From a virus, in IMG/VR virus record IMGVR_UViG_3300030117_003734, positions 3,732-47,356 of that record: a DNA stretch of 43,625 nucleotides; one strand, given 5' to 3'. Both the position numbers and the translations under genes were made by a program. Under the pieces are notes generated by a model. It was not told the origin of the DNA and did no database searches. It saw only the letters and a program-made list of their open reading frames with translations. This document shows, one piece after another, positions 1 to 43,625 of the stretch; position 1 is the stretch's first letter; every line of letters starts with the position of its first letter.

Positions 1-115
1 ACCCTTCCTTTGCTTACCGTCTCCCTTTTATCTCTGCTCTCTACTCTTTTATAATACTCGATTGCAATCACAATTCAAGCTGACTTGTGCCACTTTTTTT
101 AGTGTCTACTAGTGG
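1..115. other. Noncoding lead-in, no gene recognised
   Basis: The first 50 bases are pyrimidine rich. A TATAAT lies at 50-55, and a 10-base palindrome GATTGCAATC is at 60-69. A run of T is at 94-100. Short open frames exist but none has a convincing start or body. This could be the end of an upstream transcription unit or a promoter region; nothing more can be supported. Confidence 0.4.
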
Positions 116-143
116 TTGCATTTGACAGCGGATCGAGTATAGT
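116..143 (+). promoter_or_regulatory. Probable promoter for the first small operon
   Basis: TTGCAT (116-121) is separated by 16 bases from TATAGT (138-143), an acceptable sigma70-like pair. The ten bases GTGTCTACTA at 102-111 recur at 1955-1964, where they again precede a TTGC-type -35. The downstream leader holds TTCCCA at 162-167, six bases before the ATG at 173, as in the other leaders of this region. Confidence 0.5.
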
Positions 144-172
144 AAGAGTGTACAGAGATTATTCCCAAATCT

Positions 173-460
173 ATGACTACAGCATTTAAAAAAGAACTTT
201 ATAACGAGGACTTAGTTTATTCCTCAGTTCTCTTTGGTATGGGATTCTGGATCGACGACCAAGGTCTATTCATATCCGCACCAGAGTTCAGAGATGGTTC
301 GCTCGATATCGACAATGCGATTCCCGTATACGATTGGGAGAACTTCTCAGAACTTACAGAGCATCACATATCACACTTGATGCATATTGTACAAATGTGT
401 ACTTTGAAGAGAGACACACAACAAATTGAATACTACGCAGGAGTTTTTGGAAATGTCTAA
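173..460 (+). CDS. Hypothetical protein, 95 aa
   Basis: I do not recognise this family. The product is a small acidic soluble protein with many aromatic residues and no membrane segment or catalytic motif that I can name. The ATG is the first in frame after the putative promoter and follows a TTCCCA leader (162-167) rather than a Shine-Dalgarno site. The end of the gene overlaps the next start by eight bases, so the two are probably transcribed and translated together. It sits in the accessory small-gene region, where phages often carry early host-takeover genes. That role is inferred from position only. Confidence 0.7.
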   Translation: MTTAFKKELYNEDLVYSSVLFGMGFWIDDQGLFISAPEFRDGSLDIDNAIPVYDWENFSELTEHHISHLMHIVQMCTLKRDTQQIEYYAGVFGNV

Positions 461-671
461 AAGAGAACCGAACGGAATCAACATTCAACTTACACCGTGT
501 CAGTTTGATTACCTCTATGAAGTTATCATGATGGCATATGAGTTGGATGTACCAGACCAAAAAGGATGGGACATGCAAACTTATGACAATATGGTCGATA
601 ACGTTTGCAACGGAACCTCAACTTACCTTACAAACGATGTCAAAGGCATCCTACATAGACCAGTTGATTAA
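453..671 (+). CDS. Hypothetical protein, 72 aa
   Basis: This is an unrecognised small acidic protein. I chose the ATG at 453 because AGGAG lies at 439-443 with nine bases of spacing, a much better start than an in-frame TTG at 426. It overlaps the previous gene by eight bases and is followed after a few bases by a strong intrinsic terminator. It is therefore the last gene of a two-gene unit. The contrast with the first gene is notable: the internal gene uses a classic ribosome binding site, while the promoter-proximal gene carries the TTCCCA leader. Confidence 0.65.
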   Translation: MSKREPNGINIQLTPCQFDYLYEVIMMAYELDVPDQKGWDMQTYDNMVDNVCNGTSTYLTNDVKGILHRPVD

Positions 672-678
672 GTGTCAC

Positions 679-705
679 AAGGAGAGTTTAAACCTCTCCT
701 TTTTT
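679..705 (+). terminator. Intrinsic terminator
   Basis: An eight-base-pair stem (AAGGAGAG at 679-686 with CTCTCCTT at 694-701) closes a seven-base loop and runs into a T tract ending at 705. It ends the 173-671 unit. The next TTATAATA promoter box begins four bases after the T tract. Confidence 0.85.
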
Positions 706-708
706 CGT

Positions 709-730
709 TTATAATAAAACCATAAGGGAT
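709..730 (+). promoter_or_regulatory. Putative TTATAATA-type promoter
   Basis: TTATAATA at 709-716 is followed by a CATAAGGG start-like stretch, matching at equal spacing the boxes near 1527, 1990, 2426, 2826 and 3141. No TTGACA-like -35 is visible at the usual distance. The transcript would have a leader of about 90 bases before the ATG at 818, with TTCCCA at 805-810. Because that leader is longer than the others, a second start nearer the gene is possible. Confidence 0.5.
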
Positions 731-817
731 AGAGTTGTTACCACCCCAACCGAGATAATTTCAAAGGAAAGGTTTACGCGACTCTATTCTCTTAAATAAT
801 TTCATTCCCAAGAAACT

Positions 818-1264
818 ATGCCAAACTGGTGCAACAACAGAGTTGACTTCTACTCAGAAAACAAAGAGGATCTAAAGAAAGTCCTAGACATCTTTTCAAA
901 TAAAGAATCCATATTTGGTCAGATCATACCAGAACCAGATTGGAAGACAACACCAAACGACAAAGGCGAACTACCTGCTAAAGACCCAAGTGAACCAATG
1001 TTCCCACCAAAGTTTCCAGATGGTACAGTTGACGACAGATGGTATATGTGGAGAGTTTCAAATTGGGACACCAAGTGGGACGCATGCGACGTGGACATTA
1101 AGGAGGAAAGATACGAAGATGAGTTGGAATCTTTCACAGCAGAATTTGATACCGCGTGGTCACCACCCGAAGCAATCTGTCATGCGTTAAGGGATATGTT
1201 CCCAGATATATCAATTTCATGGTTCTTTGATGAACCAGGAATGCAAGTAGCGGGGTATCTATAA
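818..1264 (+). CDS. Api92-like protein with ferredoxin-like domain
   Basis: The product opens MPNWCNNRVDF and has the later signatures NWDTKWDA (about residue 82) and FDTAWSPP (about residue 110). These are hallmarks of the phage and plasmid family named after Phytophthora Api92, which has a ferredoxin-like fold (formerly DUF1281). At 148 residues it is a plausible full-length single-domain member. Its biochemical role is unknown; such proteins are widespread accessory genes in phages. TTCCCA at 805-810 precedes the ATG. The stop codon is directly followed by the ATG of the next gene, so the two form an operon. Confidence 0.75.
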   Translation: MPNWCNNRVDFYSENKEDLKKVLDIFSNKESIFGQIIPEPDWKTTPNDKGELPAKDPSEPMFPPKFPDGTVDDRWYMWRVSNWDTKWDACDVDIKEERYEDELESFTAEFDTAWSPPEAICHALRDMFPDISISWFFDEPGMQVAGYL

Positions 1265-1486
1265 ATGGCATATTGTGACGTATGCTGTAACTTTGACCGC
1301 ACATTTAGGGGTGCTGATGGAAGCACCTCTCCAAGTTATCAACCCGATCTCTATTACTACTGGGACGCACCATTAGAGGAGGATTACGACTGGCGGGACA
1401 GCTTTCCTGATGTTGATTGTATGTGCGAAGTCTGTTTTGATATAGCAAATTCAGAAAAGAAAATCAAGTGGAGGTGTGCCAGTTAA
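1265..1486 (+). CDS. Small cysteine-rich hypothetical protein
   Basis: This 73-residue product has Cys at positions 4, 7 and 8 near the N-terminus and at 52, 54, 57 and 71 near the C-terminus. The two CxxC-like pairs could bind zinc in a ribbon. The middle is rich in Tyr, Trp and Asp. I do not recognise a family. The start abuts the stop of the Api92-like gene with no gap, implying translational coupling and shared expression. Confidence 0.7.
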   Translation: MAYCDVCCNFDRTFRGADGSTSPSYQPDLYYYWDAPLEEDYDWRDSFPDVDCMCEVCFDIANSEKKIKWRCAS

Positions 1487-1513
1487 TTATGTGTCACAAT
1501 CTACCACGCATCG

Positions 1514-1549
1514 GGTACAAAGTACCTTATAATAAAAGAGTAAACAAAG
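1514..1549 (+). promoter_or_regulatory. Hairpin plus TTATAATA promoter
   Basis: GGTAC (1514-1518) and GTACC (1522-1526) form a short stem with a three-base loop. TTATAATA starts at 1527, touching the stem. The start region reads AGTAAACAAAGG, resembling the CATAACAAA of the sister boxes. The downstream leader has GGAG at 1549-1552 and TTCCCA at 1554-1559 before the ATG at 1563. Confidence 0.5.
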
Positions 1550-1562
1550 GAGATTCCCACCT

Positions 1563-1691
1563 ATGTCAACACTACACCACGAAGACTTACTTCTTTCAAT
1601 CTTTGATGAAGTATGCGAAGCATTTCCATATCTTGATGAAGAGAAACAAATCGAAATCGCAAACCAAAGATTTGAGGACATATGCCAATGA
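1563..1691 (+). CDS. Hypothetical micro-protein, 42 aa
   Basis: This is an acidic 42-residue product, probably helical. It is the first of three overlapping mini-genes behind the promoter near 1527. The start is supported by GGAG plus TTCCCA just upstream and by the ATGA overlap with the next gene at 1688. No family or function is recognised. Support comes from the ordered start-stop overlaps and absence of a competing frame rather than from homology. Confidence 0.5.
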   Translation: MSTLHHEDLLLSIFDEVCEAFPYLDEEKQIEIANQRFEDICQ

Positions 1692-1813
1692 ATCACGAAC
1701 AGATTAAGGCAGCAAGCACAGCGAAACTCAGAGATTATCTTAAACAGGGTTTAGCAGATGTTGAAGAGTCGGACATGATTGAATATGAACTTTACATCAG
1801 GGAGTATTCATAA
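1688..1813 (+). CDS. Hypothetical micro-protein, 41 aa
   Basis: This unrecognised, probably helical protein of 41 residues starts at an ATG that overlaps the preceding stop (ATGA). An in-frame ATG at 1682 would add two residues. It ends TAA, whose last base is the first base of the next ATG (TAATG). Such chained overlaps suggest translational coupling across the mini-operon at 1563-1953. Confidence 0.5.
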   Translation: MNHEQIKAASTAKLRDYLKQGLADVEESDMIEYELYIREYS

Positions 1814-1953
1814 TGGACTATGATGAAATCCTCAAGTGTTATGAAGGCGAAACCGAACAGCATGCAAACACTTCATTTGAGTTTGGTTTAATGAATGATA
1901 CCTATTGGTGTCTATTCAGAGATCATGACATGTTAGAGTATGCCAGTCGTTAA
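1813..1953 (+). CDS. Hypothetical micro-protein, 46 aa
   Basis: This is an acidic, aromatic-rich product of 46 residues with no recognised domain. The ATG overlaps the previous stop by one base. It is the last gene of its mini-operon; the next promoter region begins within about 15 bases of the stop. The role is unknown. Confidence 0.5.
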   Translation: MDYDEILKCYEGETEQHANTSFEFGLMNDTYWCLFRDHDMLEYASR

Positions 1954-1968
1954 GGTGTCTACTATCCG

Positions 1969-2009
1969 TTGCTTTCATGTACTCATGCATTATAATGAGT
2001 ACATAAGCA
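1969..2009 (+). promoter_or_regulatory. Promoter with a palindrome around the -10
   Basis: TTGCTT (1969-1974) lies 16 bases before TATAAT (1991-1996), a good sigma70-like pair. The -10 lies inside a perfect 10-base inverted repeat (ATGTACTCAT at 1977-1986 and ATGAGTACAT at 1995-2004, eight-base gap). The start region matches the shared CATAA(G)CAAA pattern. GTGTCTACTA at 1955-1964 repeats the element at 102-111. The palindrome could be an operator or an RNA hairpin. Confidence 0.6.
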
Positions 2010-2025
2010 AATTTCCCATTTGATT

Positions 2026-2139
2026 ATGAGCAATCAACAAAAGAAGGCAAAAGCACTTCTTAATTCAAAAATTGATTTGATGGAATACTTCTTAGGAAGT
2101 GACCCAAAGAAAACATCTTATTACAAAAACAACAAATGA
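2026..2139 (+). CDS. Hypothetical micro-protein, 37 aa
   Basis: This Lys-rich 37-residue product follows the promoter near 1991, with TTCCCA at 2013-2018 in its leader. Its TGA overlaps the ATG of the next gene (ATGA at 2136-2139), suggesting it also serves to deliver ribosomes to that gene. No family is recognised, and a purely regulatory leader-peptide role is possible. Confidence 0.5.
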   Translation: MSNQQKKAKALLNSKIDLMEYFLGSDPKKTSYYKNNK

Positions 2140-2384
2140 ACAACTTCAAAGAATTTCTTGATTACGTTGAATCATTCTATCTTCCATCTCACCCTGACGT
2201 ACTCTACCCAATCGACAATCTAACCAGAGAGGAGATCGCATTAGCAACACTGAATTATTTGGATCTATGTGCTGTAAGTGACGTGGTTAACTGGGGTGAT
2301 GGTGACTCTTTGGATCGTGAAAGAGTCAGAGAGTTTATCATAAGCAGACGATCAACCAAACCGCAGCTGCCAGTGTTCACTTAA
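2136..2384 (+). CDS. Hypothetical protein, 82 aa
   Basis: This acidic protein of 82 residues opens with a probable helical segment and contains many Asp and Glu residues. I do not recognise the family. It is coupled by an ATGA overlap to the 37-residue gene upstream. The stop is followed within 20 bases by the hairpin and promoter at 2403. Confidence 0.65.
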   Translation: MNNFKEFLDYVESFYLPSHPDVLYPIDNLTREEIALATLNYLDLCAVSDVVNWGDGDSLDRERVREFIISRRSTKPQLPVFT

Positions 2385-2402
2385 AATACTGGCACACCTA
2401 TC

Positions 2403-2447
2403 ACCCCATTCGATCAGAGTGGGGTTTATAATAGAATCATAGCAAAC
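2403..2447 (+). promoter_or_regulatory. Terminator-like hairpin fused to TTATAATA promoter
   Basis: ACCCCATTC (2403-2411) pairs with GAGTGGGGT (2417-2425) over a five-base loop. TTATAATA follows directly at 2426-2433 and then CATAGCAAAC. The unit is nearly duplicated at 2803-2848, exactly 400 bases on, with the same stem and a different loop. TTCCCA at 2457-2462 precedes the ATG at 2465. The hairpin probably ends the upstream message, and the promoter starts the next. Confidence 0.6.
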
Positions 2448-2464
2448 GTTATTCCTTTCCCAAC

Positions 2465-2785
2465 ATGCGTAAAATTGAAATGATGATGAACTCAGCAATC
2501 AGATACAGAAAGAACTTCTCATCTGGTAATACTACAGTTCGTGCTTTCAGAGAGTCAGTTGAAGTTTATCTACACGGAAACAACATCGCTTCACTTGATA
2601 CAGCAACCCACGCTCTCACCATCTTTGATGGCGGTTGGCAGTCTAACACCACAAAATCAAGACTCAATGCACTACTTGATGAGTTCGTGCCTAGCATGCG
2701 TATCTTTCAAAACGATTGGACTTGGTACATCTCCGACAGTTTAGACGGTTCAAAACAACTTTTTACATCAGGTATGACAGTTTAA
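2465..2785 (+). CDS. Conserved phage hypothetical protein, 106 aa
   Basis: The product opens MRKIEMMMNSAI and contains LHGNNIA (about residue 36) and GGWQSNTTKSRLNAL (about residue 56). I recall this signature from small proteins found widely in phages and mobile DNA, but I know no function. It looks like a compact alpha/beta protein of normal length. It is a single-gene unit between two nearly identical hairpin-promoter elements. TTCCCA lies three bases before the ATG. Confidence 0.7.
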   Translation: MRKIEMMMNSAIRYRKNFSSGNTTVRAFRESVEVYLHGNNIASLDTATHALTIFDGGWQSNTTKSRLNALLDEFVPSMRIFQNDWTWYISDSLDGSKQLFTSGMTV

Positions 2786-2802
2786 TTACTGTCACACCCA
2801 TC

Positions 2803-2848
2803 ACCCCATTCGTATAGAGTGGGGTTTATAATAAGAACATAACAAACA
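2803..2848 (+). promoter_or_regulatory. Second copy of the hairpin-promoter unit
   Basis: The stem ACCCCATTC/GAGTGGGGT is identical to that at 2403-2425, but the loop differs (GTATA instead of GATCA), as expected if RNA structure is what matters. TTATAATA is at 2826-2833, followed by CATAACAAAC. TTCCCA at 2852-2857 precedes the ATG at 2860. Confidence 0.6.
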
Positions 2849-2859
2849 AAGTTCCCAAC

Positions 2860-3102
2860 ATGTACACAGAAAAAAGAGTTATCAGACCAAACGACGAAGT
2901 TGTAAGATACTACTGCGACAACGGATATGGTCTATCAGTTGCATGTCATGATCATTCTTACGGAGGATCCGAAGGTCTTTATGAGATTGCTCTTTTAAAA
3001 GATGACAAAATTTCATATGACGATCATGAGTGGCAAGACGTTCGCGGGTGGTTAACCAAAGCAGAGGTTTGGAGTTGGTTGAGAATTGTTTCAGAGTATT
3101 AA
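2860..3102 (+). CDS. Hypothetical protein, 80 aa
   Basis: The protein is acidic and aromatic-rich, with a Gly- and His-containing centre and a Trp-rich C-terminus. No family is recognised. It forms its own transcription unit between the promoter at 2826 and the hairpin at 3114. The start at 2860 is backed by the TTCCCA leader, two bases upstream. A 162-residue open frame on the other strand is a shadow of this gene and its neighbour. Confidence 0.65.
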   Translation: MYTEKRVIRPNDEVVRYYCDNGYGLSVACHDHSYGGSEGLYEIALLKDDKISYDDHEWQDVRGWLTKAEVWSWLRIVSEY

Positions 3103-3113
3103 ACATATGCCAC

Positions 3114-3160
3114 GGGAACTTTAATCGGTTCCCATATCCTTTATAATAAGTACATAACAA
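3114..3160 (+). promoter_or_regulatory. Hairpin plus TTATAATA promoter
   Basis: GGGAAC (3114-3119) pairs perfectly with GTTCCC (3128-3133) over an eight-base loop. TTATAATA at 3141-3148 and CATAACAAAG follow. TTCCCA at 3164-3169 precedes the ATG at 3171. The layout is that of the units at 1514, 2403 and 2803, but with an unrelated stem sequence. Confidence 0.6.
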
Positions 3161-3170
3161 AGTTTCCCAC

Positions 3171-3407
3171 ATGACAAAAACCCAAAGATTAATCAACAGA
3201 ATCAAAGAAGTCGAAAACTTCGAAAACGTTGCTTTCTTATGCGAAGACTTCGAAACCTTTATAGATGAAGTCGCAGAATGGGGAGTTGATTCAATCGCAA
3301 AGGTTGACTTTGATGACCCCGAAGTGAACCGCCCTATGATGGATGCGTTCTTTGCTTCATTCGGTTGCACACCATCTAACCCACATCCAGCAGGGAGGTA
3401 TGCGTAA
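3171..3407 (+). CDS. Hypothetical protein, 78 aa
   Basis: This acidic protein has a Lys/Arg-rich helical start and a Pro/Gly-rich C-terminus. The family is not recognised. It is the promoter-proximal gene of a unit that continues into the nucleotidyltransferase-like gene, whose ATG overlaps its TAA by one base. The shared promoter suggests the two act in the same stage of infection. Confidence 0.65.
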   Translation: MTKTQRLINRIKEVENFENVAFLCEDFETFIDEVAEWGVDSIAKVDFDDPEVNRPMMDAFFASFGCTPSNPHPAGRYA

Positions 3408-4291
3408 TGAAAAACCTACACATTGAACACCCAGAGGACACCATTCTAACTGGTGACCTCTCCGTATTAGATGCGTTCACCGCAGACAATCACTACTCAG
3501 TTAAGATTGACGGATCACCCGCTATTGTGTGGGGTACTGATCCAGAGAATGGCAAGTTCTTTGTCGGCACCAAGTCCGTATTTAATAAGAGAACCCCGAA
3601 GGTTAATTATAGCATACAGGACATTGAACGCAATCACCCTGACTTTGAATTGAATTCAATCTTAATACGTTGTTTTAACTGTTTACCACGTATCGGTTTT
3701 GAGGGTCGTGTATTTCAAGGGGATTTCATCGGATTCGGAGGTTACAGAGATTATAAACCGAACGCAATCAGTTATACTTTCGATACTGTTCAGAACGTGG
3801 GTGTAGTCGTCGCACCACACACAGAGTATAAGGGAACAACTCTTAAGGACATGAACGCAGAACCCTTAATTGAGAAGTTAGATCCGACAATGTTTGTTCA
3901 ACCTGATGCGTGGATCAGTGAGTATAAGGGCAACGTAATGAATATTGACATGATGATAGGGTTCGCCCGTCAGATGGCAACACTTGTTGACTTCGCCACC
4001 CCAAAGGAAGCGGAGTTATTAAAGAAGGATCTAAATGCATACATTCGTGACGGTGATGAAGTGGTAGCAGAGGAGTTCGCTAACTATCAGTTGGTTCGCT
4101 TGTGGTGCTTAGTTGAGAACATCAAAACTGAATATATGAAGTTAATGCGGGATGATTTCAAGGTTGATTGCTTCTTAGGTAATGAATACGTAGACGGTGA
4201 GGGATACGTCATGACGGGTGAGCATGGCACATATAAATTGGTGAACCGTTGGGTGTTCAGTCATTATAACTTTAATATCGTTCGTTCGTGA
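3407..4291 (+). CDS. Nucleotidyltransferase / RNA-ligase-like protein
   Basis: The order of motifs is that of the covalent nucleotidyltransferase superfamily (DNA and RNA ligases, capping enzymes). Motif I KIDG has the candidate AMP-accepting lysine at residue 33. FQGD (103-106) resembles motif III, EGYV (265-268) motif IV and YKLV (276-279) motif V. About 160 residues, mostly helical, separate motifs III and IV, far more than in T4 Rnl1 or Rnl2, so the substrate cannot be assigned. Cyanophages carry relatives of this protein, usually unannotated. RNA or DNA end sealing or capping is the inferred activity. At 294 residues it appears complete and ends just before a strong hairpin. Arg is often CGT, unlike the AGA-rich structural genes. 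Confidence 0.6.
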   Translation: MKNLHIEHPEDTILTGDLSVLDAFTADNHYSVKIDGSPAIVWGTDPENGKFFVGTKSVFNKRTPKVNYSIQDIERNHPDFELNSILIRCFNCLPRIGFEGRVFQGDFIGFGGYRDYKPNAISYTFDTVQNVGVVVAPHTEYKGTTLKDMNAEPLIEKLDPTMFVQPDAWISEYKGNVMNIDMMIGFARQMATLVDFATPKEAELLKKDLNAYIRDGDEVVAEEFANYQLVRLWCLVENIKTEYMKLMRDDFKVDCFLGNEYVDGEGYVMTGEHGTYKLVNRWVFSHYNFNIVRS

Positions 4292-4300
4292 TACAGCAGT

Positions 4301-4326
4301 TATATGGGGGTTGATGCCCCCGTATA
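4301..4326 (+). terminator. Strong hairpin after the ligase-like gene
   Basis: TATATGGGGG (4301-4310) pairs with CCCCCGTATA (4317-4326), one G-T pair included, over a six-base loop. No T tract follows, so this may be an RNA-stabilising 3' structure or a weak terminator rather than a classic one. The remaining gap to the next gene (4327-4435) holds AT-rich sequence with a TATATAA box at 4406-4412. Confidence 0.6.
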
Positions 4327-4435
4327 TAAAAACCGATAGAGTCCCTAAGCTATAAACGACCCAATTCGACCTTTAAATATACAAGACTACAAATTTTTTT
4401 TTCGCTATATAAAATCAAGTGCAAAGGTTCACTGA

Positions 4436-4609
4436 ATGAAAAAAAATTTCGAAAATATTTTTTCGACTGTAGAGATCGATCCAGTTACAGACAGGTATCA
4501 TATTACAATTCCAGAGGAAATTATTAATGAATTTGACTGGTACGAGGATCTTGTGTTAAAATGGAACATAGATAACGGAGACATTTACATCACGGAGGCA
4601 GATGACTAA
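4436..4609 (+). CDS. Small AbrB/SpoVT-like protein, 57 aa
   Basis: The centre reads YHITIPEEIINEFDWYEDLV and is followed by an Asp-rich strand segment. This looks like the swapped-hairpin beta fold of AbrB/MazE-type DNA-binding proteins, where IP near a Trp is typical. The match is by eye. The length is normal for one such domain. It overlaps the next gene by eight bases and is conserved beside it in marine T4-like phages as I recall. It may be a regulator; that is inference. Confidence 0.5.
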   Translation: MKKNFENIFSTVEIDPVTDRYHITIPEEIINEFDWYEDLVLKWNIDNGDIYITEADD

Positions 4610-4787
4610 AGTTCAAACAAAATCGTATCACGTTTATTTGAATGAAAGGTGTCTATTTAAAAATTTAAATCAAGAAGAGTTTAATATTGTGTGGAATCGG
4701 ATATATAAATCTTACTGGACAGATGAGGTAACCTACGTTGAAGTTACGGAAAACCCGATAGAGGAACACGAAGAATCCTCTTATTGA
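4602..4787 (+). CDS. Conserved small phage protein, 61 aa
   Basis: The protein has the pattern SYHVYLNERCLFKNLNQEEF, which I associate with a small conserved family of cyanophage proteins without known function. It is acidic at the C-terminus. The ATG lies inside the previous gene, eight bases before its end, so the pair is coupled. The -35 of the next promoter overlaps its stop codon. Confidence 0.65.
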   Translation: MTKVQTKSYHVYLNERCLFKNLNQEEFNIVWNRIYKSYWTDEVTYVEVTENPIEEHEESSY

Positions 4788-4812
4788 CATTCGCTATATA
4801 ATATTGTATGAT
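4784..4812 (+). promoter_or_regulatory. Consensus sigma70 promoter
   Basis: TTGACA (4784-4789) is followed after exactly 17 bases by TATGAT (4807-4812), the best host-type promoter in the window. The expected start is about 4819, giving a leader of about 16 bases before the ATG at 4835. An alternative TATAAT at 4797-4802 is too close to that -35. TTCGCTATATAA at 4790-4801 repeats the element at 4401-4412. Confidence 0.75.
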
Positions 4813-4834
4813 ATGAATGTAATTACAAAACATT

Positions 4835-5596
4835 ATGGCTAAAGGATTTACAGTAAAGGCAAACCCTCCCGCAAAGAAAAAAAGCAATAAAGAAGAGTGG
4901 GATTATGATAAAGCAAAAGAATTATTAAAAGGTAAATCAGTTGTATTTTGTTTACCAGGTCGAGGAGTCTCATATACTTACTTAAAATCATTTGTTCAAC
5001 TCTGTTTTGATCTTGTACAAGCAGGAGCAAGTATACAGATTAGTCAAGACTATTCATCAATGGTAAACTTTGCCAGATGTAAGTGTCTTGGTGCAAATGT
5101 ATTAAGAGGTCCTGATCAAATGCCATGGGATGGTAAGTTAAACTATGACTATCAATTGTGGATTGATTCTGATATTGTCTTTAATTCAGAAAAATTCTTT
5201 CAACTTGTATTAATGGATAAAGATATCGCAGGTGGATGGTATTGTACCGAAGATGGTAGAACTACTTCTGTTGCACATTGGTTAGATGAGGATGATTTTC
5301 GAACCAATGGTGGTGTAATGAATCACGAGACTCTCGAAAGTATATCCAAGAGAAAGAAACCATTCACAGTTGACTATACAGGTTTTGGTTGGCTTCTCAT
5401 TAAGAAGGGTGTATTTGAACATGAAGACATGAAGTATCCATGGTTCGCACCAAAGATGCAGGTATTTGAATCTGGAGAAGTGCAGGATATGTGTGGAGAA
5501 GATGTCTCATTCTGTTTAGATGCAAAAGAAGCAGGATTTGAAATCTGGTGCGACCCACGAATTCGTGTTGGACATGAAAAAACAAGAGTAATCTAA
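4835..5596 (+). CDS. Family-2-like glycosyltransferase
   Basis: This is a GT-A-type glycosyltransferase of 253 residues. Strand-rich SVVFCLPGRG (about 35-44) begins the nucleotide-binding fold. QLWIDSDIVF supplies the DxD metal and sugar-nucleotide motif at 111-113. TGFGWLLI (about 184) and EDVSFCLDAKEAGF near the C-terminus match the acceptor-side ED motif of GT2 enzymes. Related genes are common in cyanophages. It might glycosylate a phage or host surface component or modify DNA; the sequence does not decide. A consensus promoter lies directly upstream. The next ATG begins right after its stop. Confidence 0.75.
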   Translation: MAKGFTVKANPPAKKKSNKEEWDYDKAKELLKGKSVVFCLPGRGVSYTYLKSFVQLCFDLVQAGASIQISQDYSSMVNFARCKCLGANVLRGPDQMPWDGKLNYDYQLWIDSDIVFNSEKFFQLVLMDKDIAGGWYCTEDGRTTSVAHWLDEDDFRTNGGVMNHETLESISKRKKPFTVDYTGFGWLLIKKGVFEHEDMKYPWFAPKMQVFESGEVQDMCGEDVSFCLDAKEAGFEIWCDPRIRVGHEKTRVI

Positions 5597-5755
5597 ATGG
5601 CAGATCGATATAGTATCTACATTCAAGGTGTTGAGAAGTTCTCAGACCTTTCACAATTCGAATATTTTGATATTATGGAGAATTTAGCAATTGAGTTTTA
5701 TCAGACAGGCAAACCAGACCCTTCTGATATTCGTACAGAAATTATAGGAGATTAA
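5597..5755 (+). CDS. Hypothetical protein, 52 aa
   Basis: The ATG follows the glycosyltransferase stop with no gap, and six bases after its stop lies the next ATG. The product is acidic and probably alpha/beta. No family is recognised. Its tight spacing in the same operon supports it as a real gene. Confidence 0.6.
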   Translation: MADRYSIYIQGVEKFSDLSQFEYFDIMENLAIEFYQTGKPDPSDIRTEIIGD

Positions 5756-5760
5756 AAAGT

Positions 5761-5907
5761 ATGGCAAAAATGAAAAGTAGTCTAACAGGCAACCTGTTTG
5801 TAGAGACAAGACCGAAAAAAACTCGGCAGGGAAATGGAAAACACTCGAAATTCTCGGCAACTTCGCGTAACTCGGCTCGTAAAAGGTATCGAGGTCAGGG
5901 AAAATGA
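5761..5907 (+). CDS. Small basic protein, 48 aa
   Basis: The product is rich in Lys and Arg and in Ser, with GNLFVETRPKKTRQGNGKHS in its first half and an Arg/Gly-rich end. I recall near-identical short basic proteins in many cyanophages at this place; their role is unknown. The charge suggests nucleic-acid binding, which is inference. It overlaps the zinc-ribbon gene by four bases (ATGA). Confidence 0.65.
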   Translation: MAKMKSSLTGNLFVETRPKKTRQGNGKHSKFSATSRNSARKRYRGQGK

Positions 5908-6056
5908 ACTGTTGGCACTGTGGTACTGAGTTAATCTGGGGTGCTGATCACGATATGGAAGATGTAAATGATGGAGAAGAGTCTGAATATGACTTTTTCT
6001 CGAATTTTACTTGTCCCAAATGTCAATCTTACGTTGAAGTTTATCATCACAAATAA
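5904..6056 (+). CDS. Zinc-ribbon protein, 50 aa
   Basis: Two CxxC pairs, Cys3/Cys6 and Cys37/Cys40, frame an acidic loop and make a minimal zinc ribbon. The target is unknown; zinc ribbons often mediate nucleic-acid or protein binding. The start overlaps the previous stop (ATGA) and the stop overlaps the next start (TAATG), so it is embedded in a coupled series. Confidence 0.7.
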   Translation: MNCWHCGTELIWGADHDMEDVNDGEESEYDFFSNFTCPKCQSYVEVYHHK

Positions 6057-6724
6057 TGTCTACTCTAATTGCGAACCTACCCTCCTATGAAGTATGGGTA
6101 AGAAAAGAATATTTAACTGACCATCAAAGTGGTCACGGTGAATTTGTTAAAGGTGTATGGGTTTCTGCCAAAAGCATACCTGGTCGTGCGTTTTATTTTG
6201 AGACTTACCTTCCAGAATATGCTGCAATGTTTGATAAATTACCAATTTCTGCGTTTACAACCGATCCAGAGACACCAACACCCGATATGACTCTTCATAA
6301 TCTTCAATTTTGGAACTGTATGGACTATGGAGTCGTTGCAGTACAGAAACAATTCATCGGAAGTATGCATTATGAGGTCATGACAAGAGATTATGGCAAC
6401 CAAACTGGCACTTATATCTGCACTTTGGACAATTATCATGAAAGTATCGATGGAATTGACTACTCAACAAGCGAACAACCTGCTGAACATAAGTCTCATA
6501 ACCTTCTTGAACTCGATAATGGTCAATTTTGCCTCTATCCAAACAACAGAATGAGAATTTATGATAACAGTATCACTCCTGAGACACCAAAAGTGCCCGA
6601 TTTTAAGGTTTCGACTGTTTATTACCAAGTTGAGAACGGTCATGACCGCGATGGACTCGGATCTGAAGAGAATTATTTCTGGAAAACGGCAAAAGAACGA
6701 AAAAATGAAACAGAACTCGGTTAA
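6056..6724 (+). CDS. Conserved marine T4-like phage protein, 222 aa
   Basis: The opening, MSTLIANLPSYEVWVRKEYL followed by HGEFVKGVWV and SIPGRAFYFETYLPEY, is one I recall from cyanophage genomes as a conserved hypothetical near the baseplate genes. No enzyme motif is visible. It is mixed alpha/beta with a hydrophilic, Lys/Glu-rich tail. It closes the operon begun at 4784 and is followed by an intrinsic terminator, so it is not cotranscribed with gp25. Function is unknown. Confidence 0.7.
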   Translation: MSTLIANLPSYEVWVRKEYLTDHQSGHGEFVKGVWVSAKSIPGRAFYFETYLPEYAAMFDKLPISAFTTDPETPTPDMTLHNLQFWNCMDYGVVAVQKQFIGSMHYEVMTRDYGNQTGTYICTLDNYHESIDGIDYSTSEQPAEHKSHNLLELDNGQFCLYPNNRMRIYDNSITPETPKVPDFKVSTVYYQVENGHDRDGLGSEENYFWKTAKERKNETELG

Positions 6725-6731
6725 ATAAGTT

Positions 6732-6759
6732 AAAAATCGCCTTATTTGGCGATTTTTTT
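6732..6759 (+). terminator. Strong intrinsic terminator
   Basis: AAAAATCGCC (6732-6741) pairs with GGCGATTTTT (6748-6757) over a six-base loop, and the T run continues to 6759. It separates the small-gene block from the late baseplate operon. The A tract on the left also makes it able to work in reverse. Confidence 0.9.
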
Positions 6760-6770
6760 ATGGTTTAGAG

Positions 6771-6804
6771 TATAAATAAAGAATTATTACTGCAGGTATA
6801 AATA
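6771..6804 (+). promoter_or_regulatory. Tandem late promoters for gp25
   Basis: TATAAATA occurs at 6771-6778 and again at 6797-6804, matching the T4-type late -10 (recognised in T4 by gp55 with gp33 and gp45). The second box ends 27 bases before the gp25 ATG. No -35 is expected or seen. Confidence 0.8.
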
Positions 6805-6831
6805 AATCTAGCAAACTGTTTACTAAATTGA

Positions 6832-7230
6832 ATGAAAACTAGGATATCTAGGTCATTTAAGGATATTAATTTATCATTTAAACCACATCCAGTCACAAAA
6901 GACCTCACAATTCTCAAAAATGCAAATGCGATCAAGAGATCTGTAAGGAATTTGGTGGAAACTATTCCCAGAGAGAGGTTTTTTAACCCAAATCTAGGTA
7001 CAGACATTCGTTCAAGTCTATTTGACTTCTGTGATTTTGGTACTGCATCAGTAATTGAGAGACAAATCACTACAACGATTGAAAACTTTGAACCTCGAAT
7101 CGATAATTTGGATATCGAAGTGATTCCTCGACCAGATGACAACGAATTTGAAGTAAATATCTTCTTTGACATTATTGGGCAACAGTTTCCTAGACAAGCA
7201 TTCCAGTTCATATTAGAAGCCACAAGATAA
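6832..7230 (+). CDS. gp25: Baseplate wedge subunit gp25
   Basis: The product has the 132-residue length of T4 gp25 and its lysozyme-like wedge fold family (GPW/gp25). Recognisable parts are NAIKRSVRNLVETIPRERFF at about 32-51, NPNLGTDIRSSLF at about 52-64, and a C-terminal strand pair. In T4 the protein joins gp6 and gp53 in the wedge core next to the tube-sheath start. gp6 begins right after it, as in many contractile systems. No Shine-Dalgarno site is visible; late transcription starts at the tandem boxes upstream. Confidence 0.93.
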   Translation: MKTRISRSFKDINLSFKPHPVTKDLTILKNANAIKRSVRNLVETIPRERFFNPNLGTDIRSSLFDFCDFGTASVIERQITTTIENFEPRIDNLDIEVIPRPDDNEFEVNIFFDIIGQQFPRQAFQFILEATR

Positions 7231-7231
7231 T

Positions 7232-9157
7232 ATGCCATTTACCAAATTTACAAACTTAGATTTTGACCAGATAAAGACCTCAATAAAGGATTATCTTCGT
7301 ACGAACTCAGATTTTACTGATTTTGACTTTGAAGGGTCGAATTTTTCAGTCTTAATTGATACTCTTGCGTATAATACTTATATTACTGCGTTTAACTCAA
7401 ACATGGTTGTAAATGAGTCCTTTCTTGACTCTGCAACAGTTCGAGAAAACGTTGTTTCACTTGCTCGAAACATTGGATATGTTCCAAGATCTAAGAGTGC
7501 AGCAAAGGCAACTATATCTTTTGATATAGATTCAAACGATACCACAGAGGTGTCTACGGTGACCTTGAAGGCAGGTCTAGTTTGTATTGGTAGCAGTAAT
7601 GATATTACATATACTTTCTCAGTTCCAGAAGATATAACAACGACTGTCATACCTCAATTTGATGGAGGAGGTAGTCGGACTGGATATACAGCATCTTTCA
7701 ATTCAATTGAGGTTTTTCAAGGAACTTTAATTCGTAAAAGTTTTACAGTTGATGGATCACTTGATCAAAGATTCATTTTAGACAATCCTTCGATTGATAC
7801 TTCTACAATTGTTGTATATGTAAAGGATGACCCAAGTGGTGCAGATAAAGGAACTCTATTCACACAGGTTGATAATATTTTAAATATTGATTCAAACTCA
7901 CCAACCTTTTTAATTCAGGAAGTTCAAGATGAAAAGTATGAACTTTTATTTGGAGATGGTATATTTGGTCGAAAGATTGAAAATGGAAAAACAATTAACG
8001 TAACTTATCTTGTAACCGATGGAAGAGAAGGAAACGGTCCTGCATTTTTCTCATATGCTGGAAATATTGAAAATGATTCAGGATCAACATCAACATTAAC
8101 AAGCACACCCACTATATCTGTGGTCTCTGCTGCCTCTAATGGGGGTGATATAGAGTCTGTGGACTCGATTAAGTATTTTGCTCCTCGACTTTATTCATCA
8201 CAGTACAGGGCGGTTACAGCAAGGGATTACGAAGCGATAATTCAACAAATTTATCCAAATACTGAGAGTGTTTCTGTGGTTGGAGGTGAAGAAATTGATC
8301 CACCACAATTTGGAACTGTTTTTATTACAATCAAACCAAAAAATGGTGACTTTGTATCAGATTTTGATAAGACTCAAATATTATCAGATTTAAAGAATTA
8401 TAGTCTTACAGGAATCAATCAAAAAATTGTTGATTTGAAAGTTCTTCATATTGAATTAGAATCATTTATCTATTATGACTCCTCAAGAGTTAAATCTGTC
8501 AATGAATTAAAAACAAGAGTAACTAACGGTTTGACTACCTATTCTAGATCAACTGATGTGAATAAATTTGGTGGTCGATTTAAGTATAGTAAGATTTTAA
8601 GTGTAATTGATAACATTGAGGATTCAATAACATCAAATATTACAAGAATTCGAATTCGAAGAAACTTAAATGCTCTTTTAAATCAATTTGCACAGTATGA
8701 AATTTGTTTTGGTAATCAGTTTAATGTTAAAAGTGAAGGATTAAATATTAAGAGCACTGGATTTAAAATTTCTGGCGTATCAGAGACAGTATTTTTAACA
8801 GATACTCCAAATGCGGACAAACAAACAGGAATCGTATCAATTGTTAAGAAAGATATTGTTGATGGTCAAAAGATAATTATTGTTGAGAACGCAGGGACAG
8901 TTGATTACATCAAAGGAGAAATAAATTTAACTACAATTAATATTACTTCGACTGATAAACCAAATAACATTATTGAGATACAAGCATTCCCAGAATCTAA
9001 TGATGTCATAGGTCTTGAAGATTTATACTTGAAATTTAACATTGAAAGTAGTTCAATAAATATGGTTAAAGACACCATTTCATCTGGAGATCAAATATCT
9101 GGTGTTGGTTATAAAGTTACATCAAGTTATACAAATGGAGACTTAATACGAGGATAG
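7232..9157 (+). CDS. gp6: Baseplate wedge subunit gp6
   Basis: This 641-residue protein (T4 gp6 has 660) begins with the gp6/baseplate-J type N-terminus (FEGSNFSVLIDTLAYNTY, ESFLDSATVRENVVSLARNI). A central domain includes the segment FAPRLYSSQYRAVTARDYEA (about 310). In T4, gp6 dimers clamp the wedges into the ring that triggers sheath contraction. It starts one base after gp25 ends and lies just upstream of the gp7-position gene. The C-terminal third is more variable and Asn/Ile-rich. Confidence in identity is high from sequence and order. Confidence 0.93.
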   Translation: MPFTKFTNLDFDQIKTSIKDYLRTNSDFTDFDFEGSNFSVLIDTLAYNTYITAFNSNMVVNESFLDSATVRENVVSLARNIGYVPRSKSAAKATISFDIDSNDTTEVSTVTLKAGLVCIGSSNDITYTFSVPEDITTTVIPQFDGGGSRTGYTASFNSIEVFQGTLIRKSFTVDGSLDQRFILDNPSIDTSTIVVYVKDDPSGADKGTLFTQVDNILNIDSNSPTFLIQEVQDEKYELLFGDGIFGRKIENGKTINVTYLVTDGREGNGPAFFSYAGNIENDSGSTSTLTSTPTISVVSAASNGGDIESVDSIKYFAPRLYSSQYRAVTARDYEAIIQQIYPNTESVSVVGGEEIDPPQFGTVFITIKPKNGDFVSDFDKTQILSDLKNYSLTGINQKIVDLKVLHIELESFIYYDSSRVKSVNELKTRVTNGLTTYSRSTDVNKFGGRFKYSKILSVIDNIEDSITSNITRIRIRRNLNALLNQFAQYEICFGNQFNVKSEGLNIKSTGFKISGVSETVFLTDTPNADKQTGIVSIVKKDIVDGQKIIIVENAGTVDYIKGEINLTTINITSTDKPNNIIEIQAFPESNDVIGLEDLYLKFNIESSSINMVKDTISSGDQISGVGYKVTSSYTNGDLIRG

Positions 9158-9158
9158 T

Positions 9159-12100
9159 ATGATAAGTACTGGTATTGATACAAGAATTAAAGTTCAACAA
9201 ATAATTGAAAATCAACTTCCTGAGTTTATTTTATCAGAAAGTCCAAAATCAGTTGATTTTTTAAAGCAATATTATATCTCTCAAGAGTATACTGGAGGTC
9301 CGATTGACCTTACAGATAATCTAGATCAATATTTAAAGTTAGATAACTTAACACCTGAAACATTAAAGGGTTCAGTTACTCTTGATGTATCAATTTCATC
9401 GACAGATTCAGTAATTAATATTTCACCAAACACAAAAGGGTTTCCAAAACAATATGGACTATTAAAAATTGGTAGTGAAGTCATCACATACACTGGTATG
9501 ACTACAAATACCTTTACAGGGTGTCAACGTGGATTTAGTGGAATTACAACTTATAGGGATATTAATAACCCATCAGAATTAGTATTCTCTACATCAACAG
9601 CACAAGAGCACTCAAAGGGTGTAAATGTAGATAATTTAAGTTCATTATTTTTACAAGAGTTTTATAAAAAGATAAAAAATACCTTTACACCTGGTTTAGA
9701 AAATACAAATTTTGTTTCAAACTTAGATGTAAATAATTTTATAAAAGAAGCTAGAACATTTTACGAATCAAAAGGAACAGAAGAGTCTTTTCGAATTTTA
9801 TTTAATGCTTTGTATGATGTAGATCCAAAGATAATTGATCTAGAGGAATATTTAATCAAACCATCTTCTGCAAAATATGTAAGAAGAAAAAGAATAGTAG
9901 CAGAAAAATTAAAAGGAGAACCTTTAAATTTAAAAGGTCAAACTATTAGTAGATCAACAGATACAACCTCTACTGCATCTGTATCCGAAGTTGAAATATT
10001 AACAGGTATTTCTGGAATATCTACAATCAAAGATTATTTTATTTTAGATCTCTTTGTTGGATTTGATGAAGAAGAATTTATAACTGGAAATTTTGATGTA
10101 ACAGGAAAAACAAAGACTATAACTGATGTTTCAATTGGTTCTTCAGTTATAACCGTGGATTCAACTGTTGGTTTTGGAACTACTGGAAAAATCATTTCAG
10201 GTATAAACACAAATATTGTTTACACTGACAAGACTATTAATCAGTTTTTAAGTTGTACAGGTATCTCAAACCAAATTAATTTGGGTGATGATGTTATTGC
10301 TGATGATAATATTTTTGGATATGAGAATGGAGATTTAACAAAAAAAGTTGAATTAAGAATTACGGGTGTATTAAGTGAATTTGTATCATCTGAAAATAAT
10401 AGATTATCATTAGAAAATGAAACTATTCAGATTAAAAGCATTGGTGAAATAATTGAAAATCCAAATACGAACAAATCTCAAAAAGAAATATTTGCAAACT
10501 CATGGATTTATAATACATCTTCAAATTATGATATTGTAGATTCAATTAGCGGAACACAAAGTTCGATTCAATTAAAATCTAAGATAGATAAATCAAGTTT
10601 AAGAGTTGGTGATTCGATTCAAATTTTAGAAAAGAAGAGTAGTCCTTTTTCTTTGGGAACCGTTGTTCAAGAATCGGTGATTGAAAGTTTAGTTATAACA
10701 CAAAATAAGATAACAATAGTACCATCATTTGAATTTAGTTCTTCAAAAAGATATGCAATTAGAAGGGTAATAAGAAAAACTTCCAGTTCTGCTGATATAT
10801 TAAAGTATGGAAATAATACACTTACTGCAGATGTTCAGAATGTGTATAATGAATCAGATGAAAGTCTATATGTGGCAAGTAATTCTCTTCCTTCATCTGG
10901 AGTTGGTAAAACAACCTCTACAGTTAGTATACCAAACGTAATTGAGAACACTACAATTCAAGACTTTAATAGTTTAGATAACAAATACTCAACGATTTCA
11001 TTTAGTGTATCTGATATTCCTTTTGTAACAGGAGATCAAGTATATTATGAACCAGAAGCAGAACCATTGGTAGGACTTACTGCTGGTCTGTATTTTATTA
11101 GAACAGTAGGTTTCAATAAAATTAAACTGTTCAAATCACCAGCTTTTATTGAAGCTAATGATTTTATTGAATTTGGTGTTCCTACTGATACTAGTACCTT
11201 CCATAGATTCACTCTTGCAAATCAATATAATAAGTTTGTAGCACCTCAAAAATTACTTAAAAAGTATCCAGTAAATGTTGCTGAGAATTTAGGTAAAAAT
11301 GTGGAAACAATTCCTGGACCTGTTGGAATGTTGATTGATGGTGTTGAAATTGAAAATGGAAAATCAACTGATAGTATTTTTTATGGATCGATTGAAAACT
11401 TTTCAGTAATTGGATTTGGAACAGATTATGATATAATCAATCCACCTGTTATCGAAGTTGGATCAGTATCTACATCATCAACACAAGCATTAGTTAGTCC
11501 TGAATTAAGTGGAGATATAAAAGAGATACAAGTTGATCCACAAAATTTTGATATAGAAGATGTAATCTCAATTCAATTGACTGGAGGTAATAGTGGAGAA
11601 GCAGTTCTTCAACCAGTTCTTCGTAGAAGAAATAGAGTTTTAGAATTTAGTGGAGTTACCAGTGCCTTTGGAGGAGGTATTGATACGTTCTCAGAAACAA
11701 TTACATTCTTCAAACCTCATAATTTGGTAAGTGGTCAAATTTTAGTTTATGATAAAAATAAGAATACACAGTTAGGAATAGGAACTTTTAAAGGTAGTAA
11801 CTTAGCTAATTTTGAAAGTTTAATTGATGGACAGCAATATTGGCCAGAGGTAGTTGGATTATCAACCATTCGACTTTACAGAAATGAAGTAGACTATACT
11901 ACAGGAATTAATACCATAGGATTTACAGATGTTGCAAAGAGTGGAATACACAAATTTAAGTTAAAAGATGCTAAAAATAGTTTATCTAGTGTTAGAGTCG
12001 TAAAATCAGGAAGACCTTATCTAAGTAGAAAAGTATTTGTTGATTCATCTCTCGGCATATCTACATACAAATCGATAGTTACATTTAAAAATCATGGATT

Positions 12101-15100
12101 CTCGGATGGTGAATTGGTTTCTTACTCACCATTTGTAGGTTTAGGTACAACTTCACCTCAAAATATATCAGGACTATCCACCGCAAATCAATATAATATT
12201 ATCAAAATTGATAATGATAATTTTAGAGTTGCTAACGCTGGTGTTGCTGGCACTGATAATACTAATTTTATTAGAAAAAATCATGTTGATTTTAAAACAA
12301 CTGGAACTGGATATCAGTTGTTTAAATATCCAGATGTTGAATTAACTATAAATGCAACGTATTCTGTTTCAACTTCTGATAAGATTAATTTAACACCAGT
12401 CATACAAGGTCAAATCGTAAATGCATCTTTGTATAGAAAAGGTAGTGGTTATGGATCAACAGATATTATTAACTATGAAAACAAACCAAACATTTTAATT
12501 AAAAATGGATTGTCAAGACCAGGTAAAAACATAACTCCATCAATAGTCCCTATTATTTCAGATGGTAAGTTAAGTAACGTCAATATTCAAGATGGTGGTG
12601 ACGAATATCATTCAACCCCAGATTTAGTTGTTATTGGGGATGGAACTGGTGCAAGTTTAAGAGCAGTGATTGATAGAGATGAAAATTCATCTACATTCTT
12701 AAAAATAATTGATGTTATTATCTTAAATTCTGGAACGAATTATACTTTTGACAATACAAGAATTAATATAGTCGCTAGAGGGAAAAATGCAGTATTTAAT
12801 AGTTCTGTTAAAAAATTAAGTATAAACAATATTCAGACTTCAAGACCATATAAGGAAAGATATTCTAATTTTGCATTATTACCAACTAATAATGAACTTA
12901 AGTTCACAGCAGTTGGTTACTCTACTGCGATTGGAGAATCTAGTTATGGTCAAATATCAAATAGTCACTCACCAATTATAGGATGGGCATATGATGGAAA
13001 TCCAATTTATGGTCCGTTTGGTTACAGTGATCCACTTGATAACTCATCTGCAATAAAAATATTAAAGACAGGATATTCTATAAAAACAAATATAGAGGAT
13101 AGGAGTGATTTACCCTTTGATCTAGGATTCTTTGTTGAAGATTATTCATATTTACCCACAGATTCTACTGATTTAGATGAACATAATGGAAGGTATTGTA
13201 GAACTCCAGAATATCCAAACGGTGTTTATGCTTATTTTGCTGGTATTAATACCATAACAAAAGAACCAGAATTTCCTTACTTTATTGGAAACACTTATAG
13301 ATCAATTCCAGATGTTTTAGATCCTCTCTTAACAATAAATCAATCGTTTAATTTTAATAATTCAAAATTAGTTAGAAATACATTCCCATATAAATTATCA
13401 GATCCATTTGCAAATAATGATTTCATTATTGAATCAAATAAAATATTATCACAAACAACAAGAGTTACATCCGTAAGTCAAGGTTCTATTGATTCGTTAG
13501 ATATTTTAAAATCTGGTGAGGGATATAAAGTAAATGATAATGTATTATTTGATAATAGTAATACAAATGGTGAGGGTGTTGGTGCTTTTGTAAGTAAATT
13601 GGAAGGAAAACCAATATCAGATATTACAACATCTTATGAAAAACTTGAAAATCTCACATTCATAAGAAAAGATCCAAGCACAATTTCAGTATTTGTCTCA
13701 GATACTCATCAGTTAGCGGTTGGAAATAATCTTGAAATATCTGGATTATCAACAGATATTAAATCAGTATCTGGTGTCTCTCTAATTGGTAATCATAATA
13801 TATCTGCAATTTCGACTGAGAGTACTATTCTATACAAAGAATTACCTTCAAATGCAGTTGCAGGAATTGTTACTGATATATTTGTATACAAAACAACAGA
13901 TGTAATTTCTGTAGGAAGTAGTATTGGGATTGGAACTGAAAAATTATTAGTTTTAAATAAATTTGATGACAGAAATGTGTTGAGAGTTGAAAGAGGTGTT
14001 ACTGGAACAGCACATACACTCTCATCTGAAGTTAAATTAATTCCTAGTTTCTTTGATATATCATTTAACTCTAATTTTTTAAATTCAAAAGTAGATGATA
14101 TAGTATACTTTAACCCTAAACAAGCTGTTGGTATCGCAACAACAGTTGGTATTACGTCAGCAATTAATGTTTCTGTTGGTGATACTACAAGTGTTGTATC
14201 AGTTCCAGCACAAAGTATTTACTTACCAAATCATCCATTTAAGACTGGTCAAGAAATAACATTTGAGACAGATGGAAATAGCGTTCTTGAGGTATCAAGA
14301 GATGGAGCAGCGAATCAATCATTTAACCTACCATCTACAGGAACAAGTCAAAATTTATTTGCAATTAATAAATCTCCAAACTATATTGGAATAGTAACTC
14401 AAGTTGGTTTAATTACTTCGACTAATGGTTTATTCTTTAGAACTAATGGTGATGATTATTTCAAATATAGATTCGAATCTAATTTTAATAAAATTACGGG
14501 AAATGTAGAAAGAATAAATTCAAAAGTAACATTAACAACTTCACATAATTTATCTGTAGGAGATATAGTTACTTTAGATATTACTTCCAATCAATCTGTA
14601 GGTATTGGAACCTCTACTAAAGTTAGAATTAAATATAATCATTTAACTGATAGTTTACTTATAAATCAGGTAGGATTTACTTCAGCAAGAATCAATACAA
14701 CTAATAATACAATAACTTTAAACTCTCATGAATTTAAAACTGGAGATAAGGTATATTATGATTCAACTGATACTATCGCCTCTGGACTTGAAACTGGTGG
14801 ATATTTTATCTATAGAATAGATGATGATACCATAAAATTGGCAGAAACACTCTATGATGCAAAACAAATTCCACCCAATATTGTAAGTATTGTATCAATT
14901 GGAGGTTCTGAACATCAGTTATCATTAATTAATCCACCTATAAACATAATTAGAGATAATAATTTAGTATTTGACATATCAGATTCTTCATTATCTGATT
15001 TTGATTTTAAAATATATCAAGACGAAAATTTCAATAATGATTTTGTTTCTACAGGTAAAACAACTGTAAACACAGTTTCTACTTCAGGAACCATTGGAGT

Positions 15101-18100
15101 AACATCAACAGCTACTTTAACTTTAAATTACTCAATTGATAATCCTTTAAATTTATTTTATAATGTTGAGAAATCTGGATTCATTAGTACGTCAGACATT
15201 GATGTTTTGAACGGATCTAAAATTTCATATATGGATAGTGATTATAACAAAGATTATTCTGTTGTAAGTGTGGGCACTACTGATTTTGATATAAGATTAA
15301 AGTCAAAACCAGAAACATTATCTTATCAAACATTAAATACCACCATATTAAAGTATACTACAACATCGAGAACTGATAATGGTTCTATTAATAAAGTTAA
15401 TTTAATATCTGGAGGATCTGGATATAAATCTTTACCAAAATTTGTTAGTGTTGCTTCTACTCAGGGGATAAATGCCAAATTATTACCATCATCAACCACT
15501 AGCAATAAGATTGAAAATACTGATATTTTAAATATTGGGTTTGAATATGCATCTGATAAAACTTTAAGTCCTATAGCAAGGTTATCACCAGTTGTCAGTA
15601 CAAAAAACTCAGATGAAATAGTAGCGATCAATATTAAAAATGGTGGTACAAATTATACAGTCCCTCCAAATTTAGTTTTACAGGATGTTGAAACAAAACA
15701 AATTGTAGATAGTGGTTCTCTAGTTGCAAACATTGGTCAAGCATCACAATCCATTAATAGTATTGATATAATTAATACTCCACGAGGAATTGGTAATTGC
15801 AAATTATTTACTAAAGATAATTCAAGTGCAATACCGATTACAAACGTGACGATAGGATCTACAATTATCACTGACGTTATTAGTGGTATAGTTACTGTAA
15901 CTTTAGCAACACCAATCATAGGATTCACAACTGCTCCTTTCGCAGTGGGAGATACGATTTTTGTAGAGGGTATAGAAAATGAATATGGAGATAGTTTTAA
16001 TTCACCAACTAATAAATTTAATTTCTATCCTGTAGAAAAAATAGTTGGTAGTGGTTTAAATCCAAATCCATTTATATTAGAATTTAATATTCATGGAGGC
16101 GGTACAAGTCCATTAGTAACAAATCCAGGATTAGCAAAAACAATTCAATCTTTTGCTGGAGCAATCAATTTTAAAGATTATCCTAAATTTACAATAATTA
16201 CTGCACAATCTGAATTTATACCAGGAGAAATACTTTTAGTATCTAGAGATGGGTCTGTATTTAATAATGTAGGTATTAACTTAGATAGAATAACTAACAA
16301 TTACATTAAGATTCAAGGTAATTTTAATTTACAGGAAAATGATAAAATAAAAGGTAAATCTTCTGGATCAGTCGCAACTGTTAATAGTATATTCAAAAAT
16401 GAAGGACAGTTTAAAGTTGATTTTGCATCAGATAGAGTTATTGGGTGGTCTAATGATACTGGTAAGTTGAATCAAGATTATCAAGTAATTCCTGATAATG
16501 ATTATTATCAAACATTATCATATACAATACAAAGTCCGATTGAATATCAAACATTAGTAAGTCCTGTAAATAAACTATTACACACCACAGGTCTTAAAAA
16601 TTTCGCAGATTTAGGAATTTCAACATCAGTTGGAGTTGGTTCAACATCTACTGTTGATTCATCCACAATTATCAGAGATTTATCATCTGAAAATAGAGTT
16701 GATGCGATTGATAATTTTGACTTAGCAAAAGATGTTGATACATTATCAAATCCATTAAGATCTAGATTTGTCTCTTTTGACACTAAATTACTTTCAAACT
16801 TCTTTGAGTGTTCAACAAATAGAGTTCTACAAATAGACAATATAAAAAGTTTATTTAAAAATGCCACAAATAATGCAGCAAGTGATGGTTTTATAAGTCT
16901 TACTAATTCCTTTAATAGATTTTTAGTACAAACGAGAGTTCCATCTGTTGCTGCTGGAATTGGAACCACAACAAATACTTTTCAATTAACAGAGTTACTT
17001 ACATCAGTAGATTTTGTAAAGGGTAACATATTTACTATACAAAAAGGATCAATTAATGATGAAGCAAAGATAGTTGATATTTTAGGAGAAAATGGTTCTG
17101 GTGGTAGTTATAAGTTAACATTTACTCCTGTTGATCCTTTTAACTCAGATTTAGATGTTAAAATTTTACAACAATCATTCTTAGCAGGAGTTGGTGCTGG
17201 AAATTCTTCTATAGGATTTGTTGATTTACATGGAGTAAATCAAAATGTTTCTGCATCTACAACTTCTACATTAATATCTTCAAATATTGCTAATATAGAT
17301 TCTTATTTTGCTACAGTTGAAGTTAATGATTCAGTATCAAATGAGAATAATGTTGTTGAAATTTATGCGACACATGATGGAACAAATTCTTATATATCAA
17401 ATTACTCCTTAGAAACAAACACGACTAATTCCATAGGAACTTTTACTACAAATTTAGATTCAAGTATCTTATCTTTAAATTTTGAAAATGATAGGTCAAA
17501 TCAAGTTCTTGTTAGATCAAAAGTTGTTGGTTTTGGTACTACAGCAGTTGGAATTGGAACTCATAGATTCAAAAATAGTTCACAAGCAGATGGGTTTGAA
17601 AACTCTGGTAGATTTGAATCCAATTTTGTCAGTATTGCTTCAACCGCAGTCATAGCAGGATTTACTACAGCAAAAGATACTTCAATTAAGAGTATAGTAA
17701 GAGTATCAATTGGAAATACCAGTGCTTTACATCAAATTCTTATGGGTCATGATGGTGAAAATACCTTCATTACACAATACCCATTCATGACCATAGGTGA
17801 TGATTTAGGAATTGGAACATTCTCCTCAGAATATAGTGGATCTAATTTAAATTTAAAATTTCATCCAGATTCTAATTATATTGGTGTTGGTAATTTATTA
17901 GTTCAATCTTTCAATGAGATTCTTAATACTAAATTAGATGTAATTAACTCAACACCAACTTTAAATTATGGTAAGAGTTTTGATGAGATATCTCTTCTAC
18001 AATATGATGCTTTAAACTCTTCTAGATCAAATGGATTGAACTTTAAGTTAAAGAACAATAATAATCCAATATTTGCTAATTTCTTTAACCCTGCAACCAA

Positions 18101-21100
18101 TGTAAATCTAGCAACAGGAGAATTTACAATTGAAAATAACTTCTTTAATAAGAATGAAAGATTAATTTATACACCTGGTACTTCAAGTGTTGGATTCTCA
18201 TCTTTGATTATGTCAAATGGTAATCCTTTACCAAGTGAAGTTTATGTTGTTCATCCATCTGGAACTGTTAATTCAAAAGTATTTCAATTATCAACAACTA
18301 AAGCAGGGGCTGCAATAACCTTTAATAGTGCTGGATCTGGAAATAGGCATAGATTGGAGATGTTCAAGAAAAATGAAAAATCATTAATTACTATTGATGA
18401 TGTAATTCAATCTCCAATATCATTTACACCTATAACAACAACTTTATCGGGTAATGTTAGTGGACAAGTTTCTGTATCAACTTCAATTGTATCTTTAACA
18501 GGAATAACTTCTATTGTTGTAGGAGATTTATTAAAAGTAGATAATGAGTTTTTAAAAGTAAATAATGTTGGATTTGGAACTACAAATGTTGGTCCTATTT
18601 CAAATACTGGATCTTTAAATTTAGTAGATGTAAGTAGAGGAATTGTTGGTTCTTCATCTTCTATTCATACCGATACTAGTTCAGTCAGATTGTTTAAGGG
18701 TGGTTATAACATAGTTGGTGAAGAGATATTCTTTGTAGATCCACCTAGAGGGAATAATATTTTAGAAAAAGATGATTCAAATAGAGATCGTGGTAGATCT
18801 AACTTTAGTGGAAGAGTTTATTTGAGACAAGATTATAATTCAAATGCGATTTTTGATGACATTTCAAATGAATTTACAGGTATTGGTCAAACATTTACCA
18901 CAACAATATCTGGAGTCAACACTACTGGAATTACGACTGGAAGTGCTTTTGTAACAATTAATGGTATATTCCAACCACCAACAACAGATAAAAACCCTGT
19001 TAATAACTATGAGTTTTCAGAGTCAGTTGGAGTAACAAGTTTTGTGTTTAGTGGTATTACTTCATCTAACGGAACTCAAATTATTAGTGAATCAGATGTA
19101 AATCAAAATCAATTACCAAGATCAGGACAGATTATATCAATTGGATTTAGTGGTGGATTAGGAATTGCACCTTTAGCAGGAGCATCAGTCACAGCTGTTC
19201 TTGGTGCAGGTGGATCAATTACATCAGTGGGAATCGGAACAAGAGACTTTCATGGATCTGGATATCGTTCTGGAATCAGCACTACAGGAGATGGAATAAT
19301 TCGTATTGGTATTGCTGACACTGTTGGAACTGGTGCCACAGTTACTGCAACAGTTGGTATAGGTGGAACATTGATATTCAGTGTCGTTGAAGGTGGAAGT
19401 GGATATGTAAATCCTAGAGTAGAAGCACCTGTCCCTAGATATGAAAACTTACCAGTAACAGGAGTATCAAGAGTGGGTGTTGGTGCTACAACAGATACAG
19501 GAACAGGATTGCTTTTAAATATTGATGTGGGGGGAAGTAATACTACTGGTATTGGTTCTACATTATTTGAAGTTAAGTCATTTGATATTACAAGGTCTGG
19601 TTATGGATTTAGAAAGGGAGATGTATTTAAACCAGTAGGATTAGTTACAGATAAATCACTCACATCACCGATAACTGAAGTTGAATTTACAGTCAATGAA
19701 GTGTTTACAGATTCCTTCTGTTCTTGGAATGTTGGGGAGTTTGATTACATCGATTCAATCAAACCTTTACAAGACGGAACTAGAAAGAGATTCCCATTAA
19801 ACTTCAATGGTGAGTTAGTATCATTTGAACGTGCAAAATCTTCTCAAATTGATATGAAATCATTATTGTTAATATTCATTAATGGTGTTATACAAGATCC
19901 TGGTGATGCTTACATATTTAATGGGGGAACCTCTTTTGAATTTACAGAAGCACCTGATATAAACGATAATGTATCAATATTCTTCTATAAAGGAACAAAT
20001 AATGTTGATGTTACATTCGTAGATGTAACTGAATCAATAAAAGTTGGTGATGAGTTCCAATTACTCAAAAATAATAATAATCCTGGTTTTGATCAGGATG
20101 TTAGAGTTGTATCTGGTATTACAACATCAGATTTAATTGAAACTCCAGTATACTTTGATCAAGGTATAGATTCTAACAATTTAAAATCCTTTAGATGGAT
20201 CAAGCAAAAAGCAGATAAGTTTATAAATGGTGAGTTAATAACAAAAGTGAGACCTTCGATTGAACCACTTGTATTCCCAGAAGCAAGAATAATTAAAGAT
20301 CTTGGATCTGGTGATAGCACACTTTACATTGATAATGTCGGAGTTGGAACAAACTCATTAACAAATTTATTCTTCTATGAGAATCCAAATAAAATTGGAA
20401 CAATTGTATTTGACGAATCCGTAGAACCTAAAGCAGCAGATTTAACTGCAGTTGTTTCTGCTGGTGGAACAATTCAATCTATCACTATTAATGACGGTGG
20501 AAAAGGATATGTGGGTTCTAGCACTGCATTATCAATTGCTTCTCCAATATCCAATACTGGAGTTGCTTTGACAGCACCTGATTTAATTACATTAGGAATA
20601 GGATCTACTATCTTTGCCACAGCAAATGCCAACATTACAAGTGGTATTATAACTTCCGTATCAATTATAAATCCTGGTTTTGGATATACAACAACTGCTG
20701 TTCCAAATGTAGTCGCACCAACTCCTATTAGACCATCAGAGATAATTACTGGATTTACTGGTTCAAGTGGATTCTCAGGTATTGTTACAGCAATAAATGT
20801 TTTGAGTAGTTCGACTATCAAATTCTTTTTAGAAAAGGAATCTGGAACATTTAGTGGGTTGGGAAATGGAGATCCAATTTACATATTTGATACTGCAGTT
20901 GGTGTGGGTGTTACTTCAGTAGTTACCTCTTCAGGTGCTCCTGTAGGAATTGGTACATCATTCTTTGATAACATATATTTAATCAGCTCTTACAGTACAA
21001 CATCTAATACTGCTGAATTTGTTGCTGGTGTAAAAACTGACACATCACTTACTGGTATTTCGACTAGTGGTATATCTGGTAAGTTTTCTTGGGGTAAACT

Positions 21101-21251
21101 TACTGGTGGTGTTAGGTCAACTACAAACCCAATTTCAGTTACTATTTCAGGTAAGACTGTTAATTCAGGTTTAACAACTTTCCCAAGAATACAAAGAAGA
21201 AATTCTGGTATTAGAGACACTGGTGCTCTAATAGATAGGACTGGTGCCTAA
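9159..21251 (+). CDS. gp7: Giant baseplate protein in the gp7 position
   Basis: The 4030-residue product lies exactly where gp7 lies in T4 (between 6 and 8) but is about four times as long as T4 gp7 (1032). The N-terminal ~260 residues (LPEFILSESPKSVDFLKQYY, later FYESKGTEESFRILFNALYD) form a wedge-type anchor typical of marine T4-like phages. After that come repeated beta modules: RG...H modules at about 85-155, 1582-1629 and 3111-3180; HxxxxGD modules between 617 and 1904; and GxGY modules from 744 to 3857. A YHYH-type segment is at about 1275 (GWAYDGNPIYGPFGY). A fibre-like INGVIQDPG strand is near 3575. No frameshift was seen. It is probably a wedge protein elongated into a peripheral adhesin-like arm. 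Identity with gp7 rests on position and the N-terminus. AGGA at 9151-9154 precedes the ATG. Confidence 0.75.
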   Translation: MISTGIDTRIKVQQIIENQLPEFILSESPKSVDFLKQYYISQEYTGGPIDLTDNLDQYLKLDNLTPETLKGSVTLDVSISSTDSVINISPNTKGFPKQYGLLKIGSEVITYTGMTTNTFTGCQRGFSGITTYRDINNPSELVFSTSTAQEHSKGVNVDNLSSLFLQEFYKKIKNTFTPGLENTNFVSNLDVNNFIKEARTFYESKGTEESFRILFNALYDVDPKIIDLEEYLIKPSSAKYVRRKRIVAEKLKGEPLNLKGQTISRSTDTTSTASVSEVEILTGISGISTIKDYFILDLFVGFDEEEFITGNFDVTGKTKTITDVSIGSSVITVDSTVGFGTTGKIISGINTNIVYTDKTINQFLSCTGISNQINLGDDVIADDNIFGYENGDLTKKVELRITGVLSEFVSSENNRLSLENETIQIKSIGEIIENPNTNKSQKEIFANSWIYNTSSNYDIVDSISGTQSSIQLKSKIDKSSLRVGDSIQILEKKSSPFSLGTVVQESVIESLVITQNKITIVPSFEFSSSKRYAIRRVIRKTSSSADILKYGNNTLTADVQNVYNESDESLYVASNSLPSSGVGKTTSTVSIPNVIENTTIQDFNSLDNKYSTISFSVSDIPFVTGDQVYYEPEAEPLVGLTAGLYFIRTVGFNKIKLFKSPAFIEANDFIEFGVPTDTSTFHRFTLANQYNKFVAPQKLLKKYPVNVAENLGKNVETIPGPVGMLIDGVEIENGKSTDSIFYGSIENFSVIGFGTDYDIINPPVIEVGSVSTSSTQALVSPELSGDIKEIQVDPQNFDIEDVISIQLTGGNSGEAVLQPVLRRRNRVLEFSGVTSAFGGGIDTFSETITFFKPHNLVSGQILVYDKNKNTQLGIGTFKGSNLANFESLIDGQQYWPEVVGLSTIRLYRNEVDYTTGINTIGFTDVAKSGIHKFKLKDAKNSLSSVRVVKSGRPYLSRKVFVDSSLGISTYKSIVTFKNHGFSDGELVSYSPFVGLGTTSPQNISGLSTANQYNIIKIDNDNFRVANAGVAGTDNTNFIRKNHVDFKTTGTGYQLFKYPDVELTINATYSVSTSDKINLTPVIQGQIVNASLYRKGSGYGSTDIINYENKPNILIKNGLSRPGKNITPSIVPIISDGKLSNVNIQDGGDEYHSTPDLVVIGDGTGASLRAVIDRDENSSTFLKIIDVIILNSGTNYTFDNTRINIVARGKNAVFNSSVKKLSINNIQTSRPYKERYSNFALLPTNNELKFTAVGYSTAIGESSYGQISNSHSPIIGWAYDGNPIYGPFGYSDPLDNSSAIKILKTGYSIKTNIEDRSDLPFDLGFFVEDYSYLPTDSTDLDEHNGRYCRTPEYPNGVYAYFAGINTITKEPEFPYFIGNTYRSIPDVLDPLLTINQSFNFNNSKLVRNTFPYKLSDPFANNDFIIESNKILSQTTRVTSVSQGSIDSLDILKSGEGYKVNDNVLFDNSNTNGEGVGAFVSKLEGKPISDITTSYEKLENLTFIRKDPSTISVFVSDTHQLAVGNNLEISGLSTDIKSVSGVSLIGNHNISAISTESTILYKELPSNAVAGIVTDIFVYKTTDVISVGSSIGIGTEKLLVLNKFDDRNVLRVERGVTGTAHTLSSEVKLIPSFFDISFNSNFLNSKVDDIVYFNPKQAVGIATTVGITSAINVSVGDTTSVVSVPAQSIYLPNHPFKTGQEITFETDGNSVLEVSRDGAANQSFNLPSTGTSQNLFAINKSPNYIGIVTQVGLITSTNGLFFRTNGDDYFKYRFESNFNKITGNVERINSKVTLTTSHNLSVGDIVTLDITSNQSVGIGTSTKVRIKYNHLTDSLLINQVGFTSARINTTNNTITLNSHEFKTGDKVYYDSTDTIASGLETGGYFIYRIDDDTIKLAETLYDAKQIPPNIVSIVSIGGSEHQLSLINPPINIIRDNNLVFDISDSSLSDFDFKIYQDENFNNDFVSTGKTTVNTVSTSGTIGVTSTATLTLNYSIDNPLNLFYNVEKSGFISTSDIDVLNGSKISYMDSDYNKDYSVVSVGTTDFDIRLKSKPETLSYQTLNTTILKYTTTSRTDNGSINKVNLISGGSGYKSLPKFVSVASTQGINAKLLPSSTTSNKIENTDILNIGFEYASDKTLSPIARLSPVVSTKNSDEIVAINIKNGGTNYTVPPNLVLQDVETKQIVDSGSLVANIGQASQSINSIDIINTPRGIGNCKLFTKDNSSAIPITNVTIGSTIITDVISGIVTVTLATPIIGFTTAPFAVGDTIFVEGIENEYGDSFNSPTNKFNFYPVEKIVGSGLNPNPFILEFNIHGGGTSPLVTNPGLAKTIQSFAGAINFKDYPKFTIITAQSEFIPGEILLVSRDGSVFNNVGINLDRITNNYIKIQGNFNLQENDKIKGKSSGSVATVNSIFKNEGQFKVDFASDRVIGWSNDTGKLNQDYQVIPDNDYYQTLSYTIQSPIEYQTLVSPVNKLLHTTGLKNFADLGISTSVGVGSTSTVDSSTIIRDLSSENRVDAIDNFDLAKDVDTLSNPLRSRFVSFDTKLLSNFFECSTNRVLQIDNIKSLFKNATNNAASDGFISLTNSFNRFLVQTRVPSVAAGIGTTTNTFQLTELLTSVDFVKGNIFTIQKGSINDEAKIVDILGENGSGGSYKLTFTPVDPFNSDLDVKILQQSFLAGVGAGNSSIGFVDLHGVNQNVSASTTSTLISSNIANIDSYFATVEVNDSVSNENNVVEIYATHDGTNSYISNYSLETNTTNSIGTFTTNLDSSILSLNFENDRSNQVLVRSKVVGFGTTAVGIGTHRFKNSSQADGFENSGRFESNFVSIASTAVIAGFTTAKDTSIKSIVRVSIGNTSALHQILMGHDGENTFITQYPFMTIGDDLGIGTFSSEYSGSNLNLKFHPDSNYIGVGNLLVQSFNEILNTKLDVINSTPTLNYGKSFDEISLLQYDALNSSRSNGLNFKLKNNNNPIFANFFNPATNVNLATGEFTIENNFFNKNERLIYTPGTSSVGFSSLIMSNGNPLPSEVYVVHPSGTVNSKVFQLSTTKAGAAITFNSAGSGNRHRLEMFKKNEKSLITIDDVIQSPISFTPITTTLSGNVSGQVSVSTSIVSLTGITSIVVGDLLKVDNEFLKVNNVGFGTTNVGPISNTGSLNLVDVSRGIVGSSSSIHTDTSSVRLFKGGYNIVGEEIFFVDPPRGNNILEKDDSNRDRGRSNFSGRVYLRQDYNSNAIFDDISNEFTGIGQTFTTTISGVNTTGITTGSAFVTINGIFQPPTTDKNPVNNYEFSESVGVTSFVFSGITSSNGTQIISESDVNQNQLPRSGQIISIGFSGGLGIAPLAGASVTAVLGAGGSITSVGIGTRDFHGSGYRSGISTTGDGIIRIGIADTVGTGATVTATVGIGGTLIFSVVEGGSGYVNPRVEAPVPRYENLPVTGVSRVGVGATTDTGTGLLLNIDVGGSNTTGIGSTLFEVKSFDITRSGYGFRKGDVFKPVGLVTDKSLTSPITEVEFTVNEVFTDSFCSWNVGEFDYIDSIKPLQDGTRKRFPLNFNGELVSFERAKSSQIDMKSLLLIFINGVIQDPGDAYIFNGGTSFEFTEAPDINDNVSIFFYKGTNNVDVTFVDVTESIKVGDEFQLLKNNNNPGFDQDVRVVSGITTSDLIETPVYFDQGIDSNNLKSFRWIKQKADKFINGELITKVRPSIEPLVFPEARIIKDLGSGDSTLYIDNVGVGTNSLTNLFFYENPNKIGTIVFDESVEPKAADLTAVVSAGGTIQSITINDGGKGYVGSSTALSIASPISNTGVALTAPDLITLGIGSTIFATANANITSGIITSVSIINPGFGYTTTAVPNVVAPTPIRPSEIITGFTGSSGFSGIVTAINVLSSSTIKFFLEKESGTFSGLGNGDPIYIFDTAVGVGVTSVVTSSGAPVGIGTSFFDNIYLISSYSTTSNTAEFVAGVKTDTSLTGISTSGISGKFSWGKLTGGVRSTTNPISVTISGKTVNSGLTTFPRIQRRNSGIRDTGALIDRTGA
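9411..9623 (+). repeat. RG...H module, copy 1 in the giant gp7-like protein
   Basis: Residues 85-155 show the pattern G(S)EV..Y......F.GCQRGFSG followed later by EHSKG. Sister copies are at 13902-14046 and 18489-18699 in the same gene, at 28891-29112 in the DUF4815 gene and at 34585-34788 in gp15. The shared core is an acidic E(I/V/F) strand, then RG, then a Ser/Thr- or Gly-containing turn, then His. Confidence 0.6.
12408..12830 (+). repeat. GxGY bead array in the giant gp7-like protein
   Basis: Residues about 1084-1224 contain three beads. Each has a strand ending GSGY, GDEY or GTNY, then a PxxV or equivalent strand, then a Gly/Ala-rich turn such as GDGTGA. Further beads occur at about 11388-11660, 13479-13632, 15378-15795, 19212-19640 and 20463-20730. 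The same bead recurs in gp8, gp14 and the DUF4815 protein. Confidence 0.6.
12981..13080 (+). other. YHYH-type segment inside the giant gp7-like protein
   Basis: Around residue 1275 the sequence GWAYDGNPIYGPFGY matches the core of the YHYH domain (PF14240), a domain of unknown function found in secreted bacterial proteins and in phage structural proteins. It falls between bead arrays, so it looks like a discrete inserted domain. Confidence 0.7.
14712..14870 (+). repeat. HxxxxGD module in the giant gp7-like protein
   Basis: Residues about 1852-1904 have HEFKTGDKVYY, a Gly-Gly turn, a YFIYRID strand and an IKLAETLYDA end. Related copies lie near residues 617, 848, 974, 1687 and 1790 (HNLVSGQ, HGFSDGE, HPFKTGQ, HNLSVGD). 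This pattern is familiar from phage tail-fibre proteins. Confidence 0.6.
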
Positions 21252-21256
21252 ACTAG

Positions 21257-21264
21257 TATAAATA
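21257..21264 (+). promoter_or_regulatory. Late promoter before gp8
   Basis: A perfect TATAAATA sits six bases after the stop of the giant gene and 27 bases before the gp8 ATG. The spacing is the same as at gp25. Confidence 0.8.
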
Positions 21265-21291
21265 TAAGAAAAAAACTATAGAATATAAAAA

Positions 21292-22944
21292 ATGTCGGCA
21301 ATTGTAACAGATCAGTTTAGAATTAATAACGCGGGTAATTTTTTAGGAGATGTAAATAATTCCTCAAATTCATACTATGTTTTTGTTGGATTGTCAAACC
21401 CATCTGCTGCAGTTAGATCGTCCAGTGCCTTTGGTAGAAATGCAAATGATGCAGAATGGAATGATCAAACAACTAGAAAAGTTCCTGTTGATAATTTTAA
21501 CTACTTAAACCATTCCAAAGACACAATGGTGTTTGGAAAGAAAATTACTTCTGATAATGTAAGAAGAGTTGTTCGAAAAATAAGTTGGACAAAGGACACG
21601 ATTTATGATATGTATCGTCATGATTATAGTGCATCTAACAGAACTCCAAATGGTCAGACAGCAAGATTATATGACACAGATTTTTATGTAATCAATAAAG
21701 ATTTTAATGTTTATATATGCATTGATAATGGTTCTTCAGGAATTAATACTACTGGTAATCCATCCTTAAATGAACCAACTCTAACTGGATTAGAACCATT
21801 TAGAGCCACTGGTGCTACTGATGATGGTTATCTTTGGAAGTATCTATTCACAGTCCCTCCAAGTGATATTATAAAATTTGATGCTACAGAATTTATTCCA
21901 TTACCTAATGATTGGACAACAACAAATGATGCTAACATAGCAAACGTCAGAGATAATGGAAATGCTGATATTAGTAATAACCAAATAAAGAAAATATTTG
22001 TTGAGGATGGGGGCACTTCATATAGCAATGCAGGTGCTGGTGGTCAAGAGGTAAACATTGTTGGTGATGGTAGTGGTGGAAAGGTAATTGTTGAAGTTGG
22101 AACTGATGCAAAAATTAGTGATGTAAAAGTTTCCGTAGGTGGAAAGGGTTATACTTATGGTATGGTTGATTTAACTGACTTACAACCAACTAACCCTAAT
22201 GCTAAATTAATTCCAATTATACCTCCATCAAAGGGTCATGGTTCTGATATTTACAAAGAATTGGGTGCTGATAGAGTTTTAGTTTATGCTCGATTTGATG
22301 ATTCTACTAAGGATTTTCCGATTGATACTAAATTTGCTCAGATTGGAATTGTTAAAAATCCAACATCAATTGGATCTACACAAGTTTTCACCCAATCTCA
22401 ATATTCTTCAGTATCATCTTTATACTTAAGTTCTTTTGATAGTCCAACTTCTGCAAAAATAGGTGATTTAATTACACAAGATGTTAAAAATAGCAGTGGA
22501 GTTGTGGTTGGTCAGGTGAGAGGTTATGTTGTATCTTTTGATATTATATCAACAGATGTGAGTGATAAGATTGCAGTTTTAAAATACTATCAAGATCGTT
22601 CATTATATTTCAATACAACTACTGGTGACCAAACAGATGCAGTTGGTATTAATAGTATATCTGGTACAAATGGTCAGATATACAAATTTAGTGGAACTGA
22701 AATCATAAAAGGAACTGATGGTGCTGGATCAGATTATCAAGTTGGAATAAAAACTACATTTAGTGGTATTTCAACAAATCCTACAGGAACTAAAATAGTT
22801 GATTTAGGTGTTGAGTTCAAAGATGGCGTAGCACAATCCGAGATAAATAATCAGTCGGGTGATATTATCTACCTAGATAATCGACAATTGATCACTAGAG
22901 ATAGTAGGCAAAAAGAAGACATCAAAGTTATACTGGAATTCTAA
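21292..22944 (+). CDS. gp8: Baseplate wedge subunit gp8
   Basis: The start MSAIVTDQFRINNA followed by NSYYVFVGLSNPS is characteristic of gp8 in marine T4-like phages. The protein has 550 residues against 334 in T4. An extra stretch at about 230-323 consists of GxGY-type beads (GGTSYS, GGKGYT with Gly-rich turns), the same module as in the giant neighbours. In T4, gp8 dimers bind gp7 and gp10 in the wedge periphery. Its place directly after the gp7-like gene fits that partnership. A late promoter lies at 21257. Confidence 0.88.
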   Translation: MSAIVTDQFRINNAGNFLGDVNNSSNSYYVFVGLSNPSAAVRSSSAFGRNANDAEWNDQTTRKVPVDNFNYLNHSKDTMVFGKKITSDNVRRVVRKISWTKDTIYDMYRHDYSASNRTPNGQTARLYDTDFYVINKDFNVYICIDNGSSGINTTGNPSLNEPTLTGLEPFRATGATDDGYLWKYLFTVPPSDIIKFDATEFIPLPNDWTTTNDANIANVRDNGNADISNNQIKKIFVEDGGTSYSNAGAGGQEVNIVGDGSGGKVIVEVGTDAKISDVKVSVGGKGYTYGMVDLTDLQPTNPNAKLIPIIPPSKGHGSDIYKELGADRVLVYARFDDSTKDFPIDTKFAQIGIVKNPTSIGSTQVFTQSQYSSVSSLYLSSFDSPTSAKIGDLITQDVKNSSGVVVGQVRGYVVSFDIISTDVSDKIAVLKYYQDRSLYFNTTTGDQTDAVGINSISGTNGQIYKFSGTEIIKGTDGAGSDYQVGIKTTFSGISTNPTGTKIVDLGVEFKDGVAQSEINNQSGDIIYLDNRQLITRDSRQKEDIKVILEF

Positions 22945-22947
22945 AAC

Positions 22948-25900
22948 ATGTCACAGAAAACAAATTTAAACATAAGTCCTTATTATGATGACTTTAATGA
23001 TGACAATAATTTCTACAGAGTTCTGTTTAGACCAGGCAGACCTGTTCAAGCTCGTGAATTAACTACTTTACAATCAATATTACAGAACCAAATACAATCT
23101 TTTGGTAATCATGTGTTTAAGGATGGATCAATGGTTCTTCCTGGTGGTATAAATTATGATGACAGATATTTTTCAGTAAAATTAGAATCCGAACATTTAG
23201 GTCTTCCAATATCCCTCTATCTTGATAATTTAAAAGGAAAAAAATTAAAAGGACAAAATTCAGGTATAGAATTACTAATTAATGATTGCAAACTTCCAAG
23301 TTCATCAGATGATATTACTGATACTACAATTTTTGTAAAATATTTAACAGGAAATAATGATAATATAATTGCAAATTTAGAGGATGGAGAACCTTTATTA
23401 ACTCTTGAAGACATTACCTATGGTAATACAACTATTGTAACAGGTGAGAGTGTTGCCACATTGGTGTCTACAAACGCTTCTGCGACTGGTAGTGCAGTTA
23501 AGATGAATGAAGGGGTATATTTCATCAGAGGAACCTTTGTATCCGTTCCTACAAGCACTATAGTATTAGATGCATATTCAAATGAACCATCATATCGAGT
23601 AGGATTAAGAATTACAGAGTCAATTATTACAGCAAAAGAAGACTCATCATTATATGATAATGCAAAAGGATTTTCTAATTTTGCAGCACCTGGTGCAGAT
23701 AGATTTAAGATAATTGCAACTTTAGCAAAGAAGTCTTTAACAGATACAAGTGATGTTGACTTTGTTGAAGTAATTAAACTAAGAAATGGTGAACTTAAAA
23801 AATTGCAAGATTTTTCTGTTTACAATGAATTAGAAAAATACTTAGCTGCTAGAACATTTGAGGAATCTGGAAACTATTCAATCGATAATTTTAAAGTTAA
23901 AGTATCAGATTCATTAGATAATGGACTTTCTAATGGAGGAATATTTAAATCAAATCAAATAACGGAAGAAGGAAATACACCATCAGATGATTTAGGTTGT
24001 CTTGAAGTTAGTTCAGGTAAAGCATATGTGCAGGGTTTTAGAATTAGTACACCTGGAACAACTATTGTAGATTTTGAAAAACCAAGAGATAAAGGAAAAG
24101 TAAACACTGCGTTAGTTCCATTTGATATGGGAACTTTAATACGTGTCAATAACGTATCTGGAACACCTGTTTTGGGAACTGGTGTAGGTGAAAATACAGT
24201 ATCCCTTTTAAGTCGAAGAAAAGATTCAGCAGTTGCAACTGGAATCCCATCTGGTGCTTATGAAATAGGAAAGGCAAGAGTATATTCATTTGGACTAAGA
24301 AACACTCCATACGCAGATAATGCTAGTCAATGGAATCTTCATTTATTTGATGTTCAAACATATACGTTTATAACTTTAAATACATCTTTAACAGCAACAA
24401 TTAGTTCTTTTGTTAGAGGTGCTAGTAGTGGTGCCACAGGATTTATTAATGGTTCAGTATCAGGTGCAACTGATATTGTTTTATCTCAAACATCAGGAAC
24501 CTTCATTCCAAACGAAAAGTTAATTATTAATGAATCTGAGGAGTCATTTAGATCTATTGTATCAGTTAGACAATATACTTTTGAAGATGTAAAATCAGTC
24601 TATCAAAATACAAATGGAATGACTGGTGGAATAACAGGATTTATAGATTTTAGTGCAGATACAATATTAGAAACAACTCGAATCCAATCAATACCATCTT
24701 TTAATAATAGTGTAATATCATCAACTAACGGTCTTACAGGAACCATAACATCACCTGGTAATGCATTTACAGGTATAAAAACAGAATCAATCATACAATA
24801 TCAAACTGCAGGAACTTCTGACATCAATTTTAATAGAGTTACTGATATTAGTACAGATTTAAAAACATTAACTGTTGCTGGAATCACAACTGTTTCTGGA
24901 ATAAATGATGGTAAAGTTGGTATCAACACCATGTCCTCAGTATCTTTAGTATCACCAGTTGTTGTTGATAAAGAAAATACAGGATTGTATGCAAAATTAG
25001 GATTTGATAATATATGTGAGGTGGATTTAGCAAATGCAACTTTAGCAGTATCTTCTCAATCTGCAATGTTTGCACTAAGTGCTAATTCAACGATACAAGC
25101 AGTTCCTGCGGGAATAACAAGTGCATTTTACTCAAACTTTGATACTCAAAAATATTCTTTAGTTTATAGTGATGGAACAGTAGAACCATTGACAAGAGAT
25201 CAATTTGAATTGGTTGATGCAGGATCAAAAGTTCAATTTAGTGGATTAAGTAAAAATAGTGGTAATGCAGTTCTAAACGTTACTGTAGAAAAACAAAGTA
25301 TTACAAATAAAACTAAACAATTTACAAGAAGTAATAAAATAGTTATTGATAAAACAAAAGTTGGTGTAAGCACCAGTACAAATGGACTAACATTTAACCA
25401 ATATTATGGTTTAAGAATAGAAGATAGGGAAATATCTTTAAATGCTCCTGATGTTGTGAATGTAGTTTCTGTTTTAGAATCTAAAAATAATAATGATCCT
25501 ACCTTAGATAAGATAACAACAGTATCTGGACTCTCTTTGAATACTAATACTGTTGATGGTGAAAAAATAATTGGAGCAGAGAGTGGAGCAGTAGCACAAT
25601 TAATCACCAGAGTTGATGGTGAAAATGTTGAAGTTGCATATTTTACAAATACAAAATTTGTTTTAGGTGAGATAATAACATTCCAAGAGTCAAATATTGA
25701 AACAACAGTTCAAGCAATTACTTTAGGAAACAACATAAATGTAACACAAAAATATTCTCTAGACAAAGGTCAACGAGAACAATATTATGATTACTCAAGA
25801 ATCGTAAGGAAATCAACTCTTTCTGCACCATCTAGAAGACTTTTGGTAATATTTAATTCTTATATTGTTCCAACTACAGATACTGGCGATTTATTTACAG

Positions 25901-28900
25901 TTAATTCTTATGATCAAGAAAGATTTACAAGTGACGTACCACATTTAGAGGATAGTTTAAGAGCGACAGATACACTTGATTTTAGACCTAGAGTATCACC
26001 TACAAGTAGCACATCATCATCTCCATTTGCTTTTACATCTAGAGATTTTTCAGTATCAGGTTCAACACCAAGTCTTGTAGTTTCCCCAGAGGGAGATTCT
26101 AGATTAGGTTATAGTTATTTCTTACCTAGAATTGATAAATTAGTTTTATCTCGTGGAGAAGCATATGAAGGTAGTTTTGCAATATTAAAAGGTGTATCAT
26201 CTCTCAATCCCAAACCTCCAGCATTGATTGATGGTGCTATGCATCTTGCAACCATTGAACTTCCAGCATATCTTTATAATTCCAGTGATGCAAAGGTAAC
26301 TCTAATTGAAAATAGAAGATATACAATGAGAGACATTGGTAAATTAGAGGATAGAATAGAAAATTTAGAGATAGCCACTAGTTTAAGTTTACTTGAATTA
26401 GATACGAAAACCTTGCAAATTAAAGATACAACTGGTGATAGATTTAAATCTGGTTTCTTTGTAGATGATTTTAAGGATGTAAGTCGTATTGATTTAGAAA
26501 ATCAAGATACAAAAATTAATATTAATGCTGAAAATTCTGAATTAATTTCACCATTAGATGAGTACAGTATAAAACCATTATTGGGGGCATCTGAAAGTAT
26601 TGATTTAAATACTGCTGATTATTCTCAAAATTTACCTTTACTAGATTCAAATGTTCAAAAAACAGGAGATTTGATAACCTTAAAATATTCTGAGATAAAA
26701 TCTGATATAGGTAATTCACAGGCAAGTAGAGTTGAAAATGTTAATCCTTATGAAGTTGTAGTTCGTGAAGGTAGAATAACACTAAATCCATCAGAGGATA
26801 ATTGGACGAGAGTAGTAGAAATTGATGGAGGAACAAGAACTATTCTTGGAGATAATGCAGGTAGATCAACTGAAAGAATATTAACATCATCAATTCCTGA
26901 ACCTTTTATAAGATCTAGAAATGTTGGATTTAGTGCTTTAAATTTAACACCAGGTGTTAGGCATTATCCTTTCTTTGATGGTAGAAGTGGTATTGATATT
27001 ATTCCAAAATTGTTAGAAATTTCAATGATATCTGGGACATTTTCAATAGCAGAGACTGTTCGTGGTATTTCACCAGATGGGGATCAAATAATTTCATTTA
27101 GACTAGCACAACCAAATCATAAAACTGGAGCATATAATTCATCCACTAGAGTATTTCCAAGCAATCCTTATGATACTTCACTTAGTTTAGGATCTTTCTA
27201 TACAGAGTCATCAGTTGTATTGAATATTGATATTGCCTCTCTCACTGAAGATGCTCAAGGTCAATTCTCTGGTAGACTTGTAAATAACATGAGATTTATT
27301 GGTGAAACTAGTGGTGCGATTGCTACATTAACAAACAACAGATTAATCCCTGATGAATTTGGTGCAGTGTTTGGTTCATTCTTCTTTAGAGATCCTACTA
27401 GTTCTCCACCACCACCTTTAAGATTTACAAATGGAATAAAAACTTTTAGATTGACAAGTAATGTTAATAATGCTGAACCAGTCAGAGGAGATGAGGGAAT
27501 TGGTATAACTCTTGGAGATGCGAGATACAGCACATTTGGACTGATTAATACCTTTACATCAACGACAACAATAATTCGTCGTCCACCACCACCACCTGCA
27601 CCTGTAATGATAAGGCAGAGACAACGTGATCCTTTAGCACAGTCATTTACTGTGGATGAGACGGGAATGTTCTTATCATCATTAGATTTATTCTTCTTTG
27701 AAAAAGATGATAGAGTTCCTTTAACTGTTCAAATAAGAACTGTAGAATTAGGAACCCCAACAAATGATCTGGTTTATGATTTTTCTGAAGTGGATTTAGA
27801 TCCGACTCAGTTAGATTCCTCTGGAGAATCAATCATAAAAACATCCACAGATGCCTCATTACCAACTAGAGTTACTTTTCCTTCTCCAATATACTTAGAA
27901 CCTGAAAGGGAATATGCTATCGTCTTATTGGCACCAGCAACAGTAAGTTATAAGGCATGGATTGCTCAGATGGGTGAAGAAACAATTGAAACACAAACAC
28001 TTGGTGTTGATGAGGGTTCAAAGAGTATTGTAACCAAACAATATCTTGGTGGAAGTTTATTTAAATCACAAAATGGAACTATATGGACAGCAACTCAAAC
28101 TCAAGATTTAAAATTTAATCTTTATAAGTGTTCTTTTGTAACCAGTCCTGGTACTCTTACATTCTTTAACTCAGATTTGACAACGAGTGATTTAATTAAT
28201 TCAAAATTACAGGATAATTCATTTAAAACTTATCCAAGAAAGTTAAAAGTTGGTGTTAATACAACTACTGCTTTGAGTAGTATCATATCAGTAGGAACAA
28301 AGGTTTCAGCATCTAATGTTGCTCCACATACAAACTCTACAGACGCAAAGGGATTTGTTGAAAAGATTGGTGGTCCTATTGTAACATCAAGCGTCAGTAC
28401 TGTTGGATCTGGATATTCAACAGGATCTTATCCTAACGTAAGTTTATACTCTCTTACTGGCAATGGTTCTGGTGTAACAGGAACTGTTGTTGTAGGAGGA
28501 TCAGGTGTAATTAGTTCTGTATCAATTGCTTCAACAGGTAATGGACATGTCGTAGGAGATGTTTTAGGAATTACTACAGCAAACATGGGTAATGCTGGTT
28601 CTGGTGGTGAAGTAACTGTTACCAGTATATTTGGAATGGATACTTTATATCTAACAAATGTTCAGGGTGAGAAACTTAATGATGGTAGAAAATTAGTTTA
28701 TTACACTGATGTTGTTGCAGGAACAATTGCATCTGCTATTGGTGGTGTAATAAGAGGAGATTCTATTCTTAATGGTGATTTATATTCTGGAAATGTTGTT
28801 GAAGTTAACACTTCAAATCATTCTATGAATTCTATTCAAAATGTTGTACAACTTGATGGAATAAAACCAGACACCGTTCCCACTCTTTTGACAGAAAATA

Positions 28901-30123
28901 TTTCTTCAACAGATACTGTAATTTCTGTTGCAAATACTGCACCATTTACAAAATTTGAAGGAATAACAACTAGTACTGGTTATGTTCAAATAGGAAAAGA
29001 GATTATTTTCTATAATGGAATAGGTTCTGGAAACTTAACAGTTGGTGCGAGAGGGTTTGGTGGATCTCCACAAGACGCTCATTTTATTAATGATCAAGCG
29101 TTCAAGTATGAGTTTAATGGTATATCCATGACAGGTATTAATACAACTCATAACTTATCGACTAATGCTACATTACAGTCATTAAAAACTAGTGATACTT
29201 ATTTCTTAGAAATTAATAGAGGAGCAGGAAGATCTAACTTATTGAATAGATCAACTGGTGTCAATCAGATTAGTTTCACAGATGAAAAAGTTGGTGGAGA
29301 AAATCAAGCTGTAGGATCACAAAACTTCCAGTACGACGCATTTATTCCCTCATTCACCATAATGACACCATCAACATCCACTACAATATCAAGTCAATTG
29401 AGATCTGTTTCTGGAACAAGTGAGGGTGGTTCTGAAATATCATTTGTAGATCAAGGATTTGAGAGTGTTGAATTTAATCAATTAAACAGATTAGATACAC
29501 CAAGACTTCTATGTTCAAAAGTTAATGAAAATGCAAAGTTAAGTGGTTTACCTCGAAATAAATCTGTCACATTATTAACTCAATTTAATACTACTGATAC
29601 TAATTTATCTCCAGTTTTAGATACTATGAATGGTGCGTTTAGATTCTTGAGAAATAGATTGAATTCTCCTATAAGTGATTATACTGTAGATTCTAGATCA
29701 AATAATATATCTGGTGACCCACATTCATCATGCTATATCTCACAAAAAGTTAACTTACAACAAGCATCAACATCACTAAAAGTATTAATAAGTGCTTATA
29801 GACATCCATCTGCTGATTTCAGAGTTTTATATCGATTATTTAAAACAGACTCAAGTGAAGTAGAACAATCATATGAACTATTTCCTGGTTTTGATAACTT
29901 GAATGATGTAGGTATTGATAAGATTGTTATTGATCCTAAATTGAATAGTGGAAAACCTGATGTCTTTGTACCAGCAAGTAAAGAAGGTGAATTTAGACAA
30001 TACGAATTTAGTGTGGATGAGTTGGATGAGTTTGTTGGATTCCAAATTAAGATAGTATCTAGTGGAACTAATGAAGCATATCCTCCAAGATATAAAGATT
30101 TAAGAGTAATTGCTTTAGCATGA
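22948..30123 (+). CDS. Giant DUF4815-type structural protein, 2391 aa
   Basis: The N-terminus (NISPYYDDFNDDNNFYRVLF, then GRPVQARELTTLQSILQ and GNHVFKDGSMVLPGG) is the DUF4815 signature of cyanophage virion proteins. Around residues 1129-1170 is a coiled region (DIGKLEDRIENLEIATSL). Two proline runs are at 1487-1490 and 1546-1550. LAQSFTVDETGMFLSSLDLF at about 1560 starts a beta domain. A GxGY bead lies at 1812-1895 and an RG...H module at 1982-2055. The last 110 residues (FGFQIKIV-like end, PPRYKDLRVIALA) form a conserved terminal domain. It occupies the place of T4 genes 9-12, so it is probably a baseplate-periphery or fibre protein involved in host contact. It starts three bases after gp8. 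Confidence 0.75.
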   Translation: MSQKTNLNISPYYDDFNDDNNFYRVLFRPGRPVQARELTTLQSILQNQIQSFGNHVFKDGSMVLPGGINYDDRYFSVKLESEHLGLPISLYLDNLKGKKLKGQNSGIELLINDCKLPSSSDDITDTTIFVKYLTGNNDNIIANLEDGEPLLTLEDITYGNTTIVTGESVATLVSTNASATGSAVKMNEGVYFIRGTFVSVPTSTIVLDAYSNEPSYRVGLRITESIITAKEDSSLYDNAKGFSNFAAPGADRFKIIATLAKKSLTDTSDVDFVEVIKLRNGELKKLQDFSVYNELEKYLAARTFEESGNYSIDNFKVKVSDSLDNGLSNGGIFKSNQITEEGNTPSDDLGCLEVSSGKAYVQGFRISTPGTTIVDFEKPRDKGKVNTALVPFDMGTLIRVNNVSGTPVLGTGVGENTVSLLSRRKDSAVATGIPSGAYEIGKARVYSFGLRNTPYADNASQWNLHLFDVQTYTFITLNTSLTATISSFVRGASSGATGFINGSVSGATDIVLSQTSGTFIPNEKLIINESEESFRSIVSVRQYTFEDVKSVYQNTNGMTGGITGFIDFSADTILETTRIQSIPSFNNSVISSTNGLTGTITSPGNAFTGIKTESIIQYQTAGTSDINFNRVTDISTDLKTLTVAGITTVSGINDGKVGINTMSSVSLVSPVVVDKENTGLYAKLGFDNICEVDLANATLAVSSQSAMFALSANSTIQAVPAGITSAFYSNFDTQKYSLVYSDGTVEPLTRDQFELVDAGSKVQFSGLSKNSGNAVLNVTVEKQSITNKTKQFTRSNKIVIDKTKVGVSTSTNGLTFNQYYGLRIEDREISLNAPDVVNVVSVLESKNNNDPTLDKITTVSGLSLNTNTVDGEKIIGAESGAVAQLITRVDGENVEVAYFTNTKFVLGEIITFQESNIETTVQAITLGNNINVTQKYSLDKGQREQYYDYSRIVRKSTLSAPSRRLLVIFNSYIVPTTDTGDLFTVNSYDQERFTSDVPHLEDSLRATDTLDFRPRVSPTSSTSSSPFAFTSRDFSVSGSTPSLVVSPEGDSRLGYSYFLPRIDKLVLSRGEAYEGSFAILKGVSSLNPKPPALIDGAMHLATIELPAYLYNSSDAKVTLIENRRYTMRDIGKLEDRIENLEIATSLSLLELDTKTLQIKDTTGDRFKSGFFVDDFKDVSRIDLENQDTKININAENSELISPLDEYSIKPLLGASESIDLNTADYSQNLPLLDSNVQKTGDLITLKYSEIKSDIGNSQASRVENVNPYEVVVREGRITLNPSEDNWTRVVEIDGGTRTILGDNAGRSTERILTSSIPEPFIRSRNVGFSALNLTPGVRHYPFFDGRSGIDIIPKLLEISMISGTFSIAETVRGISPDGDQIISFRLAQPNHKTGAYNSSTRVFPSNPYDTSLSLGSFYTESSVVLNIDIASLTEDAQGQFSGRLVNNMRFIGETSGAIATLTNNRLIPDEFGAVFGSFFFRDPTSSPPPPLRFTNGIKTFRLTSNVNNAEPVRGDEGIGITLGDARYSTFGLINTFTSTTTIIRRPPPPPAPVMIRQRQRDPLAQSFTVDETGMFLSSLDLFFFEKDDRVPLTVQIRTVELGTPTNDLVYDFSEVDLDPTQLDSSGESIIKTSTDASLPTRVTFPSPIYLEPEREYAIVLLAPATVSYKAWIAQMGEETIETQTLGVDEGSKSIVTKQYLGGSLFKSQNGTIWTATQTQDLKFNLYKCSFVTSPGTLTFFNSDLTTSDLINSKLQDNSFKTYPRKLKVGVNTTTALSSIISVGTKVSASNVAPHTNSTDAKGFVEKIGGPIVTSSVSTVGSGYSTGSYPNVSLYSLTGNGSGVTGTVVVGGSGVISSVSIASTGNGHVVGDVLGITTANMGNAGSGGEVTVTSIFGMDTLYLTNVQGEKLNDGRKLVYYTDVVAGTIASAIGGVIRGDSILNGDLYSGNVVEVNTSNHSMNSIQNVVQLDGIKPDTVPTLLTENISSTDTVISVANTAPFTKFEGITTSTGYVQIGKEIIFYNGIGSGNLTVGARGFGGSPQDAHFINDQAFKYEFNGISMTGINTTHNLSTNATLQSLKTSDTYFLEINRGAGRSNLLNRSTGVNQISFTDEKVGGENQAVGSQNFQYDAFIPSFTIMTPSTSTTISSQLRSVSGTSEGGSEISFVDQGFESVEFNQLNRLDTPRLLCSKVNENAKLSGLPRNKSVTLLTQFNTTDTNLSPVLDTMNGAFRFLRNRLNSPISDYTVDSRSNNISGDPHSSCYISQKVNLQQASTSLKVLISAYRHPSADFRVLYRLFKTDSSEVEQSYELFPGFDNLNDVGIDKIVIDPKLNSGKPDVFVPASKEGEFRQYEFSVDELDEFVGFQIKIVSSGTNEAYPPRYKDLRVIALA
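28891..29112 (+). repeat. RG...H module in the DUF4815 protein
   Basis: Residues 1982-2055 read ISVANTAPF, then IGKEIIFYNG, then LTVGARGFGG and AHFIND. This is the same layout as the modules of the gp7-like protein and gp15. Confidence 0.6.
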
Positions 30124-30323
30124 TGATTCCAGTTGAAGGTTACAAACATCTATATCGAGATGAAAAATCGGGTGCAATTGTAAGTACTGATTCTCAGGGG
30201 TACTTACAATACAAAAAATTACAACAACAAAAGAAATACCAAGAAAATGAAATACATAGACTGAGAGAAGAGATTGATGAACTTAAATCATTAATATCAG
30301 GATTAATCAATAAATCCTCTTAG
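30120..30323 (+). CDS. Small conserved coiled-coil protein, 67 aa
   Basis: The product starts MMIPVEGYKHLYRDEKSGAI, a signature I recall from cyanophages, and ends in a heptad-like Lys/Glu/Leu helix (about residues 30-62) that should form a coiled coil. Function is unknown; a virion or assembly role is inferred from the neighbours. The start overlaps the previous stop. A second ATG at 30123 is an equally possible start. The late promoter for the next gene abuts its stop. Confidence 0.75.
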   Translation: MMIPVEGYKHLYRDEKSGAIVSTDSQGYLQYKKLQQQKKYQENEIHRLREEIDELKSLISGLINKSS

Positions 30324-30324
30324 A

Positions 30325-30332
30325 TATAAATA
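30325..30332 (+). promoter_or_regulatory. Late promoter
   Basis: TATAAATA lies 22 bases before the ATG at 30355, within the narrow spacing seen at other late genes here. It probably starts a message covering the small structural genes and gp13-gp17. Confidence 0.75.
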
Positions 30333-30354
30333 TTTAAAAATGTATTGATTAATA

Positions 30355-30693
30355 ATGGCAGTATATGTATCCAACATCACGATTGAGCAAGGGTTTGACT
30401 TTGATACTTCATTTCAATTAGAGGATACTCGCACCAACGAATTTTTAAATTTGGTTGGAGCAGGAACATCAGCGATGCTTAGAAAGCACTCAGGATCTAA
30501 AACTAAGGTTTCATTTGCCAGTAGTGTTACCGATGCTGAAACTGGTATAATTTCTATAACTTTATCTGCTTCTAACACAGTGTCATTAAAACCTGGAAGA
30601 TATGTATATGATGTACAGATAATAACTTCTGGTGGTCGAAAATATAAGGCTATAGAAGGTAATGCACTCGTCAGATCTGGAGTAACAAGGTAA
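30355..30693 (+). CDS. Small beta-sandwich structural protein, 112 aa
   Basis: The pattern ITIEQGFDFDTSFQLEDTR, a central strand ending AMLRKHSGS, LKPGRYVYDVQI and IEGNALVRSGVT resembles the N-terminal Ig-like domain found in many phage fibre and baseplate accessory proteins. It is one domain long. The stop overlaps the fibre-like gene by one base (TAATG), suggesting paired expression and perhaps contact. Exact role is unknown. Confidence 0.65.
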   Translation: MAVYVSNITIEQGFDFDTSFQLEDTRTNEFLNLVGAGTSAMLRKHSGSKTKVSFASSVTDAETGIISITLSASNTVSLKPGRYVYDVQIITSGGRKYKAIEGNALVRSGVTR

Positions 30694-31571
30694 TGACAAC
30701 TATAAATGATCGAATCGGATCGCAAAATGTAATTAGGGTATTATCTAATGCTTCGGCACCTCCATCTAGATTAGCAAATTTAGGTGATGTTGATTCAACA
30801 AGAACCGATGAAACTGGCCTGGTATTAGTTTGGGAGAAAACTGCACAAAAATTTGTTTTAACTGATACTATTAGTGCTGCAACTATTATTCAAACTGGTA
30901 TTACATCATTCTCCAATGTAACAAACTCTACAAGTCCGACAACAGGTGCATTGAAGATTGCTGGTGGTGTTGGGATAGAAAAGAACTTAAATATAGCAGC
31001 AAATTTACAAGTTACTGGTTTATCTACATTTGTAGGGGTTGTAACCACAACTAATGATTTGTATGTTGGTGGTGATTTATATGTAAAGGATGATATTGTA
31101 TATGATGAAGTAAACGGAAGGCAAATTAATATATCAGGTATTGGTACTTTTGGATCTATTAACATAGGGGCAATTGAAATTGTAAGTTCATCTCGCGAAT
31201 TAAAAAATGTTACTTCTCTTGATAATACTACAACATCAACAGTTCAAAATGTAATTTTCTCAGGTGGACTTAATACTTTTGAATTTTTAAATATAACAGG
31301 AATCACGACCACTAATAACCTAAACGTGACTGGCACTTCAACTTTAGATGCTGCCACAATCGCTGGATTGCTAGATATAAATGCAGGTGGTCAGGCAAAT
31401 ACCTTCAAAGTAGAAGATTTGACAGCTGGTCGCATTGTTCTTGCTGGAACTGGAGGAGAGTTAGAAGACAGTAGTAACTTAACGTTTGATGGAAGTTTAC
31501 TCAATGTTACAGGAGCACTTACTGCAACTGGAACGCTAACTGCTGGATTGATTGATGGAGGCTCGTATTAA
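30693..31571 (+). CDS. Fibre-like structural protein, 292 aa
   Basis: The protein has a short N-terminal segment (LANLGDVDS..., residues about 28-50). Ser/Thr/Gly/Val-rich beta repeats follow, such as GALKIAGGVGIEKNLNI, LQVTGLSTF and LNVTGTSTLDAATI. These repeats are typical of cyanophage tail fibres that fold as trimeric beta structures. The gene sits just before gp13, where T4 has wac (fibritin), but no long coiled coil is visible, so homology to wac is not claimed. GGAGG at 31557-31561, inside its last codons, is the ribosome binding site for gp13. Confidence 0.7.
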   Translation: MTTINDRIGSQNVIRVLSNASAPPSRLANLGDVDSTRTDETGLVLVWEKTAQKFVLTDTISAATIIQTGITSFSNVTNSTSPTTGALKIAGGVGIEKNLNIAANLQVTGLSTFVGVVTTTNDLYVGGDLYVKDDIVYDEVNGRQINISGIGTFGSINIGAIEIVSSSRELKNVTSLDNTTTSTVQNVIFSGGLNTFEFLNITGITTTNNLNVTGTSTLDAATIAGLLDINAGGQANTFKVEDLTAGRIVLAGTGGELEDSSNLTFDGSLLNVTGALTATGTLTAGLIDGGSY

Positions 31572-32413
31572 TGGCAAAACCAACCACTAGACAGGAACTA
31601 GTTGATTATTGTTTAAGACAACTAGGTGCACCTGTTCTAGAGATAAATGTAGATGATGATCAAATTGATGATTTAGTTGATGATGCTATTCAGTATTTTA
31701 ATGAGAGACACTTTGATGGTGTTGAAAGAATGTATTTGAAGTATCAAATAAGCGATGATGATATTAAAAGAGCAAGTGGAAGTGGAACAGATGGTGTTGG
31801 AATAGTTACAACAACAGGAACTGCAAATGTAAGTGGAATTGGAACAATAACCTCTAACTTCTACGAGAACTCTAATTTTATTCAAGTTCCAGATTCTGTT
31901 ATAGGAATTGAAAGAATATTTAAATTTGATACAAGTTCAATATCAGGTGGAATGTTTAGTATCAAATATCAATTATTTTTAAATGATCTTTACTACTTTA
32001 ATTCAGTTGAATTACTTCAATACACAATGACGAAGAGATATTTGGAAGATATTGACTTTTTATTAACCACAGATAAACAAATAAGATTTAACAAGAGACA
32101 GAATAGGTTATATTTAGATATTGATTGGAAATCACAGTCAAAGGATACTTTTTTAGTTATTGATTGTTTTAGAGCACTAGATCCTACAGAATTTACAAAA
32201 GTTTTTAATGATAGTTTCTTAAAAAGATATCTAACACTTTTAATTAAAAGACAGTGGGGTTTGAATATGATGAAATTTAGTGGAACTCGATTACCTGGTG
32301 GAATTGAGTTAAATGGTAGACAGTATTATGAGGATGCAGAGAGAGAATTGGCAGACATAAAACAAAGAATGTCTCTCGAATACGAGTTGCCACCTCTCGA
32401 TTTTATAGGATAG
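31571..32413 (+). CDS. gp13: Neck protein gp13
   Basis: The opening KPTTRQELVDYCLRQLGAPV, followed by DDQIDDLVDDAIQYFNERHF, is diagnostic of marine T4-like gp13. It has 280 residues (T4 309). In T4, gp13 and gp14 form the collar that seals the filled head and receives the tail. A Gly/Thr-rich insertion lies at about 72-96. The ATG overlaps the previous stop, and a strong GGAGG site is nine bases upstream. Confidence 0.9.
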   Translation: MAKPTTRQELVDYCLRQLGAPVLEINVDDDQIDDLVDDAIQYFNERHFDGVERMYLKYQISDDDIKRASGSGTDGVGIVTTTGTANVSGIGTITSNFYENSNFIQVPDSVIGIERIFKFDTSSISGGMFSIKYQLFLNDLYYFNSVELLQYTMTKRYLEDIDFLLTTDKQIRFNKRQNRLYLDIDWKSQSKDTFLVIDCFRALDPTEFTKVFNDSFLKRYLTLLIKRQWGLNMMKFSGTRLPGGIELNGRQYYEDAERELADIKQRMSLEYELPPLDFIG

Positions 32414-32419
32414 TGACAC

Positions 32420-33853
32420 ATGGCATTAAATCCGTTTTTTCTACAAGGATCTAAAACCGAACAGTTTTTACTGCAAGATGTAATTAATGAGCAGTTAAAA
32501 ATTTACGGTATAGATGTTTATTACCTACCTAGAAAAATTTTTAAAACAGATAATATCATTCGAGAAGTTCAATCATCAAAGTTTGATGATTCTTTTATTC
32601 TTGAAGCATATTTAAATAACTATGAAGGTTATAATCCAAATAGTGATTTAATGACTAAGTTTGGATTAAGATTAACAAACGAAGTAAGTCTAACAATATC
32701 AAGAGAAAGATTTGAAGAATTTGTAACACCATTTTTAGAAGGTCTTTCGTCAGGTATTAAAGAAGGTCTCATAACTGACTATACTTTTGAGGATTTAATC
32801 AACCGACCAAAAGAAGGGGATTTAATTTATTTCCCTCTTGGTGAAAGATTATTTGAAATTAAAAGAGTTGAATCAGAAAAACCATTTTACCAATTAGGAA
32901 AAAATTATGTTTACGAATTAAGTTGTGAATTATATGAATATGAGAACGAACTTATTGACACTACAATTGAAGAGGTTGATAATACTGTTGAAGATGAAGG
33001 ATATATTACAACTGTTAACTTAGTTGGAGCTGCACTTACTGCATCAGGAACTGCTGTAATAGGTGGAACTGGAATGATTGGATTTATATCATTAACAAAT
33101 GATGGTTTTGGATACAAAACTGCACCATCAGTTGAAATATCACCACCAGCATCTGGATCAAGAGCAACAGCAGTCGCAATTACAACATCCTCTGGTGGTG
33201 TTAAGTCTCTGAAAGAAATAAGAATCTTAAATCCTGGTTCTGGATATGATGCAAGTAATCCACCACTAATCATCTTAAATGGTGGTGGAGGTGCTGGTGC
33301 AGCAGTCACATTTGGAATTGTTGATAGTGGTATTTCAACAATAAGTGATCTTATTAGAGGTAAGGGATATTATGTTGCACCTACAATCACATTTACTGGA
33401 TCGACTGGTGCTGGAGGTACAACTGCAATTGCGACAGCTGTCATTGATGATAGTGGTTCAATAGATAGAGTTGACTTTAATAACGTTGGTTCTGGATATG
33501 CAGTTGCTCCAACAATAGCATTTTCTGGTATTTCAACGACTGGAATTGGAACATATCTCTATAATGAAGTTGTTACTGGATCACTATCAGGAACTACCGC
33601 AAGAGTTAGAAACTTCAAGAAACGTGTTGATATAGATGCTGTTAATCCACCAATTGAACTACAAGTATCTCTAAATAGTGGAAGATTTAGTGCTGGAGAA
33701 GTAATTGTAGGATCTATCTCATCGGCTAGATATGTTGTAGAATCTTACAGTGACGACAGTTTTGACAATGCTTTCGACTCAAATAAAGAGATAGAATTTG
33801 AATCAGATTCTCTACTTGACTTTACAGAGAACAACCCATTTGGAGATTATTAA
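32420..33853 (+). CDS. gp14: Neck protein gp14
   Basis: Residues 1-195 match gp14 (FLQGSKTEQFLLQDVINEQL, YYLPRKIF, FEEFVTPFLEG, KPFYQLGKNYVYELSCELYE). Residues about 218-372 are four GxGY beads. The C-terminal tail SLLDFTENNPFGDY returns to the conserved gp14 ending. The protein has 477 residues, nearly twice T4 gp14 (256), because of the bead insertion. Related insertions occur in cyanophage gp14 as I recall. It works with gp13 in closing the head and joining the tail. AGGA lies nine bases before the ATG. Confidence 0.88.
   Translation: MALNPFFLQGSKTEQFLLQDVINEQLKIYGIDVYYLPRKIFKTDNIIREVQSSKFDDSFILEAYLNNYEGYNPNSDLMTKFGLRLTNEVSLTISRERFEEFVTPFLEGLSSGIKEGLITDYTFEDLINRPKEGDLIYFPLGERLFEIKRVESEKPFYQLGKNYVYELSCELYEYENELIDTTIEEVDNTVEDEGYITTVNLVGAALTASGTAVIGGTGMIGFISLTNDGFGYKTAPSVEISPPASGSRATAVAITTSSGGVKSLKEIRILNPGSGYDASNPPLIILNGGGGAGAAVTFGIVDSGISTISDLIRGKGYYVAPTITFTGSTGAGGTTAIATAVIDDSGSIDRVDFNNVGSGYAVAPTIAFSGISTTGIGTYLYNEVVTGSLSGTTARVRNFKKRVDIDAVNPPIELQVSLNSGRFSAGEVIVGSISSARYVVESYSDDSFDNAFDSNKEIEFESDSLLDFTENNPFGDY
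33071..33535 (+). repeat. Four GxGY beads in gp14
   Basis: The cores are GFGYKTAPSVEI (229-240), GSGYDASNPPLIIL (273-286), GKGYYVAPTITF (314-325) and GSGYAVAPTIAF (357-368). They are separated by Gly/Ala/Thr-rich segments of roughly 30 residues. This is the clearest array of the bead module in the window and defines its consensus. Confidence 0.8.
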
Positions 33854-34896
33854 TGTTAGGTACTTATTATTATCATGAAATTGTTCGCAAAACGATTATC
33901 GGTTTTGGTACATTATTTAATGATATTTTTATTAAACATGAAAATATAGATGATACTACATTAGATCAAACTAAAGTTGGTCTTGCCTATGGACCACAGC
34001 AAAAGTTCTTTGCAAAAATTAGAGAGCAAGCAAATCTAACAAAAGCAGTTGCCATAACATTACCTAGAATGTCATTTGAAATGACATCAATTCAATATGA
34101 TGCGACTCGTAAATCTGGTATTACTCAGACATTCAAGGCATCTGATGGCACGAACTTGAAAAAGGTATTCATGCCTGTTCCATATAATATTGGATTTGAA
34201 CTTAGTATATTTTCAAAATTAAATGATGATGCTCTACAAATCATCGAACAGATATTACCATTCTTTCAACCATCTTTTAATATTACAATCAATTTAGTCA
34301 GTTCAATTGGTGAAAAGAGAGATGTTCCAATTGTTCTAGATAATATTTCATTTAGAGATGAGTATGAGGGAGACTTTACAACAAGAACAGCATTAATATA
34401 CACATTACAATTTACAGCAAAAACATATCTATTTGGTCCTGTTGCGGATACAAGTGATGGACTAATTAAGAAAGTTCAGGTGGATTATGCAGCAGACACA
34501 GCAGCATCGGCAAGAAGACAGATGCGTTATGTTGCCACACCAAAAGCACTTAAAGATTATAATGACGATCAAACTACAACAATTACAGAAGATTTAACAA
34601 CTACTGAAACTAGAGTAAGTGTAACGAGTTCTGGTTCTCTAAGTGTTAATGATCGAATTGTAATTGATAGTGAAATTATGAGAATATCACAGATAGTAGA
34701 TTCTACTACTATTATTGTAAAGAGAGGATTTGATAGTTCAATTCCAGCATTACATACATCATCATCAACTATAAATCTATTAACAACTGCTGATGATGCT
34801 GCGATTGTTCCAGGTGATGACTTTGGATTTAATGAATTTGAATCATTCTTTGATGATGGCAAATCATACAGTCCTACAAAACAAAGTGATATCTAA
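33853..34896 (+). CDS. gp15: Tail sheath stabiliser / tail terminator gp15
   Basis: The opening (YYYHEIVRKTIIGFGTLFNDIF, then PQQKFFAKIREQANL) is gp15 of marine T4-like phages. In T4 the gp15 hexamer caps the tail tube and sheath and binds the neck. The first ~235 residues cover the normal protein; T4 has 272. Residues 245-312 are an added RG...H module (VIDSEIMRI, IIVKRGFDS, ALHTSSS), and the last 35 are acidic. Overlaps gp14 by one base. Confidence 0.88.
   Translation: MLGTYYYHEIVRKTIIGFGTLFNDIFIKHENIDDTTLDQTKVGLAYGPQQKFFAKIREQANLTKAVAITLPRMSFEMTSIQYDATRKSGITQTFKASDGTNLKKVFMPVPYNIGFELSIFSKLNDDALQIIEQILPFFQPSFNITINLVSSIGEKRDVPIVLDNISFRDEYEGDFTTRTALIYTLQFTAKTYLFGPVADTSDGLIKKVQVDYAADTAASARRQMRYVATPKALKDYNDDQTTTITEDLTTTETRVSVTSSGSLSVNDRIVIDSEIMRISQIVDSTTIIVKRGFDSSIPALHTSSSTINLLTTADDAAIVPGDDFGFNEFESFFDDGKSYSPTKQSDI
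34585..34788 (+). repeat. RG...H module in gp15
   Basis: Residues 245-312 match the modules found in the gp7-like and DUF4815 proteins, and lie outside the gp15 core. Confidence 0.6.
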
Positions 34897-35339
34897 TGAA
34901 TACCATGTCAAGTTACGATCCTATTGATGAAGCATTAAACACTCATACTGAGGTTGAAGCGATTGTGCCTTCAAAGAAAGAAGTTAAATTAGAAAAGAAA
35001 GAGAAAAAATCTGGAGATATTGAAAAAGATTATGAATACACTCGTGCTAATTTATATTCTCTAATTGAAAAGGGACAAGAATCACTCAATGGAATATTGG
35101 AACTTGCAGGGGAAAGTGCGAGTCCAAGAGCATATGAAGTTGCAGGGCAGATAATTAAATCAGTAGCAGACACAACAGATAAGTTGTTAGATCTGCAAAA
35201 GAAGGTAAAAGAAGTAGATGAAGATAAGAAACAAACAACAAATACAGTCACAAATAATGCTTTATTTGTAGGGTCAACATCAGATCTCTCAAAGATGATA
35301 AAGCAACAGTTTCTAAATAATAAAGATAAGACCAAGTAA
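34896..35339 (+). CDS. gp16: Small terminase subunit gp16
   Basis: The 147-residue protein (T4 164) has the gp16 core: YEYTRANLYSLIEKGQESLN at about 47-66, then a helical ASPRAYEVAGQIIKSVAD and a coiled-coil end. In T4, gp16 oligomers regulate gp17 and choose DNA for packaging. The start overlaps the gp15 stop by one base. A second in-frame ATG at 34905 is possible. The N-terminal third is Lys/Glu-rich and variable. Confidence 0.9.
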   Translation: MNTMSSYDPIDEALNTHTEVEAIVPSKKEVKLEKKEKKSGDIEKDYEYTRANLYSLIEKGQESLNGILELAGESASPRAYEVAGQIIKSVADTTDKLLDLQKKVKEVDEDKKQTTNTVTNNALFVGSTSDLSKMIKQQFLNNKDKTK

Positions 35340-35342
35340 ATC

Positions 35343-35831
35343 GTGGATTTAGCACAAAGAAGACAACAACTTCGTTTAAAACAAGTCGATGCTGTTAAAA
35401 AATTTAGACAGTCAAATACGTCTGTTTCGAGTGCGATTAAAAAACAAAGAGAGAGGGATCAAATGAAAAAGGAAGTTAGAAAAGAAATTGAAAGTGAGAC
35501 TCAATCTGAATCAATTGATATTGAAAACTCTGATGGAACTTTATATGCTAAAGTAATTGATATTCTAGGTCCAGCACATATGAGACCTGTCGTATCGAAT
35601 GGTGTATGGAAAGGAACTGAGCAAATAAGTGAAATGAATGATGAACAACCAAAAGAAGATCCAGCAATAAAAGCAAAGCAGAAGAGAGCAGATCAAATTA
35701 AAAAACAAGTATTGCTTAAAAAAATACAGGCAGTAAGGTCTGGTGCAGGAGAAAATATAATGGCATCATATGAACCGTCAAATTGGAGAGCAGATAAAAA
35801 TATGAGAATTAATAAGTTGATGGATAGGTAA
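35343..35831 (+). CDS. Hypothetical protein between gp16 and gp17, 162 aa
   Basis: The start is GTG, three bases after gp16. The protein is highly charged, with Lys/Arg/Gln-rich helices at both ends and a compact central part (GTLYAKVIDILGPAHMRPVV, about residues 65-84). The basic helical build suits nucleic-acid or terminase binding, but that is only suggested by position. I cannot name the family, though similar genes sit between the terminase genes in other cyanophages as I recall. Confidence 0.65.
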   Translation: MDLAQRRQQLRLKQVDAVKKFRQSNTSVSSAIKKQRERDQMKKEVRKEIESETQSESIDIENSDGTLYAKVIDILGPAHMRPVVSNGVWKGTEQISEMNDEQPKEDPAIKAKQKRADQIKKQVLLKKIQAVRSGAGENIMASYEPSNWRADKNMRINKLMDR

Positions 35832-35836
35832 ATATC

Positions 35837-37483
35837 ATGTCTGATAATGTATATCTTGGTAATCCTAATTTAAAAAAAGCAAATACACCAATTGAATTCA
35901 CTGAAGAGAATGTCATTGAATTTGTAAAGTGTAAGAATGATCCTGTTTATTTTGCAAGAAAATATATAAAAATTGTATCTCTTGATGAGGGATTAGTTCC
36001 TTTTGACATGTATGATTTTCAAGAGAAGTTAATTGATAGATTCCATGAGAATCGTTTTAACATATGTAAGATGCCACGTCAGACTGGTAAGTCTACTACA
36101 TGTGTAGCATATCTTTTACATTATTCTGTCTTTAATGATAATGTTAATATAGCAATTCTAGCAAACAAAGCATCCACTGCCCGTGATTTATTAGGTAGAT
36201 TACAACTTGCTTATGAAAATTTACCGACTTGGATGCAACAAGGTATTATATCTTGGAACAAAGGTTCATTAGAATTAGAGAACGGATCAAAAATATCAGC
36301 AAACTCTACATCATCATCTGCTGTTCGTGGTGGATCTTACAACGTCATATTCTTAGACGAGTTCGCATTCATACCGAATCATATTGCAGATGATTTCTTT
36401 GCGTCTGTATATCCTACAATTACATCTGGACAAAGCACAAAAGTTATTATAGTTTCTACTCCCCGTGGTATGAATCATTTTTATCGATTGTGGCATGATG
36501 CTGAGAAAGGAAAGAATGAGTACACACCCACAGATGTTCATTGGAGTGAAGTTCCTGGTAGAGATCAAGTATGGAAAGAGCAGACAATTGCAAACACATC
36601 AGAGGAACAATTCAAGATCGAATTTGAATGTGAGTTTTTAGGTTCTGTTAATACATTAATAAGTCCAACAAAACTTCGAAATCTTGTATATGAAGAACCT
36701 TTGAAGAAAAATGCTGGTCTAGACATCTATGAAGAACCAATCAAGGATCATAATTATTTGATTACAGTTGACGTTGCTCGTGGTTTAGGTAATGATTATT
36801 CTGCGTTCATAGTTTTCGATATTACCAAGTTTCCATATAGAGCAGTCGCAAAATATCGAAATAATGAAATTAAACCAATGTTGTTTCCAAACATCATATA
36901 TGATGTAGCAAAAGGATATAATCAAGCATTTCTATTGGTGGAAGTAAATGATATTGGAGATCAAGTAGCAAGCATTCTTCAATATGATTTAGAGTATGAT
37001 AATTTACTCATGGCATCAATGCGGGGTCGAAATGGACAAATAGTTGGTCAAGGATTTTCTGGTAAAAAATCACAGTTAGGTGTTCGTACGACTGCTGCTG
37101 TTAAAAAACTAGGTTGTTCAAATTTAAAAACACTATTAGAAGATGATAAAATATTAGTTAGTGACTATGATATTATTGCAGAGTTGACAACTTTTGCTCA
37201 GAAAGCAAACTCCTTTGAAGCAGAAGAGGGTTGTAATGATGACTTAGCAATGTGTCTTGTGATATTTGCATGGTTAGTTGCACAAGATTATTTCAAAGAA
37301 ATGACCGATAATGATGTAAGAAAGAGAATATATGAAGAACAAAAGAATCAAATTGAACAGGATATGGCACCTTTTGGGTTTATCGCTGATGGATTAGATG
37401 ATAATGTTTTTGTTGACAATGAGGGTGATCGATGGTATGCTGACGAGTATGGGGACAGATCCTATATGTGGGATTATAGATAA
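35837..37483 (+). CDS. gp17: Large terminase subunit gp17
   Basis: This packaging motor protein has a complete ATPase and nuclease. Walker A PRQTGKST is at about 80-87 and Walker B VIFLDEF at 170-176, followed by the coupling motif STPRG. RNase-H-like nuclease acidic residues are Asp312 (DVARG), Glu369 (VEVND) and Asp468/469 (NDDLAM). At 548 residues it is shorter than T4 gp17 (610). It cuts concatemeric DNA and drives it into the prohead at the portal (gp20). The last 86 bases overlap an extended frame of the next gene, but the preferred start of that gene is after this stop. Confidence 0.95.
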   Translation: MSDNVYLGNPNLKKANTPIEFTEENVIEFVKCKNDPVYFARKYIKIVSLDEGLVPFDMYDFQEKLIDRFHENRFNICKMPRQTGKSTTCVAYLLHYSVFNDNVNIAILANKASTARDLLGRLQLAYENLPTWMQQGIISWNKGSLELENGSKISANSTSSSAVRGGSYNVIFLDEFAFIPNHIADDFFASVYPTITSGQSTKVIIVSTPRGMNHFYRLWHDAEKGKNEYTPTDVHWSEVPGRDQVWKEQTIANTSEEQFKIEFECEFLGSVNTLISPTKLRNLVYEEPLKKNAGLDIYEEPIKDHNYLITVDVARGLGNDYSAFIVFDITKFPYRAVAKYRNNEIKPMLFPNIIYDVAKGYNQAFLLVEVNDIGDQVASILQYDLEYDNLLMASMRGRNGQIVGQGFSGKKSQLGVRTTAAVKKLGCSNLKTLLEDDKILVSDYDIIAELTTFAQKANSFEAEEGCNDDLAMCLVIFAWLVAQDYFKEMTDNDVRKRIYEEQKNQIEQDMAPFGFIADGLDDNVFVDNEGDRWYADEYGDRSYMWDYR

Positions 37484-37493
37484 CACAAAAAAA

Positions 37494-38114
37494 ATGTTTG
37501 ATATCACAATAAAAGATAATTACTTAACAGATGTTGAACAAGTAAGAGAATTTGCAATTAAATATAATAATTGGAGAATATCTGATCAACCAGATACAGG
37601 ACCAAGATGGAAGGGGATGAGATCAGAAAAGTTTAAAACTATAGGGAATGAAGATTTATTGAAGATAGAAAAAGATTTATTTAATTTTATATGGAAAGAA
37701 AGAAAACTTAAAGATTGGAAATATCCAAGTTCTGTAAATTATCAAATAGATGAAACAATTCTAGCAAATGGTTCTTTAATAGATCCTATGATTACTACAT
37801 ATTTTCATAGAAATCCTGCAAGAACTATTGATATGCTGTCTGATTTTTATGAAGATAGATTTCATAGGGATTTTTTGTCATGTGCGGGGGTAATATTTTT
37901 AAATCCAAATCCTCCACCAATGACAGGAACTTCAATTCTTGATGGGCGTAACATTAAGATTATTAATGTAGAGAACGTGTATAATAGATTAATATCTTAT
38001 GATGGATATCATATACATGGTTTGACTGGATGTTTTGGAGACAGTTCAGATACTGATCGACTAACTATAGTATTTTTTATTCACGAAAGGGTATTTGCTA
38101 ATGGATTTGACTAA
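37494..38114 (+). CDS. 2OG-Fe(II)-oxygenase-like protein
   Basis: The C-terminal part reads like the end of a double-stranded beta-helix oxygenase: GVIFLNPNPP (132-141), then YNRLISYDGYHIHG with candidate metal His173 or His175, then DRLTIVFFI with candidate 2-oxoglutarate Arg189. The usual upstream HxD iron motif is not evident, so activity is uncertain. Cyanophages commonly carry several such genes of unknown substrate. I chose the ATG at 37494, ten bases after the gp17 stop, over an in-frame one inside gp17. It overlaps the next gene by 14 bases. Confidence 0.55.
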   Translation: MFDITIKDNYLTDVEQVREFAIKYNNWRISDQPDTGPRWKGMRSEKFKTIGNEDLLKIEKDLFNFIWKERKLKDWKYPSSVNYQIDETILANGSLIDPMITTYFHRNPARTIDMLSDFYEDRFHRDFLSCAGVIFLNPNPPPMTGTSILDGRNIKIINVENVYNRLISYDGYHIHGLTGCFGDSSDTDRLTIVFFIHERVFANGFD

Positions 38115-38253
38115 AAAAATGATTACTGTATACGAAGAACACATTAAAAATCTTGAAAAAGAGAATAGGAGTTTAAAAATGCAAGTTGAATTTCTTAAAG
38201 AACAGTTAGCATATAAAACATTTGGAAAACCAAACTTACATGAAAAGAGTTGA
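38101..38253 (+). CDS. Small coiled-coil protein, 50 aa
   Basis: Nearly the whole product is a Lys/Glu/Leu heptad-like helix (residues about 5-40). It overlaps the oxygenase-like gene by 14 bases and the next by one base (TGATG arrangement), so it looks like a coupled gene. No family is recognised. Confidence 0.55.
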   Translation: MDLTKKMITVYEEHIKNLEKENRSLKMQVEFLKEQLAYKTFGKPNLHEKS

Positions 38254-38483
38254 TGGAATTTGATGACCAATTAAAACTTGGACACTTATTACTTAATGAT
38301 AGAAAGTGTCGAGTTTGTGGTGAAGAGAAAAATTTAATTGAAGGATTTTACAGAACTAGAAAAGGGAGAGGCACTACAGTATCATCATATTCATATGAAT
38401 GTAAAGTATGCACTATCAAAAGAATTGTTGAAACTCGAAAGAAAAGAGCACCTTTTGTCGATTGGCAGTATCCTGATTGGTAG
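38253..38483 (+). CDS. Small zinc-finger protein, 76 aa
   Basis: Cys19/Cys22 (CRVC) and Cys50/Cys53 (CKVC) form a treble-clef or ribbon-like zinc site. Between them lies a basic segment, EGFYRTRKGRG. This resembles the N-terminal zinc module of phage HNH/endonuclease VII-type proteins, but no HNH residues follow, so it is a finger alone. The ATG at 38253 overlaps the previous stop; an in-frame TTG at 38250 would add one residue. It is the last gene before the late promoter of gp18. Confidence 0.65.
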   Translation: MEFDDQLKLGHLLLNDRKCRVCGEEKNLIEGFYRTRKGRGTTVSSYSYECKVCTIKRIVETRKKRAPFVDWQYPDW

Positions 38484-38521
38484 TGTTCATGTAGTGTTTC
38501 CCCAATCAAAAAGGTCATTTT

Positions 38522-38529
38522 AATAAATA
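38522..38529 (+). promoter_or_regulatory. Late promoter before gp18
   Basis: AATAAATA fits the NATAAATA consensus and lies 34 bases before the gp18 ATG. CGGAG at 38551-38555 with eight bases of spacing is the ribosome binding site. Confidence 0.65.
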
Positions 38530-38563
38530 ATTTTAACATATTTCGAGATTCGGAGAATAAAAG

Positions 38564-40720
38564 ATGCCAGTAAATTTAGCATCTCCTGGAATTGTAGTTA
38601 GAGAAGTTGATTTAACTATTGGTAGAGTTGATTCTGCCACTGACAAAAATGCTGCAATTGTAGGACCTTTTGAAAAAGGACCTGTTAACATTCCAATAAT
38701 AGTTGAGAGTGAGCAGGATTTGATTGATAATTTTGGTAAACCATACAATACAGACGATCAAGTTGAATACTGGATGGTTGCATCATCATACTTAGCATAT
38801 GGTGGAGTATTAAGTGTTGTTCGAGCAGCAGATGCTAATTTAAATAATGCTACCGATGATGGTGGTACTGTGGTTATCAACAGCGTAGACGATTATATTA
38901 ACAAAGGATATGATGAAAGCACTTTAGCAGGGACAGTGGTTGCTGCAAGAAATCCTGGTTCATGGGCAAATGGATTAAAAGTAGCAATTATTGATTCTTT
39001 AGGTGATCAAGTTGTATCAGTAGCCAGCACCACAGGTGCATCGGTTGGAATGGGTGTTACTCAAGCAGCATCTGGTGTGTTACCTGGTGCAGGAACAACT
39101 TCAGTTCTTGACGGAACATTCAAAGGTATTATCACTGAAATAGGAACTGGAACAATTACAGTTAAGTTCTTATCACATACACCAAGTGGTGGAACTGAAA
39201 CTGAAAAGGACTATGAAGCATCAGGTGTGTACAAGTTTGGAACAACAGGAAATATTACTGTTGTTAATAACAGTGCTGTCGGAGTTCTAACCACTTCTGT
39301 AAGTAGCACAGCAGATTGGTTTGATAGTCAAACAATCACAACCACAAATGGAGATCCAATTAGTTGGAATCAAATCGCAGATAGACCTGGAACATCAGCA
39401 TATGCAGCAGCAAGAAGTTCAAGATTTGATGAGGTTCATGTTGTTGTAATTGACGATGATGGAGATGTTACTGGAAATGCAGGAACAATTCTTGAAAAGA
39501 ATTTAAACTTATCAAAAGCAAAAGACGCTGAATTCTCTGCTGGATCTGCTTCATACTGGAGAAAGTTTTTACTTAATGCTTCAGACAATATCTTTGGATT
39601 AAGTGGTCCTACAAGTCCTGTTACAACAGCATTTAAGAGCACTGGGAACGGATTTGTAAAAGAAACTGATGTAGCATGGGATCAAAATGCACAGAATATT
39701 AAATTTGCTGCAAACGGTAATATTGGATATTCTTTATCTGGTGGTAAAAATTATGACGGAACTTCCGACATAACTGCTGCTGGTGCTCTAACAGCAACTT
39801 TAGGTGACCTATCAAATGGATATGGTTTATTTGAAAACGTTGAAGAGTTTGATATCGACTTCCTCCTTATGGGGTCTGGATCATACGCAACTGCTACAGC
39901 ACAGGCACTTGCAAACAAGTTAATTTCTGTTGCTGAACTTAGAAAGGATGCAGTGGCATTCATATCACCTAATAAATCAACATTTATATCAGGTGCAGGA
40001 ACTGATTCTGCAACAGTAGCATCTGCTGCGGACATCACAAATAATGTATTAGAGTTCTATGCTCCAATTACATCATCAACTTATGCAGTTCTTGATAGTG
40101 GATATAAGTACATGTTTGATAGGTTTGGAAATACTTTCAGGTATATTCCACTCAATGGTGATATTGCAGGAACTTGTGCAAGAAATGACATCAATAACTT
40201 CCCATGGTTCTCACCAGCAGGGACAGCAAGAGGTGCTATTTTAAACGCAGTTAAACTTGGATATAATCCAAATCAATCACAAAGAGATAAACTCTATACA
40301 AATAGAATTAATCCAGTAATCTTCTCACCAGGAGCAGGAATCGTTCTATTTGGTGATAAGACTGCATTTGGAAAATCATCAGCATTTGATCGTATTAACG
40401 TTCGCAGATTATTCATTTTCATTGAAAATGCAATTGAAGCTGCAGCAAAAGATCAATTGTTTGAATTCAACGATGAGATCACAAGGACTAACTTTGTGAA
40501 CATTGTTGAACCTTTCTTACGTGATGTTCAAGCAAAGAGAGGTATTTCAGATTTCAGAGTTGTTTGTGATGAGACAAATAACACTGCTGCTGTTATAGAT
40601 AATAACGAATTTATAGCAGACATCTTTATTAAACCTGCAAGGTCAATTAACTTCATTGGTCTTACATTTGTTGCCACTAGAACTGGCATCTCATTTGAAG
40701 AAGTAATCGGTACAGTTTAA
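38564..40720 (+). CDS. gp18: Tail sheath protein gp18
   Basis: The start VNLASPGIVVREVDLTIGRV with AAIVGPFEKGP and the ending FIADIFIKPARSINFIGLTF are those of T4-like contractile sheath proteins. It has 718 residues (T4 659). The N- and C-terminal core is conserved, while the middle (about 110-330) is Gly/Thr-rich and probably forms the surface-exposed domains. The sheath hexamers surround the gp19 tube and contract during injection. It is followed by gp19 after 18 bases. Confidence 0.95.
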   Translation: MPVNLASPGIVVREVDLTIGRVDSATDKNAAIVGPFEKGPVNIPIIVESEQDLIDNFGKPYNTDDQVEYWMVASSYLAYGGVLSVVRAADANLNNATDDGGTVVINSVDDYINKGYDESTLAGTVVAARNPGSWANGLKVAIIDSLGDQVVSVASTTGASVGMGVTQAASGVLPGAGTTSVLDGTFKGIITEIGTGTITVKFLSHTPSGGTETEKDYEASGVYKFGTTGNITVVNNSAVGVLTTSVSSTADWFDSQTITTTNGDPISWNQIADRPGTSAYAAARSSRFDEVHVVVIDDDGDVTGNAGTILEKNLNLSKAKDAEFSAGSASYWRKFLLNASDNIFGLSGPTSPVTTAFKSTGNGFVKETDVAWDQNAQNIKFAANGNIGYSLSGGKNYDGTSDITAAGALTATLGDLSNGYGLFENVEEFDIDFLLMGSGSYATATAQALANKLISVAELRKDAVAFISPNKSTFISGAGTDSATVASAADITNNVLEFYAPITSSTYAVLDSGYKYMFDRFGNTFRYIPLNGDIAGTCARNDINNFPWFSPAGTARGAILNAVKLGYNPNQSQRDKLYTNRINPVIFSPGAGIVLFGDKTAFGKSSAFDRINVRRLFIFIENAIEAAAKDQLFEFNDEITRTNFVNIVEPFLRDVQAKRGISDFRVVCDETNNTAAVIDNNEFIADIFIKPARSINFIGLTFVATRTGISFEEVIGTV

Positions 40721-40738
40721 CTAAAGGTATAAAAAACT

Positions 40739-41326
40739 ATGGCAACCCAATTTAATAAACCACCATTAAGGACTATCACTGGGTTTAAAAGCAAATTAGC
40801 TGGTGGTGGAACTAGACCGAATCTATTCGAGGTGGAAATCGCTTTTCCTAATGAAACAGCAATTGACAATGACACTAAGGAAAAATCAAGATTCTTAATC
40901 AAGGCAGCTGCCTTACCTGCTTCAAACATCACACCAATTGATGTTAACTTTAGAGGTAGGATTTTAAAAATCGCAGGTGATAGAACATTCGACACTTGGA
41001 CAGTTACAGTTCTAAATGATGTTGACTTCTCAATCCGTTCTGCTTTTGAAAAATGGATGAATCTTATTAACAAGATGGAAGATAATACAGGAGAGCAAGA
41101 TCCTGCAATTTATCAACCAGATGCATATGTTCATCAATTAGACCGTGATGGTTCAACACTTAGAACTTACAAGTTCCATGATGTGTTCCCAACTCAGGTA
41201 AGTCAGATAGATCTTTCATACGAAACTACTGATGCTGTTGAAGAATTCACAGTTGAATTCCAAGTTCAGTGGTGGGAAGCACTCAGAGGTGTAGGTGCTA
41301 ACGCTGGTGGAGAAGATATTAACTAA
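40739..41326 (+). CDS. gp19: Tail tube protein gp19
   Basis: This 195-residue protein (T4 163) has the tube-protein features RPNLFEVEIAFP, KAAALPASNITP, RTFDTWTVTVLNDVDFSIR and FEVQWWEALR-like end. It polymerises into the inner tube through which DNA passes and is sheathed by gp18, its upstream neighbour. The short leader holds only a weak TATAAAAA at 40728-40735, so it is probably expressed from the gp18 promoter. Confidence 0.93.
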   Translation: MATQFNKPPLRTITGFKSKLAGGGTRPNLFEVEIAFPNETAIDNDTKEKSRFLIKAAALPASNITPIDVNFRGRILKIAGDRTFDTWTVTVLNDVDFSIRSAFEKWMNLINKMEDNTGEQDPAIYQPDAYVHQLDRDGSTLRTYKFHDVFPTQVSQIDLSYETTDAVEEFTVEFQVQWWEALRGVGANAGGEDIN

Positions 41327-41330
41327 ATTG

Positions 41331-41348
41331 CATAAATAGTGCTATAAT
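41331..41348 (+). promoter_or_regulatory. Late promoter before gp20
   Basis: CATAAATA at 41331-41338 matches the late box and lies 34 bases before the ATG. A TATAAT at 41343-41348 could be an additional sigma70-type -10. Confidence 0.7.
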
Positions 41349-41372
41349 AAAGATAAGAAAAAAAATTATACT

Positions 41373-43043
41373 ATGCCTAAACTGTTTGGTTTCTCTATTG
41401 ATGATTCGGATGGCAAACCCGATTCAGTGGTCTCACCCGTTCCTCAATCCAATGAGGACGGGGTTGATTATTATATTCAATCTGGATTTTATGGACAATA
41501 TGTAGATATTGAAGGTGTATTCAGAACTGAATATGATTTAATCCGCAGATATAGAGAAATGGCACTTCATCCAGAATGTGATGGTGCAATCGAAGACGTT
41601 GTAAACGAAGCAATTGTAAGTGATTTGTATGATTCTCCTGTTGAAATTGAATTATCAAACGTAAATGCAAGTGATAAAGTAAAAGATACAATAAGAAAAG
41701 AATTTAGAGGCATCAAAGAAATGATGGACTTTGATAAAAAGTCCCATGAAATTTTTAGAAACTGGTATGTTGATGGTAGATTATATTACATGAAAGTAAT
41801 TGATACCAAAAAACCTGAAGATGGTATTCAGGAGATTAGATATATTGATCCAATGAAAATGAAGTTTGTTCGTCAGGAGAAAAAGAAGAACAAAAATTTA
41901 GGTGGTGTTGATCTTACAAATGCATTTAAAGGAACTGAAAAAGATTTATATCCAGAAATAGAAGAATATTACGTTTATACACCAAAACCAAACTATCCAG
42001 TTGGTTCAATGGGTGGAACTGCAAATACAAAAACATCAATTAAAATTGCAAAGGATTCAATCACATATGTAACATCTGGTTTGTTTGATCGTAATAAAGG
42101 AACTTGTTTATCATATTTACATAAAGCAATCAAGGCACTTAATCAACTTAGAATGATTGAAGATAGTCTTGTAATTTATAGATTATCAAGAGCACCTGAG
42201 AGAAGAATATTTTATATTGATGTTGGTAATCTTCCAAAAGTAAAAGCAGAACAATATCTTCGTGATGTTATGATGAGATATCGTAACAAATTAGTTTATG
42301 ATGCCAATACTGGTGAAGTTCGTGATGACAGAAAATTCATGTCAATGATGGAGGATTTCTGGTTACCAAGAAGAGAAGGTGGTAGAGGAACTGAAATTAC
42401 AACTTTACCTGGTGGACAGAATCTTGGAGAACTTTCTGATATTGAATATTTCCAGAAAAAATTATATCGTGCTCTAAGTGTTCCCGAATCAAGAATCGCA
42501 GCAGATGGTGGATTTAATTTAGGTCGTTCATCTGAGATATTAAGAGATGAATTAAAATTTGCTAAGTTTGTAGGTCGTTTAAGAAAACGTTTTGCCAACA
42601 TGTTCAACGATATGTTGCGTACACAGTTGATTTTAAAGAACGTAATTACACCTGAAGATTGGAAAACTTTAAGTGATCATATTCAATACGATTTTGTATA
42701 TGATAATCAATTTGCTGAACTTAAAGAATCAGAATTAACAAATGAAAGATTAGGAACTCTTGCTACAATCGAACCATACATTGGTAAATATTATTCAAAC
42801 GAATATGTTCGTAAGAAAATTCTCAGACAGAGTGATCAAGAGATTATTGATATTGACGAACAGATTCAAAAAGAAATTAAAGATGGAATTATTGCAGATC
42901 CAAATGCTGTAGATCCTATTACTGGAGAACCACTCGAAGGTGGTGGAGATTTGGGTGATGTTCCACAAGATCCAGATGCAGAACAGGATGCTGCAATCAC
43001 TGATGCACAGTTAAGTAAAGATACCAAATCAGCTGAGATATAA
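41373..43043 (+). CDS. gp20: Portal protein gp20
   Basis: The 556-residue protein (T4 524) has clear portal signatures: YREMALHPECDGAIEDVVNE at about 50-69, YRLSRAPERRIFYIDVGNLP (about 270), DFWLPRREGGRGTEITTLPG and LGRSSEILRDELKFAKFVGR. Twelve copies form the head vertex that nucleates the prohead and docks terminase and neck. The last ~40 residues are acidic. gp20 is the usual phylogenetic marker for cyanophages, so it is the best gene for placing this phage. Confidence 0.96.
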   Translation: MPKLFGFSIDDSDGKPDSVVSPVPQSNEDGVDYYIQSGFYGQYVDIEGVFRTEYDLIRRYREMALHPECDGAIEDVVNEAIVSDLYDSPVEIELSNVNASDKVKDTIRKEFRGIKEMMDFDKKSHEIFRNWYVDGRLYYMKVIDTKKPEDGIQEIRYIDPMKMKFVRQEKKKNKNLGGVDLTNAFKGTEKDLYPEIEEYYVYTPKPNYPVGSMGGTANTKTSIKIAKDSITYVTSGLFDRNKGTCLSYLHKAIKALNQLRMIEDSLVIYRLSRAPERRIFYIDVGNLPKVKAEQYLRDVMMRYRNKLVYDANTGEVRDDRKFMSMMEDFWLPRREGGRGTEITTLPGGQNLGELSDIEYFQKKLYRALSVPESRIAADGGFNLGRSSEILRDELKFAKFVGRLRKRFANMFNDMLRTQLILKNVITPEDWKTLSDHIQYDFVYDNQFAELKESELTNERLGTLATIEPYIGKYYSNEYVRKKILRQSDQEIIDIDEQIQKEIKDGIIADPNAVDPITGEPLEGGGDLGDVPQDPDAEQDAAITDAQLSKDTKSAEI

Positions 43044-43046
43044 ATA
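43039..43046 (+). promoter_or_regulatory. Late promoter overlapping the gp20 stop
   Basis: TATAAATA includes the gp20 TAA and ends 24 bases before the next ATG. It probably starts the core protein, protease and downstream capsid message. Confidence 0.75.
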
Positions 43047-43070
43047 AAATATAACATTATATAAATTTTT

Positions 43071-43301
43071 ATGCCCGATATTATCGATTTGATTGCTCAA
43101 GATTCTAAAGCTTCTGACATTAGTTCAGAGATAAAGGATAGTTTGTATGCGAAAGCTGCAGAAAAAATAGAAGCATTACGTGGTGGTGTGAGCAACGCTA
43201 TGTTTGATGAACCACAAGTTGAAAACGAAGTGGAAGATGAAGTTGAAACTGAAAATCAATTAGAAACTGAAACAGAAGAAGAACCTGAGGGATCAGAATA
43301 A
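43071..43301 (+). CDS. gp67: Prohead core protein gp67-like
   Basis: This 76-residue protein follows gp20, as gene 67 does in T4 (80 residues). It has a helical start (IIDLIAQDSKASDISSEIKD) and a very acidic Glu-rich tail from about residue 50. T4 gp67 is an acidic scaffold component cleaved to internal peptides by gp21. The assignment rests on place, size, acidity and the cyanophage-type start. The stop overlaps the next ATG by one base. Confidence 0.65.
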   Translation: MPDIIDLIAQDSKASDISSEIKDSLYAKAAEKIEALRGGVSNAMFDEPQVENEVEDEVETENQLETETEEEPEGSE

Positions 43302-43567
43302 TGCCTATCACTAAGATAATTTCAACACAAGTAAATACAGCAACCAATGCAGGAACAGCAACTAGTATTAGTCAAGCAACTCTTGTTAGATTATATAATA
43401 GTCAAGGTTCTGAAGTAACTGTTGGTGTTAGTACTTTAGTTGGTGCAGCAACCACAAATTATTTTACAATGAATACAAAACAAACTGAATTTTTGCAGAA
43501 AAAAGCGACTGATGTTATTTGGACATCTGCTGCGATTAAAGCAAATAAAGTAGGATTTACAAATTAG
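43301..43567 (+). CDS. Conserved small beta-rich protein, 88 aa
   Basis: The product (MPITKIISTQVNTATNAGTA..., AATTNYFTMNTKQTEFLQKK, KANKVGFTN) is Thr/Ala/Ser-rich and looks like a small beta-sandwich. I recall close relatives in cyanophages, near gp20 or gp21. It stands where T4 has gene 68 but does not resemble gp68. A capsid-surface or assembly role is possible but unproven. GAGG ten bases upstream supports the ATG. Confidence 0.7.
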   Translation: MPITKIISTQVNTATNAGTATSISQATLVRLYNSQGSEVTVGVSTLVGAATTNYFTMNTKQTEFLQKKATDVIWTSAAIKANKVGFTN

Positions 43568-43571
43568 AAAA

Positions 43572-43625
43572 ATGAAACTCATTACGGAAGAAATAGCAAG
43601 CGTTAAATTTATCACCGAAGGAAAA
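43572..43625 (+). CDS. gp21: Prohead core scaffold protease gp21, 5' end only
   Basis: Only the first 18 codons are present, reading MKLITEEIASVKFITEGK and continuing past the window. This start is typical of gp21 in marine T4-like phages, and its position after gp20 and gp67 agrees. gp21 is the serine protease that processes prohead proteins. The catalytic part is outside the window. Confidence 0.8.
   Translation, partial: MKLITEEIASVKFITEGK

Follow-up and report, generated by a model that had tools for sequence, protein, structure and literature searches.

Why do small early genes in one stretch of DNA from an ocean cyanobacterial virus begin, again and again, with the same compact arrangement of a hairpin and a TATAAT box? 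The stretch that we analysed, hereafter the window, comprises 43,625 nucleotides (positions 3732-47356 of a 47-kb virus record, IMGVR_UViG_3300030117_003734), and its structural genes match those of Kyanoviridae and their relatives, for example AG-345-L05, P-SSM2 and S-SKS1. The repeated units sit in its small-gene region, upstream of the baseplate genes; in S-SSM7 and P-SSM2 the equivalent place is occupied by annotated small hypothetical genes ahead of gp25. Rfam and tRNA searches of the window returned no match. One of its small genes (2465-2785) belongs to the Kyano_Gp96 family (PF23790), which is conserved and whose position moves among related phages.

Our comparison confirms that the repeated unit is real, and that it is larger than the hairpin, box and start that the original prediction described. 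The features in the window are the following.

86-143, + strand: divergent seventh unit, with a palindrome at 86-109 (TGTGCCACTTTTTTTAGTGTCTAC), a TTGACA -35-like hexamer, TATAGT at 138-143, a TTCCCA leader and an ATG at 173 (weak in the model scan; sequence)
656-679, + strand: upstream palindrome of unit 710, holding the preceding gene's stop codon at 669-671 (model scan)
679-701, + strand: terminator-like hairpin of unit 710, followed by TTTTTT (-10.4 kcal/mol)
710-715, + strand: -10 box TATAAT of unit 710 (sequence match, model scan)
721-792 (fold region 721-817), + strand: structured insertion, about 70 nt long, in the unit 710 leader, folding into a long stem (-22 kcal/mol, z = -3.1)
1475-1498, + strand: upstream palindrome of unit 1528, holding a stop codon at 1484-1486 (model scan)
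1514-1527, + strand: short hairpin of unit 1528, abutting the -10 (folding)
1528-1562, + strand: TATAAT and leader of unit 1528, up to the ATG at 1563 (sequence match, model scan)
1939-1962, + strand: weak upstream palindrome of unit 1991, holding a stop codon at 1951-1953 (model scan)
1977-2004, + strand: 10-bp palindrome over the -10 of unit 1991 (TATAAT at 1991-1996), with a leader up to the ATG at 2026 (sequence)
2373-2396, + strand: upstream palindrome of unit 2427, holding a stop codon at 2382-2384 (model scan)
2403-2425, + strand: 9-bp hairpin of unit 2427, abutting the -10 (-15.3 kcal/mol)
2427-2464, + strand: TATAAT and leader of unit 2427, up to the ATG at 2465 (sequence match, model scan)
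2773-2796, + strand: upstream palindrome of unit 2827 (TATGACAGTTTAATTACTGTCACA), holding a stop codon at 2783-2785 (model scan)
2803-2825, + strand: 9-bp hairpin of unit 2827, a near copy of 2403-2425 (sequence, folding)
2827-2859, + strand: TATAAT and leader ATAACAAACAAAGTTCCCAAC of unit 2827, up to the ATG at 2860 (sequence match, model scan)
3114-3133, + strand: 7-bp hairpin of unit 3142, with no palindrome upstream (folding)
3142-3170, + strand: TATAAT and leader ATAACAAAGTTTCCCAC of unit 3142, up to the ATG at 3171 (sequence match)

TATAAT occurs at 710, 1528, 1991, 2427, 2827 and 3142, each time after a stop codon and ahead of the next small gene, and a hairpin accompanies all six boxes, lying directly before TATAAT, a few bases before it, or over it (1977-2004). 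The compact start claimed for five or six sites is present at all six, and the stems do differ in sequence, apart from the two copies at 2403 and 2803, while keeping their position. The start at fixed spacing holds in part: exactly 6 bases separate TATAAT from ATA (GTA at unit 1528), but only units 2827 and 3142 have CATAACAAA letter for letter, the remaining ones carrying the variants CATAAGGGA, AGTAAACAAA, CATAAGCAAA and CATAGCAAA. Five units had been said to lack a -35, and indeed only unit 710 has an acceptable hexamer, TTTAAA, within the hairpin loop. The motif is well above chance in the window, as TTATAATA-N2-6-CATAA has three matches against 0.09 expected. Moreover, a cassette model built from other contigs, excluding the close relatives of the window, scored 56.8 at unit 2827, 39.4 at 2427, 36.9 at 1528, 33.9 at 710 and 12.3 at 1991, so that five window units exceed every one of 60 shuffles (best score 6.3). 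The upstream palindromes and the divergent seventh unit, whose model score is weak, were absent from the original prediction. At unit 3142 we found no upstream palindrome, while hairpin, -10 and leader are kept; because of this, and of the poor palindrome at unit 1991, the palindrome appears to be dispensable in some units.

The leaders vary. The insertion at unit 710, which is missing in the relatives L007 and L008 and has no Rfam match, is possibly a structured leader or a small RNA. TTCCCA stands right before the starts at 173, 818, 1563, 2026, 2465, 2860 and 3171, where a clear Shine-Dalgarno sequence is mostly missing, and also before start codons in L007-L010; the leaders of S-SSM7 have AGAGG-like sequences or none. 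We rejected TTCCCA as a key leader element on inspection of the leaders, only 32 of 327 of which contain TTCCC or TCCCA, mainly in close relatives of the window.

Scanning related virus contigs with the motif recovered 337 full-flank copies of a cassette about 75-80 bp long, in the order TGTGMCASTT-N4-AASTGKCACA (24 bp), 29±1 bp, TATAAT, six bases, a ATAACAAACAAA leader of about 19 nt, and ATG. An alignment of 248 units on TATAAT gives the same palindrome, 29 bp, TATAATAAGTAC and ATAACAAACAAA, the right arm of the palindrome having been part of the selection pattern, with the left arm free and the spacing selected to a range only. The relatives comprised DNA-pattern matches together with phage genomes retrieved through homology or by accession number, and for many loci the search pattern itself set the permitted range of spacing; an overly permissive first scan of the collection was superseded by stricter pattern scans and a palindrome-only scan. 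With the palindrome alone as query, 157 sites were read in both directions; of these 314 oriented sites, 88 have a -10-like box at 29 or 30 bp, compared with about 2 at other offsets, and in S-SSM7 the spacing is exactly 29 in 16 of the 20 units found at 27-32. An ORF of 30 or more codons begins downstream of 327 of the 337 units, after a leader with a median of 19 nt (mostly 15-27 nt); these downstream ORFs are small (median 83 aa), and the stop codon of the upstream gene falls inside the palindrome in 191 of 320 units.

The unit had been called phage-specific; instead, cyanobacterial Kyanoviridae and their relatives carry it widely. The counts of strong units are 18 in S-SSM7, 13 in P-SSM2, 10 in S-SRM01 (scanned up to its last few kb), 8 in S-PM2, 5 in P-SSM4, 4 in S-SKS1 and 2 in Syn9; the part of the Bellamy genome that was scanned has 4 units, and scans of T4 and of HTVC008M, a phage of SAR11, each up to the last few kb, gave none. 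The strong units are clustered, with 16 of the 18 in S-SSM7 within 38.9-51.8 kb and 12 of the 13 in P-SSM2 within 53.9-68.1 kb, in both cases upstream of gp25.

The palindrome also occurs in other settings. L477 (1-390) and L117 (1630-1980) contain tandem palindrome arrays, mostly about 57-62 bp apart, most copies then followed by TTGACA, with no evident genes in between. In L516-L559 the same 24-bp palindrome turns up in genomes of cyanobacteria, acidobacteria and others, among them several contigs of one Pyrinomonadaceae MAG, mostly in a different context and with no -10 at 29 bp.

What, then, does the palindrome do? It is the most constrained of the additional elements and keeps a fixed distance from the -10. 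We infer that it behaves as a protein-binding DNA site and not as an RNA hairpin, since there is no covariation between the arms: bases at the A/C-T/G position are unassociated (p=0.61), those at the G/C position are anti-associated, and the real arms pair at 4.71 of 7 positions on average, fewer than shuffled arms (4.86). It might be thought to act in RNA, as a second terminator or as a protector of the 3' end of the upstream mRNA, given that it overlaps so many upstream stop codons and that some copies can form a 7-10 bp stem; we reject this as very unlikely on the ground of the missing covariation, and the rigid distance to the -10 also speaks against it. A dimeric palindrome phased to a promoter would suit a repressor as well as an activator, and stemless units with a TTG -35 could fire unaided, so that an operator through which the genes are shut off later in infection deserves consideration. 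However, hairpin units without a -35 would need help firing, and the usual positions of repressors do not include a site centred near -53; hence we regard an operator as somewhat unlikely. Least probable, and by our estimate barely credible, is a role in site-specific recombination, with the palindrome as the site that brings about the exchange of cassettes. Although homology switches at or near the palindrome in pairs sharing only the downstream gene, and although the palindrome has outer TG...CA ends, such a site would not need a fixed 29 bp to the -10, homology also switches on the leader side (nine pairs share only the upstream gene), and ordinary homologous recombination during phage replication suffices. 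As for the protein that would bind the site, none of 19 P-SSM2 proteins that are common to unit-rich cyanophages and missing from T4 and HTVC008M looked like a regulator in a rough screen of the sequences by eye. A host transcription-factor regulon was considered, and a palindrome scan of 84,980 genomes showed no sign of one: of its 44 hits, none lay in a record with Prochlorococcus in the title and hardly any had a -10 at 29 bp; a host factor without chromosomal sites of exactly this form may bind the palindrome.

Between palindrome and -10, by contrast, it is position and not sequence that is kept. A strong stem is present in 43% of the 218 distinct spacers (5.6% after shuffling), and its sequence is free. 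Where a stem ends early, 5 or more of the next 8 bases are T in 22 of 44 cases, compared with 7 of 88 stemless units (p=1e-7). The hallmark of an intrinsic terminator, a G+C-rich stem and then a U-run, is present at 679-701 and weak at the stems that abut TATAAT, and because the T-run there is weak, a terminator role of the abutting hairpins is uncertain. One could argue from these stems, and from the hairpin lying over the -10 at 1977-2004, that the variable hairpins are DNA palindromes for regulators or mere chance. We consider this unlikely, as stem sequences vary freely while pairing and position are kept, and as the T-runs after early-ending stems resemble those of intrinsic terminators. 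A TTG -35 occurs in 31% of stemless units but in 7-13% of hairpin units and 4% of shuffles (Fisher p about 0.001), which suggests that hairpin and -35 compete for one and the same space.

Does the cassette also bear on gene order? The gene families of the window recur in other contigs in different orders. Neighbours in the window remain side by side in 49 of 62 cases without an intervening unit and in 20 of 58 with one (Fisher p=1e-6), counts that ignore relatedness and whose p-values are inflated because loci and pairs are not phylogenetically independent. Among 104 pairs of near-identical spacers with both neighbours readable, similarly non-independent, both neighbours are unrelated in 37, only the downstream gene is shared in 14, and only the upstream gene in 9; in the window itself, unit 2827 and the L008 unit at 3409 have a common upstream gene and different downstream genes. 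Cassettes mark points where early genes were reordered. The proposal of a terminator-plus-promoter unit for swapping small early genes is partly supported, and, as far as comparison reaches, well supported: recurrence, hairpin position and breaks in gene order agree with it, but the hairpin is optional and present in under half of the copies.

Taken together, the unit is quite probably a swappable gene-to-gene junction of the promoter-early stem-loop (PeSL) type, made up of a palindrome-bound protein, a spacer hairpin or a -35, TATAAT and a leader; we infer its promoter, terminator, activator role and start site from sequence. Each unit would end one small early gene and start the next. A dimeric DNA-binding protein would occupy the 24-bp palindrome, centred about 53 bp before the transcription start, and the 29-bp spacer would hold either a weak -35 (TTG...) or, instead, a variable hairpin that would terminate the upstream transcript. 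The host primary sigma factor would bind TATAAT, and transcription would start about 7 bases past it, at the A of ATAACAAACAAA, so that the 5' ends of unit transcripts would be expected at the A of ATAACAAA, followed by an unstructured leader of about 19 nt and the start codon. We propose that the -35 region is free for a terminator because the palindrome-bound protein helps the polymerase. Because all junctions have a similar sequence, the cassettes could serve as recombination homology, and recombination between them would allow genes to be inserted, lost or reordered one by one, each carrying its own signals for start and stop.

Marine cyanophages are among the most abundant T4-like viruses. 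The cassette offers a testable promoter grammar for them (palindrome, 29 bp, TATAAT, leader), a mechanism by which their many unknown small genes could turn over fast, and a means of predicting transcription units and gene boundaries in cyanophage contigs. We found no earlier description of the upstream palindrome in a literature search outside the original PeSL and Syn9 transcriptome papers. Control of early and middle promoters in cyanomyoviruses, which have no motA or asiA homologues, was called still unclear in a 2010 review (PMC2984593). T4 middle promoters, at which a MotA box at -30 acts with AsiA (PMC2988021), are similar in having an activator box in place of the -35 and a strict TATAAT downstream; however, the MotA box is single and near -30, whereas the conserved cyanophage box is a palindrome centred near -53. 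The TATA-box/inverted-repeat units of the haloarchaeal virus HGTV-1 (PMC3950731) likewise place an inverted repeat and a promoter element before many small ORFs, and shuffling was proposed there too, but the promoter is archaeal and the sequence unrelated. Class I/II activator-dependent sigma-70 promoters, such as those of CRP, share a dimeric site at a fixed helical phase upstream of the -10 and a weak -35. To our knowledge, the palindrome sequence matches neither the CRP nor the NtcA consensus. The odds are, in our view, slightly below even that cyanobacterial T4-like phages have a distinct promoter class, in which a putative dimeric activator (phage or host) at a 24-bp palindrome near -53 replaces the -35, freeing room for a nested terminator and making each early gene a self-contained swappable cassette.

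The closest likeness is to the PeSL cassettes of T4-type phages, reportedly described by Arbiol and colleagues in 2010 and Comeau and colleagues in 2014. Both combine an early promoter, a predicted one in the cyanophage units, with a stem-loop, repeated between small genes of a hyperplastic region, with shuffling at the units. At the sequence level, stem-loop and promoter share one short intergenic unit at the six window units, copies recur across a variable region made up of small early genes, and gene order breaks at the units; of a complete sigma-70 promoter, the TTG of the -35 is mostly missing in hairpin units and frequent in stemless ones. PeSLs were argued to be less dense in the variable region of S-PM2 than in other T4-like phages, where their density is high (PMC4503421), whereas S-SSM7 and P-SSM2 carry dense arrays of units. 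The cyanophage unit differs in having a conserved palindrome of 24 bp that lies 29 bp ahead of the -10, in the nesting of the stem between the two, in a -35 that is often missing, and in usually including the upstream stop codon. By function, the units are probably the cyanophage counterpart of the T4-type PeSL cassette, one that includes an upstream box and nests its hairpin.
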